Below are positions 1 to 64,000 of a stretch of 64,000 bases of DNA, in pieces. The translations under genes were made by a program, and so were the position numbers. How positions within the stretch are numbered: position 1 is the first letter of the stretch; every line of letters begins with the position of its first letter. The notes under the pieces were generated by a model. That model saw only the letters and a list, made by a program, of their open reading frames with translations, ran no database searches and was not told the origin of the DNA. Location of the stretch: positions 1,674,001-1,738,000 of the forward strand of contig NC_018866.1 in assembly GCF_000305775.1 (NCBI RefSeq). Reading direction: 5' to 3'. The stretch comes from Dehalobacter sp. DCA. GTDB lineage: Bacteria > Bacillota > Desulfitobacteriia > Desulfitobacteriales > Syntrophobotulaceae.

Positions 1-775
1 AGATCACGATGCCACCTTTATGCGAATGAAAGAAGACCATATGAAAAACGGTCAGTTAAAGCCAGGTTACAATGTCCAGATCGGGACGGAGAACCAGTTT
101 GTGGTCGGTTACAGTGTTCATCAGAGACCGGGCGATACCAGCTGTATGAAGGATCACCTGGAAGAATTAAAAACGCTCCTGCATGGGGAATTACCAAAGA
201 ATATTATTGCCGATGCCGGCTATGGCAGCGAAGAAAATTACGACTATCTGCAGGAGAAAAAGCTTGTGTCTTATGTCAAATATAATACCTTCCACAAAGA
301 AGCCAGTAAGAAATGGAAAGAAGACATAACGAAACCACAGAACTTCACCTATGACCATGAAAATGATGAATATATCTGCGGTTATGGGAGAACACTCATT
401 TTCTTATACGAGCGGCACCAAAAAAGTGACAATGGCTATAGGAGTTTGATCCGAATCTATGAATGCCTGAATTGTTCCGGGTGTCCTCATCGGAACCAGT
501 GCGTGAAGTCATCCGATCCATACGCTAACAGAAGAATATATGTCAATCGCAAACTGAATGCCTATAAAGAACAGGCCCGCAGGAATTTGTGTTCAGAAGA
601 AGGTTTGCGCATGAGGAGCTTGAGGCCGGTCGAGGTTGAAAGCGTCTTTGGAGACATTAAAGGGAATCACGGTATGCGAAGATTCCTGTTAAAAGGGCTA
701 GAAAAGGTTAAAATTGAGTGGGGATTACATTGCATCGCTCATAATATGAGAAAAATGGCGTTGATCACTGGATAG
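1..775 (+). pseudogene. IS1182-type transposase, C-terminal part (cut by window start)
   Basis: The frame is open from base 2, so the gene begins before the window; the visible part is about 257 residues. The opening residues DATFMRMKEDHMKNG are a typical DDE-transposase core stretch. A Cys cluster (CLNCSGCPHRNQC) and a C-terminal ESVFGDIKGNHGMRRF segment fit the IS1182/DDE_Tnp_1 type. It cuts and joins insertion-sequence ends. It is only distantly like the two IS1182-type copies at 15.1 and 34.4 kb. Whether the whole gene is intact cannot be seen. Confidence 0.8.
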
Positions 776-810
776 GAAACTAAATTTTAAAAAAATTCAC
801 CATAAAAAGT

Positions 811-852
811 GAGGGGGCGCAACCGAAACCTAAAGTTTCGTTACGCCCCCTT
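811..852. terminator. Strong hairpin at the IS/amr junction
   Basis: AGGGGGCG pairs with CGCCCCCT and an inner CGAAAC pairs with GTTTCG around a short loop; the sequence is followed by TTTAAT. It lies between the transposase stop and the convergent radical-SAM gene, so it could end transcription from either side or be the terminal hairpin of the insertion sequence. Confidence 0.6.
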
Positions 853-893
853 TAATATTACGCATATCCGGTTAATCCTAAACCTGTCATTGG

Positions 894-1847
894 TCATAAG
901 AGTCCAACTCCCCAAATTTCTTGACCGCATCGGCATTTCCCTTCTGTGGTTTTAACGGTGACCTGCATGTCTCTGGTAATAACCTCCTGACCGCATTGCG
1001 GACAATAGGTTGTGTTGCCTCCTGCCATATTTCCAAGGCACACATACGGTAGGCAATCTTTGGCCAACCCCCATAGTTTCTTCAGCTTCTTTTCATCTGT
1101 TGCCGGTATTTTGCTTTTATGCATTGGATGATATTTGCTCAAATGCCACGCCAGCGGAGTATTTAAGCCGGACAGCCATTTGGCCAGCGCCTCAATTTCC
1201 TGCGGACTGTCATTCAAGTTCGGGATAACAAGCGTTGTGATCTCGGTATGAACGTTTGACACCAGCGTTTCAACTGTTTTTAACACCCACTCCAGTTTCC
1301 CTCCGGTGTATTTCTCGTAGAATTCCGGGGTAAACCCTTTGATATCAATATTGACCGCATCGATGTAAGGGATTAGATATTCGAGGTATTTCTGTTCGAT
1401 GATCCCATTGGATACCAGAACGACCTTTCCTCCCCGTTCTTTGACCAGCGGAGCTGTCTCCATGATCATTTCGTACCAGACCAGAGGCTCCGTATACGTA
1501 AAGCAAATCCCGACGGACTGGTCTTCCCCGGCCATTTCCGTCAGCTGCTTCGGGGAAATTCGGCGGCCCTGCTCATATTTCTGGGAGATCTCATGGTTCT
1601 GGCAGAAGAAGCAGTGCAGGTTGCAGCCATAGCCGCCGACAGAGAATATCCAGCTTCCCGGATAGAAATGATAAAGCGGTTTCTTCTCCACAGGATCAAG
1701 ATGAAACGCAGCGACTTCAGCAAAAGTCAGCGGTATGATTTCACCGTTCCGACACCCTCTGACCTTACAGAATCCGGACTGGCCTTCTTTGAGTTTACAG
1801 TGATGCGGACATAGCGGACATTCAGAAAATCCTGTCATATGCTTCAT
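894..1847 (-). CDS. amrS: AmmeMemoRadiSam system radical SAM enzyme
   Basis: A 317-residue radical SAM protein. The N-terminus carries a Cys-rich stretch (CPLCPHHC, CKVRGC). The radical SAM cluster motif CNLHCFFC is at about residues 75-82, and the C-terminus has a zinc-ribbon-like CPQCG ... CRCG pair. This layout is that of AmrS-type enzymes (formerly annotated as PflA-like). The substrate is not known. The gene lies 12 bp downstream of the Memo/AMMECR1 fusion on the same strand, which is the defining partner, so the two are almost certainly co-transcribed. Start: ATG close after a GGGATGAAGC context; an internal ATG three codons later is equally possible. Confidence 0.88.
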   Translation of the reverse strand: MKHMTGFSECPLCPHHCKLKEGQSGFCKVRGCRNGEIIPLTFAEVAAFHLDPVEKKPLYHFYPGSWIFSVGGYGCNLHCFFCQNHEISQKYEQGRRISPKQLTEMAGEDQSVGICFTYTEPLVWYEMIMETAPLVKERGGKVVLVSNGIIEQKYLEYLIPYIDAVNIDIKGFTPEFYEKYTGGKLEWVLKTVETLVSNVHTEITTLVIPNLNDSPQEIEALAKWLSGLNTPLAWHLSKYHPMHKSKIPATDEKKLKKLWGLAKDCLPYVCLGNMAGGNTTYCPQCGQEVITRDMQVTVKTTEGKCRCGQEIWGVGLL

Positions 1848-1859
1848 CCCTCTTTCCTG

Positions 1860-3122
1860 TTATTCAAAAAAACGTTCGACTTCAAAACGCCAGAGCTCGA
1901 CTTCCTCCTCCGAATCAATACCAGCTTTCTGTTTGGCTATTACGACCTGTTCCTCAACCGTATCAATCCCTTCAAGATGAGGCAGCAACAACCCGACCTT
2001 TCCACCCCGGCGTACAACTACCCCGTAACGTTGAGGATCCAGCTCTTCGGGTCCAGTAATCTTCTCCGTGTCTCCAAGAACATCGACAGATACAGATATT
2101 AAGGGCAGTTCTTCCGCTTGGATCGGCCAAAAGCGTGGATCCTGGGTACCTGCTGCTATGGCGTTATGTCTAATTTCTGAAGCCAGGTTTTCTCTTACCG
2201 GTTGGATCGTACCAATGCAGCCCCGCAAAGTCCCATCCTTTTTAAGGGAAACAAAGCAGCCTTTCTTTTCTTTCAGTAGAGGGTCTCCAGGAATATTTAA
2301 CCTGTCAAAAGGCTGGGATGTAAGATAGTAAGTCAGGCATTCCCTGGCATAACCGGCAATCGGTGAAGAACGAAAGATCTCAGCAATGAGATAACCTACA
2401 CCAAACGGTCCTTCATAGGAGAGAACCTTAATCGCGCCTTCTCTCGCCCCGAGTGCAAACAGCAGGGAATGATAGCCGCACTGACCTGCTTCATCCAAAA
2501 GACTAGCGGGAATCCCCCTGAGCAGTGTTGTATCTCTTTTCAATCCTTTGACTATAAGCTGGTCCAGTTTGGGGCCTGAAGGGTGGAATCCATAAGGTCC
2601 GTCTTCTTTGAGCCGGTGGGAAAGGTCACCGCTTGCAATCAAGGCGCAGCGTTCAGCTGCATCATTTAAAATTTGGCCAACTTTTTTTCCGTAATGTTCC
2701 GGACTGCTCATCGGCATGCTTAAGACAACGATCTTTCCGGACCATCCGGCTTGATGAAGAAAGTAAAGCGGGATGAGCGAACCATGATCGAGCTCTGCCC
2801 GGACAGGAAAAGCATCAGGAATCTCTTCCTTGATGGTCTCCACGAGTTGCTGATCTGTTTCAAAGCTTAAGCTAACCTGGCCTGCCCCAAAACGGCTGAA
2901 ACTCCCGGAGAGAGTGTCTCCGTCTAAGATTACCAAACCCTGCTCGGCCAGCTGCGCATGAGGAGATACAATCAGAACCGTCTGCGTATTCATCCCAATG
3001 ACTTGCTGAACGAGCGTCCTATAAGCCTCTGCTGTTTGCTGACAACCTTTTTCTTCACCATGCCCGACCTCAGGCACGAGAATTGGAGGATGAGGAACAA
3101 ACCCTACATAGACAAGACTCAT
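1860..3122 (-). CDS. Memo-like / AMMECR1 fusion protein (AmmeMemoRadiSam proteins B and A)
   Basis: A 420-residue fusion. Residues 1 to about 260 match the Memo-like/LigB-type dioxygenase fold (VGFVPHPPILVPEVG at the start, ALIASGDLSHRL in the middle). The rest is an AMMECR1 domain (KKDGTLRGCIGTIQP, PRFWPIQAEELPLISVSVDVL). In many genomes these two domains are separate genes; here they are joined and followed by amrS. Neither domain has a firmly established function in bacteria. Start supported by AAGGGGG five bases before the ATG. Confidence 0.88.
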   Translation of the reverse strand: MSLVYVGFVPHPPILVPEVGHGEEKGCQQTAEAYRTLVQQVIGMNTQTVLIVSPHAQLAEQGLVILDGDTLSGSFSRFGAGQVSLSFETDQQLVETIKEEIPDAFPVRAELDHGSLIPLYFLHQAGWSGKIVVLSMPMSSPEHYGKKVGQILNDAAERCALIASGDLSHRLKEDGPYGFHPSGPKLDQLIVKGLKRDTTLLRGIPASLLDEAGQCGYHSLLFALGAREGAIKVLSYEGPFGVGYLIAEIFRSSPIAGYARECLTYYLTSQPFDRLNIPGDPLLKEKKGCFVSLKKDGTLRGCIGTIQPVRENLASEIRHNAIAAGTQDPRFWPIQAEELPLISVSVDVLGDTEKITGPEELDPQRYGVVVRRGGKVGLLLPHLEGIDTVEEQVVIAKQKAGIDSEEEVELWRFEVERFFE

Positions 3123-3249
3123 AGCAATACCCCCTTAGTTTCTGGTATATTGAGAATTAAAAATTCATTTTATCCTATGATTAATTTTTTATATATTTTC
3201 TTTTTATATTCACATTTATCCTGCCAGTGCATCTGTTTGGATTAGATTA

Positions 3250-3786
3250 ATTTGACCTTTTCTCGATAAAACAGACACTCTAGAGTTAGTTTTTCTAATG
3301 AATTCTTAGAATTCCTCAATATTTCAATTTGGTAGCAGGAGACCGCCCTCGCCGGGTGGCATAAGGCCAAGAGGGTCTTAGTGTATCCTGGCTATCAAGG
3401 GTCTTCGGCTTCGCCTCCGATGAACGAGCGTTACTCGCCCTTGACAACGGCCAAACGACTTTGCTAAGCGGCTCTTCGTTGATATTCATAGTATCTCTTT
3501 AAGAATTCAACTGGTGTTATGTTGCCCAATGCTTGGTGTCTTCGCTTTCGATTGTAGAAGCCTTCTATATACCAGAATATATCATTTCTTGCTTCTTTCA
3601 GGTCCTTGTACTTCCCTGTGATGCAGCTTTTCTGATTTGATGGTGCTGAAAAAGGTATATTGACCGATTCTCTTCTTGTATCAGCCGTACGATATCTTTC
3701 TTAAATTGTTCGTCATAACTTTTCCCATTTTTGCTCATTTTTTCATCCTCCACAGGTTTATTTTACTCTAACTCACCTGTGTCCGA
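3250..3786 (-). mobile_element. IS3-family remnant, copy 1
   Basis: Read on the minus strand this holds the start of an orfA (ATGAGCAAAAATGGG near 3739) joined by a deletion to the last part of an orfB (NRKRRHQALGNITPVEFLKRYYEY). Related but differently decayed copies are at 7538-8335 (opposite strand) and 16990-17521. Ends resemble each other (GACACTC..GAGTTAG near 3270 and ACACAGGTGAGTTAG near 3785). The right end cuts rdhC1. Not functional. Confidence 0.85.
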
Positions 3787-3980
3787 TTCCCTATCATTTT
3801 TTCTATGGATATAACGCCGAGAACATTTTTTTGGATGATTCCCTTGTAATCAACCGATTGAGGAGCCCAGAACACACCATATAAAATAGCTATTATGGCA
3901 GTGAGAAGTAGAGAAAATTGATAATAGTATTCCCATCCTCTTCTTTTTTCCAACACTGCCTTATTTTTCTTTATTTTCAC
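3768..3980 (-). pseudogene. rdhC1 fragment (N-terminus of NosR-like flavoprotein)
   Basis: Starts with GTG at 3980 after AAGAGGT, as in the intact copy at 10709. The first ~64 residues are nearly identical to rdhC2 (RRGWEYYYQFSLLLTAIIAI ... VLGVISIEKM) including one membrane segment. Homology stops after MIGN, exactly where the IS3 remnant begins, and the frame ends four codons later. The FMN-binding domain and the other membrane segments are gone. Confidence 0.9.
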
Positions 3981-4021
3981 AGTTTTTCGACCTCTTAACA
4001 AATTATGAAGATTATTGAGAT

Positions 4022-4057
4022 GGGCCAGTAAGTATCTGAAGAGACACTTACTGGCCC
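4022..4057. terminator. Intercistronic hairpin between rdhB1 and rdhC1
   Basis: A perfect 12-bp stem (GGGCCAGTAAGT / ACTTACTGGCCC) with a 12-base loop. The same hairpin occurs at 10751-10787 in the other operon, so it is a conserved part of the gene set. It has no long T-run, which fits an attenuator or mRNA-processing stem better than a full terminator. Confidence 0.6.
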
Positions 4058-4087
4058 CAATAAATCCTATGGCTTATACTCTAATAG

Positions 4088-4405
4088 CTAAGCAGAAATA
4101 GTATCAGAACTTCCTCTGATTTTTTTTGCCGGACGGTTAGCCAGCCTGTAAGTAATAATCGCAGGAATAAGTGCCGTGCCTCCGAAGAAGATAAATCCCA
4201 TGGCAATAGCTTGGTATTCACGCTCCGCAAAGCTGGAATATCCCCAGGCTAAAGCAAATACAAAGAAAAAGTTGGCGAGGAACCCGCAGATTTGAAGAGG
4301 TATGGTATCTTTGCCCTTCCCTTTCAGATACCGCCAGATTCCGTATTGGATAAGCAATGCAGTTATACCTAGAGCCATCCAAATCAACACATCATATATT
4401 TTCAT
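4088..4405 (-). CDS. Reductive dehalogenase membrane anchor RdhB1 (PceB-like)
   Basis: A 105-residue protein with three membrane segments (about residues 3-20, 35-55, 67-87), the usual size of PceB. It anchors the catalytic subunit RdhA on the outer face of the membrane. It lies 66 bp downstream of rdhA1. Start chosen at the ATG at 4405; a GTG four codons upstream overlaps the Shine-Dalgarno sequence. Nearly identical to RdhB2. Confidence 0.93.
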   Translation of the reverse strand: MKIYDVLIWMALGITALLIQYGIWRYLKGKGKDTIPLQICGFLANFFFVFALAWGYSSFAEREYQAIAMGFIFFGGTALIPAIITYRLANRPAKKIRGSSDTISA

Positions 4406-4471
4406 AATACCTTTCACTCCTCGTATAATATTTTTCTCTTTTGATTAATATGTTTGACATTGAAATCACTA

Positions 4472-6127
4472 TCATTTTATAGACTCAGGATTATTCCAGA
4501 AGTCTTTTACCATGTTCTGAACATAACCCGATTCAAGTCTTTCATCAGGGTTTACAGGCCCGTTATAGCCGAACCACTCATCAAACTTGCGGGCTGCATC
4601 CTGAATCAATGGTATTTGGGTGGCTATTCTGGCCACGTCGTGGTTCCAGGTCTCGAGTTTGTTCCACGAACATACAGCTACACAATTTGCGCAGGGACTA
4701 CCGTTATAGGTCCAGAAAGAGCCGCAGCGTTCGCCATCAACATGCCATTTTTCAGTATATGGATTTTCGGATTCCTCACAATCCCCTGGCTGCAGAACCT
4801 TAGGGTCTTTCTCATGGGAGATGGCCTGGGCGGGGCAGGCATCCGCACATTTTTTGCACAGGCGGCAGAACTCGCGTACCCCGAATTTTCTCGGCTTGTC
4901 CGGAGCAAGTTCCAGGTCGGTGTAGACTTTGGCGATACGATGTCTCGGACCGAATTTCTGGGTAATTAAAAGTCCGTTTCTGCCTGCTTCTCCAAGCCCG
5001 GCCTGAACGGCCAAAGGAACATTCAATCCGGTATCGTTTCCTGACGACGTTGCATAATAGCCAAGCTTCCTCAGAAAAACCGCGATTTTGTAAGATACTT
5101 CTCCCATACTGGAGTAAGCTTTCCCCGCCGCGGCACTGGCAATGACTGACGGTGAGGTGCGCAAAGCTTCAATATCCATTTCAAAAACGAAGACAATCAC
5201 ACTTTTTGGTTTGAAACCTCCATACTTCTCCCAATCAGATTCAAATTCTGTATGTCCGAAAACTTCTATTCCCCCGCCTGACAGCATCTTTGGCAAATCC
5301 CATGGCAGATATTTGATTTTGCCGTTGGGTAGTTTAAAAGGTTTTTCAATATCCCTGCCCCAGGAAGCATAGGTCCAACGATCGTCATAGGGTGCGATGC
5401 CGACCAGATCGGCTCCCAGGAAACAGGCTGCTTTTTTAACGATTTTACTGGCTTCTTCCTTTGATTTGAATTTCCACTGTTGGTTTTGTTGTCGCACACC
5501 TTCAGCATCGCTATTGTCCCAGCTGTACAACCCGGATACCAGGACAGGATCATTAGCCATTTCATTGGTCATAGGATTTATGGGATAAGACGGGATTAAA
5601 CTTCCCGGACCACCACCAACTGTTGCGTTAAATCCGGAAAAATCAAATTCTACAGCCCAGGCTCCGGCGTTCAAGGCCTCATCCAACGAGGTCCAGCCTG
5701 TTTCTTTACTGCGCTGGGGTGGCATGACACCCATATGCTGACTATAGAAAAGAACGCCTGTTTCTGTATGTGTCGCCGGACGCCCTTTGATCCCAAGTCT
5801 TTCCGCATTAAGCGTGGGCAGGTCTTTCCCCGTATCTTTCTTGCCTGTGATTTTGGAAACATCGTCGTTATGAAACTTAATAGGAGTCTTGTTTTCTTCC
5901 GGATCGAAAGTCTTTTCAAAGAAGTTCTTCATACAATTGTAACGCTGGTACTTTGCATCCACCTTGTATGGAAATTCTGAGGTTTCCGTGATCGGAGCCA
6001 CGATGTCCGCAGCATCAGCCACCAAGGGGCTAACCATCCCCTTCACCACAGATGCCGAGGCTACAGCAGCTGCAGCTGCTCCAAGCATCGAGGCTTTTAA
6101 AAAATTCCTCCTGTTGATTTCGCCCAT
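4472..6127 (-). CDS. rdhA: Reductive dehalogenase RdhA1 (PceA/DcaA-type)
   Basis: A 551-residue catalytic subunit that uses a corrinoid and two Fe-S clusters to remove halogen from organohalides as terminal electron acceptor. Twin-arginine signal RRNFLKA at residues 6-12; signal region ends near ADAADIVAP. Two ferredoxin-type motifs near the C-terminus: CRLCKKCADACP and C...CANCVAVCSW. Length and most of the sequence match PceA of Desulfitobacterium/Dehalobacter and the related DcaA. It differs from RdhA2 mainly in blocks near residues 117-145 and 250-330 (for example ETGVLFYSQHMGVM, DIEKPFKLPNGKIK), which in this family shape the substrate pocket, so a different substrate is possible. Start after GGAGGAAGATTGGA. 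Confidence 0.95.
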   Translation of the reverse strand: MGEINRRNFLKASMLGAAAAAVASASVVKGMVSPLVADAADIVAPITETSEFPYKVDAKYQRYNCMKNFFEKTFDPEENKTPIKFHNDDVSKITGKKDTGKDLPTLNAERLGIKGRPATHTETGVLFYSQHMGVMPPQRSKETGWTSLDEALNAGAWAVEFDFSGFNATVGGGPGSLIPSYPINPMTNEMANDPVLVSGLYSWDNSDAEGVRQQNQQWKFKSKEEASKIVKKAACFLGADLVGIAPYDDRWTYASWGRDIEKPFKLPNGKIKYLPWDLPKMLSGGGIEVFGHTEFESDWEKYGGFKPKSVIVFVFEMDIEALRTSPSVIASAAAGKAYSSMGEVSYKIAVFLRKLGYYATSSGNDTGLNVPLAVQAGLGEAGRNGLLITQKFGPRHRIAKVYTDLELAPDKPRKFGVREFCRLCKKCADACPAQAISHEKDPKVLQPGDCEESENPYTEKWHVDGERCGSFWTYNGSPCANCVAVCSWNKLETWNHDVARIATQIPLIQDAARKFDEWFGYNGPVNPDERLESGYVQNMVKDFWNNPESIK

Positions 6128-6164
6128 TCCAATCTTCCTCCTTTATAATAATTGCACGTGCCTG

Positions 6165-6205
6165 TAAATTATTATAAAACTATTCTATTGATTTTAATGT
6201 ACAAA
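6165..6205 (-). promoter_or_regulatory. Putative rdhA1 promoter
   Basis: On the minus strand TATAAT (6171-6176) lies 43 bases before the start codon and is conserved at rdhA2. No good -35 hexamer is seen at 17 bp. No clear CprK-type box (TTAAT-N4-ATTAA) is present. Confidence 0.4.
6176..6203. repeat. 28-bp rdhA upstream repeat, copy a
   Basis: A 28-bp sequence upstream of rdhA1 that recurs at 7510-7537 (one base different) and 12901-12928 (upstream of rdhA2, three to four differences). Copies a and b flank the IS1634 remnant. Confidence 0.85.
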
Positions 6206-6289
6206 GATATACAATATATCCATTTTTTTCAAAAAAATAAATAGGAAACACTTTTCCAAGCCCTATATTACGGGCTATTTTAATGTCAA

Positions 6290-7500
6290 TGTTTATGGAT
6301 TATATTGTTATATATTGTTGTATAATATGCTGAAATATCTATATATAGTATATAGAGGTGATTGCCATGTTTCTTAAAAAGAGTGTTAGTAACGGAAGAG
6401 CATTCCTGTCTTTTGTACAGGGTTAACAAATTAATGGTGAGGTTAAACATAAAACCGTAGAAAAGATCGGTTACCTTGATGATTTGAAAAAAATATACGA
6501 TGATCCAATTGCCCACTTTAAGTCTATTGCAAAAGAACGCAACCTTTCTGTTCTTCCTCCCGAGCGAAAAATTAAAGTTGCCATTAACCTGCGCCTTGCA
6601 GATAATGCATCTTTCAGAAATAACTTGGGATATGCTATTCCTAAGCGTATTTATTCTCTGCTTGGCATCAATACTTTTCTTCAGAATAAGCAGAAACGTC
6701 TAAACATCGAATACAGATGTCACAAATTATTACTTTGAGATTCCTTACAATGATGAGGACGAATATGATGATAACGGTATTCTGGAAACAAAGGATTACG
6801 AAAAAAAGACCATCAAAGGAACACCGCCCTGATCCGATTGTCCAGATGGGTCTTTTCATAGACTCAAACGGCATTCCTATGGCTTTCAATACCTTTTCCG
6901 GAGGAGAAAGCGAAAAGACCTCTCTTCTTCCGATCATCCGCAGGGTAAAAAAGGATATCTCGATGGATACATTCATACTAAGGAAATAGATAAGGCTGGA
7001 GAGGAAGTTATTTTCACCCACAAATCCAGAGTATATGCAAAAACCATACAACTAGAAAACACGCAGGGAAAACGCACCTTGAAAATGACCATTTATCAGA
7101 AACAAATGGCCTAATATTCAAAAAAATATGCAGAAAAACAGAAAAAAGTAAGGGCACTTGTCCTTGCAAAGGCAAAAGATTTAATTGCCAATCCTGGTAA
7201 ATATACAAGGGCTACCAGTATCGGTGCTGCTGGATATATCAAAAACATAAAGTTCGTCAAGGAAACTGGTGAAATACCGGAATTTCTACCTGTTTGATTA
7301 CAGGGATGAAATCCTGCAGTCGTTGGAAGGAGTCTTCGGCATTGACTTAGGGAATAAAATTATGATTACATCAGAAATGAAAAGATTTTGCAATACCACA
7401 AAATAAAGTCTGAATATACAACACTAATATGCCAAAAAGAGCTCTGCAGTCCGCATAAATGCTGTACTGACAGAGCTTTTTTATATATTTTTACTGCAAA
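6290..7500 (+). mobile_element. IS1634-type element remnant
   Basis: A decayed transposase starts near 6367 (MFLKKSVSNGRAFLSFVQG then a stop) and continues in shifting frames through VEKIGYLDDLKKIYDDPIAHF, DPIVQMGLFIDSNGIPMAFN and EKTSLLPIIRRVKKD to about 7405. These are hallmarks of IS1634 (IS4 superfamily) transposases. At least two stops and several frameshifts. A hairpin AGCTCTGCAGT..ACTGACAGAGCT followed by T6 (7440-7482) probably ended its transcript. Non-functional. Confidence 0.8.
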
Positions 7501-7509
7501 ACTCAGGTT

Positions 7510-7537
7510 AAAACTATTCTATTAATTTTAATGTACA
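7510..7537. repeat. 28-bp rdhA upstream repeat, copy b
   Basis: Second copy of the rdhA upstream sequence, now without an rdhA gene next to it; it abuts the IS3 remnant at 7538. See findings. Confidence 0.85.
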
Positions 7538-8335
7538 GGGAGTAAAATAAACCTGTGGAGGATGAAAAAATGAGCAAAAATGGGAAACGTTATGACGAAC
7601 AATTTAAGAAAGATATCGTACGGCTGATACAAATAGTTTATGAATCATCAAGAAAGCGAGCAGCTCCGGCTTTCCGGTTGAGAAGATGTGCGAAACATTA
7701 GATGTGTCCCGGAGTGGTTTCTATGATTGGGATAGCCGAGGACCAAGCAAGCGTCAAATCTTCTTAATCAGAACTTTAAAGCAGATGCACCCAATACCGT
7801 CTGGGTGACGGACATAACCCAATTTGCAATTGGAAATGGAAAACTATATCTGGCAGCCATTAAGGATTTATTTCATAAAGAAATCGTCGGTTGGGCAATA
7901 GCAGACCATATGAGAACAGAACTATGCTTGGAAGCACTAAGGAATGGTTTAAAGCGGCACAGGCCGGACGAAGGATTAATCCATCACTCTGACCAAGGAA
8001 GCCAAGATTGTAGTGCAGCCTATATCAAAGAACTGGAGCAAAATGAAATTAAACCTTTTTCAGTACCATCAAATCAGAAAGGCTACATCACAGGAAGTAC
8101 AAGAACTTGATAGAAGCAAGAAATGATATATTCTAGTATATAGAAGGCTTCTGCAATCGAAAGCGAAGACACCAAGCATTAGGCAACATAACACCAGTTG
8201 AATTCTTAAAGAGATACTATGAATATCAACGAAGAGCCGCTTAGCGAAGTCGTTTGGCCGTTGTCAAGGGCGAGCAACGCTCGTTCATCGGAGGCGAAGC
8301 CGAAGACCCTTGACTGCCAGGATAATCTTAAAAGA
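7538..8335 (+). mobile_element. IS3-family remnant, copy 2
   Basis: The orfA start (ATGAGCAAAAATGGG at 7570) runs 18 codons and then breaks. A long orfB piece at 7805-8110 (WVTDITQFAIGNGKLYLAAIKDLFHKEIVGWAIADHM ... IHHSDQGSQD) holds the first DDE residues of the catalytic core but lacks the middle. The end repeats the NRKRRHQALGNITPVEF segment. Oriented opposite to copy 1, so the two form inverted repeats around rdhA1-B1. Confidence 0.85.
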
Positions 8336-8344
8336 TAGGATAGA

Positions 8345-9295
8345 TTAACTTGCCAAATTGATTTCTAGCAAATAGTCCATTGTTTTTTTTCGTAAATACG
8401 GTGCCTGTAAAAAATTGATGTCCATAAACTCTTCGGGGAGTTGACCGTTTTGTCGGCTTTCGTTAATTCGCTTTTCAAGATATTTGATTTCATCCGGAGT
8501 AAGATTTATCTCTTCTTTCTCAATCACAGAATTTATCATAAGTTCCCAGAGAATCCTTCTGGATGCCTCTTCCTTACATTCGACCAGCAATTGGTCTGCA
8601 GTTATTTTTCTATGGATCAAATATTCCATAAGTTCCATATCATCAACTATTTTGAGTTCTTCAGTAAATTTCTTATATAAATCTTCAGCAGCTGAATCCA
8701 ATTCTTCTTCATCAAATTCATACTTACATTGCTTAACTAAAGCTTGAAAAATCAAGAGAATATTTGCCTCCCGTTCCTTCCCCTCTTTTTCGTGAGTGAT
8801 TTTTAGGGCCAGCATATTTTTTAAGTCTTCCAGGTTTTTTAGATCAGGTTCAATTTTCCTAATTAATTCCTCAGTCAATTCTGATTTCTTCACCACAAAA
8901 ACGCTCTTAATCTTAACAGTAAATCTAATCTCGCTTCCCCACCAACGCTGAAATTCTAAGGCATCGGGCTGAATAACTGCCTCAAAGGTCACTGTGTCGC
9001 CCATTTTCTTCCCTAGGAGATTTGCACTAACTTCTTGAAATACACCTTCACTGCCTACTCTTAATTTTGTATCGAGGCTTCTTATAACCGGGACTGTTGC
9101 ATCCTTTTCAAAACCGTCAATATCCACGATTACATAATCGTTTGTTTTAATAGGCTCATTTCTTTTTTCTTCTTCAATTTCATCAAAAGAGCCTATGATA
9201 TAATCTAAGGCTTGCTGAATCTCCTCTTCTTGGACTGTTGTATCAAAACGCTTGACATTTAGACCCTTATATTGTCCAAGTTCGAACTGTTTCAT
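8345..9295 (-). CDS. pceT: Trigger-factor-like chaperone for RdhA (PceT-like)
   Basis: About 316 residues. It begins like trigger factor but lacks the ribosome-binding N-domain; a PPIase-like region (VIVDIDGFEKDATVPVIRSLDTKLRVGS) is followed by a helical C-domain (residues ~150-310). In Desulfitobacterium, PceT binds the twin-arginine signal of PceA before export. It is the last gene of the rdhA2-B2-C2-T set, 121 bp after rdhC2. The ATG at 9295 is preferred; a GTG at 9301 is nearer the GGGAGGAATC sequence. Confidence 0.9.
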   Translation of the reverse strand: MKQFELGQYKGLNVKRFDTTVQEEEIQQALDYIIGSFDEIEEEKRNEPIKTNDYVIVDIDGFEKDATVPVIRSLDTKLRVGSEGVFQEVSANLLGKKMGDTVTFEAVIQPDALEFQRWWGSEIRFTVKIKSVFVVKKSELTEELIRKIEPDLKNLEDLKNMLALKITHEKEGKEREANILLIFQALVKQCKYEFDEEELDSAAEDLYKKFTEELKIVDDMELMEYLIHRKITADQLLVECKEEASRRILWELMINSVIEKEEINLTPDEIKYLEKRINESRQNGQLPEEFMDINFLQAPYLRKKTMDYLLEINLAS

Positions 9296-9422
9296 TATCA
9301 CGATTCCTCCCTCGTTATGTCTATTTGATACGCTACTTTCTCAGGAAAATTTCAACGGTCAGCCCTCAGGATTCCTACTGACTGAAGCATTACAACAAAA
9401 TGGGCGACTGCGAAAATAAGGA

Positions 9423-10709
9423 TCAAGAGTGTGAAGACCAGGTCTCTTGTTCTTCCTTTTTTTTGCGTTTCAATCGATCTACTCTCTGTTTCCATATTCT
9501 TACCTCCTCATTTCGCCAACGGTTAAGCAAATTGTAAATAAATCCTACCGGACAGAAGAATTTACAATAAAAACGGCTAATAAATAAGCTCATAAACAAG
9601 AAGATCGGTAACATCAACCACATTAACCATACCGATTTGAACAGGAAGAGCGCGCCAAAAGGCTGGTAATCCAATGTCCCATAGTCACCCAGTAATGTGC
9701 CCAGCAGAAGTGCAACCCATAAAATGGTCGGAGCTACCAGCCTGAGTATTTTAATAGTCTTCTGGGAAATATTCAGAGATTTGAACCCTGCAGCCTTGTT
9801 AAGAATCTCCTGTACTGCTCCAAAAGGACAAATCCAAGCGCAATACAGATTTTTTCCTAAAAGGATAATAAATCCGAGAGACCCGGCCATAAGCACATAC
9901 CATTTCAGGTTAGTTATCCTGGGAATCTGCAACGTAATTGCTGAAAGAAGCAAGCTGCCTGTCACAAACTGATTAACGAGAAAACCAAGCACCACGACAC
10001 TAACCAGCAGGAATGCCAGACGTATTTTTACGAGCTTCTTGATAAAGGCTGAGGCAAACGCAATTAAAAACATCGCAATCATGGCCATATCCTTCCAGCT
10101 AAGCTGGAATAAATCGTAAGGGTTGGCCCATTGGGTGTTAAAAAATTGCCCTGATAAATAAGAATTCCCTTTGTTCACAGCCTCAGCCACAGCATGTGAC
10201 GACACTGTTGAACCTGTTACCCGGTCAATATAATTATTTGTTTTTATACTACCCAGATATCCCGAATATCCATATGCTCCTCCCAAATAAATAGGCTCCT
10301 TGATTGCAAGACCTTGAAAGCCGTCAAAATACTTTTGGTCTGTGAGCCTTTCAAAAAAAACCGGAGTCTCTCCCTGTTTAGTAATAATAACTTTCTCTAT
10401 AAGGCCCTTTTCGTTGACGATAGTCATAGCCTCAACTTTGGATTGATATCCTATAGCCGAATCACATACTGCATAGAAACGTCCCTGTGCCGTATCGATT
10501 TTATAGGCATGCTGATTCCCCATCATTTTTTCTATGGATATAACGCCGAGAACATTTTTTTGGATGATTCCCTTGTAATCAACCGATTGAGGAGCCCAGA
10601 ACACACCATATAAAATAGCTATTATGGCAGTGAGAAGTAAAGAAAATTGATAATAGTATTCCCATCCTCTTCTATTTTCCAACTCTGCTTTATTTTTCTT
10701 TGTTTTCAC
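9423..10709 (-). CDS. pceC: NosR-like membrane flavoprotein RdhC2 (PceC-like)
   Basis: 428 residues. One N-terminal membrane segment, a periplasmic FMN-binding domain with the covalent-attachment motif TGSTVSS (about residues 175-181), then five more membrane segments and two CX3CP motifs (CAWICPFGAVQE, CKFFCPVGFIYN). PceC-type proteins are candidates for electron transfer from menaquinol to RdhA. Start is GTG at 10709 after AAGAGGT. The first ~64 codons are repeated as the rdhC1 fragment. Confidence 0.93.
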   Translation of the reverse strand: MKTKKNKAELENRRGWEYYYQFSLLLTAIIAILYGVFWAPQSVDYKGIIQKNVLGVISIEKMMGNQHAYKIDTAQGRFYAVCDSAIGYQSKVEAMTIVNEKGLIEKVIITKQGETPVFFERLTDQKYFDGFQGLAIKEPIYLGGAYGYSGYLGSIKTNNYIDRVTGSTVSSHAVAEAVNKGNSYLSGQFFNTQWANPYDLFQLSWKDMAMIAMFLIAFASAFIKKLVKIRLAFLLVSVVVLGFLVNQFVTGSLLLSAITLQIPRITNLKWYVLMAGSLGFIILLGKNLYCAWICPFGAVQEILNKAAGFKSLNISQKTIKILRLVAPTILWVALLLGTLLGDYGTLDYQPFGALFLFKSVWLMWLMLPIFLFMSLFISRFYCKFFCPVGFIYNLLNRWRNEEVRIWKQRVDRLKRKKKEEQETWSSHS

Positions 10710-10750
10710 AGCTTATGAACCTCTTAAAAAATTATGAAGATTATAGAGAT

Positions 10751-10787
10751 GAGCCAGTAAGTATCTGAAGAGACACTTACTGGCCTC
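10751..10787. terminator. Intercistronic hairpin between rdhB2 and rdhC2
   Basis: CCAGTAAGT pairs with ACTTACTGG around ATCTGAAGAGAC, extended by imperfect pairs; same element as at 4022-4057 with a one-base bulge. Likely modulates rdhC relative to rdhAB. Confidence 0.6.
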
Positions 10788-10816
10788 ATTAACCCTATGG
10801 CTTGATACTCTAATTG

Positions 10817-11134
10817 CTAAGCAGAAATAGAATCCGAACTTTCTCTGATTTTTTTTGCCGGATGGTTAGCCAGCCTGTAAGTAATAATCGCAGGAATAAG
10901 TGCCGTGCCTCCGAAGAAGATAAATCCCATGCCAATAGCTTGGTATTCACGCTCCGAAAAGCTGGAATATCCCCAGGCCAAAGCAAATATAAAGAAAAAG
11001 TTGGCGAGGAACCCGCAGATTTGAAGAGGTATGGTATCTTTGCCCTTCCCTTTCAGATACCGCCAGATTCCGTATTGGATAAGCAATGCAATCATACCCA
11101 GTGCCATCCAAATCAGCACATCATATATATTCAT
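10817..11134 (-). CDS. pceB: Reductive dehalogenase membrane anchor RdhB2 (PceB-like)
   Basis: 105 residues, three membrane segments, begins MNIYDVLIWMALG like PceB. Start at ATG 11134, with AAGGAG 11 bases upstream. 62 bp after rdhA2. Differs from RdhB1 at only a handful of positions, so the two anchors are probably interchangeable. Confidence 0.94.
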   Translation of the reverse strand: MNIYDVLIWMALGMIALLIQYGIWRYLKGKGKDTIPLQICGFLANFFFIFALAWGYSSFSEREYQAIGMGFIFFGGTALIPAIITYRLANHPAKKIRESSDSISA

Positions 11135-11196
11135 AATACCTTTCACTCCTTATAATAATTTTCTCCTTATGATTAATATATTTGACATTGAAATCA

Positions 11197-12852
11197 CTAT
11201 TGTTTTATAGACTCAGGATTATTCCAGAAGTCTTTGACCATGTTCTGAACATAACCCGATTCAAGTCTTTCATCAGGGTTTACAGGCCCGTTATAGCCGA
11301 ACCATTCATCAAACTTGCGGGCTGCATCCTGAAGCAATGGTATTCGAGTGGCTATTCTGGCCACATCGTGGTTCCAGGTCTCGACTTTGTTCCACGAACA
11401 TACAGCTACACAATTTACGCAGGGACTACCGTTATAGGCCCAGAAAGAGCCGCAGCGTTCGGAATCAACATACCATTTTTCAGTATATGGATTTTCGGAT
11501 ACCTCAACATCCTCTGGCTGCAGAACCTTAGGGTCTTTCTCGTGGGAGATGGCCTGGGCGGGGCAGGCATCCGCACATTTTTTGCACAGGCGGCAGAACT
11601 CGCGTACCCCGAATTTTTTCGGCTTGTCCGGAGCAAGTTCCAGGTCGGTGTAGACTTTGGCGATGCGATGTCTCGGACCGAATTTCTGGGTAATTAAAAG
11701 TCCGTTTCTACCTGCTTCTCCAAGCCCGGCCTGAACGGCCATAGGAACACTCATTCCGGTATCGTTTCCTGCCGGCACTGCATAATAGCCAAGCTTCCTC
11801 AGAAAAACAGCGATTTTGTAAGCTACTTCTCCCATATTGGAGTAAGTTTTCCCCACCGTGGCACTGGCAATGACTGACGGTGAGGTGCGTATAGCTTCGT
11901 AATCCTCTTCAAGAATGAAGACAATCACACTTTTTGGTTTGAAACCTCCATACTTCTCCCAATCAGGTTCAAATTCTGCATGTCCGAAAACTTCTACTCC
12001 CCCGCCTGACATCATCTTTGGCAAATCCCATGGAAAATATTTAGTTCTGCCGTCGGGCATTTTAAAAGGTTTTGGAATCTCCCTGCCCCAGTTAGAATAG
12101 GTCCAACGCTCGTCATAGGGTGCGATGCCGACCAGATCGGCTCCCAGGAACTTGACTGACTTTTTAACGATTTTACTGGCTTCTTCCTTTGATTTGAATT
12201 TCCACTGTTGGCCTTGTTGTCGCACACCTTCAGCATCGCTATTGTCCCAGTTGTACAAACCGGATACTATGACAGGCTCTTTAGCCATTTCATTGGTCAT
12301 AGGATTTATGGGATAAGACGGGATTAAACTTCCCGGACCACCACCTGTTGCGTTAAATCCGGAAAAATCAAATTCTACAGCCCAGGCTCCGGCGTTCAAG
12401 GCCGCTTCCACTGGGGTCCAGCCTGCTTCATTATGGCGCTGGGGTGGCATGGCACCAAAATGTTGAGTAAAGAAAAGCATGGCTGTTTCTGTATGTGTCG
12501 CCGGACGCCCTTTGATCCCAAGTCTTTCCGCATTAAGCGTGGGCAGGTCTTTCCCCGTATCTTTCTTGCCTGTGATTTTGGAAACATCGTCGTAATGAAA
12601 CTTAATAGGAGTCTTGTTTGCTTCCGGGTCGAAAGCCTTTTCAAAGAAGTTCTTCAGACTATTGTAACGTTGGTACTTTGCATCCACCTTGTATGGAAAT
12701 TCTGAGGTTTCCGTGATCGGAGCCACGATGTCCGCAGCATCAGCCACCAAGGGGCTAACCATCCCCTTCACCGCAGATGCCGAGGCTACAGCAGCTGCAG
12801 CTGCTCCAAGCATCGAGGCTTTTAAAAAATTCCTCCTGTTGATTTCTCCCAT
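11197..12852 (-). CDS. rdhA: Reductive dehalogenase RdhA2 (PceA/DcaA-type)
   Basis: 551 residues from MGEINRRNFLKA; an upstream in-frame ATG at 12882 precedes the Shine-Dalgarno sequence AAGGAGGAAGATTCG and is not the start. Twin-arginine signal, CRLCKKCADACP and CVNCVAVCSW Fe-S motifs as in RdhA1. It is the first gene of a complete A-B-C-T operon. Closest by eye to PceA of Desulfitobacterium and Dehalobacter; sequence blocks near residues 117-145 (ETAMLFFTQHFGAM) and 250-330 differ from both RdhA1 and remembered PceA. Substrate cannot be assigned by reading. Confidence 0.95.
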   Translation of the reverse strand: MGEINRRNFLKASMLGAAAAAVASASAVKGMVSPLVADAADIVAPITETSEFPYKVDAKYQRYNSLKNFFEKAFDPEANKTPIKFHYDDVSKITGKKDTGKDLPTLNAERLGIKGRPATHTETAMLFFTQHFGAMPPQRHNEAGWTPVEAALNAGAWAVEFDFSGFNATGGGPGSLIPSYPINPMTNEMAKEPVIVSGLYNWDNSDAEGVRQQGQQWKFKSKEEASKIVKKSVKFLGADLVGIAPYDERWTYSNWGREIPKPFKMPDGRTKYFPWDLPKMMSGGGVEVFGHAEFEPDWEKYGGFKPKSVIVFILEEDYEAIRTSPSVIASATVGKTYSNMGEVAYKIAVFLRKLGYYAVPAGNDTGMSVPMAVQAGLGEAGRNGLLITQKFGPRHRIAKVYTDLELAPDKPKKFGVREFCRLCKKCADACPAQAISHEKDPKVLQPEDVEVSENPYTEKWYVDSERCGSFWAYNGSPCVNCVAVCSWNKVETWNHDVARIATRIPLLQDAARKFDEWFGYNGPVNPDERLESGYVQNMVKDFWNNPESIKQ

Positions 12853-12895
12853 TCGAATCTTCCTCCTTAATAATAATTGCACGTGCCTAATAATT

Positions 12896-12928
12896 ATTAT
12901 AAAACTACTCTATTAATTTTGATGTGCA
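12896..12928 (-). promoter_or_regulatory. Putative rdhA2 promoter and 28-bp repeat copy c
   Basis: TATAAT on the minus strand (12896-12901) sits at the same distance from the start codon as at rdhA1 and overlaps the third copy of the 28-bp repeat (12901-12928). The leader has a GCACGTGC palindrome in both copies. Confidence 0.4.
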
Positions 12929-12944
12929 GGGATATACAATATAT

Positions 12945-13640
12945 GAGCACACCAACAGATGGCTTGTAAAGAAATTGGCATATCGGTACGAACATTGCAA
13001 CGTTAGTGTAAGAATGGGGCACCTGAAGCAGATCGGAGACCCTTGGCAAAGCGCTCTGAACCAGCGAATAAACTTACGGAAGCAGAATGCAAGGAGATTC
13101 TAGAATTAGTCAACTAACCTGAATTTCAAAGTTTACCACCCAGTCAGATTGTCCCGATGCTTGCGGACCAAGGTATCTACATCGCCTCCGAATCAACCTT
13201 CTATCGAGTCATGCATGAAGCAGGTGAACAGAATCATCGTGGACGTTGTAAGGCACCCTCCAGCAGACCTAAATCCACGCATTGTGCGACCGAACCTAAT
13301 CGTGTACGGTCTTGGGATATTACATATTTGCCAGGCCCTGTTAGAGGAATCTACTTCTATTTATATCTCATCCTGGACATCTTTAGCCGAGACATTGTCG
13401 GATGGGAAGTCTGGATCGAAGAAAGTGCGGAACATGCCAGTCAACTCATTCGGTGGGCAGTCATGGCTCAGAATATAACCCGACAAGAAGAACCTTTGGT
13501 CTTGCATTCTGATAATGGTAGCCCGATGAAAGGCGAATCCATGCTGGAAATGCTCTATCAATTGGGTATTACATCGTCTAGGAGTCGCCCGAGGGTTAGT
13601 AGATTCATCAAAAGAATGCCTCAGCTGCCAGAATAATGGA
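12945..13640 (+). pseudogene. IS3-family transposase remnant (different subgroup)
   Basis: A broken orfB. Recognisable segments are ILELVNQPEF, a DDE core WDITYLPGPVRGIYFYLYLILDIFSRDIVGWEVW (13311-13410 region) and LHSDNGSPMKGESMLEMLYQLGITSSRSRPRVS. The third acidic motif is missing because the frame runs into foreign sequence at about 13600. The start is also disrupted by a stop near 13117. Confidence 0.8.
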
Positions 13641-13832
13641 AGCCATTCATGAGCCATTAGGGTTGGTTCAGGGAGAATACCCTAACAATGTCGTAACTCC
13701 TACACAAGTCTCCCAGGCTTACCTTGATCTAGCTAAGATTCTGAAGCTCCTTAAAACCAATATTACTTTGACAAAGTTCCGCTCATGTACCAAGCTGGAT
13801 CTGACGATAAACCTGAAATAATAGGACATTTT
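13641..13832 (+). other. Unidentified remnant
   Basis: A 61-codon open frame (MEAIHEPLGLVQGEYPNNVVTPTQVSQAY...) follows the transposase remnant. No recognisable domain and no ribosome-binding site; probably a piece of a lost gene. Confidence 0.3.
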
Positions 13833-13875
13833 AAAATCGCCGAAACGCTTGTATTTCAAACGTTCCGGCGATTTT
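13833..13875. terminator. Rho-independent terminator-like hairpin
   Basis: AAATCGCCG pairs with CGGCGATTT, with an inner ACG/CGT pair; flanked by A and T runs on both sides, so it can work in either direction. Confidence 0.65.
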
Positions 13876-13964
13876 CGACCTCCTTTCTCCTAAAGTCAGG
13901 AGGATAAAGATGAATCTAAAATAGATGCATCTTAAAGTTTGATTTGATCAAAGTAATGAGTTAA

Positions 13965-14190
13965 GTGTCAGGGTGCCACGCGGGATACCGCAGGCTTAAG
14001 GCCGAGGATATGCGCGCTGGCATCCCAGTGACACGAGCAAATAAGTAAGCTGGAGGACCGAAGGGACTTTTTGATCCGCAGATAACAAAAGTTCCTTCGG
14101 GCAAGCGCCGAGCGTCCGGTCTTATTTCGTTGGTTCCTTGTAGTAGTCACCATCGCCAGTGTCGGTAGCAAGTGGAAGTTCATGAGGTAA
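13965..14190. other. Densely structured non-coding stretch
   Basis: No convincing gene. Successive inverted repeats: GGGTGCCA/TGGCATCCC (13975-14028), CCGAAGGGACTTTT/AAAAGTTCCTTCGG (13 of 14 pairs, about 14058-14100) and AAATAAG/CTTATTT around it. This could be a structured RNA or the folded end of a transposable element; I cannot name a family. Confidence 0.4.
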
Positions 14191-14352
14191 CGTCGTGATT
14201 AACTCATTTAGTACTAAAGTAATTTTGTTCAAATGCGTAAACTACCGTTATCTATTCCAGAGGGAGCAGTATTTATATTTTACTGCTCCCCTCCCCATAA
14301 AATCCTATTAATAAAAAAATTAGTATTTATACTATTTTTGATTAGCAATTAT

Positions 14353-14422
14353 CTCAACTTTCGGTCGCGACCGAGCGTAGGTCGTGTTTTTATATTCGCA
14401 CAACTAGGGTTCGAAAGTTGAG
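14353..14422. repeat. Long inverted repeat downstream of rdhK
   Basis: CTCAACTTTCG (14353-14363) and CGAAAGTTGAG (14412-14422) form a perfect 11-bp stem; inside it CGCGACC pairs with GGTCGTG. It follows the rdhK stop by about 30 bp and could end its transcript, though there is no T-run on the minus strand. Confidence 0.5.
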
Positions 14423-14450
14423 TCATTATAATTTACTAAAGATATTAATA

Positions 14451-15106
14451 TTATTCAGAATATAATTCAGGACGAATTATGGTTTTGAAATCTTTGCAAA
14501 AGTATATATAGTGTTCCATCACTTTAATTAATCCTTTCTTTTTTAAATCAGTTAAATGTAATGTAACATATTCTCTGGTGGTACCAATAATATCTGCAAT
14601 ATCTTGATGTGTGAATTTATATTTAGCACGATACCATCCGTTTTCTTCAACTTGAAATGGGTCATTAAGATTACGAAGAAATAATATTAGTCTCTGTTTT
14701 GGACAGTAAGAAGACGAACTTTCCAAGCGTTCTAGTAATGTAAAAACAATGTCACCTAAGGATTCCATGAAAGCTAAGGATAACGTAGGATCGCCTATTA
14801 TCCCTTCCAGTGCTTGTTCTTTAGTTATATAAATTATTGTTGTATCTTCATATGCATAAGCCTCGTAAGGTGAACTAGTAATTCTCATAATAACATCAAT
14901 AACGCTAGTTGCTCCTCCAGGTCCTATAATTACTTGAGTTCTTTGCTTGCCGTTCAGAGTTAAGAAACGAATTCCAAGCAGCCCTTCTTCTACACCATAG
15001 ACAGCAGTTAATTCTTGTCCATATTTTATGAATAGTTCCCCTTTTTTAATGGTTATACGTTGATTAAATTTTTGCATAAAGTCGATAATTTTCTTATTTG
15101 TATTTA
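14451..15106 (-). pseudogene. rdhK: CRP/FNR-family regulator RdhK, 3' part (gene split by IS)
   Basis: The visible 208-residue frame from ATG 15077 has a cyclic-nucleotide-binding-like effector domain and a C-terminal helix-turn-helix (FTHQDIADIIGTTREYVTLHLTDLKKKG). Family members such as CprK (about 232 residues) sense organohalides and activate rdh genes. The natural 5' end lies at 16758-16812: removing the 15107-16757 insertion and one copy of its 6-bp duplication joins both parts in frame as a 234-residue protein. The remaining frame lacks the first 26 residues and its own promoter. It lies about 1.6 kb upstream of rdhA2 on the same strand. Confidence 0.9.
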
Positions 15107-16757
15107 GGGGCTGCTGAACAGGATGTTATTTTCTCAATAAGCTAACCTGATCAGCCCGAAATTCTCTCTAATAAAATTGAGTATAAGAATCCGGAGCCTG
15201 CGCTCCAGGTTCATTACCAACAGCTGCATGGCGATAACAGTCTCACTGGTTTCTTTGAGACGTGCCATGATACGTCCGAGCCCATAAAACCGCTTACCTT
15301 CTCCGAATTTTCCTTCAACAGCGTTTCGTATTCCAGCATCCAGCCGTTCTTGTTTCTTTTGTTCTCTTAATAGTTCCTGATCTTTGGCTGGTCTGCCGAG
15401 CGGTGGACCGCTCAATCGAATGCCCAGTTTCTGCAGTAGTTAAGGTTATCTCTGTTCCGGTAGATCTTGTCTGCCATCACGGCTTCTGGATAAAAACCAT
15501 ACCTTTGGTAGTAGTTTTCAACCGATTGCATGAGTGTCTTGCTTTCATTGAAAGCGTCAAAGCTCAAGCTCTCCATATAACTGAATCCGTTCACAACACT
15601 GATGGCAAGCTTAGCTCCAAATTCTACATCTGCGTTTGACTTGCCTCGTACTATGGGTCTGACAAAAGGCATATGCAGGCTGACGATGCGATCTTCTACC
15701 GAATGTTTACCCTGTTTGTACATTTCCAGCTGTTGCCAGTAGATTTCTTGACTGACGAGCAGATTGCGGTATTGGCGTTTAGTTAAGAGAGTCAGCGAAC
15801 TTTTTTCAGCAAGAGTCTTAATGTTTTTCAGATCCCGTCGAATATATCGCAGCTGTCCTCCGATTCCTTTGCGGATCATCTTAGCAGTCTTATGTTTCTT
15901 TTTATCAATGTTCAGATAGCTTTTGCGTGCATTGCGACGGTAGGATCTGGGTTTCTTGAGAATCCCGGCATGCGGTGCATGCAGTACATCAATGATTTCT
16001 TCCAAAGCCTGCCGGGTTGTGTTCAAAAGCCAGATATCTGTAGGATAGTGAATATCCGCAGGGGTGCAGGTTGCATCCAGGATCAGCTTGCCTGAGTTCT
16101 TGGTTTCTGAAGGTTCTTCATTCGTTTTCTCTTCTTGTCCTGTATCATCAGAGTCTTCACCATCAGAAGGAGGGGTGTCGTCTGAGCCATCTGAGTCATC
16201 TGGGTCATCTGGGTTTTCTGGATATTCATGTTCTCCGGCTAGTCTGCTAGTAATCTCGTTGATTTCGTTGATAATATCCTTGTCCAAACGTTTGCGGAAA
16301 TGGGTCATGAGTGAATGATTGAATGGCGGTTTATCTACAAATGCACTTAGGCCAATGAAATATTGCATGTACGGATTTTCTGTGATCTCTTCGACCGTGT
16401 CACGGTCAGATAATGATTTCACATTTTGAATGATCAGAGATCCGAGTGCCAAACGCACCGAATAGGCTTTTTGTCCGCGACTGACAGGAAAACTTCTGGC
16501 ATACTTCTTCTCAACTTCGGCCCAGGGGATCATTAATGCGAGCTTACACCATTTATTGTCCGGGTTTAAGTTCCCGCCAAAAGGCAGAAAGAATTCGTGC
16601 GGAAATGTAATCTGCTGTTCGGTAGGTTTGTACATGAAAACACGCTCCCAAGTGCAAGGTTTTTTAACATAATATTTATGTTTACATGTACTATTTTACC
16701 AAAAGTCGGGGTTAAAACCCAGTGTTTATGCTGATTTTACCGTTATTCAGCAGCCCC
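15107..16757 (-). mobile_element. IS1182-type insertion sequence, copy 1
   Basis: 1651 bp, bounded by inverted GGGGCTGCTGAA / TTCAGCAGCCCC ends and flanked by a 6-bp direct repeat TATTTA (15101-15106 and 16758-16763). By eye the sequence matches the copy at 34446-36097 in opposite orientation, except for one missing A in the transposase gene and a base in the right-hand end. A recent insertion. Confidence 0.93.
15134..16635 (-). pseudogene. IS1182-type transposase with 1-bp frameshift
   Basis: Starts at ATG 16635. Residues 1-402 are identical to the intact 500-residue copy at 34568-36070; a single base is missing near 15431 (GCAGAAACTG instead of GCAAGAAACTG), which ends the frame after RNWAFD. 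The remaining ~93 codons continue in another frame (15134-15415). Contains an acidic low-complexity insert (DDPDDSDGSDDTPPSDGEDS) around residue 145. This copy cannot make full transposase but could be moved by the other copy. Confidence 0.9.
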
Positions 16758-16812
16758 TATTTAGCCAAGGATAATTTAAAAATTTAGTCAAAGTATAAAT
16801 ATCTTCCGACAT
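16758..16812 (-). pseudogene. rdhK: RdhK 5' end, separated by IS insertion
   Basis: ATG at 16812 preceded by AAGGGGGATATTGTCT. Encodes MSEDIYTLTKFLNYPWLN before the insertion. After removal of the IS the frame continues TNKKIIDFMQKFNQR into the downstream part with no stop (705 nt in total). Confidence 0.88.
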
Positions 16813-16989
16813 AGACAATATCCCCCTTACAAAATAATAAATTTAATTTTAAGGAGTTCTTATAGCAACTAACTGCAAATATTATCTAAATAAGGATAAT
16901 ATGTTAAATATATTTCAAGAATATGCTTTATTTTCCAAGTCGAAAAAAAAATGTAACAAAAAATAACTTAAATAAATAATATCATATTT
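16813..16989. other. AT-rich former rdhK promoter region
   Basis: No gene. Very AT-rich and probably contains the original rdhK promoter. I see no clear CprK-type dyad. Confidence 0.4.
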
Positions 16990-17521
16990 GTGAGATTGTG
17001 CAATATTGACCTTTTCTCGATAAAACAGACACTCCAGAGTTAGTTTTTCTAATGAATTCTCAGAATTCCTCAATATTTCAATTTGGTAGCAGGAGACCGC
17101 CCTCGCCGGGTGGCATAAGGCCATTGTCATGGCCTTAGAACAAGAGGGTCTTAGTGTATCCTGGCTGTCAAGGGTCTTCGGCTTCGCCCCCGATGAACGA
17201 GCGTTGCTCGCCCTTAACAACGGCCAAACGACTTCGCTAAGCGACTCTTCGTTGATATTCATAGTATCTCTTTAAGAATTCAACTGGTGTTATGTTGCCC
17301 AATGCTTGGTGTCTTCGCTTTCGATTGTAGAAGCCTTCTATATACCAGAATATATCATTTCTTGCTTCTTTCAGGTCCTTGTACTTCCTGTGATGCAGCC
17401 TTTCTGATTTGATGGTACTGAAAAAGGTTTCTGCACAGGCGTTGTCGTAACAATTGCCTTTTCCGCTCATACAGCGGATAATTATTATCCGATTATATTT
17501 TGTATACATCAGAATAAACAC
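16990..17521 (-). mobile_element. IS3-family remnant, copy 3
   Basis: Holds the last 78 codons of orfB (17237-17471: [30 protein letters not shown] ... TPVEFLKRYYEYQRRVA) including the final E of the DDE triad. The downstream end (GACCTTTTCTCGATAAAACA) is shared with copy 1. A 26-bp insert relative to copy 1 at about 17122 (CATTGTCATGGCC region) shows it is the fuller version. No orfA. Confidence 0.85.
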
Positions 17522-17704
17522 TTGTTATTTCTAAAAAAGTGTGTTAACTTTTTGATATATTTTTATAGGTAAATTAAGCAAAGATGCTTATTCCTCGACC
17601 AAACGCTTTGAGGGTTAAGTTTGTTTTTGCTTTTTTTGCTTTTTGTGGTTATTTATCTATGTACCATTATTTAATATCTAAATCTGAAGGGAGATTTCGA
17701 AACA

Positions 17705-19801
17705 ATGGATATCTTTGCAATGAACGTTTTTAACGATGCCGTCATGAGGGAACGGCTGCCCAAAGCAACTTACAAAGCTTTGAAGAAAACAATTGAGGAC
17801 GGGAAAGCGCTGGATCCCGATGTCGCAGAAGTCGTTGCGAATGCAATGAAAGACTGGGCGATTGAAAAAGGGGCTACCCACTATACCCACTGGTTCCAGC
17901 CGATGACAGGACTCACTGCGGAGAAGCATGACTCGTTTATTTCTCCGACTGCCGACGGCAAAGTCATTATGGAATTTTCCGGCAAAGAACTGATCAAAGG
18001 CGAACCCGACGCATCTTCTTTCCCAAGCGGTGGCATTAGAGCCACGTTTGAGGCCAGAGGCTATACTGCCTGGGACTGCACCTCTCCGGCTTTTGCCAGA
18101 GAAGAAAAAAACGGCAACGTCACGCTGACGATTCCCACAGTATTCTATTCGTATACCGGTGAAGTTCTCGACAAAAAAATTCCGCTTTTGCGTTCTATGG
18201 AAGCACTCTCCAAACAAGCAGTAAGACTGTTAAGATTATTTGGCAATACGACAGCAACCCGTGTCATTTCTACGGTCGGACCCGAGCAGGAATACTTTCT
18301 GATTGATAAAAGTTTTTTTGATGCCAGAATGGATTTAGTCCTTACCGGCAGAACACTCTTTGGTGCTCCTCCGGCTAAGGGCCAGGAAATGGAAGACCAC
18401 TACTTCGGCAGCATCAAAGAACGCATCGCCGCCTTTATGAAAGAATTGAATGAAGAACTCTGGAAGTTAGGTGTTTTGGCTAAAACGCAGCACAACGAAG
18501 TTGCTCCTGGTCAGTTTGAAATTGCCCCCATTTTCTCGACAACCAATGTTGCTACCGACCATAATCAACTGATCATGGATACTTTGAAAAAGGTTGCCTT
18601 GCATCATGATCTGGTCTGCCTGCTGCATGAGAAACCGTTTGCAGGCGTCAATGGTTCCGGGAAACACAATAACTGGTCCATGAGCACCAATGATGGACAG
18701 AATCTGCTTGATCCGGGAAATACCCCTCACGATAACGCTCAGTTCTTAACTTTCCTTTGTGCTGTCATTAAAGCTGTGGACGAATACTCCGAATTGCTCA
18801 GAGTGTCCGCCGCCAACCCTGGAAACGACCACCGTCTCGGTGCGAACGAAGCTCCCCCGGCGATCATTTCCATGTTCCTCGGCGACATGCTTTCGGATAT
18901 TGTCGAACAAATCCAAAACAATGGCGGTGCTGTATCATCCAAACCAAACGGCACTTTGACAGTCGGCGTGTCCACGCTTCCGGAAATCCCGAAGGATAAC
19001 TCAGACCGCAACCGGACTTCACCGTTTGCCTTTACCGGAAATAAATTTGAGTTCCGTATGGTTCCTTCCAGTGCATCCATCGCCGGCCCGAACATGGTCC
19101 TGAATACGATTGTCGCTGAAAGTATTTGCCAGATTGCCGATAAGCTTGAAAAGGCTGCCGATTTTAACAGCGAACTGCAGGCCCTCTTGAAAGAAATTCT
19201 GGTCAAACACAATCGTATCATCTTCAATGGCAACAACTATTCCGAAGACTGGGTCGTAGAAGCAGAAAAACGCGGTCTGCCGAACATCAAATCCATGGTG
19301 GAAGCTTTGGAGCACTTCATTGACGAGAAGAATGTCAATGCGTTCGAGAAACACGGTGTATTGAGCAAACAGGAAGTTCATTCCCGTTACGAGATTTTGC
19401 TGGAGCAATACAGCAAAACGATCAATATCGAAGCCAAAACGATGATTGATATGGCTAACAGGCTTATTCTTCCCGCAGCTGCAAAATATGCAACTGACCT
19501 GGCCGGTTCCGTACAAAGCGTTAAAGCTGCCGTGGCTTCTGCGGATACCTCGGCTCAGGAAGAAGTCATCAAAGAAGTATCTTCGGCTTTAGGTTCCTTT
19601 AAAGCCAAAACTGTGGCTTTGGAAAAAGCTGTTTTGGGCGCGGCTGACGTTGAAGATGTCCATGCCAATGCGGTTTACTACCGTGATATCGTCTTTGCCG
19701 CGATGAATGAATTGAGGATCTATGGGGATAAGCTTGAAACACTTGTTGACGCGGAGCTTTGGCCGCTGCCGACTTATGTGGAAATGCTGTTCATCATTTA
19801 A
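17705..19801 (+). CDS. glnN: Type III glutamine synthetase
   Basis: 698 residues, the usual size of GSIII (GlnN), which condenses glutamate and ammonia with ATP. Starts [20 protein letters not shown]. Family segments are [31 protein letters not shown] (about residues 100-118), [22 protein letters not shown] and [10 protein letters not shown]. Start supported by AAGGGAG ten bases upstream. Stands alone with its own terminator; no riboswitch or GlnR box was recognised upstream. Confidence 0.96.
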
Positions 19802-19821
19802 TCCATACCCTTCAGAAAAAT

Positions 19822-19860
19822 AGCAGAGGAGAGGGCACCAGCCCTCTCCTCTGCTATTTT
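19822..19860 (+). terminator. glnN terminator
   Basis: Perfect 15-bp stem AGCAGAGGAGAGGGC / GCCCTCTCCTCTGCT with loop ACCA, then ATTTTATTA. The stem works for the convergent gene at 19927 as well. Confidence 0.92.
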
Positions 19861-19926
19861 ATTACATTCTCATCGTCATTTCTCTATCCCGCATCAGCTT
19901 TGCAGGCCATTTACTGTTTTGAGTTC

Positions 19927-20445
19927 TTATCGCCTGCCGGCCCAAAATCCTCCGCGGAAATTCTTAGGTTCCTGGAAGAATATAAACGCACTTGGGCAGG
20001 AATCATTAACAATATTCAAAAGTTCTTTTTGCCGATTTCTTTTGGCCAGAACCAACATCAGGAGGCGTTTCCCGTCGCGGCCTTCCCCGGTCCAGGTCGT
20101 AACGCCAAATCCTTTCTTACGCAATAATTTGGGAAGCGTCTCATCGAGCGAATCAACAATGACCTCGGCAGTCATGTACCCGAGAGCAAGTCTTTCCTCG
20201 ATCCTGCTTCCCAGATACACTCCGATACCATAGCCGATGCAATATGCTGCGATGTTCCAGTAACTGTCCAGGTTTTTCAGAATAATAGACAATCCGGCAA
20301 TGTACACGAGCACTTCGATCATGGACAGCATGGAAGCATACTCCTTTAAGCCCTTGATCACAAGGATAAACCGTACCGTTGTCAGTGATACGTACGTAAT
20401 ATTAATAGCCATGATCATCAGAGCAAACAGGACTACTTGGCTCAT
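19927..20445 (-). CDS. DUF5698/DUF2179 membrane protein (UPF0316 type)
   Basis: 172 residues from ATG 20445 (MSQVVLFALMIMAINITYVSL), preceded by GGTGATAAG. Three membrane segments, then a soluble C-terminal domain (YMTAEVIVDSLDETLPKLLRKKGFGVTTWTGEGRDGKR) typical of the YebE/UPF0316 family, whose molecular role is unknown. An upstream extension of 70 codons is possible but begins without a ribosome-binding site. Confidence 0.8.
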   Translation of the reverse strand: MSQVVLFALMIMAINITYVSLTTVRFILVIKGLKEYASMLSMIEVLVYIAGLSIILKNLDSYWNIAAYCIGYGIGVYLGSRIEERLALGYMTAEVIVDSLDETLPKLLRKKGFGVTTWTGEGRDGKRLLMLVLAKRNRQKELLNIVNDSCPSAFIFFQEPKNFRGGFWAGRR

Positions 20446-20711
20446 TCTTATCACCAATCTTCTTTTTTCGGCTGGATCATTCTTTGATATTATTATGATC
20501 CATTTTAGCGTAATTCTACTATGCTGTTCCAAATTTTTCTGAATTGCTGTCTCACTCACATTGCCGATTATCTCCTGCGTATTACAAAAATACCTGTATA
20601 TGTAAAGAAATGAATAAAATATGCTAAGGAACGCACAATAATGACGAACTGGCAAAAGACTGGCTTTTTTTCATTCAGCAAGCCAATATTCTATATCGGG
20701 AGGGGAAAATA

Positions 20712-21851
20712 TTGAAAAAGGGCAGCTATTATGACTGGGCCCGCCAGAAAGGAATATCCCGGCGGGACTTTTTAAGGTTCTGTGCCATGACTGCAGCAAT
20801 GCTGGGACTCGATGCAACCGCTGTCCCCAGAATTGTGGAAGCTTTGGAAAACAAGTCACGCCCACCTGTCATTTATCTAAATCTGCAGGAATGCACCTGC
20901 TGCGGCGAGTCTTTCATCAGGTCCGCCCACCCTTTGTTTTCGGACCTGATCTTCAATATGATTTCCCTTGATTATATGGAGACGCTGCAGGCCGCAGCCG
21001 GAACACAGGCAGAGTCTGTCCGTCTAAAAACAATGCAGGAACATTACGGGGAATATATTCTGGTAGTCGAAGGCAGTGCCACACTGGCAGAGGGCGGCAT
21101 TTACTGTACCATCGGCGGAATGACTGCCAACCAGCTCCTGAAGGAATGTGCAGGCGGAGCAGCTGCCGTGATAGCGTATGGCTCCTGTGCGACCAACGCC
21201 TGTGTCCAGGGGGCACACCCCAATCCAACACAGGCTGTACCGATTCGGAGAATTATCAAGAACAAGCCTGTCATTGACGTTCCCGGATGTCCGCCCATTG
21301 CTGAAGTCATCACCGGTACAATCGTTCATTACCTGACATTTGGGAAAATCCCGGAATTAACGAGCCTGGGCCGTCCTAAAGCCTTTTACTCCAAACGTGT
21401 CCATGATGGCTGCACCCGCCGGGCCTTTTTTGATGCCGGCCAGTTTGTGGAGCGCTTCGATGACGAAGGTGCCAGAAAAGGATGGTGCTTGTATAAAGTT
21501 GGCTGCAAAGGCCCAGTTGCTTATAATGCCTGCGCCGTAACGGAATGGAATGACGGAGTCAGCTTTCCTGTTAAATCAGGACACCCTTGTATGGCCTGTT
21601 CCGAGAATAATTGGTATGATTCCAGCACGCCTTTTTATACTCACCTGGCTGAGATCCCCAATGAGGCCATCGGCGGCAACCCTGACCATATCGGTCTTGC
21701 CGCTTTAGGTGTAGCCGGTCTGGGTGTTGTTGCCCATGGGGGAATTACGGCCGCTGCTAAAGGGCGTGGGAAAAAGAACCACCCGGCCGGAAGTACGGAT
21801 ACTGAACAAAAAAGACAAGTAACTAAGAAGACAAATCATAAAGAAGACTAA
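20712..21851 (+). CDS. hyaA: Uptake [NiFe] hydrogenase small subunit
   Basis: 379 residues. TTG start with GGGAGGGG six bases upstream. Twin-arginine signal RRDFLRF at residues 18-24 exports the folded dimer. Fe-S ligands: CTCCGES (proximal cluster), GSCATNACVQG, DVPGCPP, then CTRRAFF ... CLYKVGCKGP and CMACSENNW for the medial and distal clusters. A C-terminal membrane anchor (LAALGVAGLGVVAHGGI) is followed by a Lys-rich tail. Passes electrons from H2 to the cytochrome b subunit. First gene of a small-large-cytochrome b operon. Confidence 0.95.
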   Translation: MKKGSYYDWARQKGISRRDFLRFCAMTAAMLGLDATAVPRIVEALENKSRPPVIYLNLQECTCCGESFIRSAHPLFSDLIFNMISLDYMETLQAAAGTQAESVRLKTMQEHYGEYILVVEGSATLAEGGIYCTIGGMTANQLLKECAGGAAAVIAYGSCATNACVQGAHPNPTQAVPIRRIIKNKPVIDVPGCPPIAEVITGTIVHYLTFGKIPELTSLGRPKAFYSKRVHDGCTRRAFFDAGQFVERFDDEGARKGWCLYKVGCKGPVAYNACAVTEWNDGVSFPVKSGHPCMACSENNWYDSSTPFYTHLAEIPNEAIGGNPDHIGLAALGVAGLGVVAHGGITAAAKGRGKKNHPAGSTDTEQKRQVTKKTNHKED

Positions 21852-21873
21852 TGCAGAAAGGTTTTGAATCTCA

Positions 21874-23580
21874 ATGACAACAAGAATTGTTGTGGATCCT
21901 GTCACCCGGATCGAAGGTCATTTACGCATTGAAGCCATTGTTGACGGTACAAAGATCAGTGATGCCGTCAGCTCAGGAACAACATTTAGAGGAATTGAGA
22001 AGATTGTCGAAAACAGGGATCCACGTGATGTCTGGGCGTTCGTCCAACGGATTTGCGGTGTTTGCACGCACATCCATGCGATTGCTTCCGTGCGGGCAGT
22101 GGAAGATGCCTTGGATTATCCGATCCCCAAAAATGCCAATTACATACGCAATATCATGACGCTGACCCAATTTACCCAGGATCATGTGATTCATTTTTAT
22201 CATTTGCATGGTTTTGACTGGATTGATGTCTTAAGCGCATTAAAGGCTGATCCTAAAGCAACAAGCAGTCTGGCCATGTCCATCTCCTCGTGGCCTAATT
22301 CTTCGGAGGGTTACTTCAGGGATGTGCAAAACAAAGTTAAGAATATTGTCCAAAGCGGCCAGCTTGGTATTTTTGCCAATGCTTACTGGGGTCATCCCGC
22401 TTATCGCTTGCCTCCGGAAGCCAATCTAATGGGAGTCGCGCATTACCTGGAAGCATTAAGTTGGCAAAAAGAAATTGCTAAAGTCCATACCGTGTTCGGA
22501 GGGAAAAACCCGCACCCGAACTATCTGGTCGGCGGGCATGCTTCGAGCATCAACCTTGATGATGTCCATGTTCTGAATATGGAACGCCTGAATCTTGTGA
22601 AAACGAAGATCGATGAAGCCCAAACGTTTGTCAACCAGGTCCTTATTCCAGATATTCTAGCCATTGCTGGCTTTTACAAAAAAGACCTTTGGGGAGGCGG
22701 AATCGGCAACTTCCTGGCCTACGGTGGTGTACCGCTCGTCGATATCCACGAGCCGGACAGTTATCTGTTCCCTCGCGGGATTGTCCTGAACAGAGATTTA
22801 AGCAAAGTCTATGATCTTGATCTAAAGGATCCAAGCCATATTCAGGAATTTGTATCTCACTCGTGGTATCAATACGCGGATAAGGATTCCGGGCTTCACC
22901 CCTGGCAGGGGCGGACGGATCCAGCATATGACGGGCCCAAACCACCTTATCACAATTTGGATGAATCAAAAAAATACAGCTGGATCAAAACACCGCGCTG
23001 GCAGGGCCATGCGATGGAAGTCGGCCCGCTGTCCCGCTTCGTGGTTGCTTATGCCAAGGGCAATAAGGAAATCAAGGAAATGGTCGACAGCTCCCTGCGG
23101 AAACTGGACCTTCCGCTCAACGCTTTGTTTTCAACGCTCGGACGAACGCTGGCCAGAGCACTGGAAGCAAAATTTTGCGTCGATCAACTTGCCGGTTTTT
23201 ATGCGGACCTAATCGCTAATATTAAAGCCGGTGACACACAAACCTTCAATCCTGAAAAATGGGAACCGAGCCGCTGGCCGGCAGAAGCGCAGGGTGTCGG
23301 CTGGGCTGAGGCCCCGCGAGGAGCCCTGGCTCACTGGATTAAAATCCGCGGCGGCAAGGTAGAAAGCTATCAGGCGGTTGTGCCGACAACCTGGAATGCC
23401 TCACCGCGGGATGCTACAGGACAAAAAGGTCCTTATGAGGCGTCGCTGCTCGACACACCGGTCGCTGCTACCGACCAGCCCCTGGAACTGCTCCGGACCA
23501 TTCACTCATTTGACCCCTGCATCGCCTGCGCGGCACACCTGATAACACCACAAGGAAAACTATTGCTAGAGAAAATCTAG
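21874..23580 (+). CDS. hyaB: Uptake [NiFe] hydrogenase large subunit
   Basis: 568 residues. Four nickel ligands: RICGVC near residue 62 and DPCIAC near the C-terminus. The C-terminus after DPCIACAAH (LITPQGKLLLEKI) is the peptide normally removed by a maturation protease. Oxidises H2. No hyp maturation or protease genes are in the window, so maturation must come from elsewhere. 22 bp after the small-subunit stop. Confidence 0.96.
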   Translation: MTTRIVVDPVTRIEGHLRIEAIVDGTKISDAVSSGTTFRGIEKIVENRDPRDVWAFVQRICGVCTHIHAIASVRAVEDALDYPIPKNANYIRNIMTLTQFTQDHVIHFYHLHGFDWIDVLSALKADPKATSSLAMSISSWPNSSEGYFRDVQNKVKNIVQSGQLGIFANAYWGHPAYRLPPEANLMGVAHYLEALSWQKEIAKVHTVFGGKNPHPNYLVGGHASSINLDDVHVLNMERLNLVKTKIDEAQTFVNQVLIPDILAIAGFYKKDLWGGGIGNFLAYGGVPLVDIHEPDSYLFPRGIVLNRDLSKVYDLDLKDPSHIQEFVSHSWYQYADKDSGLHPWQGRTDPAYDGPKPPYHNLDESKKYSWIKTPRWQGHAMEVGPLSRFVVAYAKGNKEIKEMVDSSLRKLDLPLNALFSTLGRTLARALEAKFCVDQLAGFYADLIANIKAGDTQTFNPEKWEPSRWPAEAQGVGWAEAPRGALAHWIKIRGGKVESYQAVVPTTWNASPRDATGQKGPYEASLLDTPVAATDQPLELLRTIHSFDPCIACAAHLITPQGKLLLEKI

Positions 23581-23646
23581 GGGCCACAATATCTGCGTGC
23601 CATGGTGACGCTAGCATATATTCTAAGTGATATGGAGGGATTACGA

Positions 23647-24393
23647 TTGGCCTTATCCAAAGAAAAGAAAAGTTCCGCTCCGATGCCGCAGCGCAGACCG
23701 GTATACGTCTGGCAATTTCCTGTCCGGATGTTTCACTGGATAAATGCAGCCGCTGTCACCGTACTCTTTCTTACAGGTCTGTATATTGGAAATCCTGTCT
23801 TTATAACCGCCGGAGAAGCTTTCCAGCAGTTTTTAATGGGATCAGTTCGCTACTGGCATGGAATAGCCGCTTTTATCTTTACGGCCAATCTGTTATTCCG
23901 CCTCTATTGGTTCTGGGCAGGCAATGCGTATGCCAAGATACGTTTCTGGCAGAAGGCTTTTTGGCAGGACCTCAAGTCAACAGTCCGCTACTATTTATTT
24001 ATGAGAGGAGAACATCAGGGACATCTCGGGCATAATGCCCTGGCCCAGCTATCTTATCTTCTTTTCATCTGGATCGGAAGTTTTTTCATGATTATAACCG
24101 GTTTTGCTATGCGGATAGGCACCAATCCGGACGGTATATCCGGAAAGTTGTTTTCCTGGGTTATTCCGGCTTTTCACAACGAGAATCTGGTTAGAATGAG
24201 TCATCATCTTGTCGCTTGGGGCTATGTGGTTTTTTTGTTGATTCACCTCTACCTTGTATTCAGACAGGATCTTCTGGATGATGATGCTACTACCTCATCC
24301 ATGATCAATGGGTATAAATATGAATTGCCCTCTACTATCGGCGCTGAAGAAGTCCATACCCCTGAATATGTTGTACTCCAGAAGGGGGATTAA
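23647..24393 (+). CDS. hyaC: Hydrogenase cytochrome b subunit
   Basis: About 248 residues with TTG start at 23647 (GGAGGG ten bases upstream); an ATG at 23602 has no ribosome-binding site. Four membrane segments with haem-ligand histidines (PVRMFHWINA, VRYWHGIAAF, RMSHHLVAWGYV and FLLIHLYL). Anchors the hydrogenase and reduces menaquinone, which is the likely donor route to the reductive dehalogenases. Confidence 0.92.
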   Translation: MALSKEKKSSAPMPQRRPVYVWQFPVRMFHWINAAAVTVLFLTGLYIGNPVFITAGEAFQQFLMGSVRYWHGIAAFIFTANLLFRLYWFWAGNAYAKIRFWQKAFWQDLKSTVRYYLFMRGEHQGHLGHNALAQLSYLLFIWIGSFFMIITGFAMRIGTNPDGISGKLFSWVIPAFHNENLVRMSHHLVAWGYVVFLLIHLYLVFRQDLLDDDATTSSMINGYKYELPSTIGAEEVHTPEYVVLQKGD

Positions 24394-24394
24394 C

Positions 24395-25432
24395 TTGAAT
24401 TTCGAGCCCAAACAGGTCTTTTATGAACCCGAAGCCCTGAATTATCCACTTGGGAAGAAGCTTGTTGATTATTTTCGGCAAATCAAGATTCCGGTCAAAG
24501 CAACAAGTTCTCACAACAGAATAACCGGTCTGAGCGGAGATACTGCTGCCAAAACCTATTTTGAAGCCAAAAAAACATTGGTGATCGGTGTTAAACGCGG
24601 AAAAACGTTTCAAACCTGCAAACCCTCAGCTCATTATCAGCTGCCGCTGACCACAAGCTGTCCCGGGATGTGCGAATATTGTTATTTAGCCACGACGCTG
24701 GGTGCAAGACCGTACATCCGCATCTATGTTAATATAAATGAACTGCTTGAAAAAGCCCAAACTTTAATCCAGGAACGTTTACCCGAGATCACTTATTTCG
24801 AAGGAGCCGCAGTGTCCGACCCAATCCCGATGGAACAATATACAGGCAGTCTGAGAAAAAGCATTGAATTTTTTGGAAGGCAGCCTCAAGGCCGGTTCCG
24901 CTTTGTCACAAAATTCACTGACGTTGATAGCCTTTTGAATCTGGAACATCACGGTCATACCCGGTTTCGTTTCAGCCTGAATTGCGAGGAAATCATCAGA
25001 AATTATGAGCATGGGACACCATCCGCTGAAAATAGAATAAAGGCAGCCGGAAAAGTACTTCGCGCCGGCTACCCTTTGGGTTTTATTATTGCCCCGATTA
25101 TCAGATTTGAGAACTGGATGGATCAATACGAAAAGCTCTTTGCTGACCTGGCAGAGCAGTTAAAAGCCGCTTCTCCGGCAAACTTTTCTCCTGCAGCGCT
25201 TACTTTTGAATTTATCACACATCGTTTTTCTTCCCGAGCCAAGTCCAATATTTTAAATATCTATCCGCAGACAAGCCTACCGATGGATGAAGCTTCGCGC
25301 AAATTTAAATTCGGGCAGTTCGGCTACGGAAAATATGTCTACCCACCCGTTGAAATGGAGGAAATAAAGACTTCCTTTCTGGCGTTTATGAACCGTCATT
25401 TCCCGGGAGCAAAAGCCAAATACTTTATTTAG
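24395..25432 (+). CDS. splB: Spore photoproduct lyase
   Basis: 345 residues from a TTG at 24395, one base after the cytochrome b stop, with AAGGGGG in between acting as ribosome-binding site. Radical SAM motif CPGMCEYC at about residues 90-97. SplB reverses the spore photoproduct in germinating endospores, which marks the host as a spore former. Unusually placed as fourth gene of the hydrogenase operon. Confidence 0.93.
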   Translation: MNFEPKQVFYEPEALNYPLGKKLVDYFRQIKIPVKATSSHNRITGLSGDTAAKTYFEAKKTLVIGVKRGKTFQTCKPSAHYQLPLTTSCPGMCEYCYLATTLGARPYIRIYVNINELLEKAQTLIQERLPEITYFEGAAVSDPIPMEQYTGSLRKSIEFFGRQPQGRFRFVTKFTDVDSLLNLEHHGHTRFRFSLNCEEIIRNYEHGTPSAENRIKAAGKVLRAGYPLGFIIAPIIRFENWMDQYEKLFADLAEQLKAASPANFSPAALTFEFITHRFSSRAKSNILNIYPQTSLPMDEASRKFKFGQFGYGKYVYPPVEMEEIKTSFLAFMNRHFPGAKAKYFI

Positions 25433-25461
25433 CTTTTCGGCTATTGTACCGTCCATGGCAC

Positions 25462-26604
25462 TCATCGTTCCTTGCCAGTATGCTGGTATTCGGCATACCA
25501 TCTTTTAATGGCCTGCTTGCTTTGCTCGCTCGGGTAATAATTCTTGTTTTCATCATCTTTGCCCACAGCAAAAACAGAAAAACCAAGATGCCAGGTTTCT
25601 TTTTCAAACACTTGCTGATAAGCCAGAAAGCAATTTGCCTGCTCCTGGTTATTGATAATGTCCGACGGCAAAGGGTTCCAGGGATGAACTGCGGCACCGC
25701 TTCTTTTTGGGAAACCCAATTCACCAAAGAATACAGGTTTGTTCCATTTTGCAGACAGCTGCTTTAATTCATCATAGATATTCTGGTTTCGGTCAAAAAT
25801 CCGGGTCTTATAGATCGAGCTTACAAGGTTATCTACCGTATTGGTCTCCTGGTCGGTCAATTCAAAATAAGCTGCTACAGAGATAAAATCCACTTTTCCA
25901 AGAACCGGATTATTTAATTTGGCAATGTAGGTATCGTACGCCAAATTCTGCCCGGCATTCCATTCAGCTGTATACCACCAGTTTGTCCGGTAAGTCATTT
26001 TGCCCTGGTATCCGGCCCTGACAAAATCCGCGACATCGGTCCAATAACCGCATTGATCCTCGAATTGATCAAAGTTGGAACCGATACATAGGGCGTAGAC
26101 TTTATTCGGCTTAGCCACATCACGGATGAGTTCGGCAAGGACGACCTGTTTCCAGTTCCAGAACCATTGATTGATATTATCCGGCTTGAGATCCGTCTCA
26201 TATTTCTCACCGTTTTGAATATACGGATAAGGTTCCAGGATGACGTTAATTCCTTTATATCTTAAGCGTTTAATCAGCCAGACCGCTTTCTTTTCGCTTT
26301 CCGCATTGATACTCATCGTACTGGCTGTCAACGACGGAATATCAATTTGAACAGGGACATTCAGGGTATTCAGCCCAAGACTGTCTATATCGCTCAGAGC
26401 CTGTTCAATTGTATAATCTACAGACAGGTTTGCCGATTTTATCTTTTCCCCCCATGGGGTAATAATCCTGTTCTTTTCGTATTGGTAGCCAATATAGACA
26501 ATATCCACCAGAACCAGTTTAATGATTAGCAACACCACAATAATGACACCTAATACAATCAGCGGGGTTTTATTTCTTTTGAGCGTATTCAGCAAATTGT
26601 TCAA
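25462..26604 (-). CDS. Membrane-anchored GH113-like glycoside hydrolase fold protein
   Basis: 380 residues. One N-terminal membrane segment (about residues 14-34), then a TIM-barrel domain resembling GH113 beta-mannanases (INVILEPYPY, MTYRTNWWYTAEW, VDFISVAAYFELTD, VFFGELGFPKRSGA). The Glu of FGELGFP is the expected nucleophile, but the usual acid/base Glu position (IGTE-like) reads CIGSNF here. Convergent with splB; followed on the same strand by nothing closer than 26690. Confidence 0.65.
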   Translation of the reverse strand: MNNLLNTLKRNKTPLIVLGVIIVVLLIIKLVLVDIVYIGYQYEKNRIITPWGEKIKSANLSVDYTIEQALSDIDSLGLNTLNVPVQIDIPSLTASTMSINAESEKKAVWLIKRLRYKGINVILEPYPYIQNGEKYETDLKPDNINQWFWNWKQVVLAELIRDVAKPNKVYALCIGSNFDQFEDQCGYWTDVADFVRAGYQGKMTYRTNWWYTAEWNAGQNLAYDTYIAKLNNPVLGKVDFISVAAYFELTDQETNTVDNLVSSIYKTRIFDRNQNIYDELKQLSAKWNKPVFFGELGFPKRSGAAVHPWNPLPSDIINNQEQANCFLAYQQVFEKETWHLGFSVFAVGKDDENKNYYPSEQSKQAIKRWYAEYQHTGKER

Positions 26605-26689
26605 TATTCTGACCCTTCCTAAGAATAGTACATGTTAAATAGATTGATGATTAGAAGCGTAAAGATGAAAAGCTTATACTTTCTAAATA

Positions 26690-27445
26690 CTAAGAAAGAC
26701 TGTCCGCGGAAGAATCTTTGAGCAGAAAATTGTAATTCTGTCTGAGGTATTCCGTCACCTTTTGGGCAATGACCTTATGCCCGTCTTCATTCGGATGGAT
26801 CCCATCAATACAAAGCAATTGAGTAAAATCCGGTGTCTTCAGAAAAGCACCTCTTACATCGATCCATTTTGTCTTGGTTTCCTCTGCAATGTTCACAATC
26901 ATGGAGTTGTAGCGTTCCTGCCACCAGTATATCTTTGTAACGCTTCCAAGCCAAATCAATATATTTTTCCCTATCTCATTACTGTTTTTGCTAATCCACT
27001 TGAAATACCGATCCGCGTCAAGCGGGGGAAGCGTCATCAACACCGGGATAATATTATTGTTTTTAAGCGAAATAATGGTATCTGTGAGCATTTTCCCGAA
27101 AGCGTTGAAATCCGTTTTGGGTTCATGCTCTGCCATTGGATCACTCGCAATCTGCATCCAGTCAAAGTCACAGTCATTGCCTCCAAATTCGATCAGTACA
27201 ATATCCGGACGCGTTTTGGAGACATCCCGATTAAGGCGTTCAATGCCTTTTTTTATGGTATTACCAAATTTCGCAGCATTATAAACCATGCCCTTCAGGC
27301 TGTTCTGGACCAGAGAAACATAGTTTCTGTCCAATAACGAATATTTCCCCTGATCCTCGTTATAGATCACGCCTTTGGAAATGGAGTCTCCTACAATCAG
27401 AAATGTATAATTTTCTTTCAGTTCAGACTGATTGTTATCCATCAA
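26690..27445 (-). CDS. SGNH/GDSL-family hydrolase
   Basis: 251 residues. Block I IVGDSISKG (Ser nucleophile), block III FGGNDCDF (Asn), block V DGIHPNEDGH (Asp-His). All catalytic residues are present. No signal peptide, so probably cytoplasmic; substrate (ester or acetyl) unknown. A second in-frame ATG follows directly (MMDNN). Confidence 0.88.
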   Translation of the reverse strand: MMDNNQSELKENYTFLIVGDSISKGVIYNEDQGKYSLLDRNYVSLVQNSLKGMVYNAAKFGNTIKKGIERLNRDVSKTRPDIVLIEFGGNDCDFDWMQIASDPMAEHEPKTDFNAFGKMLTDTIISLKNNNIIPVLMTLPPLDADRYFKWISKNSNEIGKNILIWLGSVTKIYWWQERYNSMIVNIAEETKTKWIDVRGAFLKTPDFTQLLCIDGIHPNEDGHKVIAQKVTEYLRQNYNFLLKDSSADSLS

Positions 27446-27499
27446 TTCACACCTTTCACAACGACTTGCTTAAAACTTCATAGGTATTACTTCAAAATT

Positions 27500-28018
27500 T
27501 TATAAGTATTTCAAAATTGCTTTCCAATGTGTCAGCTTTTCCTCAAATTTCATCGTATTGGCCGGACTGGTTGAGGGCAATAGCAGATAGGCAATGGAAG
27601 CAGACTCCAGACGGATTTTCCTCTTATATATATTAAAGCCCTTTGCTCCGTTAAATGCAAGTAATTCCAGATGTGGGTACTGAATAAATAAATTTTGAAA
27701 ATCATTGACCTGTTCATTGACTATATTGCTATCGAGACTGCCTTCTCTGGAGCAGTTACAAATGACATCCCAAAGGGCAATTTTTCTGTCCAAAAGAAAT
27801 TGTTTCCTGCTATCATAATCATCCATGGCATCCGCGGCATTAGACCATCCACGGGCATCGTCAAAAAGCGCATACATAATCCGCCAAAAGTGATTGTAAG
27901 GATGTACATAATATTTCTGCTCCCTCAACGATTGCACTCCCGGCATCGAGCCGAGGATCAATACCCGGGACTCCTGATTGATGACCGGTTCAAATGAATA
28001 GATGATTTCCATTTCCAT
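27500..28018 (-). CDS. DNA-deoxyinosine glycosylase (UDG superfamily family 6)
   Basis: 172 residues. LILGSMPG near the N-terminus, YYVHPYNHFWRIMY, and LLPSTSPAN near the C-terminus are the motifs of hypoxanthine-DNA glycosylases of the MUG/UDG superfamily. Removes deaminated adenine from DNA. It starts one base after the stop of the pentapeptide gene, so translational coupling is likely. Confidence 0.85.
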   Translation of the reverse strand: MEMEIIYSFEPVINQESRVLILGSMPGVQSLREQKYYVHPYNHFWRIMYALFDDARGWSNAADAMDDYDSRKQFLLDRKIALWDVICNCSREGSLDSNIVNEQVNDFQNLFIQYPHLELLAFNGAKGFNIYKRKIRLESASIAYLLLPSTSPANTMKFEEKLTHWKAILKYL

Positions 28019-28019
28019 A

Positions 28020-28916
28020 TCAGTCCAAACTCCATTGTCTTGGATAAAAGAGTAATGGCGGCAGCTTGGTACGCTTGTCTCCCTTCGCCGTATTTAGCTG
28101 GGGCTGGGTCAGAAAAATACTATGGCTTAAATCAGTACCACTAAGGTCGGCATCGCGCAAATCCGCCCCGATCAAATCAGCTCCGCCCAGATCGCTCCCG
28201 CTGAGATCTGCGGCAATCAGACAGGCTCCTCTAAGGTTAGCCCCTCTGAGGTCCGTTTCCCGGAGATCTGCAGCAATCAGACTATTCCTGCGCTTAAAGG
28301 TCTTCAAAATCCCGGCCTGAATATTCCGCTCCTGACAAACAGAAACACGGACCAGTTCACTTGTTTGAAGCAGCAGGGTATTTACTTCGGTACGATATAA
28401 GGGTACATCCATTTTCAGAAGCTCACCCGGGCTGAGCAGTGTCAGCCGTTCCGTCTCTTCCCGCAGGGTACGAAGCGCCTCATGAACTGAATGAGCGGGC
28501 TGTAATGTCTCTGCTTCTGTCAAATACCAGAGTATCTCCTGAAGCTGCCGAATGACAAGGAAAACTTCAAACATTTGCTCCTGGAATTCCGGTGATCGCC
28601 GCCAGTCTCTGCCGCCGTAACTGAGCTTGGATACCTTTGGCCCTGCGCCAAAACAGTCAAATGCCATGCAGCCTTTCAGGCCCAGTCCCTGAAGATCTTG
28701 ATATATACTGCAGCGAAAATTTTCCTGCAGCTTCCGACAGGGTTGACCGGCCTCTTTATCGTTTGGAAAGCCTTCCGAAGCTGAAAAATACAGCGCGGTG
28801 CAGCACAATCCGAAGCAGTTCTCACAGTCAGCTCTCAGACTGCGTCTCTGCTCAGCAAAAATGTCTATTGGTTCACGAATTCCAGACAATGTTTGATCCT
28901 CCAAAACAAAGAACAT
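28020..28916 (-). CDS. Pentapeptide-repeat protein with N-terminal Cys cluster
   Basis: 298 residues. N-terminal Cys-rich part (CENCFGLCC, CRKL, CSIYQDL, CMAFDCFG) could bind metal. Residues ~205-275 are about twelve A(D/N)LxX pentapeptide repeats (ADLRETDLRGANLRGACLIA) forming a right-handed beta helix. Function unknown. Directly upstream of the deoxyinosine glycosylase gene. Confidence 0.85.
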   Translation of the reverse strand: MFFVLEDQTLSGIREPIDIFAEQRRSLRADCENCFGLCCTALYFSASEGFPNDKEAGQPCRKLQENFRCSIYQDLQGLGLKGCMAFDCFGAGPKVSKLSYGGRDWRRSPEFQEQMFEVFLVIRQLQEILWYLTEAETLQPAHSVHEALRTLREETERLTLLSPGELLKMDVPLYRTEVNTLLLQTSELVRVSVCQERNIQAGILKTFKRRNSLIAADLRETDLRGANLRGACLIAADLSGSDLGGADLIGADLRDADLSGTDLSHSIFLTQPQLNTAKGDKRTKLPPLLFYPRQWSLD

Positions 28917-28953
28917 TTGATTTATCCCCAGAAATAATGCTTGAATAGTTTGT

Positions 28954-29532
28954 CTAATCTTTTTTGGCCTTTCTAAGAACCAGTTGAATATTCAGACGAT
29001 CGGCTTCCACTTTTAGCAAGCGGACGGCTTCTTCAGCACTGCCGTTGCAGTTGATCCGATCCATATGATGGATCTTATCCATCATATTATTCAGGACGGA
29101 AAGCGGCAGCAGGTTGACCGCCAGACAATAAAATCCCTTTGATTTGCCGTCGTTGTAATTCGTGATTAGTTCGCCTAAAATTTTGTGTTTTTCCGTCAGT
29201 TCTTCAAGATAATTTTGAAGGTCTATTTTAGCCTTGGCCTGATCCTGCAATACATTTTGATAGGATATAAAGGAATCGGCCTCGCTTGGAGCCTGATACC
29301 TCTCACATGGATAGACACTGCATTCAAAACAGTATTCAACATTTTGATGCTTTTTATTACAGGTAATTACGGCACAGGAAGGATGCTTCAAAAAAAAGTC
29401 CGGACCCCCGCAGCCGGGGCACTTTGAAGAACCGTCCGTATGAAAGCGCGGACAGAGACAGCAATTCAATCCGCATAATGAAAAGTCGGCGCATTTTCGC
29501 CTGTATTCTTTACTTACCATTGATTTAACCAT
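28954..29532 (-). CDS. DUF3795 Cys-rich protein
   Basis: About 192 residues from ATG 29532, which has AGGAG eight bases upstream; a longer frame from 29604 would overlap the neighbouring gene. Cys motifs CGLNCCLCPRF, CPGCGGP, CAVITC, CFECSVYPCER match DUF3795. Probably a metal-binding protein of unknown role. Confidence 0.8.
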   Translation of the reverse strand: MVKSMVSKEYRRKCADFSLCGLNCCLCPRFHTDGSSKCPGCGGPDFFLKHPSCAVITCNKKHQNVEYCFECSVYPCERYQAPSEADSFISYQNVLQDQAKAKIDLQNYLEELTEKHKILGELITNYNDGKSKGFYCLAVNLLPLSVLNNMMDKIHHMDRINCNGSAEEAVRLLKVEADRLNIQLVLRKAKKD

Positions 29533-29588
29533 CGCATGCATCTCCTGATAAACATTTTTTAGCATTTCCCAAACATTAAGGGCCGTAT

Positions 29589-29978
29589 CTAAACATCGCA
29601 GCACGGAATTCTTCTTGGGATATGCGCGTTCTCCGCGACTCTGTACTTCACGATCTTGCTTATTAACTCATACGGAATAGGCTTATTTAATGGGAATTGT
29701 ACCGATCCTTTAGCTCCCTTATAACCGGCCAGTTCCTGTTTAAAGGCTTCAATCCCGCTTGGTGTCGGATAAAATCCAATGTGGTTTTTGAATGCTGCGA
29801 AATGAACGAGATTACCGTTCAGTACAAACGTAGGCATCTGATAGCTTATCTTTTCCACTGCGTCCGGTGCTGCTTCTCTTATCACATTTCTAATTGCTCT
29901 TAATATTTCCTGTGTCTCATCAGGGAACTGCAAAATATACCCATCAACTGATTCATGAACCACTTTATCCGCTCCCAT
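29589..29978 (-). CDS. DUF1801 (YdhG-like) protein
   Basis: 129 residues: DEVQEILRAIRNVIREAAPDAVEKISYQMPTF-type core (seen here as DETQEILRAIRNVI ... ISYQMPTFVLNGNLVHFAAFKNHIGFYP) and KGSVQFPLNKPIPYELI are diagnostic of DUF1801. Small soluble protein, function unknown. Stands 57 bp upstream of the DUF3795 gene. Confidence 0.85.
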   Translation of the reverse strand: MGADKVVHESVDGYILQFPDETQEILRAIRNVIREAAPDAVEKISYQMPTFVLNGNLVHFAAFKNHIGFYPTPSGIEAFKQELAGYKGAKGSVQFPLNKPIPYELISKIVKYRVAENAHIPRRIPCCDV

Positions 29979-30087
29979 TTTTAGTTTCTCCTTTAAATTT
30001 TTCCGAATAACCCCTGTAGAACCTGAAAGCGATGTGCTACAATAGTTCTATGACCGAAATATCAATCGAATAGGGATACAGGAGCAA

Positions 30088-30178
30088 CGACAATGGCAAA
30101 CTTGGTGAAAGCCAGGGACGCAAAGCTATGGGTCTTCCAGAATAATTCTGATGACTGCCAGGCCACCGAATCCGCTCA
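30088..30178 (+). promoter_or_regulatory. c-di-GMP-I (GEMM) riboswitch
   Basis: The core signature is present in order: GGCAAA, then GTGAAA, GGGACGCAAAGC, a short GGTCTTCC arm, and the closing GCCAGGCCACCGA. These are the two helices and the tetraloop-receptor of the GEMM-I aptamer. It lies about 90 bp upstream of the HD-GYP gene, which suggests that c-di-GMP controls its own phosphodiesterase. Confidence 0.92.
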
Positions 30179-30194
30179 GGTTTGTTTTGAATGT

Positions 30195-30226
30195 CGCCAT
30201 GCAATCTGCTGGTGATTTTTTTGTTG
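30195..30226 (+). terminator. Riboswitch expression-platform terminator
   Basis: TCGCCA pairs with TGGTGA, followed by TTTTTTTG. Placed between aptamer and ribosome-binding site, so it is the likely on/off switch. Confidence 0.65.
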
Positions 30227-30265
30227 CTTCAGCTAGCACTGATTTATCGGAAAGGAAGATTACAA

Positions 30266-31327
30266 TTGCGTCAGGTAAGTGTAAACCGGCTTCAAAAGGG
30301 AGACGTATTGGGACGAACCATTTTCTCGCATAACGGCCGTTCATTACTTGGGAAAGGAGTCACGCTGACCTCCCCCTATATCGAGCGGCTGAAAGAGCTG
30401 GGCATCAGTATTGTCTATGTGGACGATGACGAAACGAAGGATATTGTTATCGAAGATGTCATTTCCGAGGAAAACAGGCGGGAGGCAATGAACTCCATTG
30501 AGCATTCAGCGGAAGCGGTACGAATCGGTAAAGACCTCAATGGTTTTCAGGTAAAAAAGACGGTAAACAACATCATCGGAGACGTTCTGTTTCAAGAGAA
30601 GATATTTCTGAGCCTGACAGATATGCGGAGCTATGACAATCAAGTTTATGCGCATTCAGTCAGTGTTTGTGTCCTTGCGACAATTTTGGGCAAAGCTTTG
30701 GGACTGGATAAAGATACCCTGGAGGCGCTGGCGGTAGGGGCTTTGCTTCACGATATAGGGACTGTCAAGCTGCCAAAAGAGCTTGTCGCCAAACGTGAGG
30801 CCTTTACTCTGAAGGAAAATGACCTATATAAGACGCATACCGTACATGGATTTGAAATACTTCGGAACAAATCGGAATTAAACTTATTGAGTGCGCATAT
30901 TGCTTTGCAGCATCACGAATGGCTGAACGGAAACGGCTATCCCCGGAAGCTGTCCGGCCGGCACCTCCATGTCTTGGCTCAAATCGTAGGGCTGGCCGAC
31001 TTCTATGATAATCTGGTCAATGATGGCCCGGGCCACTCCCGGATCGTCCCGCATGAAGCCTGTGAAATTGTGATGGGATGTGCGAACAAGCTATTCTCCC
31101 AGCAGTTGGTTGTAACGTTCTTAAAGCATGTTGCGGCCTATCCGACCGGCTGTACCGTTAAGCTCAATACAGGTGAAGTTGGGATTGTGGTTGACCAAAA
31201 TAAAAGTTTGCCGATGCGCCCGATTATCAGGGTATTAATCGCCGACAAAGGGCTGGCCCATGTCCAGGCTAAGGAATATAACCTTGTCGAAGATCTTACA
31301 ACCTTTATTGTATCCATTGTCGAGTGA
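30266..31327 (+). CDS. HD-GYP c-di-GMP phosphodiesterase
   Basis: 353 residues from the TTG at 30266 (AAGGAAG nine bases upstream); an in-frame ATG at 30191 lies inside the riboswitch platform and is rejected. N-terminal ~100 residues form a DUF3391-like region (VNRLQKGDVLGRTIF). The HD-GYP domain follows: LLHDIGTVKLPKEL (HD) and HHEWLNGNGYPRKL, LAQIVGLADFYDNLV (GYP). Hydrolyses c-di-GMP. Confidence 0.92.
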   Translation: MRQVSVNRLQKGDVLGRTIFSHNGRSLLGKGVTLTSPYIERLKELGISIVYVDDDETKDIVIEDVISEENRREAMNSIEHSAEAVRIGKDLNGFQVKKTVNNIIGDVLFQEKIFLSLTDMRSYDNQVYAHSVSVCVLATILGKALGLDKDTLEALAVGALLHDIGTVKLPKELVAKREAFTLKENDLYKTHTVHGFEILRNKSELNLLSAHIALQHHEWLNGNGYPRKLSGRHLHVLAQIVGLADFYDNLVNDGPGHSRIVPHEACEIVMGCANKLFSQQLVVTFLKHVAAYPTGCTVKLNTGEVGIVVDQNKSLPMRPIIRVLIADKGLAHVQAKEYNLVEDLTTFIVSIVE

Positions 31328-31353
31328 AGCTGATCCATTTCTTGAAAAAAATT

Positions 31354-31381
31354 GCCGGCTCAAATGTTTTTTGAGCCGGCT
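31354..31381. terminator. Bidirectional terminator after HD-GYP gene
   Basis: GCCGGCTCAAA / TTTGAGCCGGC, an 11-bp stem with loop TGTTT; A-run before and T-run inside the loop side. Confidence 0.85.
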
Positions 31382-31387
31382 AACCTA

Positions 31388-31711
31388 CTATTTTGGAAGT
31401 TTTCCAAACACCTTCAGTACGGACCGGTGGAACGAATGAGGAAACGATGGTTCTGCAAACATTAGGACGCATTGGTCATGGATGACGTTTATATGATTTT
31501 CCGTACAATAGTCTATAGCCTCTTTGGATTCAGCCCCCTGCTGAATCCAGATATGTTTGATTCCAGCTTCTACCGCGTCCCTAACGACCTTATTGGTTTG
31601 GTCCGGAGGGACGACGATCACTGCACCGTCGGCTTTCTGCGGCAAAGACTGAAGGTTTTCATAGCAGATCTCGCCGTCAATACTGTCCATATTAGGATTT
31701 ACGGCAAAAAC
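31388..31711 (-). pseudogene. CoA-binding domain protein, N-terminus lost
   Basis: About 107 codons of a YccU-type CoA-binding protein (SVFAVNPNMDSIDGEICY ... VIVVPPDQTNKVVRDAVEAGIKHIWIQQGAES). The Rossmann-fold start is missing because the IS3 element begins at 31712. Upstream sequence beyond the element belongs to another gene. Confidence 0.85.
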
Positions 31712-31779
31712 TGACCTTGCCTACGTTTGGTAGACACGGAGAAACCCTAAATAATTATTGTTTTCATTGAATTACGCAA

Positions 31780-32582
<803 letters not shown>

Positions 32583-32632
32583 CTTCGCAATCCGAAATAC
32601 GGAGCGATGTTCATAAATAAATTTGAACTTCT

Positions 32633-32965
32633 TTATTTCTGATTTTTCGCGAAGTAGGCCGCCGCTTTTTTTAGGATTGCGTTTTCCTCTTTAAGATCAA
32701 GTAATTCTTTGCGGAGCTTTATGATCTCCTCATCCTCGGGACGCAGTTTGCCCTTGCCTGGGAAGGACTCGTCTCCATGTTGCTTATATTGTCTGACCCA
32801 GTCGCGCACTGTTGTGTAATGCACGCCTAGCTCTGTTGCCATTTCTCTGATCGTTGTTTCCTTGTTTATGATCCTCTTGACAACCAACTCTTTGTACTCT
32901 TTGTCGTAAGCCATTTTGAATACCTCCGTTATTTTGATTATAGGGGTATTCTCTGTGTCTATCAA
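32633..32965 (-). CDS. IS3 transposase OrfA
   Basis: Helix-turn-helix ([43 protein letters not shown]) followed by a leucine-zipper coiled coil ([24 protein letters not shown]). Likely true start at MAYDKEYK near 32914 (GGAGGTATTCAAA upstream) rather than 32965. Would normally frameshift into OrfB. Confidence 0.85.
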
Positions 32966-33004
32966 ACGTGATCTAGGTCAATTGGGTATACTGCAAGCGA
33001 GGTA

Positions 33005-33355
33005 AAAAGGAGCACTAAAATCGGGCAAAATCAATATTTGCAAAAAACAACCGAAAATGAATATTTACTAATAAAAGTAAAGGTATCAAACAACGATAAA
33101 GAGACTCGTACCATTGATACTAGCTTATTTAAGTTAAAAGATGCTGAAGGCAAAGAATATTCTGCTATGGCTGAAGCAGACATGTATGTAAACACCGATA
33201 ATAGTTTCTTTCTAGCCCAGGTAAACCCGGGAACAAGCAAAAGTGGATATATTGTATTTGAAATTCCTAAAAACCTAAAAGGTTTAAAATTACAAGTTTC
33301 AAGTGGTTTAGGATGGTCTGGTGGACAGTACCAGATAATAAACCTTGGTCAATAG
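33005..33355 (+). pseudogene. DUF4352 protein, N-terminus lost
   Basis: The last ~110 residues of a DUF4352 immunoglobulin-like domain (ENEYLLIKVKVSNNDKETRTIDTSLFKLKDAEGKEYS ... GYIVFEIPKNLKG). Such proteins are normally exported lipoproteins; signal and lipobox are missing because the gene is cut near the IS3 element. Confidence 0.75.
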
Positions 33356-33499
33356 GCTTGGAAAAGTATAGATTTTGGCCGAGTCATAATAAATTGAGAT
33401 TCGGCCTTCTTTCTTTATGTTTTTTCACTTAAGTCTTTTTTCCACTTTTCCAGTTTATCTTTAGCATCTTCACTTTAAATTATAAACCAAGGATAAAGC

Positions 33500-34387
33500 T
33501 CATTTTGTTGGTTCGTACCAATTTTCAACATCAGGTATTTTTTGTATCAATTTCTCATTTGCTTCCAGCATCTTCTTGTAATAAAAATCATATGCTGGAC
33601 TTAGCGTTCTCATCGTCGGAATGAACACATCATAGTATCCGTTTGTTTCTCCAAATTTACGAAACAAATCCATGAGTTGTGCCATTACTGAATTCTGGTA
33701 CTTATCCGTTTTCTTAAGTTCTGTATATTGAATGATATTATCTTTGTTGTTTTCCCAATACGTGTCAAAGTCATCATAAGTACTCTGTATGTTGGCACTC
33801 ATTTCTTCAATTTTTTCATTGTCCATATATTTGTCAACTTCGTCCAAAATTAATTGAAACTCTTCTGGAATTTCGATTGGTTCCATATCGTCAAGGAAGT
33901 TAACAATGTTGTCATATAACACTTTCTGCTCATTTGTCTTTACTGGTTCATTGAGAAATTGGCCAAAATGAAAGCTAAAGTATCTCCCATAGTATCCGGG
34001 AAACGCCATTAATAACTTTTCTTTAATCGTAGATTGTTGTTCTAATAAATTCAATCTATCCTGAATTTCAGCAACATCCACCCCATTAATCAACTGTCCT
34101 ATCAAATCAAGTCGATATAATTTTTCCTTTGCCTGAATCTCTTTTGCTTGCTTAATTAAAGCAAGAGTGTGCTTCTTGTCGTTACTATCAAGCACTTGCT
34201 TGATCTCATCCGTGCATAATTCCAGTTTTCGAAATAACGCAATTTCTTTCAAACGAGATAAATCTGAGTCAGAAAATTCCCTATATCCGTTCTCGTTAAC
34301 TTTAGGTGATACTAAACCCTTTAATTGATAATACTCAACTGCTTTTTTCGTTAAACCTGTTTGTTTACAAATCTCATTCACTTGCAT
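33500..34387 (-). CDS. MerR-family transcriptional regulator
   Basis: 295 residues. N-terminal winged helix (MQVNEICKQTGLTKKAVEYYQLKGLVSPKVNENGYREFSDSD), dimer helix to ~residue 110, then a long helical C-terminal domain rich in Glu and aromatic residues that could be a ligand domain. Ligand unknown. Strong Shine-Dalgarno CAGGAGGTGTAAGGT. Carries its own MerR-type promoter. Confidence 0.85.
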   Translation of the reverse strand: MQVNEICKQTGLTKKAVEYYQLKGLVSPKVNENGYREFSDSDLSRLKEIALFRKLELCTDEIKQVLDSNDKKHTLALIKQAKEIQAKEKLYRLDLIGQLINGVDVAEIQDRLNLLEQQSTIKEKLLMAFPGYYGRYFSFHFGQFLNEPVKTNEQKVLYDNIVNFLDDMEPIEIPEEFQLILDEVDKYMDNEKIEEMSANIQSTYDDFDTYWENNKDNIIQYTELKKTDKYQNSVMAQLMDLFRKFGETNGYYDVFIPTMRTLSPAYDFYYKKMLEANEKLIQKIPDVENWYEPTK

Positions 34388-34407
34388 ACCTTACACCTCC
34401 TGATTCC

Positions 34408-34438
34408 AGCTTAAGGTATCCTCTTAGGTGCTAGTCAA
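34408..34438 (-). promoter_or_regulatory. MerR-type promoter with 19-bp spacer
   Basis: On the minus strand TTGACT (34433-34438) and TAAGCT (34408-34413) are 19 bp apart, the over-long spacing typical of MerR-controlled promoters, with an ACCT..AGG dyad in the spacer. Suggests autoregulation. Confidence 0.6.
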
Positions 34439-34445
34439 GTACTTA

Positions 34446-36097
34446 GGGGCTGCTGAATAACGGTAAAATCAGCATAAACACTGGGTTTTAACCCCGACTT
34501 TTGGTAAAATAGTACATGTAAACATAAATATTATGTTAAAAAACCTTGCACTTGGGAGCGTGTTTTCATGTACAAACCTACCGAACAGCAGATTACATTT
34601 CCGCACGAATTCTTTCTGCCTTTTGGCGGGAACTTAAACCCGGACAATAAATGGTGTAAGCTCGCATTAATGATCCCCTGGGCCGAAGTTGAGAAGAAGT
34701 ATGCCAGAAGTTTTCCTGTCAGTCGCGGACAAAAAGCCTATTCGGTGCGTTTGGCACTCGGATCTCTGATCATTCAAAATGTGAAATCATTATCTGACCG
34801 TGACACGGTCGAAGAGATCACAGAAAATCCGTACATGCAATATTTCATTGGCCTAAGTGCATTTGTAGATAAACCGCCATTCAATCATTCACTCATGACC
34901 CATTTCCGCAAACGTTTGGACAAGGATATTATCAACGAAATCAACGAGATTACTAGCAGACTAGCCGGAGAACATGAATATCCAGAAAACCCAGATGACC
35001 CAGATGACTCAGATGGCTCAGACGACACCCCTCCTTCTGATGGTGAAGACTCTGATGATACAGGACAAGAAGAGAAAACGAATGAAGAACCTTCAGAAAC
35101 CAAGAACTCAGGCAAGCTGATCCTGGATGCAACCTGCACCCCTGCGGATATTCACTATCCTACAGATATCTGGCTTTTGAACACAACCCGGCAGGCTTTG
35201 GAAGAAATCATTGATGTACTGCATGCACCGCATGCCGGGATTCTCAAGAAACCCAGATCCTACCGTCGCAATGCACGCAAAAGCTATCTGAACATTGATA
35301 AAAAGAAACATAAGACTGCTAAGATGATCCGCAAAGGAATCGGAGGACAGCTGCGATATATTCGACGGGATCTGAAAAACATTAAGACTCTTGCTGAAAA
35401 AAGTTCGCTGACTCTCTTAACTAAACGCCAATACCGCAATCTGCTCGTCAGTCAAGAAATCTACTGGCAACAGCTGGAAATGTACAAACAGGGTAAACAT
35501 TCGGTAGAAGATCGCATCGTCAGCCTGCATATGCCTTTTGTCAGACCCATAGTACGAGGCAAGTCAAACGCAGATGTAGAATTTGGAGCTAAGCTTGCCA
35601 TCAGTGTTGTGAACGGATTCAGTTATATGGAGAGCTTGAGCTTTGACGCTTTCAATGAAAGCAAGACACTCATGCAATCGGTTGAAAACTACTACCAAAG
35701 GTATGGTTTTTATCCAGAAGCCGTGATGGCAGACAAGATCTACCGGAACAGAGATAACCTTAACTACTGCAAGAAACTGGGCATTCGATTGAGCGGTCCA
35801 CCGCTCGGCAGACCAGCCAAAGATCAGGAACTATTAAGAGAACAAAAGAAACAAGAACGGCTGGATGCTGGAATACGAAACGCTGTTGAAGGAAAATTCG
35901 GAGAAGGTAAGCGGTTTTATGGGCTCGGACGTATCATGGCACGTCTCAAAGAAACCAGTGAGACTGTTATCGCCATGCAGCTGTTGGTAATGAACCTGGA
36001 GCGCAGGCTCCGGATTCTTATACTCAATTTTATTAGAGAGAATTTCGGGCTGATCAGGTTAGCTTATTGAGAAAATAACATCCTGTTCAGCAGCCCC
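34446..36097 (+). mobile_element. IS1182-type insertion sequence, copy 2 (intact)
   Basis: 1652 bp, same ends as copy 1 (GGGGCTGCTGAA / TTCAGCAGCCCC), opposite orientation. Flanks read ..TACTTA and TAAGTA.., which are inverted rather than directly repeated, so no clear target duplication. Begins 8 bp upstream of the MerR promoter. Confidence 0.93.
34568..36070 (+). CDS. IS1182-type transposase, full length
   Basis: 500 residues, DUF772-type N-terminus (MYKPTEQQITFPHEFFLPFGG), acidic linker around residues 140-180 (DDPDDSDGSDDTPPSDGEDS), then the DDE catalytic domain (LILDATCTPADIHYPTD, MADKIYRNRDN, AVEGKFGEGKRFYGLGRI). It is the intact counterpart of the frameshifted copy 1 and may mobilise it. 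Confidence 0.93.
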   Translation: MYKPTEQQITFPHEFFLPFGGNLNPDNKWCKLALMIPWAEVEKKYARSFPVSRGQKAYSVRLALGSLIIQNVKSLSDRDTVEEITENPYMQYFIGLSAFVDKPPFNHSLMTHFRKRLDKDIINEINEITSRLAGEHEYPENPDDPDDSDGSDDTPPSDGEDSDDTGQEEKTNEEPSETKNSGKLILDATCTPADIHYPTDIWLLNTTRQALEEIIDVLHAPHAGILKKPRSYRRNARKSYLNIDKKKHKTAKMIRKGIGGQLRYIRRDLKNIKTLAEKSSLTLLTKRQYRNLLVSQEIYWQQLEMYKQGKHSVEDRIVSLHMPFVRPIVRGKSNADVEFGAKLAISVVNGFSYMESLSFDAFNESKTLMQSVENYYQRYGFYPEAVMADKIYRNRDNLNYCKKLGIRLSGPPLGRPAKDQELLREQKKQERLDAGIRNAVEGKFGEGKRFYGLGRIMARLKETSETVIAMQLLVMNLERRLRILILNFIRENFGLIRLAY

Positions 36098-36221
36098 TAA
36101 GTAAGATTGAACAAATACATCGTTGAGATCCCATAAAAGGGGTCTTTTCTTATTCTACAAAGTAAGTTCCCTAGCAAAAAACTAGACTATTAAGGAATAC
36201 GCAGATATGGAAAATTTCATC
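36098..36221. other. Remnant of the distal end of the cassette array
   Basis: No gene. Just after the intron fragment a start ATGAAATTTTCC opens an 11-codon frame, probably the stub of a lost cassette gene. A short AGATCCC/GGGGTCT hairpin with T-run (36131-36152) may be a terminator. Confidence 0.4.
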
Positions 36222-36345
36222 GTCACGGTAGAGATGCCGGTTACCCGGCACCCCCCGCAGTCGAGTAAGCCAAGGGAATTTCACCCTTAACTTCTCACGG
36301 AACCGGACTTGAAAGTCTCCCCTCATCCGGCTCTTATCATTCAAC
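36222..36345 (-). mobile_element. Group II intron, 3' end only (intron A)
   Basis: On the minus strand a domain V-like hairpin (GAGCCGGATGAGG ... CAAGTCCGGTTC, 36299-36334) is followed by a domain VI region ending ATCTCTACCGTGAC at 36222. The last 45 bases nearly match intron C (42521-42560). Everything upstream was replaced by an insertion sequence. The downstream flank GATGAAAT would complete an attC core GTTA|GAT. Confidence 0.8.
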
Positions 36346-36975
36346 TCATTACAACATTCCTGTTACGGTATTGCCAGTGTGTAAATAAATTAGGTTCATG
36401 TACTCTTCTATTTGCTTCTCAATTTCTTTTATTCTTGCTACCGCTTTTTCTTTTACGACGTTCTGTTTTTTAGAATTTACCGCTTTAAACTTACTTCCGT
36501 CTACCGGTACTAGCTCTCCACCAAACATAGATAGTTTCTTACAGAGTAGTGTGAATTCTTTAAACACTTTTGAGATTTCTTCTTTGTTGTCTTTCCTGAA
36601 GTTCGCTATCGTTTTATGATCAGGTGTTAGTCTTTTCAAAAGCCACATTACCTCTAAATTTCTATGACTTTCCTTTTCAAGTTTTCTGCTTGATCTGATT
36701 GCATTGATGTATCCATAGAGGTAGAGCTTTAGCAGATCCTTGGGGTTATATGGAGGGCAGCCCGTTTCACATGCTTTCGAATACTTAAATTCTATTTCTA
36801 GATTATCTACAAATGCGTCAATAAACTGAACTTCATTGTCCTCTGCTATATAATCATCTAAGGTTTCCGGAAATAGAGTTACTTGTTCTCGGTTTATTCC
36901 GCTTTTATATGGCATAATTATTCTCCTTGAATAACTAATTTTTTACTTAATTATACCATATTTATTTATTATTTC
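36346..36975 (-). pseudogene. IS1182/IS5-type transposase, N-terminal half
   Basis: 188 codons (36349-36915): MPYKSGINREQVTLFPETLDDYIAEDNEVQFIDAFVDNLE ... VPVDGSKFKAVNSKKQN. The first catalytic Asp (PVDGSKF) is present; the gene ends after a helical stretch, so the rest of the DDE domain is missing. It separates intron A from attC-1. Confidence 0.85.
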
Positions 36976-37020
36976 CTGTGTTTTTACACAGTCTGTGGAT
37001 GGCAGATACCGCCACATGTC

Positions 37021-37098
37021 GCCTAACGTCTCGAGTATTGCCGACGCGTCCCAACCGCATGCATCATTCCTCCAAGTGGCGGGAACCGGCTGTTCTAC
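37021..37098 (-). other. attC-1 (integron cassette recombination site)
   Basis: Minus-strand cores GTAGAAC and GTTAGGC, outer complementary TCG/CGA, and an inner stem TTCCCGCC/GGCGACGC-type pairing that is imperfect (6 of 8). The loop is nearly the same as in attC-3 (CCGCATGCATCATTC). 78 bp core to core. Confidence 0.8.
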
Positions 37099-37127
37099 GA
37101 CGTATCCCGCCCCCTGATTCAGAGTGC

Positions 37128-37146
37128 GCCCGGATGGCGCACACTT
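37128..37146 (-). terminator. Cassette 6 gene-end hairpin
   Basis: GTGCGCC / GGCGCAC with loop CGGAT, directly after the stop of the 252-residue gene and before attC-1. A similar hairpin ends cassette 2 at 44521. Confidence 0.5.
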
Positions 37147-37150
37147 ATTT

Positions 37151-37909
37151 TCAGCTTTTCTTTTTATCTTTTAGCTTAATCAACTTATCATACAACACAA
37201 CTGTAATAGTTAAAGAGAAAGGTAAAAGAAACAGATTAATCGCGACATTAATACTACCTCTTAATAAAGTAAAATACGCTGGCGAAATCGTTCCAAAAGA
37301 GTGAATAACGTACCACGGAATATGAAGAAGATATGTACTTATAAAAATAATAATAATTACTTTTATAACATGATTTTTTACTAAATACATGCTATACCAT
37401 AGTTTATTGTCAATTTCCGGTGAAAGCGGTACTGAAATAGGAGCAAAATAAAAATATGCCGATATCAAAGCTATTACTAAAGACAAGATAATAATCAATG
37501 GATATTTATAGAAAACTTCTAAGGATGATCTTAAAACAAAACCTAGTAATAACATAGGAATACAAACTGTCAAACCTACTAAAAAAGTGTTGCCTATACT
37601 TCTCCAAAAATACTTCGATGATTGTTCATACGCCTTCTCAATATTGATTCTTCTATTATGGATTGACTCCCAGATAACAATTAACATACATATACCATAC
37701 TTGACGTTTAAAAATGCTGTAATCAAACCTACAACAAACTCTAATATAAGAAATATTTGTTCATTTAGTAGCTGATACAAAAATTGAGGTACGATATTAA
37801 AAAGATTAATGATAGCTATAAAAAATGATACAGCGAATAAAATCCTGAAGTACTTCTTGTAAAGTTCAAAGCCTTGACGAAAAATATCAGCTATTGATAA
37901 TTCTTTCAT
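37151..37909 (-). CDS. Cassette 6: polytopic membrane protein
   Basis: 252 residues with about six membrane segments, beginning MKELSIADIFRQGFELYKKYF, which resembles the start of glycerophosphoryl-diester-phosphodiesterase membrane-domain/DUF975-like proteins. Function unknown. AAGGGGAT precedes the ATG. Flanked by attC-2 upstream and attC-1 downstream, so it is a gene cassette with its own attC-1. Confidence 0.8.
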   Translation of the reverse strand: MKELSIADIFRQGFELYKKYFRILFAVSFFIAIINLFNIVPQFLYQLLNEQIFLILEFVVGLITAFLNVKYGICMLIVIWESIHNRRINIEKAYEQSSKYFWRSIGNTFLVGLTVCIPMLLLGFVLRSSLEVFYKYPLIIILSLVIALISAYFYFAPISVPLSPEIDNKLWYSMYLVKNHVIKVIIIIFISTYLLHIPWYVIHSFGTISPAYFTLLRGSINVAINLFLLPFSLTITVVLYDKLIKLKDKKKS

Positions 37910-38024
37910 ATGATCCCCTTCAATTTTATTTGCGCGCCAGGACGGCGCGTCCGTGCGGGATATGTCGTAGAACGTTTCGTGAATTCCCGAAGTCTAGTTA
38001 CTACTTGCATATTCTCTCAGATTT

Positions 38025-39943
38025 GGTGAGTAGAAGGGCTCCTCCTAGAGCCACAACCCTCTCAGAACCGGACGTGCCCAATTAAGGCATCCGGCTCCAC
38101 ACATGGTCCTCTTTACACAAAGGCTGAATTGAGATTGATTAGTGATTTCGGCCTGACCAGCGGATATCTCTCTAGCATCTGGTTAAAACGTGGCCAGGTT
38201 AGTTTGGTTCGCTGGCTTCTCCGTTTCAGCCATTTATAGAGTATGCGTTCTACCTGATTTCGGTATTCCAATAGCCCTTGCCAGTTATCACTGACTCCGT
38301 AATAGTTGTAGTGCCCTCTGAGTTTAGCATTGACTTTCTTCCAGATGTCTTTAAACGGCAGGTTTCGGTTTGTTTTTATCCACTCATTAAATTCTATGAG
38401 CTTGGCCTGGAATTTCTTCCGGGCTGTTTTCCATCTTAGCTTGAATCGCCCTTTCCGGCTTCTTCCGCAGTAGTGGGTGATTCCCAGAAAGTCGAATGTT
38501 TCCGGCTTTCTTCCTCCCCGTCTTTGAACATCTCTTTGGGCATACCTGCCAAACTCGATGATTCTGGTTTTCTCTTCTGCTATTTCCAGATTAAACTTCT
38601 TCAGCCGTTTCTTTAAGGCTTCGTAAAACCGCTCAGCATCTTTTTGGTATTGAAAGCAGGCAACTGTATCATCCGCAAAACGAGTAAGATAAGCTTCTCC
38701 CTGGCACTGTTTTGTTATTATTTTGTTAAACCATAAGTCAAGCACATAGTGCAGGTAGATGTTTCCCAACAATGGAGATAGGCTTCCTCCCTGGGGAACG
38801 CCTTCTTCGGTCTTGCTCAGTTTTCCTTCTTCCATTACCCCTGCTTTGAGGAATCTTTTGATGAGCTTCAGTATTTTGCTGTCACTGATTCGTTCTTGGA
38901 GCATTTTCAGCAGCCACTCATGGTCGACATGATCAAAGTAGCCGCGAATGTCGGCATCTACGATATACCCGACTTTCCTGGTCCCTATTTTCCGGCTCAG
39001 ATCTTTTAGGGCGTCGTGTTGACTTCTGCCCGGTCTGAATCCGTAGGAATCTTCCAAGAAATCCTGCTCATAGATGCTTTCCAGAATGATCACCAGAGCG
39101 TTCTGCACCAGTTTGTCTTCCAGTACAGGGATTCCGAGTGGTCTGAGTTTATTGCTTCCTGCTTTAGGTATGAATTTCCTACGCACCGGTGTCGGTCTGT
39201 ATGATCCTTCTTTGAGCTGTTCCAGCAAGTTTCTTAGGTTTTCTTCAAGATTTCCCCCATAGGATGCTTTTGTTTCTCCGTCTATTCCCGAAGCTGCTGT
39301 ACCGGATAGTCTTCTGAACGCTTCTCTCAGTGTCCCTTTGCTCATGAGATGGGCTAAGGAACAGAATTTTGCTTTCTTATGTCTTTGGGCTCTTTGTGCT
39401 ATGCTTGCAAGTTTTGTTCTCACTGTTTCTCCGGTTCTGCGTCCGGTTAGTGTGTCCTTTGCAGGCGGTTCCATATGTTACACTCCTTCCCTCGTTCAGC
39501 ATTACCTGAAGTCATCAGTACTATTAGCGTAATCCGACTTCCCGGCGGCTTTTGCCTTCCTTGCCTCTTCGGCTTGTTCGGCATACTCTCCTTGCGGAAA
39601 GACCTTTCCGGGATCTCCCTGGGTTTCCGCACATTCTTGTTGTTCAGCTAGGTAGGGCCTTAGACCCCGGAGGTGTCTATCCGCACTCGCCATTTTCGTA
39701 CAGATAGCTGTTGCCTTCCACGTTCCCAACCGCTTCGGCCATCCTCATTAGTTACAGCATTTTCGGGGCTCGATACCGTTCACTGCCGGTTACCAACCGG
39801 TCAATTCTACCTCGCTGACTTTCTGTCTACGCTTAAAGCATCACGTTACCGCAATACCTCTAAGACTCGATACGGAGCGGTTGGCTAGACCTTACTTCGA
39901 CGGGATCTGCCCCCGTTAGAACGTGCGACCTGCCAGGACGCAC
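38025..39943 (-). mobile_element. Group II intron B (class C type) in attC-2
   Basis: 1919 bp. 5' end GTGCGTCCTGGCAGG at 39943; 3' end ..CTACTCACC at 38025. Domain V-like hairpin GAGCCGGATGC ... GCACGTCCGGTTC at 38062-38100. Boundaries come from direct comparison with attC-6, which has no insertion (CAGATTT|TGGGAATTC). Insertion lies at the inner stem of the attC. Encodes its own reverse transcriptase. The DIV reading frame is intact, so the intron may be active. Confidence 0.92.
38113..39474 (-). CDS. ltrA: Group II intron reverse transcriptase/maturase (intron B)
   Basis: 453 residues. RT blocks: LRPLGIPVLEDKLVQNAL, DSYGFRPGRSQHDAL, VDADIRGYFDHVDH, GVPQGGSLSPLLGNIYLH, and the catalytic YLTRFADDTV. 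Maturase (X) domain ends KLRGHYNYYGVSDN ... YKWLKRRSQRTKLTW. No HNH endonuclease domain, as in class C introns. Splices the intron and copies it into new sites. Confidence 0.94.
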   Translation of the reverse strand: MEPPAKDTLTGRRTGETVRTKLASIAQRAQRHKKAKFCSLAHLMSKGTLREAFRRLSGTAASGIDGETKASYGGNLEENLRNLLEQLKEGSYRPTPVRRKFIPKAGSNKLRPLGIPVLEDKLVQNALVIILESIYEQDFLEDSYGFRPGRSQHDALKDLSRKIGTRKVGYIVDADIRGYFDHVDHEWLLKMLQERISDSKILKLIKRFLKAGVMEEGKLSKTEEGVPQGGSLSPLLGNIYLHYVLDLWFNKIITKQCQGEAYLTRFADDTVACFQYQKDAERFYEALKKRLKKFNLEIAEEKTRIIEFGRYAQRDVQRRGGRKPETFDFLGITHYCGRSRKGRFKLRWKTARKKFQAKLIEFNEWIKTNRNLPFKDIWKKVNAKLRGHYNYYGVSDNWQGLLEYRNQVERILYKWLKRRSQRTKLTWPRFNQMLERYPLVRPKSLINLNSAFV

Positions 39944-39998
39944 TGGGAATTCACTGTTATATGATGTGACCACCCAGACCCAAAATGCAATCCAAATT

Positions 39999-41183
39999 TT
40001 ACTCTGAATGTGGTCTCCAATTCCCTGCCTCATCATAATTCAGAGAACCGGACCACCCGCATGAATTCCAAACGGTATCAAATATAGGCCTTAGTAACTT
40101 TCCCAAATCAGCATCCCAATTTTCTATTAATACTCCAGGCAAAACCAAATCATCTTCCTTTATTAGATCTGGTGTACCAAAGCGTGCAAACCGTTGGCCC
40201 ACACCCATGTAATAATCTCTAACACCTAGAAGAGCTAGCTCTATTACTATAGGTGGTTGAATACCAACTGATTTCATCGCATTTAAATATTTTCTTGTAT
40301 GATTGATAACATCCTCTTCATATTTTATAGAGGCAATGAATTTTCTATTATCCTCTAGTGGCTTTAATAAGCCAATATCAACAGATTCGATTTGACCAGT
40401 TCTGAAAAATTGAACATATCCATGAGGTAAAACACTACCTGGCCATAACGCAAAGGTAAGAAAACCATCAAGGTTATAGCGATAGTCCATTCCAGTTGTG
40501 TAAAATGGCCATAAATTTGATGTCTGGTCTTTCAAGATTTTAACATCCAAATAACTTTGAATATCCATTGACGATAATGGAATCAAATGCAATACAATTT
40601 TTGCCCCTCCCTCGATTGGAGTGGCTCCTTTGTTTAGTAGTAACCTATTTAATCTATCCATCCGCCAAGATTTAGCTTGTTCAATGAAACTTGTTCCCGT
40701 AAGAAATGCTGCTCTAATTTCTGTAACATCCATTGGATATTTTCCTGCAGAATTCCGTGTAAAAAATCGTTGTGTTCCTCCCATTGTAACCATATGAGGA
40801 AAGTTCAAAGTTCTAGGAATTCTAAACATAAAGATATATTGACCTTCTGATACTTTCAAAGAACGAACAGCTAATCCGATAATTCTTGGTGATATGCAGT
40901 CTCTAATACTGTTTTCGAATGATAATATTATTGAATCAGCATTTTGTGTTTGAATACCCTCTATTGCTATGGGTTTTCCGGAGTCTTCTCTTATCCCAAA
41001 AATTATATCCCCGCCGCCAGCATTTGCCATTGCAGAAATATCATATAAAAGCTCCCTCTTCTTATCACCTGAATCAGGTAGTTCGAGTTTGTATTCCAAG
41101 TTTCTACATTCACAAACCTCATTTGTTATTAAGTTCTCAATATCTTCCAAAGTAATCCCATCAATATTTTTATCTATTGACAT
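39999..41183 (-). CDS. Cassette 5: AlbA_2 (Schlafen-type) domain protein
   Basis: 394 residues from ATG 41183 with AAGGAGG seven bases upstream; an upstream in-frame ATG at 41204 lies before that. Residues ~10-140 match AlbA_2: ECRNLEYKLELPDSGDKKRELLYDISAMANAGGGDIIFGIREDSGKPIAIEGI, with RFFTRNSAGKYPM. The rest is unassigned. AlbA_2 proteins are often DNA- or RNA-linked and occur in some defence systems; no function is proven here. Between attC-3 and attC-2. Confidence 0.85.
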   Translation of the reverse strand: MSIDKNIDGITLEDIENLITNEVCECRNLEYKLELPDSGDKKRELLYDISAMANAGGGDIIFGIREDSGKPIAIEGIQTQNADSIILSFENSIRDCISPRIIGLAVRSLKVSEGQYIFMFRIPRTLNFPHMVTMGGTQRFFTRNSAGKYPMDVTEIRAAFLTGTSFIEQAKSWRMDRLNRLLLNKGATPIEGGAKIVLHLIPLSSMDIQSYLDVKILKDQTSNLWPFYTTGMDYRYNLDGFLTFALWPGSVLPHGYVQFFRTGQIESVDIGLLKPLEDNRKFIASIKYEEDVINHTRKYLNAMKSVGIQPPIVIELALLGVRDYYMGVGQRFARFGTPDLIKEDDLVLPGVLIENWDADLGKLLRPIFDTVWNSCGWSGSLNYDEAGNWRPHSE

Positions 41184-41236
41184 ACAATTCCTCCTTAAAC
41201 TCACTTAACAAACACACCCCAGAGGGTGGTCATGTC

Positions 41237-41312
41237 ATATAACGTCCAGGTGTTCCCGACGCGCCCTAACCGCATGCATCATTCTCCAAGTGTCGGGAAA
41301 ACCGTGTTATGT
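41237..41312 (-). other. attC-3
   Basis: Minus-strand cores ACATAAC and GTTATAT with a perfect inner stem TTCCCGAC / GTCGGGAA and extra GGT/ACC pairs; 76 bp. Cassette 5 lies downstream of it on the sense strand. Confidence 0.88.
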
Positions 41313-41349
41313 GTCATCTATACAAAGTTGCGTAAATCCTGTGTTATAC
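41313..41349 (-). other. Half attC fused to attC-3
   Basis: GTTATAC (plus strand, 41343-41349) with an adjoining GTTGCG arm and TCATCTATAC loop like the right half of attC-4 and attC-5. The left half is absent, so this is probably a scar of recombination or deletion. Confidence 0.6.
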
Positions 41350-41388
41350 GATGCCACGGCAAAGAATTGCCCAAACATTAATATAAAA

Positions 41389-41823
41389 TCACTTTGGTGC
41401 ATTAAAAAAACAGGTTTTAATACCACTATTGTCTATAAGATAATATTTGATGCCGTCTTCATTCTCTTCTCTACTTGCCTTTACAATCTCGGCGTTAACT
41501 TCAGCAAGTATATCTTTAGAATCATCATTTGAAGGTCTTGTAAATGAATAACTTAATAGCTTTCCATCAAATTCAATTATGTACATTGCCGGATTATTCT
41601 TTGTATTATATATATCGATTTGGACTTTTGTCTTCTCTCCTCTATTAATACTATCAATAAACTCATCAAGTTTATCGATATTGTAAATTTTGCCTTTTAA
41701 TTCCACTATGTCGCCATTCTCAATCGCCGTCGTAGAACTATAATATGGAAAAAGAGCCTAGCAAGCTGATAAAAACAAAATCAAGGAAACGAAGAATAAT
41801 GAGAAAATCGTAAATTTTTTCAC
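41389..41823 (-). pseudogene. Cassette 4: DUF4362-like lipoprotein gene with in-frame amber codon
   Basis: GTG at 41823 (AAGGTGGT upstream) opens a lipoprotein signal, MKKFTIFSLFFVSLILFLSAC, where the lipobox LSAC is immediately followed by TAG (41758-41760). The same frame then continues without another stop for about 122 codons: LFPYYSSTTAIENGDIVELKGKIYNIDKLDEFIDSINRGEKTKVQ ..., which resembles DUF4362. A shorter protein from GTG 41706 would lack the signal. The single stop may be a nonsense mutation. Confidence 0.75.
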
Positions 41824-41891
41824 GGTTCATTACCACCTTGTTACTTAAATCAAAAATACTTTCTCAAAAACCATTAAGACCCAGTGGTTTC

Positions 41892-41965
41892 GTATAACGT
41901 TCAGGCAGTTCCGCAGCGTCTTAATACATTCATCTATTCTAAGTTGCGGAATTGCCGTGTTAGAT
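41892..41965 (-). other. attC-4
   Basis: Minus-strand cores ATCTAAC and GTTATAC, inner stem GGCAGTTCCGCA / TGCGGAATTGCC (11 of 12 pairs), 74 bp. Loop includes CATCTATTCTAAG, shared with attC-5. Confidence 0.9.
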
Positions 41966-41991
41966 GAAGTATTTGCCTTCGAAGCATTGAC

Positions 41992-42519
41992 TCAAACATC
42001 AGTTTTTGCCACCATTTTAGCTATTTGTGCCGTTAGCAATTCTTTGGTAATCCCCAATTTTGCACTCATATCATCCGTATATCTTTCAAGTTTTTTATCG
42101 ATTTTGTTTGCTTGCTCAATAAAATCTATTAATTCAATTATCATAGAATCTCTTCCATCTTTACTGTATGCTAATGAAATCCGTTCTTTAAAGTAATCAT
42201 GAATAATAAAATTTCTTTTTTCTAAAATTGTTTTGAGTTGCATAATTTCATCGTCTTCTAGATTAAACATTTGTTTTATTTCATTTATCAGTTGTCCCAT
42301 CGTATTTGATAATTTTCTTGAAAAAAGTGCTTCAATATAATTACTTGTTATTTTTTCTTCTTGCAGGCTTTTCATTAGAACAATCATGTTCACCAATTGG
42401 TGTTCTAAAACTTGTGCATGAAATACTGCTAAACCAAAGTAAGCATATAATTCTTTACTATGTTCATTTTCGTTATAATCTTCTTGAATCACTTTAATCC
42501 CCTTAAGCAAATATTTCAT
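41992..42519 (-). CDS. Cassette 3: HEPN-like hypothetical protein
   Basis: 175 residues from ATG 42519, one base after the end of intron C. All-helical; RNFIIHDYFKE near residue 103 fits the R-X4-H motif of HEPN ribonuclease folds. No known partner (nucleotidyltransferase) is next to it. Its start codon follows the reconstituted attC-5 core GTTAAAT directly, as is usual for cassette genes. No strong ribosome-binding site is visible within the intron end. Confidence 0.7.
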   Translation of the reverse strand: MKYLLKGIKVIQEDYNENEHSKELYAYFGLAVFHAQVLEHQLVNMIVLMKSLQEEKITSNYIEALFSRKLSNTMGQLINEIKQMFNLEDDEIMQLKTILEKRNFIIHDYFKERISLAYSKDGRDSMIIELIDFIEQANKIDKKLERYTDDMSAKLGITKELLTAQIAKMVAKTDV

Positions 42520-42520
42520 T

Positions 42521-44422
42521 GTCACGGTAGAGATGCCGGTCGCCCGACACCCCCCGCACAGATCCCGGCGTGCGGAACTACCGCACCGGGCTCTTCAAGA
42601 GTATTCGCTTCCGTAATAAAGCTTAAAACCCAAAGCTAAGCTGCTTCTGGTTCGTTTCGACTATCCTTGGGGTTAGTACTCCATACCTTTTTAATACCCT
42701 ATTAAACTCGCTCCAATCAAAGCTTTTCCTTTGACTCCTTCTATTCAGCCATTTGTACAGGGTTTTCATTGCCTGTTCGTAGAATTCTCTCAGCCTTCCA
42801 GAGTTTCCTATCAGCCCATAGTAGTTGTAATAGCCCCTTAATTTGCTGTTTAGCTCCGGGAACAATCGTCTTAGTCTTTTGTTCCGGTTCTCTCTGCACC
42901 ATTCTTTGAAGTTTGCCAGGGACTTCCTTAACCTTTTCCTGGCTGTTCTCCTGGTGATTATTGTTTTCCCCCGGCGAGATACTCCCCATCGAAATTCGAA
43001 CCCCAAGTATTCAAAGCTGCTGCTTTGTTTTCTCAACCATCGATTGAATTGGATGATTTGGGTCTTATCCACTGCCAGTTCCAGTCCGAATTTCTCTAAC
43101 CGTTTAGGTAGCGACCTGTAGAATTTGTCGGCATCTCCTTTATATTGGAACGCACATACAAAATCATCGCAGTACCTGCATAGATACGCTTCTCCTTCGC
43201 AGTTTGGTTTTACTATCTTCTCAAACCATAGGTCAAGTACATAGTGCAGATAAGTATTCGCTAGTATTGGACTAATGATTCCGCCTTGCGGACTTCCTGT
43301 TATTGGATGTTCCACTTCTCCATCCTGCTTTAAGATTCCTGCTTTGAGCCACTTTTTGATGAGTCCCAGAAATGCCTTGTCATCTATTCGTTGCTCTAGC
43401 ATTCTTATTAGCCAAGCGTGGTCTATGTTTTGAAAGAATCCTTTGATGTCTGCTTCTACGATGTAGCTGTAGTCGCCATAGTTGAGTTCTTTGCTTAAGT
43501 CTTTGATTGCTGTGTGAGCACTGATTTTTGGCCGGTATCCATAACTACTTGCAAGGAAATCCTGCTCATAGATGGCTTCCAATATCTTTGCCGCTGCGCT
43601 CTGCACGAGCTTATCCGCTATGGCTGGTATTCCCAGCGGTCTTGTTTTTCCTTCCCCTTTCGGTATGTCTACCCTTCGTAACAACTTTGCCCGATATCTT
43701 TTCTTTTCCAGATGCTCTGCCAGGTTTTCTATGTTTTGCTTAAGCTCTTCTGCAAATTCCTTGGCTGTTACTTTGTCCACTCCGGCAGCTGCCTTTTTGT
43801 TGTTCGTTTTCCAGGCTTCTGTGAGTGAGCTGTAGTTGAGCATCCGGTATAAGTTGCGAAATCGATAGCTTTTAAGTCTTTTTGCTTTCTGTGCTATTCC
43901 TTGCAGGGAAGTTCGCATCAATTTCTCCGATCCTGCTTGTCCGGTTGATGTTTCCTTTGCAAGCTGCATACTCTCGTTAACCCCTTCCCCATGTAGCCGG
44001 CTTTCCCGACCTCAGAGTAGTATGGGTTAATCCGACTCCCTGTCTGTCATCAGCCTTCCTCTTCTTCGATTGGTAAGTCCTACCGGCTTTCGCCGGAACA
44101 AACAGGGTCTCCCAAGTTCCTGATCCTTCTCTCCATACATGCCATGTTCTCTGACCCCGGCAGACCCTCGGGAATCTTGCCTTTTCGATCCCTCTGTGTT
44201 GGCTTCCGTGACGTTAAACACGTCGCCATCTGCATTTATCACGTTTACGAGGCTGAATTTGCTTCAGGAGTTACGGTTCCCCCTATGGCCTATATAGTTC
44301 TCTGTGTACGCTTCGCCTTACTGTTGCCAGTTTCGGCGCAACACTCGATATGGGTGGTTGGCTAGACCTTACCCAGCAAGGACTTTCACCTTGCAAGAAG
44401 TACCAAGCTTTGCTTGGCGCAC
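42521..44422 (-). mobile_element. Group II intron C (class C type) in the attC-5 core
   Basis: 1902 bp. 5' end GTGCGCCAAGCAAAGC at 44422; 3' end ..TCTCTACCGTGAC at 42521. Domain V-like hairpin GAGCCCGGTGCGG ... CCGCACGCCGGGATC at 42562-42600. The flanks GACGTTA and AATGAAAT join into GTTAAAT, a perfect attC core. Encodes a reverse transcriptase. Confidence 0.9.
42623..43969 (-). CDS. ltrA: Group II intron reverse transcriptase/maturase (intron C)
   Basis: 448 residues. RT blocks TRPLGIPAIADKLVQSAA, SSYGYRPKISAHTAI, VEADIKGFFQNIDH, GSPQGGIISPILANTYLH and the catalytic YLCRYCDDFV. Maturase domain ends KLRGYYNYYGLIGNS ... LYKWLNRRSQRKSFDW; no endonuclease domain. A different lineage from the intron B protein (YCDD versus FADD), so the two introns arrived independently. 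Confidence 0.94.
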   Translation of the reverse strand: MQLAKETSTGQAGSEKLMRTSLQGIAQKAKRLKSYRFRNLYRMLNYSSLTEAWKTNNKKAAAGVDKVTAKEFAEELKQNIENLAEHLEKKRYRAKLLRRVDIPKGEGKTRPLGIPAIADKLVQSAAAKILEAIYEQDFLASSYGYRPKISAHTAIKDLSKELNYGDYSYIVEADIKGFFQNIDHAWLIRMLEQRIDDKAFLGLIKKWLKAGILKQDGEVEHPITGSPQGGIISPILANTYLHYVLDLWFEKIVKPNCEGEAYLCRYCDDFVCAFQYKGDADKFYRSLPKRLEKFGLELAVDKTQIIQFNRWLRKQSSSFEYLGFEFRWGVSRRGKTIITRRTARKRLRKSLANFKEWCRENRNKRLRRLFPELNSKLRGYYNYYGLIGNSGRLREFYEQAMKTLYKWLNRRSQRKSFDWSEFNRVLKRYGVLTPRIVETNQKQLSFGF

Positions 44423-44494
44423 TAACGTCTCGCGAAGTTCCGCAGCGCCTTACTACATTCATCTATTCTAAGTTGCGGAACTTCGCTGTTCTAC
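44423..44494 (-). other. attC-5, core interrupted by intron C
   Basis: Minus-strand cores GTAGAAC and GTTA(intron)AAT. Inner stem GCGAAGTTCCGCA / TGCGGAACTTCGC is perfect over 13 bp. Same loop family as attC-4. Confidence 0.92.
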
Positions 44495-44520
44495 GACGTA
44501 TTGTGCCCTCATACTCGGAC

Positions 44521-44565
44521 AGCGCCCGGATAGCGCTGCCTTAAATTGCTGCTAAACTTAAGGCA
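44521..44565 (-). terminator. Cassette 2 gene-end hairpins
   Basis: AGCGC/GCGCT (44521-44537) followed by TGCCTTAA/TTAAGGCA (44537-44565). Lies between the cassette 2 stop and attC-5. Confidence 0.5.
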
Positions 44566-44632
44566 CAGAATAGAAAAGTTATGCTATAACTCAACGAATC
44601 AAACATTATGTTTTTAAAGATTAGATACATTC

Positions 44633-45196
44633 CTAAACACTTGGTCTATAATTGTTCATACTAATAATACCTTTGTGAAGCACAATTTTTCTCTTTTTAT
44701 CTTTATCATCGTAATAGGTTAACTCTACTTTTGATGCTCCCTCAATACGGTTCAATTCTTCATAGTTCACATATCCAGTTTGTTTTAAAACTTGAATTTC
44801 TTTCGGATTAATGTTTAGTACTTCCATCTTATCAATATGGTACATATGGCTACTAAATCTCTTCGTGCCTTCGTCATCAGGAACATATGAAAAGATTTCA
44901 TTTTTTCCGTTGTAAAATATAACCTTAAAATTCCGCATTATTTTAGGAATATCGCTCTTATTATATGCTTGTAAAATATAAGAAAAACTATAATGATAGA
45001 AATCAGAATCCGCTTTACCACCCATAGAGCATCCAACGTCTTTAAATGTTTGATATTTATCTTCCCATTCTATTAAGTACAATTTCAATTTTCCTTTTTT
45101 TCGAAGCAAATCTGTGACAATCAATGTTGTAATGCTCCCAAGTATCGCTCCTAGAATACCTTGAAGTTCTCTAATAACCAAAATAATATTCTCCAT
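44633..45196 (-). CDS. Cassette 2: hypothetical protein with one membrane segment
   Basis: 187 residues; residues ~4-28 (ILVIRELQGILGAILGSITTLIV) form a membrane segment and the rest is a soluble beta-rich domain. Not recognised. Sits between attC-6 and attC-5. Start ATG 45196 after AGGGGATATT. Confidence 0.7.
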   Translation of the reverse strand: MENIILVIRELQGILGAILGSITTLIVTDLLRKKGKLKLYLIEWEDKYQTFKDVGCSMGGKADSDFYHYSFSYILQAYNKSDIPKIMRNFKVIFYNGKNEIFSYVPDDEGTKRFSSHMYHIDKMEVLNINPKEIQVLKQTGYVNYEELNRIEGASKVELTYYDDKDKKRKIVLHKGIISMNNYRPSV

Positions 45197-45292
45197 AATA
45201 TCCCCTACTTCTTATACTATCAGTTAATCTAAAAGTGAAGTAATATACTTTTTATCCGCGCCAAGGACGGCGCGGCCTTTGCACAATATGTC

Positions 45293-45369
45293 GTAGAACG
45301 TCCCGTGAATTCCCGAAGTCTGGTTACTACCTCCATATTCTCTCAGATTTTGGGAATTCACTGTTAGAC
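45293..45369 (-). other. attC-6 (empty homologue of attC-2)
   Basis: Minus-strand cores GTCTAAC and GTTCTAC, inner stem GTGAATTCCC / GGGAATTCAC perfect, 77 bp. It has the same loop as attC-2 without any intron, so it serves as the unoccupied site for intron B. Confidence 0.92.
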
Positions 45370-45425
45370 GACGTATGGCCAAAGCTTACATGCAAATCTC
45401 AAATCACATCCTGATACTTATTTCC

Positions 45426-46121
45426 TTATTGCTTATCGAGTAACTGTCTTAATCTTTTCTGAATATTAGACAATTCTTTACGTTCTTCTAAATCCGCTAA
45501 TAATCCTTCTGCGGAAGCTTGAAGTCTATATTTTGAATCGCAGCAATTACTCTTTAAACCTAGATTTCCAAAAGTAAGTGGTAATGAAACATTTGCCGCA
45601 CTCATTACTAGTAATGGAATAACACCACCACAATTGTCAGTTCTTAATTGAACTTTCTGACACTTTTCACATAACAAATAATACTTATATTTTCTCTTCT
45701 TATTGTCTAATAACGTCACTTCAAAATACGCTTTACATAAGCCCAGTGTTTCAGATGAATCACATTTGATCTCATTGCATACTTCCTTCCATCTATCGTC
45801 ATGAGAACATTCATCATTGTATCTTTCATTGGCAATTGCATGAGCTAATTCATGTCTAATGATTTGATTTATTTCTTCCTCCGTATATCCACCATTAAGA
45901 ACATCTCTGTTAAAACCAAGGTTACTTATATGCATATTAAAAAGCTTAACAGAATTACACTGTCCGGTTGGCCCTTCATCATAAAATACTATTTCAGGGG
46001 AACTGTTATATCCAATTTCTTGAGATATATCCCTGACCAACTGTTCATATTCACTTTCACTTCTTCTTATTCTTGCTTCATTTGGATTACCAGCATTGTG
46101 TGCTATAGTTACATACAACAA
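45426..46121 (-). CDS. Cassette 1: SprT-like zinc metalloprotease-fold protein
   Basis: 231 residues. IIRHELAHAIANERYNDECSHDDRWKEVC (about residues 87-115) carries the HExxH motif and downstream His of SprT-like domains. C-terminal Cys pairs (CEKCQKVQLRTDNC, SNCCDSK) form a zinc ribbon. Substrate unknown; eukaryotic relatives cut DNA-protein crosslinks. First gene of the array, next to the recombinase remnant. Confidence 0.82.
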   Translation of the reverse strand: MLYVTIAHNAGNPNEARIRRSESEYEQLVRDISQEIGYNSSPEIVFYDEGPTGQCNSVKLFNMHISNLGFNRDVLNGGYTEEEINQIIRHELAHAIANERYNDECSHDDRWKEVCNEIKCDSSETLGLCKAYFEVTLLDNKKRKYKYYLLCEKCQKVQLRTDNCGGVIPLLVMSAANVSLPLTFGNLGLKSNCCDSKYRLQASAEGLLADLEERKELSNIQKRLRQLLDKQ

Positions 46122-46163
46122 ACCTTACCTCCAGTCTTCTTTATCAAAATGACAGAATATGTC

Positions 46164-46240
46164 GTCTAACGTCGTTTTCCCGCAATTATTGCGTATTACA
46201 TCTAAATATGGAGGTAAACCGCAAGAGTTGCGGAGATATT
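46164..46240 (-). other. attC-7 or attI-like site at the head of the array
   Basis: Minus-strand core GTTAGAC at 46164-46170 with outer GTCGTC arm, and an inner stem CCGCAACTCTTGCG-type pairing (11 of 14). The second core (YYYAAC) is not recognisable, which is what an attI or a decayed attC would show. Confidence 0.55.
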
Positions 46241-46262
46241 TCCTTTAGCAGAATTTACTTCT

Positions 46263-46830
46263 TTTAAACCTCTATGTCCAGTGCATCGATTGGGCTGTGT
46301 ATTTTGGCTAGATCCCGTTGGCTTACATGGGTATATATTTCTGTTGTTTTAGAATTTTTATGCCCTAAAAGTTCCTGGATATATCTCAGATCCGTACCGC
46401 CTTCCAGCAAATGGGTGGCAAAGGAGTGTCTGAGTGATGAACAGATACATCTTTCTTAATATTTGCTTTTATGCAGGCTTCCTAAAAAATATTTTGAACA
46501 CTCCGTTCCGATAGGTGACGTCCTTCATTTCCTCCCTTAAAGAGCCAGTCTTTCACCTTCTATTCGCTTACATATTTTCTTAAAATATTTAGTGTAATTT
46601 CAGATAGAATTGAATACCGGTCTTTTCTCCCTTTGGCCTGCCGGATATGGATAAGCATTCTGCTTTTATCAATGTCATTCACTTGCAGATTAACCACTTC
46701 ACTTACCCTTAAACCAGCAGAATATATTAAAAACAATACTCAAAAGTTACAAAGAGTTCCCTTTGATTTTCTTCCTGGGCGTTGACATATACAGCCATCT
46801 TTCTGCTCCATTCTTACATAATGGAAATAT
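46263..46830 (-). pseudogene. Tyrosine recombinase, XerC/D-type, disrupted
   Basis: Segments in order: YSAGLRVSEVVNLQVNDIDKSRMLIHIRQAKGRKDRYSILSE, stop, VKDWLFKGGNEGRHLSERSVQNIF, stop, [15 protein letters not shown], frameshift, [39 protein letters not shown]. The catalytic Arg, HxxR, His and Tyr are recognisable. At least two stops and one frameshift, and the N-terminal SAM-like domain is missing. The IntI-specific extra domain between the second and third motif is absent. Same direction as the cassettes. Confidence 0.85.
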
Positions 46831-46924
46831 TACTAATAAATACCATTACAAAAATATTTTAACTTCTTTAATTTGCATGGTCAATCCTGAAAAATAATTT
46901 TGGTATTATTTCGGAAACTTCTTT

Positions 46925-47090
46925 TCATGTCATATGCGTTTATCCGAATAAACAGCTTCAAGCGCTTTGGAACCAGTACGGTGAAAGCAATTTTGAGCTT
47001 TCTGTCTTGATGGTTTTGAAGTACGAGAATACAGAATCAGATCGAACCGACGAAGAGTCCAAGACTTTTTTGACTCACATGGGTATATTT
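46925..47090 (+). pseudogene. Possible GIY-YIG nuclease fragment
   Basis: A stretch YPNKQLQALWNQYGESNFELSVLMVLKYE resembles the second half of GIY-YIG nuclease family proteins. The catalytic GIY-YIG region is not present upstream. Weak evidence. Confidence 0.4.
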
Positions 47091-47104
47091 TTCTGTAGTA
47101 TACC

Positions 47105-47132
47105 TCCTCGAATTCGGATTCGGCTCCGAATT
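47105..47132. repeat. Short palindromic repeat, copy 1
   Basis: ATTCGGATTCGGCTCCGAAT with flanking AATT/TTTGAG; same core as at 47757-47784 and, with one change, 53403-53428. Stem ATTCGGA / TCCGAAT. Confidence 0.7.
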
Positions 47133-47170
47133 TGAGGAGGTATGCCGTCCAGCTCCGTTCTCTTTTTTCC

Positions 47171-48091
47171 TTACTGCCCATCTCCGCAGGGGCAAGCCTC
47201 CCTGCTCCACGCCTCGTCTTTACGCCACACATCCATAAGATCGCAAACCTTATTCTTATAAATGATATACGTCTCCTTGTCATTAGGGGCGATTTCGCGC
47301 AGCTTTTGCTTTACTTCCCTAACGGTTTGATCCAAGTTTTCACAGAGGAAGGCGAGATGGTTAGCCCTGACTTTGAGCGAACTCTTCATGAAGTTATTTC
47401 TCATCCTCTCGTAGCTCTGGGCGGATGAGCTTTTTCGGAGCGATTCCAGCGAATCATTCAGCTGTCTGGCCGTTATAGCGAGTTCTTCTTTGGACGCCTT
47501 GACGTTCTCCAATTGGGCCTTTAGATTGGCGAGTTCCGCAGTCAGCTCGGTGATGGTACCACTTTGGTCTTCCACTTTTTTCTGGAAGTCCGCGTTCTCT
47601 TGCTGGGTCTGGTCTTTTTCTTGCCGGGCCTGCGTCCGTTCCTTGACCGCCTGACGCAGTTCCTGGGTGGTCATGCCTTTGACATCCATATCGACGATGA
47701 ATTGCGCCCGTTCCTCCTTCGGGATACCTAAAAGAAGCACCGCCTGGCTGTAGTTTAATTTCGGATTCGGCTCCGAATTTGAGTAGGTAAGCTGTCCTTC
47801 TCCATACTCTTTGAAGATACGCATCAGTTTATTGGCCCTGCTTTGGGAGAAATCGACCGACTCCTCCAGCCACTTGCCCCATTCTCCAAACTTAAGAAAG
47901 GCTTTGGCCTCCGTCAACCGTCTTCCAATCTCGACGATAGCGGTAAGGTAGATATTCTCAGCCTGATATTTGATCATGTTAATCTCAGCCGCTATGACAT
48001 GCGGCGTACGTCCGCTGATGACATCAGGTACTGTATTGCTTACTGGATCATTCTCCGGATCGGTTGCTGTATCCTTTGCTGGATACGTCAT
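47171..48091 (-). CDS. DUF3102 protein
   Basis: 306 residues from ATG 48091, preceded by AAAGGAGTG. DUF3102 region about residues 25-150 (IAAEINMIKYQAENIYLTAIVEIGRRLTEAKAFLKFGEWGKWLEESVDFSQSRANKLMRIF). The rest is a long coiled coil (residues ~155-235) and a short helical tail. Common on phages and integrative elements of Firmicutes, role unknown. Contains an in-frame copy of a short palindromic repeat (residues SNSEPNPKL). Confidence 0.85.
   Translation of the reverse strand: MTYPAKDTATDPENDPVSNTVPDVISGRTPHVIAAEINMIKYQAENIYLTAIVEIGRRLTEAKAFLKFGEWGKWLEESVDFSQSRANKLMRIFKEYGEGQLTYSNSEPNPKLNYSQAVLLLGIPKEERAQFIVDMDVKGMTTQELRQAVKERTQARQEKDQTQQENADFQKKVEDQSGTITELTAELANLKAQLENVKASKEELAITARQLNDSLESLRKSSSAQSYERMRNNFMKSSLKVRANHLAFLCENLDQTVREVKQKLREIAPNDKETYIIYKNKVCDLMDVWRKDEAWSREACPCGDGQ
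47757..47784. repeat. Short palindromic repeat, copy 2
   Basis: Same core as copy 1, here inside the DUF3102 coding region, encoding NSEPNPKL without breaking the frame. Confidence 0.7.
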
Positions 48092-48225
48092 GATATCCAC
48101 ACTCCTTTGGACTAATTTCACTTATAGGATATGTGGCCATGCTTAAAAGTGTACTACCTCAGTCGTTAAGCATTCGCATGGTCAATCCTTAAAAATATCT
48201 TGATTCCAAATACAAAATAAAAAAC

Positions 48226-48268
48226 AAAAGTATTGCTAACCACAAAAAATGGTTAGCAATACTTCTAT
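48226..48268 (-). terminator. Terminator of the nrdD-nrdG operon
   Basis: Perfect 14-bp stem AAGTATTGCTAACC / GGTTAGCAATACTT with nine-base loop; on the minus strand it is followed by TTGTTTTTTATTTT. Confidence 0.93.
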
Positions 48269-48281
48269 TCTTACTAATCTT

Positions 48282-48953
48282 CTATTTCAGGCCACGGACT
48301 GGACAATTCAGCTTCTCTCCCATTTCTTTGAGCCATGAGTCAGGATAAGCATCATAAGTTTTCCCGTCGAGCACGCCCTGGGGGGACTGGCGAAACTGCT
48401 GGAGCACCCAGGGAGTTTCATTTCCGAGGAACTCACGGATTAGCTTTAGATCTTCAAATGTATGCCAGACCGGCAGTACCGTAGTTCTGAATTCGTATGC
48501 AATTGTACTCGCCCTGATCCATTGGATGGTTTCAAACGCCGCCTCTCCGCTGTTTTTGCACGCGGTCAGCTTCTCGTATTTATCAGGAGTACATTTAATA
48601 TCCATGGCAATATAGTCCAGGAAAGGAGCCAGCTCCCGGAGTTTTTCCGGGCTGCTTCCATTGGTATCCAATTTCACCTTGAAACCGAGCGCTTTGACCT
48701 CTCTTACAAAGGGATTCAGATCCGGGGATAAAAGCGGCTCCCCGCCAGTAAGACAAACACCGTCCAGTAATCCTTTCCTGGTCTTCATAAATTCAATGAC
48801 AGCAGAAGGAGAAGTCCGTGACTTCTCCTTCTTGTTGACCAAAGCAGGGTTATGGCAGTAGCCACACTGGAAATTACAACCTCCAAAAAAGACCGTTGCT
48901 ACGATATGTCCAGGATAATCGACAAGAGAGAAAGGTTCAATATCCATTAGCAT
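48282..48953 (-). CDS. nrdG: Anaerobic ribonucleoside-triphosphate reductase activating protein
   Basis: 223 residues, radical SAM with CNFQCGYC at residues 26-33; GGEPLLS downstream. Generates the glycyl radical on NrdD. Longer than the short E. coli NrdG and of the PflA-like length seen in Clostridia. 91 bp after nrdD. Confidence 0.92.
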   Translation of the reverse strand: MLMDIEPFSLVDYPGHIVATVFFGGCNFQCGYCHNPALVNKKEKSRTSPSAVIEFMKTRKGLLDGVCLTGGEPLLSPDLNPFVREVKALGFKVKLDTNGSSPEKLRELAPFLDYIAMDIKCTPDKYEKLTACKNSGEAAFETIQWIRASTIAYEFRTTVLPVWHTFEDLKLIREFLGNETPWVLQQFRQSPQGVLDGKTYDAYPDSWLKEMGEKLNCPVRGLK

Positions 48954-49044
48954 CTGCGATCACCAATCCTTGTTCTGCTTTATACTAAATACCTGTACTC
49001 GTAAAAGTTTCTGCATAAAATAGATACGTTGTGACAACTTACCC

Positions 49045-51168
49045 TTACTTTGCTACACCGTCAAACAGACTTGGCGTGACGCCCGTAACACGGTATTTGA
49101 TGGTTTCTTGTTTCTCTTCCTGTTTGCCGGGATTCATGGCGGAGATTGGTCTATAGAAGCCGGTGACCCTCGTCATGACTAAGGTTTCCCTGCCGCACTC
49201 GGGGCAGTTGAAGTGTTCGCCTTTGATATACTTGTGGTCTTCGCAGATGCTAAAGGTCGGAGTCAGCGTGAAATACGGCAGCTGGAAGTTCTCAAACACC
49301 CTGCGTACGACGGCCTTGGCGACGGCAAGATCATCGAGACTTTCAGCCAGATAGCCATGAAGCACGGTCCCGCCGGTATAAAGCGTCTGCAGGTCATCCT
49401 GAAGCTCGACGGCACGGAACAGGTCGCTGGTATAGCCCACAGGCAGGTGGGTGGAGTTCGTGTAATAGGGTTCATTGTCGCCGGCCGTAATCATATCGGG
49501 ATAATGCTTTTTGTTGATTTTGGCTAGACGGTAGCTCGTACCTTCCGCAGGCGTTGCCTCAAGGTTATAGAGGTCTCCGTCTTGCTCCTGGAATTCCTGG
49601 ATGCGGTCTCTCATATAGTTCAATGTTTCCTTGGCAAAATTCTGTCCGAAAACAGTGGTGATGTCATCGGCGTCCGAAGTAAAATTACGGATCGCTTCAT
49701 TCATGCCGACTAGACCGATCGTCGAGAAGTGGTTTGTCCAGTACTTGCCGAAACGTTTCTTGATATCCCTCAGATAAAATTTGGTATACGGGTACAAGCC
49801 ATTGTCCGTCAGGATCTCCAGCGTTTTGCGTTTGGTCTGCAGCGAGGACCGGGCGATGTTCATGTGGTTATCAATCAGCGTGATGAACTGATCCCAGTTG
49901 CCCTTAGCCAGATAACCGTACAACGGCAGGTTCAAGGTTACAACGCCAATGCTTCCCGTGAGCGGGTTGGCTCCGAACAGGCCACCGCCGCGTTTTCTGA
50001 GTTCCCTATTGTCCAGACGCAGACGGCAGCACATGCTTCTGGCGTCCTCCGGATTCATATCGGAATTGATAAAATTCGCAAAATACGGGATTCCATATTT
50101 GTCGGTCATTTTAAAGATCGCTCTCGATACTTCACTGTTCCAGTCAAAGCCCTTCGTGATGTTGTATGTCGGGATCGGGAAGCTAAAAATATTGCCGTCA
50201 GCATCACCTTCGAGCATGACCTCGCAGAACGCCATATTGATGATATCCATCTCAGCTTGATATTCCCGGTATGGCGTATCCAGGAATTTGCCGTCAACGA
50301 CAGCGGGCTCATCTTTGATGGCCGATTCGGCCGCCCGCACATCGAGCGTAATATTAAAGAATGGAGACTGGAAACCTACCCTGGTCGGGACGTTGACATT
50401 GAAAATAAATTCCTGAATCCCCTGTGTGCCTTGTTTATAATCAAGGTTATCCACTCTGACGAACGGAGCAAGATAGGTATCAAAGCTGGAGAGCGCCTGA
50501 GCACCGGCAGCTTCTCCCTGTAAGGTATAAACGAAATTAACGATCTGTCCGAGTGCGGAACGGAAGTGTTTGGCCGGTCTGGAGGTCGTCTTGCCTTCCG
50601 CGCCCCTAAAGCCCACCAGAAGCAGATCTTTGAGATCCCAGCCGACGCAATATGGAGCAAGGTCTCCCATGTCATGATTATGCAAAGCACCGGAATCGTG
50701 CGCTTTACCGACTTCAGACGGAAGCAGGGACTGCCAGAAAGCATTGGTCGCTTTGCTGGTTACAAACCGGTTAAGCCCCTGAACCGAAAATCCCATATTG
50801 GAATTCTCTTTGATTTCCCAGGTTCCCAGCCCCAGGTAATCAGAGAATAATTGATTGTTATCGTTTTTGGCGCTTTCCTGATTTCGAATGATTTCATGCT
50901 GGAAGCGGTACCGGATATATGCTCTGGCGACATTGGTATTTCCTGTCTGCATCAGGACATCTTCGACTTTGTCCTGAATCTGCTCGATTTGGAAGCCTTC
51001 ATTCTTACTGTAAGCAGCTTCCAATTCTGAGAATACCCTGTCGGTAACGATCTTCGCCCAGTTAGTGACATTGGGGGTTTCGGTAGCGATAAAAGCCTTT
51101 TCTACCGCCTTGCGAATCTTCTCTTGATTAAAAATTTCTCTTCTTCCATCCCTTTTCACAACGTACAT
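49045..51168 (-). CDS. nrdD: Anaerobic (class III) ribonucleoside-triphosphate reductase
   Basis: 707 residues. ATP-cone regulatory domain at residues 1-90 (VVKRDGRREIFNQEKIRKAVEKAF). Catalytic barrel follows. C-terminal CEDH ... CPECG holds the structural zinc, and RVTGFYRP contains the glycyl-radical Gly. Reduces ribonucleotides without oxygen. AGGAGG eight bases before ATG. Confidence 0.96.
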   Translation of the reverse strand: MYVVKRDGRREIFNQEKIRKAVEKAFIATETPNVTNWAKIVTDRVFSELEAAYSKNEGFQIEQIQDKVEDVLMQTGNTNVARAYIRYRFQHEIIRNQESAKNDNNQLFSDYLGLGTWEIKENSNMGFSVQGLNRFVTSKATNAFWQSLLPSEVGKAHDSGALHNHDMGDLAPYCVGWDLKDLLLVGFRGAEGKTTSRPAKHFRSALGQIVNFVYTLQGEAAGAQALSSFDTYLAPFVRVDNLDYKQGTQGIQEFIFNVNVPTRVGFQSPFFNITLDVRAAESAIKDEPAVVDGKFLDTPYREYQAEMDIINMAFCEVMLEGDADGNIFSFPIPTYNITKGFDWNSEVSRAIFKMTDKYGIPYFANFINSDMNPEDARSMCCRLRLDNRELRKRGGGLFGANPLTGSIGVVTLNLPLYGYLAKGNWDQFITLIDNHMNIARSSLQTKRKTLEILTDNGLYPYTKFYLRDIKKRFGKYWTNHFSTIGLVGMNEAIRNFTSDADDITTVFGQNFAKETLNYMRDRIQEFQEQDGDLYNLEATPAEGTSYRLAKINKKHYPDMITAGDNEPYYTNSTHLPVGYTSDLFRAVELQDDLQTLYTGGTVLHGYLAESLDDLAVAKAVVRRVFENFQLPYFTLTPTFSICEDHKYIKGEHFNCPECGRETLVMTRVTGFYRPISAMNPGKQEEKQETIKYRVTGVTPSLFDGVAK

Positions 51169-51250
51169 GGCTTAGTCCTCCTGCTCCCATATATATTTAT
51201 TTGCATGGATATCCTGTCTTTATCGCAAGGATCTCAATTGGGGGACTGTT

Positions 51251-51718
51251 TTATTTGCGACGCTTTACCAGTCCGTTCAACTCTTCCATAAACTTCTGAA
51301 TATCCTTGAACTGCCTGTAAACAGAAGCAAAGCGAATATACGCAATTTCATCTATTTCAAACAGTTTTTTCATGACGGCTTCGCCGACCAGTTCGCTCGG
51401 CACTTCGCGATCGTTGATATCACGCATTTCTCTTTCGATATCAGTGACCATTGTTTCCAGCTGCTCAGTGGACACGGGGCGTTTTTCACAGGCCTTGTTC
51501 AAACCTGACAGCAGTTTGTGACGGGAAAAGGGCTCTCTTCTGCCATCCTTTTTCACGACAATCAGCTGAAAATCCTCGTAGCGCTCATACGTCGTAAAAC
51601 GCTTTGTGCAGACATCGCATTCCCGTCTGCGTCGGATAGCAGTACCTTCCTCAATTTGTCTGGAATCCAGCACCTTCGTGTCGTCACTCTGGCAAAAAGG
51701 ACAGCGCAATACCCTCAT
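51251..51718 (-). CDS. nrdR: Transcriptional repressor NrdR
   Basis: 155 residues from ATG 51718 ([20 protein letters not shown]); an upstream ATG at 51799 lies beyond both NrdR boxes and is rejected. Zinc ribbon CPFC ... CDVC, then an ATP-cone ([24 protein letters not shown]). Represses ribonucleotide reductase genes when dATP is high. Directly upstream of nrdD on the same strand, 82 bp apart. Confidence 0.96.
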
Positions 51719-51722
51719 CCTT

Positions 51723-51768
51723 CCTATATCTTGTATATTCCTTATTTTATCAACACTATATATAGTAA
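51723..51768 (-). promoter_or_regulatory. nrdR: Tandem NrdR boxes
   Basis: Two 10-bp cores, CTATATATAG (51756-51765) and CAAGATATAG on the minus strand (51724-51733), lie 32 bp apart centre to centre. The first has ACA and TAA-type arms matching acaCwAtATaTwGtgt at 14 of 16. This spacing is the known NrdR arrangement. Implies autoregulation of nrdR and, by read-through, of nrdDG. Confidence 0.85.
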
Positions 51769-51986
51769 GCAATCGCCTTTTATTGGCGTTTTTATGCATC
51801 TAAGGCCTTCTATATGGATTATTTTACGTTTTGCTTGCGATTTTAGTTCTTGAAGATTTTATGCAAAACATTACTTAAGTCCCAAATCATTGCAAAATAA
51901 ATAAATCAAGACAAACACACTTCCGTCAAAAAAACATATCCTTTTATTGTAAATATATTCCATTATAACCATAAGGAGGAATCCCC

Positions 51987-52754
51987 ATGAGTATTGGTCA
52001 ACCCTCCTATCTTCTGCAAAAAGTTGCACCGATTGTACTGAGGGAACTTCAGCCATACATCGCCGGTAAAGTTGGTCCCCTCGTTGCTGAAAAGATTGGC
52101 ATGCCCATTGCCAGGAAAGTCGGACTTCCACTTGCTAAAAGAATAGGTATTCCTATGGCCCGTAAAACCGGTACCTTTTTGTTGAACCGGGTCGGCTATC
52201 CGCTTATTAATAAAGTCATTTTTAAAGGAAATCCCCCTTCATTCCTCTTGCCCGGAAATCCCCAGGCAAACAGTGGCACAGGAATAAAGACAATAGTGAC
52301 AGAAGCAGGATCAGGACTTGGACCAAGTTCAGGATCAGGAAATGGTGCCGGTACTGGAATAAGCACCGGTTCAGGTACAGTTATTAATACAAGTAAAGGC
52401 ATAAAAAGGACAAAAAGAACAGAAACCGGAATAGAATCTGAAGCAGGTGTACGCGGGAGAAAACAAACCAAAGCAGAAAAAAAGATTGAAAAGCAAAACA
52501 GAAAGCGTCAAAAAACACGGAGAGGCTTGTTTAGCTTTGGTAAAAATCTTCAGTCCTTCCCGACTGGAATCCGTCCGCAGAACCAGATTGTACCCGGGCC
52601 GGCCGTTCCTTCTCCTACCCCGGAAGCTCTGAGTACCTTTGCCCAACCTGTTGTTCAAAATCCAACTGTCCAAAATCCTTATGAACTATTTGATCAAAAT
52701 CAGAATTATACTTCCAGTCTATTTAGCAGAAGAAGGCAAAACTATGGTTTTTGA
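51987..52754 (+). CDS. Hypothetical protein, repetitive amphipathic N-terminus
   Basis: 255 residues. Residues 15-75 are a repeated VGxPLAxKIGxPxARK-like pattern (KVGPLVAEKIGMPIARKVG); residues ~90-130 are Gly/Ser/Thr-rich; residues ~135-180 very basic (KRTKRTETG, KQTKAEKKIEKQNRKR); then a Pro/Gln/Asn tail. Not recognised; possibly a surface or spore-coat-like structural protein. Strong AAGGAGG ribosome-binding site. Confidence 0.65.
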   Translation: MSIGQPSYLLQKVAPIVLRELQPYIAGKVGPLVAEKIGMPIARKVGLPLAKRIGIPMARKTGTFLLNRVGYPLINKVIFKGNPPSFLLPGNPQANSGTGIKTIVTEAGSGLGPSSGSGNGAGTGISTGSGTVINTSKGIKRTKRTETGIESEAGVRGRKQTKAEKKIEKQNRKRQKTRRGLFSFGKNLQSFPTGIRPQNQIVPGPAVPSPTPEALSTFAQPVVQNPTVQNPYELFDQNQNYTSSLFSRRRQNYGF

Positions 52755-52851
52755 AAAATTCAAACACAGATAACAGCTATGAAAAGTCAAAGAAATCCTT
52801 AGGAGAAAGAGGCTGGTAAGGCTCTATAAAAACTAGTTGACAACACACAAG

Positions 52852-52895
52852 ACGCATGAAATCCCGCCTCAGTCTCGAGACGGGATTTCATGCGT
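52852..52895. terminator. Bidirectional terminator between the hypothetical gene and metH
   Basis: Perfect 15-bp stem ACGCATGAAATCCCG / CGGGATTTCATGCGT. Serves both convergent genes. Confidence 0.9.
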
Positions 52896-52907
52896 TTGTT
52901 ACAGAGA

Positions 52908-55900
52908 TCAACGGTTAATATTAAATATCTTAGCTTCGGGATGAGAAAAAACAACAGCGGTAACAGACGCTTCGGGGTCCATCATGAAATTCTCTGTCAG
53001 TGTTATTCCAATCTCCTCCGGTTTCAGCAGTCTGAATAGCTTGGCCTGTTCTTCCAGTGCAGGGTAGATCGGATAGCCCGGAGAAACCCGGATGCCGTTA
53101 TCAATCCCCCAGATTTTACGCATTTTTTCATGCATGATGTCAGCAAATCCTTCAACCAGCTCCAAGGCCAGGACCTGAAGAAGAAACGACTTCAGGTATT
53201 CGCCCTTGTCCCGGTAATTCTCGGCCTTTTCTCTAATTCCCAGGCCCGTAGTCAGCGCAAACATACCAAGATAATCATACGCCTGCTCCTGACCGTCAAG
53301 CTTATTCCAGGGACGGACATAATCAGCGAGACAAAGGCCATTATCTTTTTGCTGACGCGGAAAACTGAGTTCTTCAAGGACAATATTTGAAGCTTTCGGA
53401 CTCAAATTCGGATTCGGATCCGAATTTAGAATAGCGACCGTATTTCCGTTCGCACAGGCCGGATAAAACGCAAATACCCCATTGACCGTAATCAGCTTGT
53501 GTTCCTGAATTTCTTCCAGGAACTTCTGAACAAATTTCTGAATTTCTGCTGATTTGTCTTTAGGAACATCTGCAGAATCCAACAGGAGACTTTCCGCTGC
53601 CTTGATTTCTTCCTGGGAAGGGTGGCGCAGTTTGTTTTTGACACCGAGATAACGCCTCAGGATAAAAGGCAAATCGAGGTTCGGGACGATCTCCGTCAGT
53701 GGATAATCCAGAAGAATCTCCCTTGCTGTATGCTGCGGGCGGCAGACAGGTCCGTCAAAGCTGACCGGCGAAAATTTATTTTCGATGTGGTTGTCAGAAA
53801 TACTGCCGGAGATACTGTCTGGGATGTTACCGGAAATAGTACCAGCATTACCGACCTGATCATTATTTTTAGCTGCGTTATAGCTTCCTGAATCATTGAC
53901 TGGCTTTCTTTTGAGACCATTCAGGAGATTCAGGCCAACCATGGCGTCGCGCGCATACAGGACTGGTCCTCCGTATTGCGGGGCAATCTTCTCCTCGGTA
54001 TATTTGCGCGACAGAGCCGCGCCTCCGAGAATCAGCGGGGTATTGATTCCAGCTGCCTGCAGGTCCTGGGCCGTCAGCAGCATTTGCTGAACCGATTTGA
54101 CCAGAAGTCCTGATAAACCGATCGCATCAGGGGCCTCTTTCCTAGCCGCTTCAATCAGCTGTTCAGAACTGACTTTGACGCCAAGGTTGACCACCTTATA
54201 GCCGTTATTGGACAGGATGATTTCCACAAGATTCTTACCGATGTCATGGACATCGCCCTTGACCGTTGCGAGCAGGATCTTCCCTTTGACCGCCTCTTCA
54301 GCTTTCTCCATCTGGGACTCCAGGATGGTCACCGCTGCCTTCATGACTTCAGCGCTCTGCAGAACTTCAGCCACGATCAGCTGGTTCCTGTTAAAGAGGC
54401 TGCCGACTTCCTCCATACCTTTCATCAGCGGGCCGTTAATAATTTCAAGCGGCCGGTATTTTGTCAGGGCCTCGTACAGATCATTCTCCAGGCCCTCTTT
54501 GGAGCCTTCCACAATCGCTCCTGCCAGCCGTTCCTCAACGGAAAGCCCGGACGTCTGTTTTTGTTCTGTGACCTTTTTCTCTCTGTAAAAATCGGTAAAA
54601 GCTTTTAAGGTCTGGTCATTCGTATTTAAGAGCAGATCCTCGGCCAGTTTTTTCTCTTCATGAGGAATCGTCGCATAACGTTCCAGTTTTTCGGAATTGA
54701 CAATCGCGTAGTCCAGCCCGGCTACGGTATTCAGATAGACGAAAACGGCATTCAGCACTTCCCGGCCTGCTGCAGGCAGACCGAAGGAGACATTGCTGAT
54801 CCCAAGAATCGTCTTGCATTCCGGATATTTGGCTTTGATCAGCCGCAGACCTTCAATGGTCTCAACTGCGGAACCGAGATACTTGACATCCCCGGTTCCT
54901 ACCGGGAATGTCAGCGGATCAAAGATAATGTCGGCAGCTGAAAGACCGTATTCATTCACCAGCAGATTGTAAGAGCGTCCGGCCACTTCGAGCTTGCGTT
55001 CCCGGGTCAGGGCCATACCCTGTTCATCGATTAAGCCAACCACGACTGCAGCCCCGAATTTTCGGAGCAGCGGAACAACTTCATCAAAGCGTTCCCGTCC
55101 GTTTTCAAGGTTGATCGAATTGATAATTGCTTTGCCCTGAATTAGCCGGAGTCCTGCTTCCAAAACCGCAGGATCGGTCGTATCCAGCATCAGCGGCGCT
55201 TTGACTTTATTGACAACGTGGGGCAGAAAACTGACCATATCCTTCAACTCGTCCCGGTCGGGATTGGCCACACAGACATCCACGATCTGAGCACCCTTCT
55301 TGACCTGGTTTCGGGCAATCTCGGAACCTTCTTCATAATATTCATCGGCAATCAGCTCCTTGAATTTGCGAGAGCCGATCACATTGGCCCGCTCTCCGAC
55401 CAGCAGCGGCCGGTTTTCTTCTTCAGGCCAGACCGCTTCGAGTCCTGCGACGCTGCTTCGTTCAGCAGCCCGTATTTGTCTCGGAGCGTACTTGGCCAAG
55501 GCTGCTGCCAGGGCTTCGATATGACGATCCGTCGTCCCGCAGCATCCACCGGCAATGTTCAGCCACCCTTTGGCTGCGTAAGCGGCCATCTTTCCGGCAA
55601 ACTCTTCCGGAGTTTCCTGGTAACCGCCTTCTTCATCCGGGAGCCCCGCATTCGGGTAACAGCTCACGGCGCAAGAGGCAAGTCCCTCCAGGGTTCTGAG
55701 GTGATCATTCATCAGTTCCGCTCCGGTGCCGCAGTTCATGCCGATGGCAGCCGGCTTCAGGTGCTGTATCGAAATATATAAGGCTTCAATATTCTGTCCT
55801 GCGAGCATCGTACCCGAGGGTTCAATCGTCACAGAAACGACCAGCGGCACCTCCCGCCCAAATTCAGCAAAGGCGCGCTGGATCCCGAGTCCTGCCGCCT

Positions 55901-56411
55901 TGATATTCAGCGTATCCTGACAGGTTTCGACGATCAGCAGATCGACGCCTCCCTTAATAAGGCCAAGTGTCTGACGGCAATAAGCCTCTTCCAGGTCAGT
56001 AAAAGTAATACCGCCTCCAAAGGCCAGCATCTTGGTCGTCGGACCCATGGATCCAGCCACAAACCGCGGTTTTTCCGCTGTGGACCATTTATCAGCAGCT
56101 TCGCGGGCCAGCCGTGCCGCAGCCTCGTTGATTTCCATATCCCTGTCCCCGAGATGATATTCCCCAAGGACAATATTTGTACCTCCGAAGGTATTGGTTT
56201 CAATGATATCCGCACCGGCTTTCAGATAGGCCTCATGAATATCACGCACGATATAAGGACGGGTGAGCGTCAGGATTTCGTTGCAGCCTTCCTGTTCAGG
56301 CCCTCCAAAATCTTCAGCAGACAGATCCTTCTGCTGAAGCATGGTCCCCATTGCTCCGTCCAGAATCAGAATTTTTCTCGCAAGCAATTCATTAAAAATC
56401 TGTTGTTTCAT
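52908..56411 (-). CDS. metH: Cobalamin-dependent methionine synthase
   Basis: 1167 residues from ATG 56411 (GTGGTGAGACC upstream). Domains: homocysteine binding 1-~315 (DGAMGTML; zinc ligands in GMNCGTG and GGCCGTT), pterin binding ~340-600 (VGERANVIGSRKFKEL), cobalamin cap and B12 domain ~625-860 (VKGDVHDIGKNLV), and the AdoMet-activation domain ~930-1165 (RVSPGYPIYP). All four modules are present. The ~60-residue linker before the activation domain is long and Asn/Ser-rich (SGNIPDSISGSISDNHIENK). No cobalamin riboswitch seen upstream. Confidence 0.96.
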   Translation of the reverse strand: MKQQIFNELLARKILILDGAMGTMLQQKDLSAEDFGGPEQEGCNEILTLTRPYIVRDIHEAYLKAGADIIETNTFGGTNIVLGEYHLGDRDMEINEAAARLAREAADKWSTAEKPRFVAGSMGPTTKMLAFGGGITFTDLEEAYCRQTLGLIKGGVDLLIVETCQDTLNIKAAGLGIQRAFAEFGREVPLVVSVTIEPSGTMLAGQNIEALYISIQHLKPAAIGMNCGTGAELMNDHLRTLEGLASCAVSCYPNAGLPDEEGGYQETPEEFAGKMAAYAAKGWLNIAGGCCGTTDRHIEALAAALAKYAPRQIRAAERSSVAGLEAVWPEEENRPLLVGERANVIGSRKFKELIADEYYEEGSEIARNQVKKGAQIVDVCVANPDRDELKDMVSFLPHVVNKVKAPLMLDTTDPAVLEAGLRLIQGKAIINSINLENGRERFDEVVPLLRKFGAAVVVGLIDEQGMALTRERKLEVAGRSYNLLVNEYGLSAADIIFDPLTFPVGTGDVKYLGSAVETIEGLRLIKAKYPECKTILGISNVSFGLPAAGREVLNAVFVYLNTVAGLDYAIVNSEKLERYATIPHEEKKLAEDLLLNTNDQTLKAFTDFYREKKVTEQKQTSGLSVEERLAGAIVEGSKEGLENDLYEALTKYRPLEIINGPLMKGMEEVGSLFNRNQLIVAEVLQSAEVMKAAVTILESQMEKAEEAVKGKILLATVKGDVHDIGKNLVEIILSNNGYKVVNLGVKVSSEQLIEAARKEAPDAIGLSGLLVKSVQQMLLTAQDLQAAGINTPLILGGAALSRKYTEEKIAPQYGGPVLYARDAMVGLNLLNGLKRKPVNDSGSYNAAKNNDQVGNAGTISGNIPDSISGSISDNHIENKFSPVSFDGPVCRPQHTAREILLDYPLTEIVPNLDLPFILRRYLGVKNKLRHPSQEEIKAAESLLLDSADVPKDKSAEIQKFVQKFLEEIQEHKLITVNGVFAFYPACANGNTVAILNSDPNPNLSPKASNIVLEELSFPRQQKDNGLCLADYVRPWNKLDGQEQAYDYLGMFALTTGLGIREKAENYRDKGEYLKSFLLQVLALELVEGFADIMHEKMRKIWGIDNGIRVSPGYPIYPALEEQAKLFRLLKPEEIGITLTENFMMDPEASVTAVVFSHPEAKIFNINR
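53403..53428. repeat. Short palindromic repeat, copy 3 (inside metH)
   Basis: ATTCGGATTCGGATCCGAAT; encodes NSDPNPNL in frame within the activation domain. Confidence 0.65.
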
Positions 56412-56710
56412 GGTCTCACCACTTCTTTGCAAACTTTTCCTCCAAGCTTCCCTTGGGTTTATCATATTATTTTACCATGATTATACGATTCGTCCAATCT
56501 ATACATCTCGTATTTCCTGCGTATTTCCTGCGTAATCATTTTTGTATATTCTAAGCAGCATATCCGGATATCCTGAGCTGCAGAAAATTCTTGTGAAAAT
56601 TGCTCAAACCGTTAAAATAGTAATATATGGCGATATTTAGACAAATATGACTGTATTCAGTTTCCTTTCAGAATAATCGTGTATTTTAAAGATACAGGAG
56701 GAATAAACGA

Positions 56711-57394
56711 ATGGCCAATAAATTCAGAATACTTGTCGTGGATGACGACGCTTCAATCCGCCAGATGCTCAGCCTGGGGCTGAAGCAGGAGGGTTACGAT
56801 ATCGGAACAGCGGACAATGGAAAAAAGGCACTGGAAATAATCCCTGTCTTTGAACCTCATGTCATCATCCTTGACATTATGATGCCGGTCATGGACGGAT
56901 ATGAACTATGTGAATCCATCCCGGAAATATCCGGTGCTTCCATGATTATGCTGACTGCCAAGGATACATCCAAAGACATTGTCAAAGGACTGCGCCTCGG
57001 AGCCCATGACTATCTGGTTAAACCTTTTCACTTTGACGAGCTGCTGGCCCGGATCGAGGTTCAGCTGCGTAACCGTTTCCCGGATCTATCCGGCAAAAGA
57101 ACCATTGGCCGGTTTACGATCGATGAACTGAAAAAGTCAATCCTGCTCGATAATCAGCCTCTGCAGCTTTCTCCTACTGAATATAGACTGCTGTCCTATC
57201 TATTATGGAACAGCAACCAAACGTTGAGTAAAGAACAAATCCTGATTCACATCTGGGGTTACGATTTTGAAGGAGAGGACAATATCGTCGAGGTATATAT
57301 CCGCTATCTTCGAGAGAAACTTGGGGATCTGGACCATACAATTATTAAAACGGTCAGGGGCCTCGGTTACCATCTGCAGACGGAGCAGCAGTAA
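56711..57394 (+). CDS. OmpR-family response regulator
   Basis: 227 residues. Receiver domain with the phospho-acceptor in ILDIMMPVMDGYEL and DD near the start (VVDDDAS), K in YLVKPF. Winged-helix output domain from ~130 (QLSPTEYRLLSYLLWNSNQTLSKEQIL). AGGAGG before ATG. Paired with the downstream kinase. Confidence 0.94.
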   Translation: MANKFRILVVDDDASIRQMLSLGLKQEGYDIGTADNGKKALEIIPVFEPHVIILDIMMPVMDGYELCESIPEISGASMIMLTAKDTSKDIVKGLRLGAHDYLVKPFHFDELLARIEVQLRNRFPDLSGKRTIGRFTIDELKKSILLDNQPLQLSPTEYRLLSYLLWNSNQTLSKEQILIHIWGYDFEGEDNIVEVYIRYLREKLGDLDHTIIKTVRGLGYHLQTEQQ

Positions 57395-57512
57395 CTGGCA
57401 GTCTGCACGAGATATCAAATATCATGCATTTTACACAGGAATATCATGACGCATTGAATGTTTAACATTTCAATTGTTGTGCTTTAAGTATGATCACATT
57501 AGGGAGATCATC

Positions 57513-59102
57513 ATGAAAATTAATCCTCTGGAAAAACTGAATATTTGGCGGCAATCCCTGGTAGGGCAGCTCCTGCTGCGTTTCTGGGTGTGCCATATCA
57601 TTTTTTTTACGTTAATTGGGGCTATTCAGTATACTTCCTTGAAAAATTCCCTGTATCAGAGCGTGGAGCAGAACCTGCTTTCAGACTATTACGCCATACG
57701 GAACAGTATGGGGAGCTGGCTTTCGAGCAGTGAGTTTCCTCCGGGAAGATTCTCCGAACTCCGCCCGGGAAATTTTGTGGCGTTTTATACCAGCGACCAT
57801 CAGCTTAAATCGATTGTTTACAGCTACGGCAAAGCGAACAGCACGGTCCCTAATCTCAGCCACAGCCAACTGCAGTTTGATCTTGCTGAGAAGGCGAGAT
57901 CCGGCGGATGTTTTGTTTTTCAGGATACCGACGAACAGCAGTATATGCTGATGGTGGCCCCGGTCGTAACGAATCAGCTTTCGGTAAACAGTCTCCCCCT
58001 GGAACAAAACAACGATATTCATCCCTATGTGGGCTATGCTTTGATCGGTCAGCCGCTGGCTGAACAGGACCTGATCTTGAGCCGAAATCTCAGAGGATAT
58101 ATTTTTAACGCGATCATCATTATTCTGCTCAGTACATTTTTTACAGCGCTGGTTTTGCAGAAACCATTGGAACCGCTTCTGAACATTTCCTCTACGGCCC
58201 GCAAGATTGCCGCCGGCCGCTATGACCTGCGCCTTCCGTATATGAATAAAACCGCTTCGGAAATTCAGCAGCTTCGGGAAGCTTTAAACCATATGCTCGG
58301 ACAGATAGAAAATGCTCTAAATACGGAAAGATCGGCTAAAAACCGGATGGCCCGGTTTATTGCCGATGCTTCTCATGAACTCAGGACTCCGCTGACCTCG
58401 ATCAGAGGCTTCCTGGAAATACTTCAGCGGACGGGTACGGCAGATAAAGAAACTTTGGATGCCGCCCATCAGACCATGCTGATCGAGACAGAAAGACTGA
58501 TCAGGCTTACCGAAGGTCTTCTGACCTTAAATCGGATTGCCCAAGAAGAAATAAACAGCGATCATTCCGAAGAGCTCAATTCTGGACTGCACGATGTTCT
58601 TCCTGAACTTATGCCGCTTTTGATCCCGCTGCTTAAAGACCGTACTTTCAGATTCAACGGCCAGGATTTCCGGACAATTGACGATTTCGTCTCGGAAGTC
58701 CTGGATACGTCGCAAGTGCTTCCATTAAAACCTGATGAACTGAAACAGATTCTGTACAATCTTGTTAATAACGCTATTCAACATACACTTTCCGGCGGAA
58801 CGATTGATATCCTCGCTAAATCGGAAAATTCCCGTTTTATTCTATCCGTCAGGGATAACGGTGAAGGAATCCCGGCTGAAGACGTTCCTCATATTTTTGA
58901 AAGGTTTTTCCAGGGAGACCGTTCCCGTTCCCATGGAAAAGGCCAAGGATCGGGACTCGGCCTGGCAATCGTATCGGAACTGGTGTACCTTCGCGGAGGA
59001 GAAATACGGGTCGAAAGCACCCCTGGAGAAGGAACGTCCTTTACGATTTTTTTCCCGCTGGTTCTCGTGAAAAACGATAGCTTGATGACACAAAATGATT
59101 GA
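57513..59102 (+). CDS. Sensor histidine kinase
   Basis: 529 residues from ATG 57513 (GGGAG upstream). Two membrane segments (about 20-42 and 195-217) bracket an extracellular sensor domain; HAMP; H-box FIADASHELRTPLTSIRG; N box NLVNNAIQHT; G boxes DNGEGIP and GSGLGLAI. Signal unknown. Confidence 0.93.
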   Translation: MKINPLEKLNIWRQSLVGQLLLRFWVCHIIFFTLIGAIQYTSLKNSLYQSVEQNLLSDYYAIRNSMGSWLSSSEFPPGRFSELRPGNFVAFYTSDHQLKSIVYSYGKANSTVPNLSHSQLQFDLAEKARSGGCFVFQDTDEQQYMLMVAPVVTNQLSVNSLPLEQNNDIHPYVGYALIGQPLAEQDLILSRNLRGYIFNAIIIILLSTFFTALVLQKPLEPLLNISSTARKIAAGRYDLRLPYMNKTASEIQQLREALNHMLGQIENALNTERSAKNRMARFIADASHELRTPLTSIRGFLEILQRTGTADKETLDAAHQTMLIETERLIRLTEGLLTLNRIAQEEINSDHSEELNSGLHDVLPELMPLLIPLLKDRTFRFNGQDFRTIDDFVSEVLDTSQVLPLKPDELKQILYNLVNNAIQHTLSGGTIDILAKSENSRFILSVRDNGEGIPAEDVPHIFERFFQGDRSRSHGKGQGSGLGLAIVSELVYLRGGEIRVESTPGEGTSFTIFFPLVLVKNDSLMTQND

Positions 59103-59122
59103 TTGATATGCCACAGATAATT

Positions 59123-59839
59123 CTACGACAGGATTAATGCCAGGATAAAGCCGAGCATGATGCCGACATTGGCATACTCACTGTGGGAATGGTGACTTTT
59201 CGGAATCAGTTCGTCACTGCTGATATAGATCATTGCTCCGGCCGCAAACGCCAGAAAGAAAGCGATGATGAGCGGAGAGATCAGGCCAAGAATCATTCCC
59301 AGCCCGGTACCAAGCAGCGTTGACATACCGGTCATGGTCGTAATCAGGACGACCCTCGATTTCCGGACGTTGGCGAGACACAGCGGCATCGCCACACAAA
59401 GACCTTCAGCAATATTATGCAGACCGATTGTCAAGGCTGTCATGATACCCATGTGATACGATACTTCGCTGGTCGCGCCGATCGCGATCCCTTCGGGCAG
59501 ATTATGCAGTGTGATTCCGAGCGCGATAAAATACCCCATCTTGGCATAGTTACTCAAATCCGCTTCAACCTTGTGAATGTGCGGCATTGAAATATCCACC
59601 AGAAACAAGAACAGAGCCCCTGCTGCAAAACCGGCAATACAAATGATACTGTTGCTCATGTCCAGGCTGGTCGGAATCAGACTTAAGGCAGATATCCCGA
59701 TCATGATTCCTGACGCAAATCCGAGCGATATTGAAAGTATCTTGTTCGTGATATTTTTTATTGAGATAGAGATGACAGCGCCAAGCCCGGTGACCAGACC
59801 CGCTATCAGCCCGTAGAGTAGAATCGTAATAATAATCAC
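59123..59839 (-). CDS. zupT: ZIP-family metal transporter (ZupT-like)
   Basis: 238 residues, eight membrane segments. ZIP signature GITLHNLPEGIAIGA and TIGLHNIAEGLCVAMP supply metal-binding His/Glu. Imports zinc or other divalent metals. Starts 7 bp after htpG, so probably co-transcribed. Confidence 0.92.
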   Translation of the reverse strand: MIIITILLYGLIAGLVTGLGAVISISIKNITNKILSISLGFASGIMIGISALSLIPTSLDMSNSIICIAGFAAGALFLFLVDISMPHIHKVEADLSNYAKMGYFIALGITLHNLPEGIAIGATSEVSYHMGIMTALTIGLHNIAEGLCVAMPLCLANVRKSRVVLITTMTGMSTLLGTGLGMILGLISPLIIAFFLAFAAGAMIYISSDELIPKSHHSHSEYANVGIMLGFILALILS

Positions 59840-59846
59840 TCCGGTA

Positions 59847-61724
59847 TTATTTCTTCACAACCGCTCTTTCCAGGATGTTGTAGAGTCTGCTAACCATACT
59901 CCTGGGATCGATGATCAGCCCGGCGGCAATCTGCGAGTTTTCCAGAATCTGTTCCGCCGCTGCCGCAGCAAATGCGTCGCCCGACTTGCGCAGCTCATTG
60001 ATTCCCTGAATGACCGGATGCCGGCCGTTAATCTCCAAAATCCCCGCTGGGATACCTTCCATATCCTTGTTCATGATTTGCATCATTTTCTGCATGCTAT
60101 GCGTTCCGTATGAGCTGAGCACAACGGCGGGACTGTCCACGAGACGTTTGGAAGCACGCACCTCGGTTACCCTGTCCCCAAGTGTTTCTTTGAACCAATC
60201 CAATAAGACCTTCACTTCATCCTCGGGAATATCACTTTCGGCATTACTGGGCTGCTCAGCATCTAAATCCGGCAGATCCTGACTGTCCTGTTCGGCCGCA
60301 ACAATCTTCTTCTCTTTGAACTCAGGAAGCCCGCTTAAGATGTAGTCATCAATCGGTTCATACGTATAGAGCACTTCAATGCCCTTGTCCTTAAAGATCT
60401 CAAGATACGGCCCGGATTCAATCACTTTACGATTGGAGCCGCTGACATAATAGATCGCTTTTTGTTCCTCTCTCATTCTTCCGACGTAGCCTTCCAGTGA
60501 AATCAGCTCACCTTCAGCCGTCATGTTAGATTCAAAGCGCAGGAGCTTGACCAGTGCGTCCTTGTGGGCATAATCCGAGGCTGCTCCTTCTTTGATAAAC
60601 CTGCTGAATTTTTCCCAAAATTGATTGTATTTGGCCGGATCATCTTTGGCTTGCTCTTCGAGATACTTTAAAAATCTACCGGTGACTACCTTGTTCAGTT
60701 TGGCCACAAGCGCATTGTCCTGAAGGGTCTCCCTGGAAATGTTCAGGGGAAGGTCATCACTGTCAATGACGCCGCGTACAAACCGCATCCACTCCGGCAC
60801 GATGGCTTCAGATTTTTCCTGAATCAGGACTTTTTTGCAGAATAGGTTAACGCCTCTCTCCATTTTACTGAAGCCAAGCCGCTCATAATTTTCTCCGGGC
60901 ACAAACAGCAGTGCTTTAATGGAAAGGGGCGCATCGGAGGAAAAGTGCATTCTGTAAAATGGCTCGTCAAAAGCATTGTCAATATATTTATAGAATTCCG
61001 TATATTCTTGCTCACTGATTTCAGATGCGTTTTTCGTCCATATTGCTTCGACGGTATTGACCTTTTCACCGTTAACTTTCACGGGATAAGGGACAAAACT
61101 CGAATACTGTTTGATAATCCTGTTGATTTCGTCAGCTTTGCTAAAATTATAGGCATTTTCTTTTAACTGGAGAACGATCCTGGTCCCATAATTGCTTTGA
61201 TCACCCGGTTCTATTAAATAGCTCCCTGCTCCGTTTGAAGACCAGATCCAGCTTTCAGAGTCCGGTCTGAAAGAGCGGGTATAAAGTGTTACTTTCTCCG
61301 CAACCATAAACGCCGAATAAAATCCGACGCCGAACTGTCCAATCAGGCTTAAATCGGTATTGCTTCCGGATCCGGCCTTTCTGACCTCTGTCAGCTGTTT
61401 GATAAATTCCTTGGATCCTGAATGGGCGATCGTACCCAGATTTTCAATTAGTTCTTCTTTGGTCATTCCGATCCCATTATCGGTAATGGTAAGCGTGTGC
61501 TTTTCTTCATCCGTTTCGATGGAAATTTCCAGCGGCTGTTCGGATTCGCTTATCTCATTTTCGGTGAGCCTGCAGTAGCGCAGTTTCTCCGTAGCGTCAG
61601 CTGCATTGGATATTAATTCTCTTAAGAAGATCTCTCGCTCCGTATAGAGAGAATTAATAACAATATCCAGCAGCTGGGTGATTTCTGTCTGAAACTCCCT
61701 AGTTTCAACATTGTTATTCATCAT
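59847..61724 (-). CDS. htpG: Hsp90-type chaperone HtpG
   Basis: 625 residues from ATG 61724 (GGGAGGG six bases upstream; the ATG five codons upstream precedes it). N-terminal ATPase: ELISNAADATEKLRY, DNGIGMTKEEL, GQFGVGFYSAFMVAE. Middle domain RGVIDSDDLPLNISRE and C-terminal dimer domain complete. Cytoplasmic. Confidence 0.96.
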   Translation of the reverse strand: MMNNNVETREFQTEITQLLDIVINSLYTEREIFLRELISNAADATEKLRYCRLTENEISESEQPLEISIETDEEKHTLTITDNGIGMTKEELIENLGTIAHSGSKEFIKQLTEVRKAGSGSNTDLSLIGQFGVGFYSAFMVAEKVTLYTRSFRPDSESWIWSSNGAGSYLIEPGDQSNYGTRIVLQLKENAYNFSKADEINRIIKQYSSFVPYPVKVNGEKVNTVEAIWTKNASEISEQEYTEFYKYIDNAFDEPFYRMHFSSDAPLSIKALLFVPGENYERLGFSKMERGVNLFCKKVLIQEKSEAIVPEWMRFVRGVIDSDDLPLNISRETLQDNALVAKLNKVVTGRFLKYLEEQAKDDPAKYNQFWEKFSRFIKEGAASDYAHKDALVKLLRFESNMTAEGELISLEGYVGRMREEQKAIYYVSGSNRKVIESGPYLEIFKDKGIEVLYTYEPIDDYILSGLPEFKEKKIVAAEQDSQDLPDLDAEQPSNAESDIPEDEVKVLLDWFKETLGDRVTEVRASKRLVDSPAVVLSSYGTHSMQKMMQIMNKDMEGIPAGILEINGRHPVIQGINELRKSGDAFAAAAAEQILENSQIAAGLIIDPRSMVSRLYNILERAVVKK

Positions 61725-61739
61725 TACCAACCCTCCCAA

Positions 61740-62102
61740 TCATTTCATATGGCTGTGCTTTGGTTGAATCAAAAATCGACCATCATATTATACCATGGAA
61801 TGGAAAAAAATCTAACATTCAAATACTTGTTCCTTCAAATACTTGTTCCTCTGACTTTTTTATCGCTGAAACCAAAAAAATATTCCATTATTCAGGATGG
61901 TGTTCTAATTTCTGGAATAAAATGATACGTATATAGAGGACTTTTTATGAGTCATCACGAAAAATAATATAACAAATATAGTTTAACAAAATATCATTTT
62001 TGAAGATTTATCCGCTAATAGAGTTTGCCATCATTCTTATCGAATGATTAAATCTTTAAATTCCATATCTGAATACAAAAGAAGGTATAGGAGGAAAATA
62101 TC
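61740..62102. other. Intergenic region with short tandem repeat
   Basis: No gene seen in 360 bp. CAAATACTTGTTCCT occurs twice head-to-tail at 61820-61851. AT-rich; probably holds the promoters for htpG and the lipoprotein gene. Confidence 0.5.
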
Positions 62103-62834
62103 ATGAGATTGACGCGACGGTATCTTGCGCTTTTGCTCGTTTTGCTGCTTCTTTGCGTTGGGGCTTTATCCGGCTGCGGCGGGAAAGAAGAATCAGCTGC
62201 CCAAAATGAAGCAACCTCGGCTCCGACAGAAACACAAACACAAACACAAACTTTACCTGATGATAATGAAATTGTATCCGGTCTGATCGGAAAAGGACAG
62301 CTGGTCAAAGAAATGGCCTATGATTATGTGATTGTTGGCGGCGGAGCATCTTCGGAAAGCAAAGTCTGGCTCAAGGATCAGAAAATGAAAATGGAGGGCA
62401 CCTTTAACGGCCCAAAGATGACTTTTATTTTTGATAAGTCCAAGAAAGAGTTTATTACTTATACCTCGGGGCAAAACAGCGCCATAAAAATGACGTTAAG
62501 TGAATATAACGGTCCGGACACCACCACCCCTGTTGATTATGTCAGTGGTCTCGTTGAATCTAAGTATACAATAGGCGGGACTGAAACGGTCAACGGCATG
62601 GAGTGCAAAGTCCTTACTTTCACCAGTGAAGGATCAACTGTCAAGGAATGGATCAGCACCGAGTACGGCATTGTTGTGAAGGCCCAATATGAGGCAGGGG
62701 GCGAGATGACCACTATGGAATTCAAAAACCTGCAAATTGGAACAGGTGCCGTACCCGCTGGGACTTTCGACCTGCCGTCAGGAATGGAAGTGGTCGACAT
62801 TAACGGCATGATAAATCTCGACAGCAATAAATAA
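62103..62834 (+). CDS. Lipoprotein of unknown function
   Basis: 243 residues. Signal peptide of ~20 hydrophobic residues with lipobox LSGC at 21-24, then a Thr/Gln-rich linker (TETQTQTQTLPDD). The body, with MTLSEYNGPDTTTPVDYV and VNGMECKVLTFTSEG, resembles LolA/DUF4412-like beta-rich lipoproteins. GGAGGAAAATATC before ATG. Confidence 0.7.
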   Translation: MRLTRRYLALLLVLLLLCVGALSGCGGKEESAAQNEATSAPTETQTQTQTLPDDNEIVSGLIGKGQLVKEMAYDYVIVGGGASSESKVWLKDQKMKMEGTFNGPKMTFIFDKSKKEFITYTSGQNSAIKMTLSEYNGPDTTTPVDYVSGLVESKYTIGGTETVNGMECKVLTFTSEGSTVKEWISTEYGIVVKAQYEAGGEMTTMEFKNLQIGTGAVPAGTFDLPSGMEVVDINGMINLDSNK

Positions 62835-62992
62835 CAGATAATAGTAGATGAATGGTTTTTTCATATTTCCGACTGTAGGGCGAACCCCTAAACAAGCGCA
62901 ACTTAAAATCTGTAAGATACTGTTAATCGTTTTATACTGTTGACAGTATTTTTTAACGGTTTTTATTAACTTAGTGTTGCGTCATATACCCT

Positions 62993-63265
62993 TTACCGGT
63001 TCGTGGATTCCAAAAGTATCCTCCCCTTTGCCGTGAGCGTCCACAAGATTGCTCCCGCTTCTCCGTTTCCTTTGCTGCAGCAGCCCCCGCACCCCTTACA
63101 TGGTTCATTGACGCAGGCTACATTATCCGCAGTCAGGTATCCAAGTCTTTGCAGGTCATTCAGCATTTGTTTGATCATCTCTGGATCGAGGTCTAATTTT
63201 TTTGCCAGCGAAGAAAAGGAGTTTGCTTGTTTATCGGCAATTTCTGTTAACAAATTGATCAGCAT
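62993..63265 (-). CDS. feoC: FeoC-like HTH protein with Cys cluster
   Basis: 90 residues. N-terminal winged helix (LTEIADKQANSFSSLAKKLDLDPEMIKQMLNDLQRLGYL) followed by CVNEPCKGCGGCC, which could bind an Fe-S cluster. Lies 27 bp downstream of feoB, as in feoABC operons. Probably regulates ferrous iron uptake. Confidence 0.8.
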   Translation of the reverse strand: MLINLLTEIADKQANSFSSLAKKLDLDPEMIKQMLNDLQRLGYLTADNVACVNEPCKGCGGCCSKGNGEAGAILWTLTAKGRILLESTNR

Positions 63266-63292
63266 CGCAATACCTCCTGCCTATTCTTCATT

Positions 63293-64000
63293 TCAGATGA
63301 ACAACGAACCGAGCTGAAAGATCAGCACCGCTGCGATCCAGCCAATGATCAGTGAGTAGAGAACAGAAAACAGTGTCCATTTAACAGAATTGGTCTCCTT
63401 TTTAATTATTCCGATTGTCGCTGCACAGGGTGAATAAAGTAGGGTCATTACCATAAAGGCATAGGCGGAGAGCGGCGTAAAATGCTGTGCTAAGACTGTT
63501 CCGAGCATTCCTTCGCCTGTCCCGTAAACCAACCCGAACGTCGCAATGATTGCTTCCTTGGCACCGACTCCGACAAGAAGTGCTACAGAGGCCTGCCAGC
63601 TGCCAAAACCAGCCGGGAATAATACAGGTGCGATGACTGCGCCTAATTTTCCAAGGAGACTCTCGGTACTGCCTGGTTCAACGCCGATTGGGAAAACAGA
63701 AAGTATCCAGATCAGAACGACGATCCCGAGGATCACAGTCCCTGCTTTTCTGACAAACGACTCCGTTTTTTCCCACATGTGCCGTATCAGGCTCTTCAGC
63801 GTCGGCAGACGATAAGGCGGGAGTTCCATAACAAAGTAGGATTTTTCCTGCTTGAACAGTGTTTCACTCAGGATTTTCCCCGCGGCAACAGCAACCATGA
63901 TCCCTAAAAGGTACAGTGAAAAAATGACCAATCCTGCCAACGGTATGATGCCGATCGTTTTGCCCCTGAAGAATGCCCCGGCAAACAGCGCATAGACTGG
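63293..64000 (-). CDS. feoB: Ferrous iron transporter FeoB, C-terminal part (cut by window end)
   Basis: 236 residues in open frame to the window end. Contains the Gate/Nucleoside-recognition membrane segments (LPVYALFAGAFFRGK, IFSLYLLGIMVAVAAG, ELPPYRLPTLKSLIRHMWEK, VGVGAKEAIIATFGL, LYSPCAATIGIIKKET). The GTPase domain is outside the window. Confidence 0.92.
   Translation of the reverse strand, partial: PVYALFAGAFFRGKTIGIIPLAGLVIFSLYLLGIMVAVAAGKILSETLFKQEKSYFVMELPPYRLPTLKSLIRHMWEKTESFVRKAGTVILGIVVLIWILSVFPIGVEPGSTESLLGKLGAVIAPVLFPAGFGSWQASVALLVGVGAKEAIIATFGLVYGTGEGMLGTVLAQHFTPLSAYAFMVMTLLYSPCAATIGIIKKETNSVKWTLFSVLYSLIIGWIAAVLIFQLGSLFI

Follow-up and report, generated by a model that had tools for sequence, protein, structure and literature searches.

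A complete group II intron, most likely of class E type, within an attC site of a Dehalobacter cassette array, and its relatives at the same attC point

An intron lodged inside an attC raises the question of which kind of group II intron can occupy such a site and how it reads its target. The attC introns known so far are mostly IIC introns of Gram-negative bacteria, thought to require a folded hairpin. The window analysed here, a stretch of 64,000 nucleotides from Dehalobacter sp. DCA (NC_018866.1, positions 1,674,001 to 1,738,000), carries a cassette array in which one site, attC-2, is interrupted by a group II intron designated intron B.

Anatomy of intron B and its junctions in attC-2

Intron B is complete and reads GUGCGUCCUGG...CUUCUACUCACC from 39943 down to 38025 on the minus strand; it has the D1-D6 ribozyme and the IEP within D4 that characterise a group II intron retroelement. 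The active-site motif of this IEP is FADD, and a domain search over its 453 aa found no endonuclease domain. The elements concerned are the following.

38025 to 39943, minus strand: intron B as a whole (1919 nt; GUGCG...ACC; ends set by covariance models together with the empty sites)
39655 to 39910, minus strand: D1-D4 ribozyme core (Rfam RF02005, 135 bits, E 3e-38)
38025 to 38099, minus strand: domains 5 and 6 (Rfam RF00029, 42.5 bits, model 1-77 of 77)
38065 to 38097, minus strand: D5 with an AGC triad
38031, minus strand: probable branch A
38113 to 39474, minus strand: IEP of 453 aa, RT and maturase (RVT_1, E 3e-38; GIIM)
39944 to 39969, minus strand: R''-L'' half of attC-2, the 5' exon of intron B
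37960 to 38024, minus strand: loop-L'-R' half of attC-2, the 3' exon of intron B
45290 to 45372, minus strand: attC-6, an empty paralogous site
46279 to 46733, minus strand: remains of an integron-integrase-like gene, broken into fragments, where the array ends (best match of the genome, 79 bits, in-frame stops)

The 5' flank ATATAACAGTGAATTCCCA and the 3' flank AAATCTGAG...CTTCGGGAATTCACGAAACGTTCTAC are the two halves of one attC and, together with the Rfam matches to D1-D4 and D5-D6, they bear out the original prediction that attC-2 is split by a complete 1919-nt group II intron. The junctions had been deduced by alignment with attC-6, which is indeed empty, paralogous and 90% identical to attC-2 over the larger half, but is a separate locus rather than attC-2 in its empty state; no relative genome carries both flanks, and no such allele was found among them. 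Stronger than attC-6 alone are 36 distinct empty sister attC sites, from this genome and 20 others, which align through the junction (marked here by a slash): /AAAT follows it in 28 of the 36 and the exact 7-mer TTCCCA/A is present in 16, while only two sites start with /C, both of another loop type. This many empty sites were sought because the AY rule would shift the 3' end by 1 nt, to ...CTCAC/C at 38026. That junction was rejected in favour of ...CTCACC/A: the empty sister sites and those of a related intron (L044) agree on it, as does the EBS3-IBS3 pair. The RF00029 match likewise stops exactly at 38025, the predicted coordinate. With its 3' end thus set at 38025 by the sister attCs, intron B ends in CC, a departure from AY, whereas its 5' end GUGCG fits GUGYG; since a CC 3' end has been published for RmInt1 (PMC4238363), it is no bar to membership of the group II family. 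The empty sister sites of L044 read TTCCCG/CAAGGG, with a single C following G, so that L044 also ends in ACC. Intron B lies, as predicted, in the inner stem of attC-2, immediately 3' of the L'' arm, and not in the core as does intron C, a second intron of the window.

The sites of the array were recognised by their boxes and fold rather than by an attC-specific covariance model. They comprise R'', L'', L' and R' boxes with AAC/GTT cores, span about 80 nt and each directly follow the stop codon of one ORF of the same sense. Their orientation was set by ORF direction and fold strength, the core consensus giving no decision: the cassette ORFs around intron B share its minus strand, and in attC-6 the stronger fold is that of the plus strand (z -4.6 versus -1.9), as expected of a bottom strand; intron B is accordingly a top-strand insertion with the same sense as the cassettes. 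A different view of these palindromic sites would be that they belong to another repeat family, for instance REP-like, that the intron targets. It would fit with the lack of an intact integron integrase in the host genome and in 41 genomes, the latter searched at a strict threshold at which controls also went undetected. This view is nevertheless improbable given the box architecture and the single same-sense ORF preceding each site, the bias of the fold towards one strand, and the fact that the array ends at the best integron-integrase match of the genome. Sites of the attC-2 family are also seen, as attC-like sequences, in 22 of 31 related genomes, and half an attC of this family, its other half missing, lies at G000:C1:1975306-1975394 (in L061).

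Target reading and relatives at the same attC point

Pairing partners between intron B and its exons are found on both sides of the insertion.

39723 to 39728, minus strand: EBS1, UGGGAA
39944 to 39949, minus strand: IBS1, TTCCCA, inner end of the attC L'' arm
39754 to 39759, minus strand: EBS2 candidate, UGCUGU
39952 to 39957, minus strand: IBS2 candidate, ACAGTG, at the R''/L'' boundary
39662, minus strand: probable EBS3 (U)
38024, minus strand: IBS3 (A), first base of the 3' exon

EBS1 and IBS1 form 6 bp, at the bases before 39944 where the original prediction had suggested looking, EBS2 and IBS2 about 6 bp, and EBS3 and IBS3 1 bp. A 6/6 Watson-Crick match would arise by chance in the 9-nt EBS1 loop with a probability of about 0.001, relatives not yet counted. 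The EBS2 candidate, some 30 nt upstream of EBS1 and facing exon positions -15 to -9, makes 4 Watson-Crick and 2 GU pairs (UGCUGU/ACAGTG). Across 11 related introns, the matched EBS1/IBS1 pairs beat 20,000 of 20,000 permutations; for EBS2/IBS2 the permutation P is 0.001 with all 11 introns and 0.009 with one intron per target type. The 5' exon of intron B, for its part, folds no better than shuffled sequences and has no hairpin directly before IBS1; the hairpin used by IIC introns is thus absent here. Judged from these pairings, target choice looks like ordinary homing rather than hairpin recognition.

The nearest introns, L044 (84% IEP identity; same family, different genus) and L045 (72%; same phylum, different family), occupy the same point: both follow ...ACATAACACGAG, then AA or CT, then TTCCCG, the same R''-L'' arm as that of intron B, and matching L' and R' boxes (TCGGGAAT...GTTAT) lie downstream. 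The array that holds L045 has additional attCs, among them one of the attC-6 kind. Their target is TTCCCG/C as against TTCCCA/A for intron B, and EBS1 and EBS3 differ correspondingly: the EBS1 loop holds CGGGAA in L044 and L045 and UGGGAA in intron B, and the probable EBS3, the base following GGGGUC, is G facing C in the former and U facing A in the latter. In L047, L057, L063, L065 and L037, too, the EBS3 position pairs with the base that opens the 3' exon; in L039 it does so as a G-U pair. For EBS2/IBS2, L044 forms 6 Watson-Crick pairs (UCGUGU/ACACGA), while the pairing in L045 is weak.

Intron B, L044 and L045 form one clade with support 100/99 in an IEP tree built without L049; the next relatives, at about 47-55% IEP identity, have other targets, with the exception of intron C, which follows a complete attC. 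The lineage at the attC inner stem thus has three members known here, in three genomes; searches of 398 and 83 genomes returned no member closer than L044 and L045, and scans of viral contigs no further member. Three exact matches to TTCCCRGTGCGTCCTGG in viral contigs were dismissed as chance matches within phage genes. A related intron is present in seven copies in one genome (L046 and L050-L055), each after the same repeat-like GGTGCCAGGCA.

The common position could alternatively go back to a single ancestral insertion at a cassette end, carried to three genomes by cassette transfer, with no specificity for attC. The likeness of L044 and L045 in their attC loops and upstream sequence agrees with such a history, as does the widespread, mobile-looking attC family; these two introns may share one ancestral insertion, so that at least two independent insertions are counted rather than three. 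As an account of all three introns, however, transfer is unlikely: L044 and L045 sit in attCs of a different subfamily from that of intron B, empty sisters exist for each, and EBS1 and EBS3 vary in step with the target. Because its relatives occupy the same attC point, the small lineage appears to home to attC by base pairing.

Class assignment

The original prediction had associated intron B with class C, the best known attC introns, and an IIC-attC intron like S.ma.I2, unusually placed but reading the folded attC hairpin, would share with intron B both the targeting of attC (PMC7923331, PMC4424553) and an IEP without endonuclease, as in class C (PMC7923331). On the other features examined the assignment fails, and it can be regarded as highly improbable. 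Intron B matches RF02005 and not RF02001 and RF01998, the models matched by the host genome's own IIC introns, which are 39-42% identical to it and mostly follow terminators, as in tatcaagggatctgtcccttgatattttataa/GTGCG; its IEP also speaks against class C, and its D5 carries an AGC and not a CGC triad. IIC-attC introns insert into the bottom strand, opposite to cassette sense, at R'' TTGT/T, and use a hairpin (PMC7923331, PMC4424553). Intron B, by contrast, runs in cassette sense and occupies the top strand where the L'' arm meets the loop (TTCCCA/A), with a 6-bp EBS1 backed by EBS2 and EBS3 and no hairpin upstream.

Matches in S. meliloti prompted consideration of class D, which was rejected. 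RmInt1 (class D, IIB3), located via its published EBS1 TTTCGTC and IBS1 GATGAGA, resembles intron B in its missing endonuclease, its CC 3' end and its EBS1/EBS2/EBS3 recognition (PMC4238363), but it matches RF01999, shares 32% IEP identity and targets ISRm2011-2. Another S. meliloti intron, L063, matches RF02005, has 46% IEP identity to intron B and occurs in broken form on pRmeGR4b, the plasmid on which the disrupted class E intron S.me.I4 has been placed (PMC5894124); intron B is therefore called class-E-like. This presumed S.me.I4 type (L063, L074) shares with intron B the Rfam D1D4-6 model and the lack of an endonuclease; it differs in lying outside attC, in ending in GAC and in an EBS3 G that pairs with C. 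In the IEP tree, the deep branches do not separate class E from class D. Its ribozyme is IIB-like with EBS1 and EBS3, its IEP endonuclease-less, and intron B is most likely, on sequence criteria, of the IIB-like type and bacterial class E, a label that hangs on one anchor, L063.

Homing to attC and neighbouring elements

Taken as a whole, intron B is likely a complete, endonuclease-lacking, IIB-like retroelement, most likely of class E, from a small lineage homing to attC. The broader reading, to which we assign a probability of roughly 0.7, is that a previously undescribed class-E-like (IIB) lineage of Bacillota homes to attC and reads L'' through EBS1, EBS2 and EBS3, with EBS1 and EBS3 re-tuned to attC subfamilies, and so adds to the IIC-attC introns a second and independent mode of attC targeting. 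Homing would proceed by EBS/IBS base pairing, with a presumed mobility and priming route. Splicing of the cassette-array transcript would then restore attC in the RNA only, the DNA site being split by 1.9 kb, and the intron could thereby affect cassette movement; such insertions should freeze one cassette end in DNA. A IIB-like lineage that reads attC by plain pairing, and in which exons and EBS have changed together in nature, would make target re-tuning directly testable, and the cassette arrays of Bacillota would receive homing introns of more than one class.

IIC-attC introns and 5'-truncated class E introns in CALIN have already been published (PMC7923331), and a CL1 intron next to an attC is also on record in the literature. 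The closest of these, H.ha.F1/F2 from a Halorhodospira halochloris CALIN, resemble intron B in their class E type IEP, their setting in a cassette array and the attC or attC-like structure upstream, but their 5' truncation leaves no readable junction or EBS (PMC7923331), whereas intron B is complete, sits within an attC and shares its insertion point with relatives. A limited search of mostly non-subscription literature returned no intron of type IIB or class E that is full-length and inserted in an attC with its junction resolved; within the searchable papers, a class-E-like lineage that has resolved junctions and specialises on the inner stem of attC appears to be new.

Further elements were seen in the window and elsewhere in the genome. 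Intron C (window 42524-44424) and its second copy L002 (G000:C1:933167) are each immediately preceded by a complete attC, with the junction ACGTTA/ in R', and have the EBS1 UAACGU; this second attC-associated intron shares with intron B the ribozyme type (Rfam D1D4-6), the cassette sense and 47% IEP identity, but not the position. Its second copy sits in a second cassette array (L060, G000:C1:926001-946000), in which an intron of another type (L004, RF02003) is found beside an attC. At window 36211-36335, next to a truncated transposase gene (36349-36915), a foreign D5-D6 (RF00029, 59.8 bits) is fused to a fragment that resembles the D6 end of intron C; this is probably the remnant of an intron inserted into another intron. 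Elsewhere in the window, a c-di-GMP-I-GGC riboswitch (window 30086-30171) lies just upstream of the ORF at 30191-31327.
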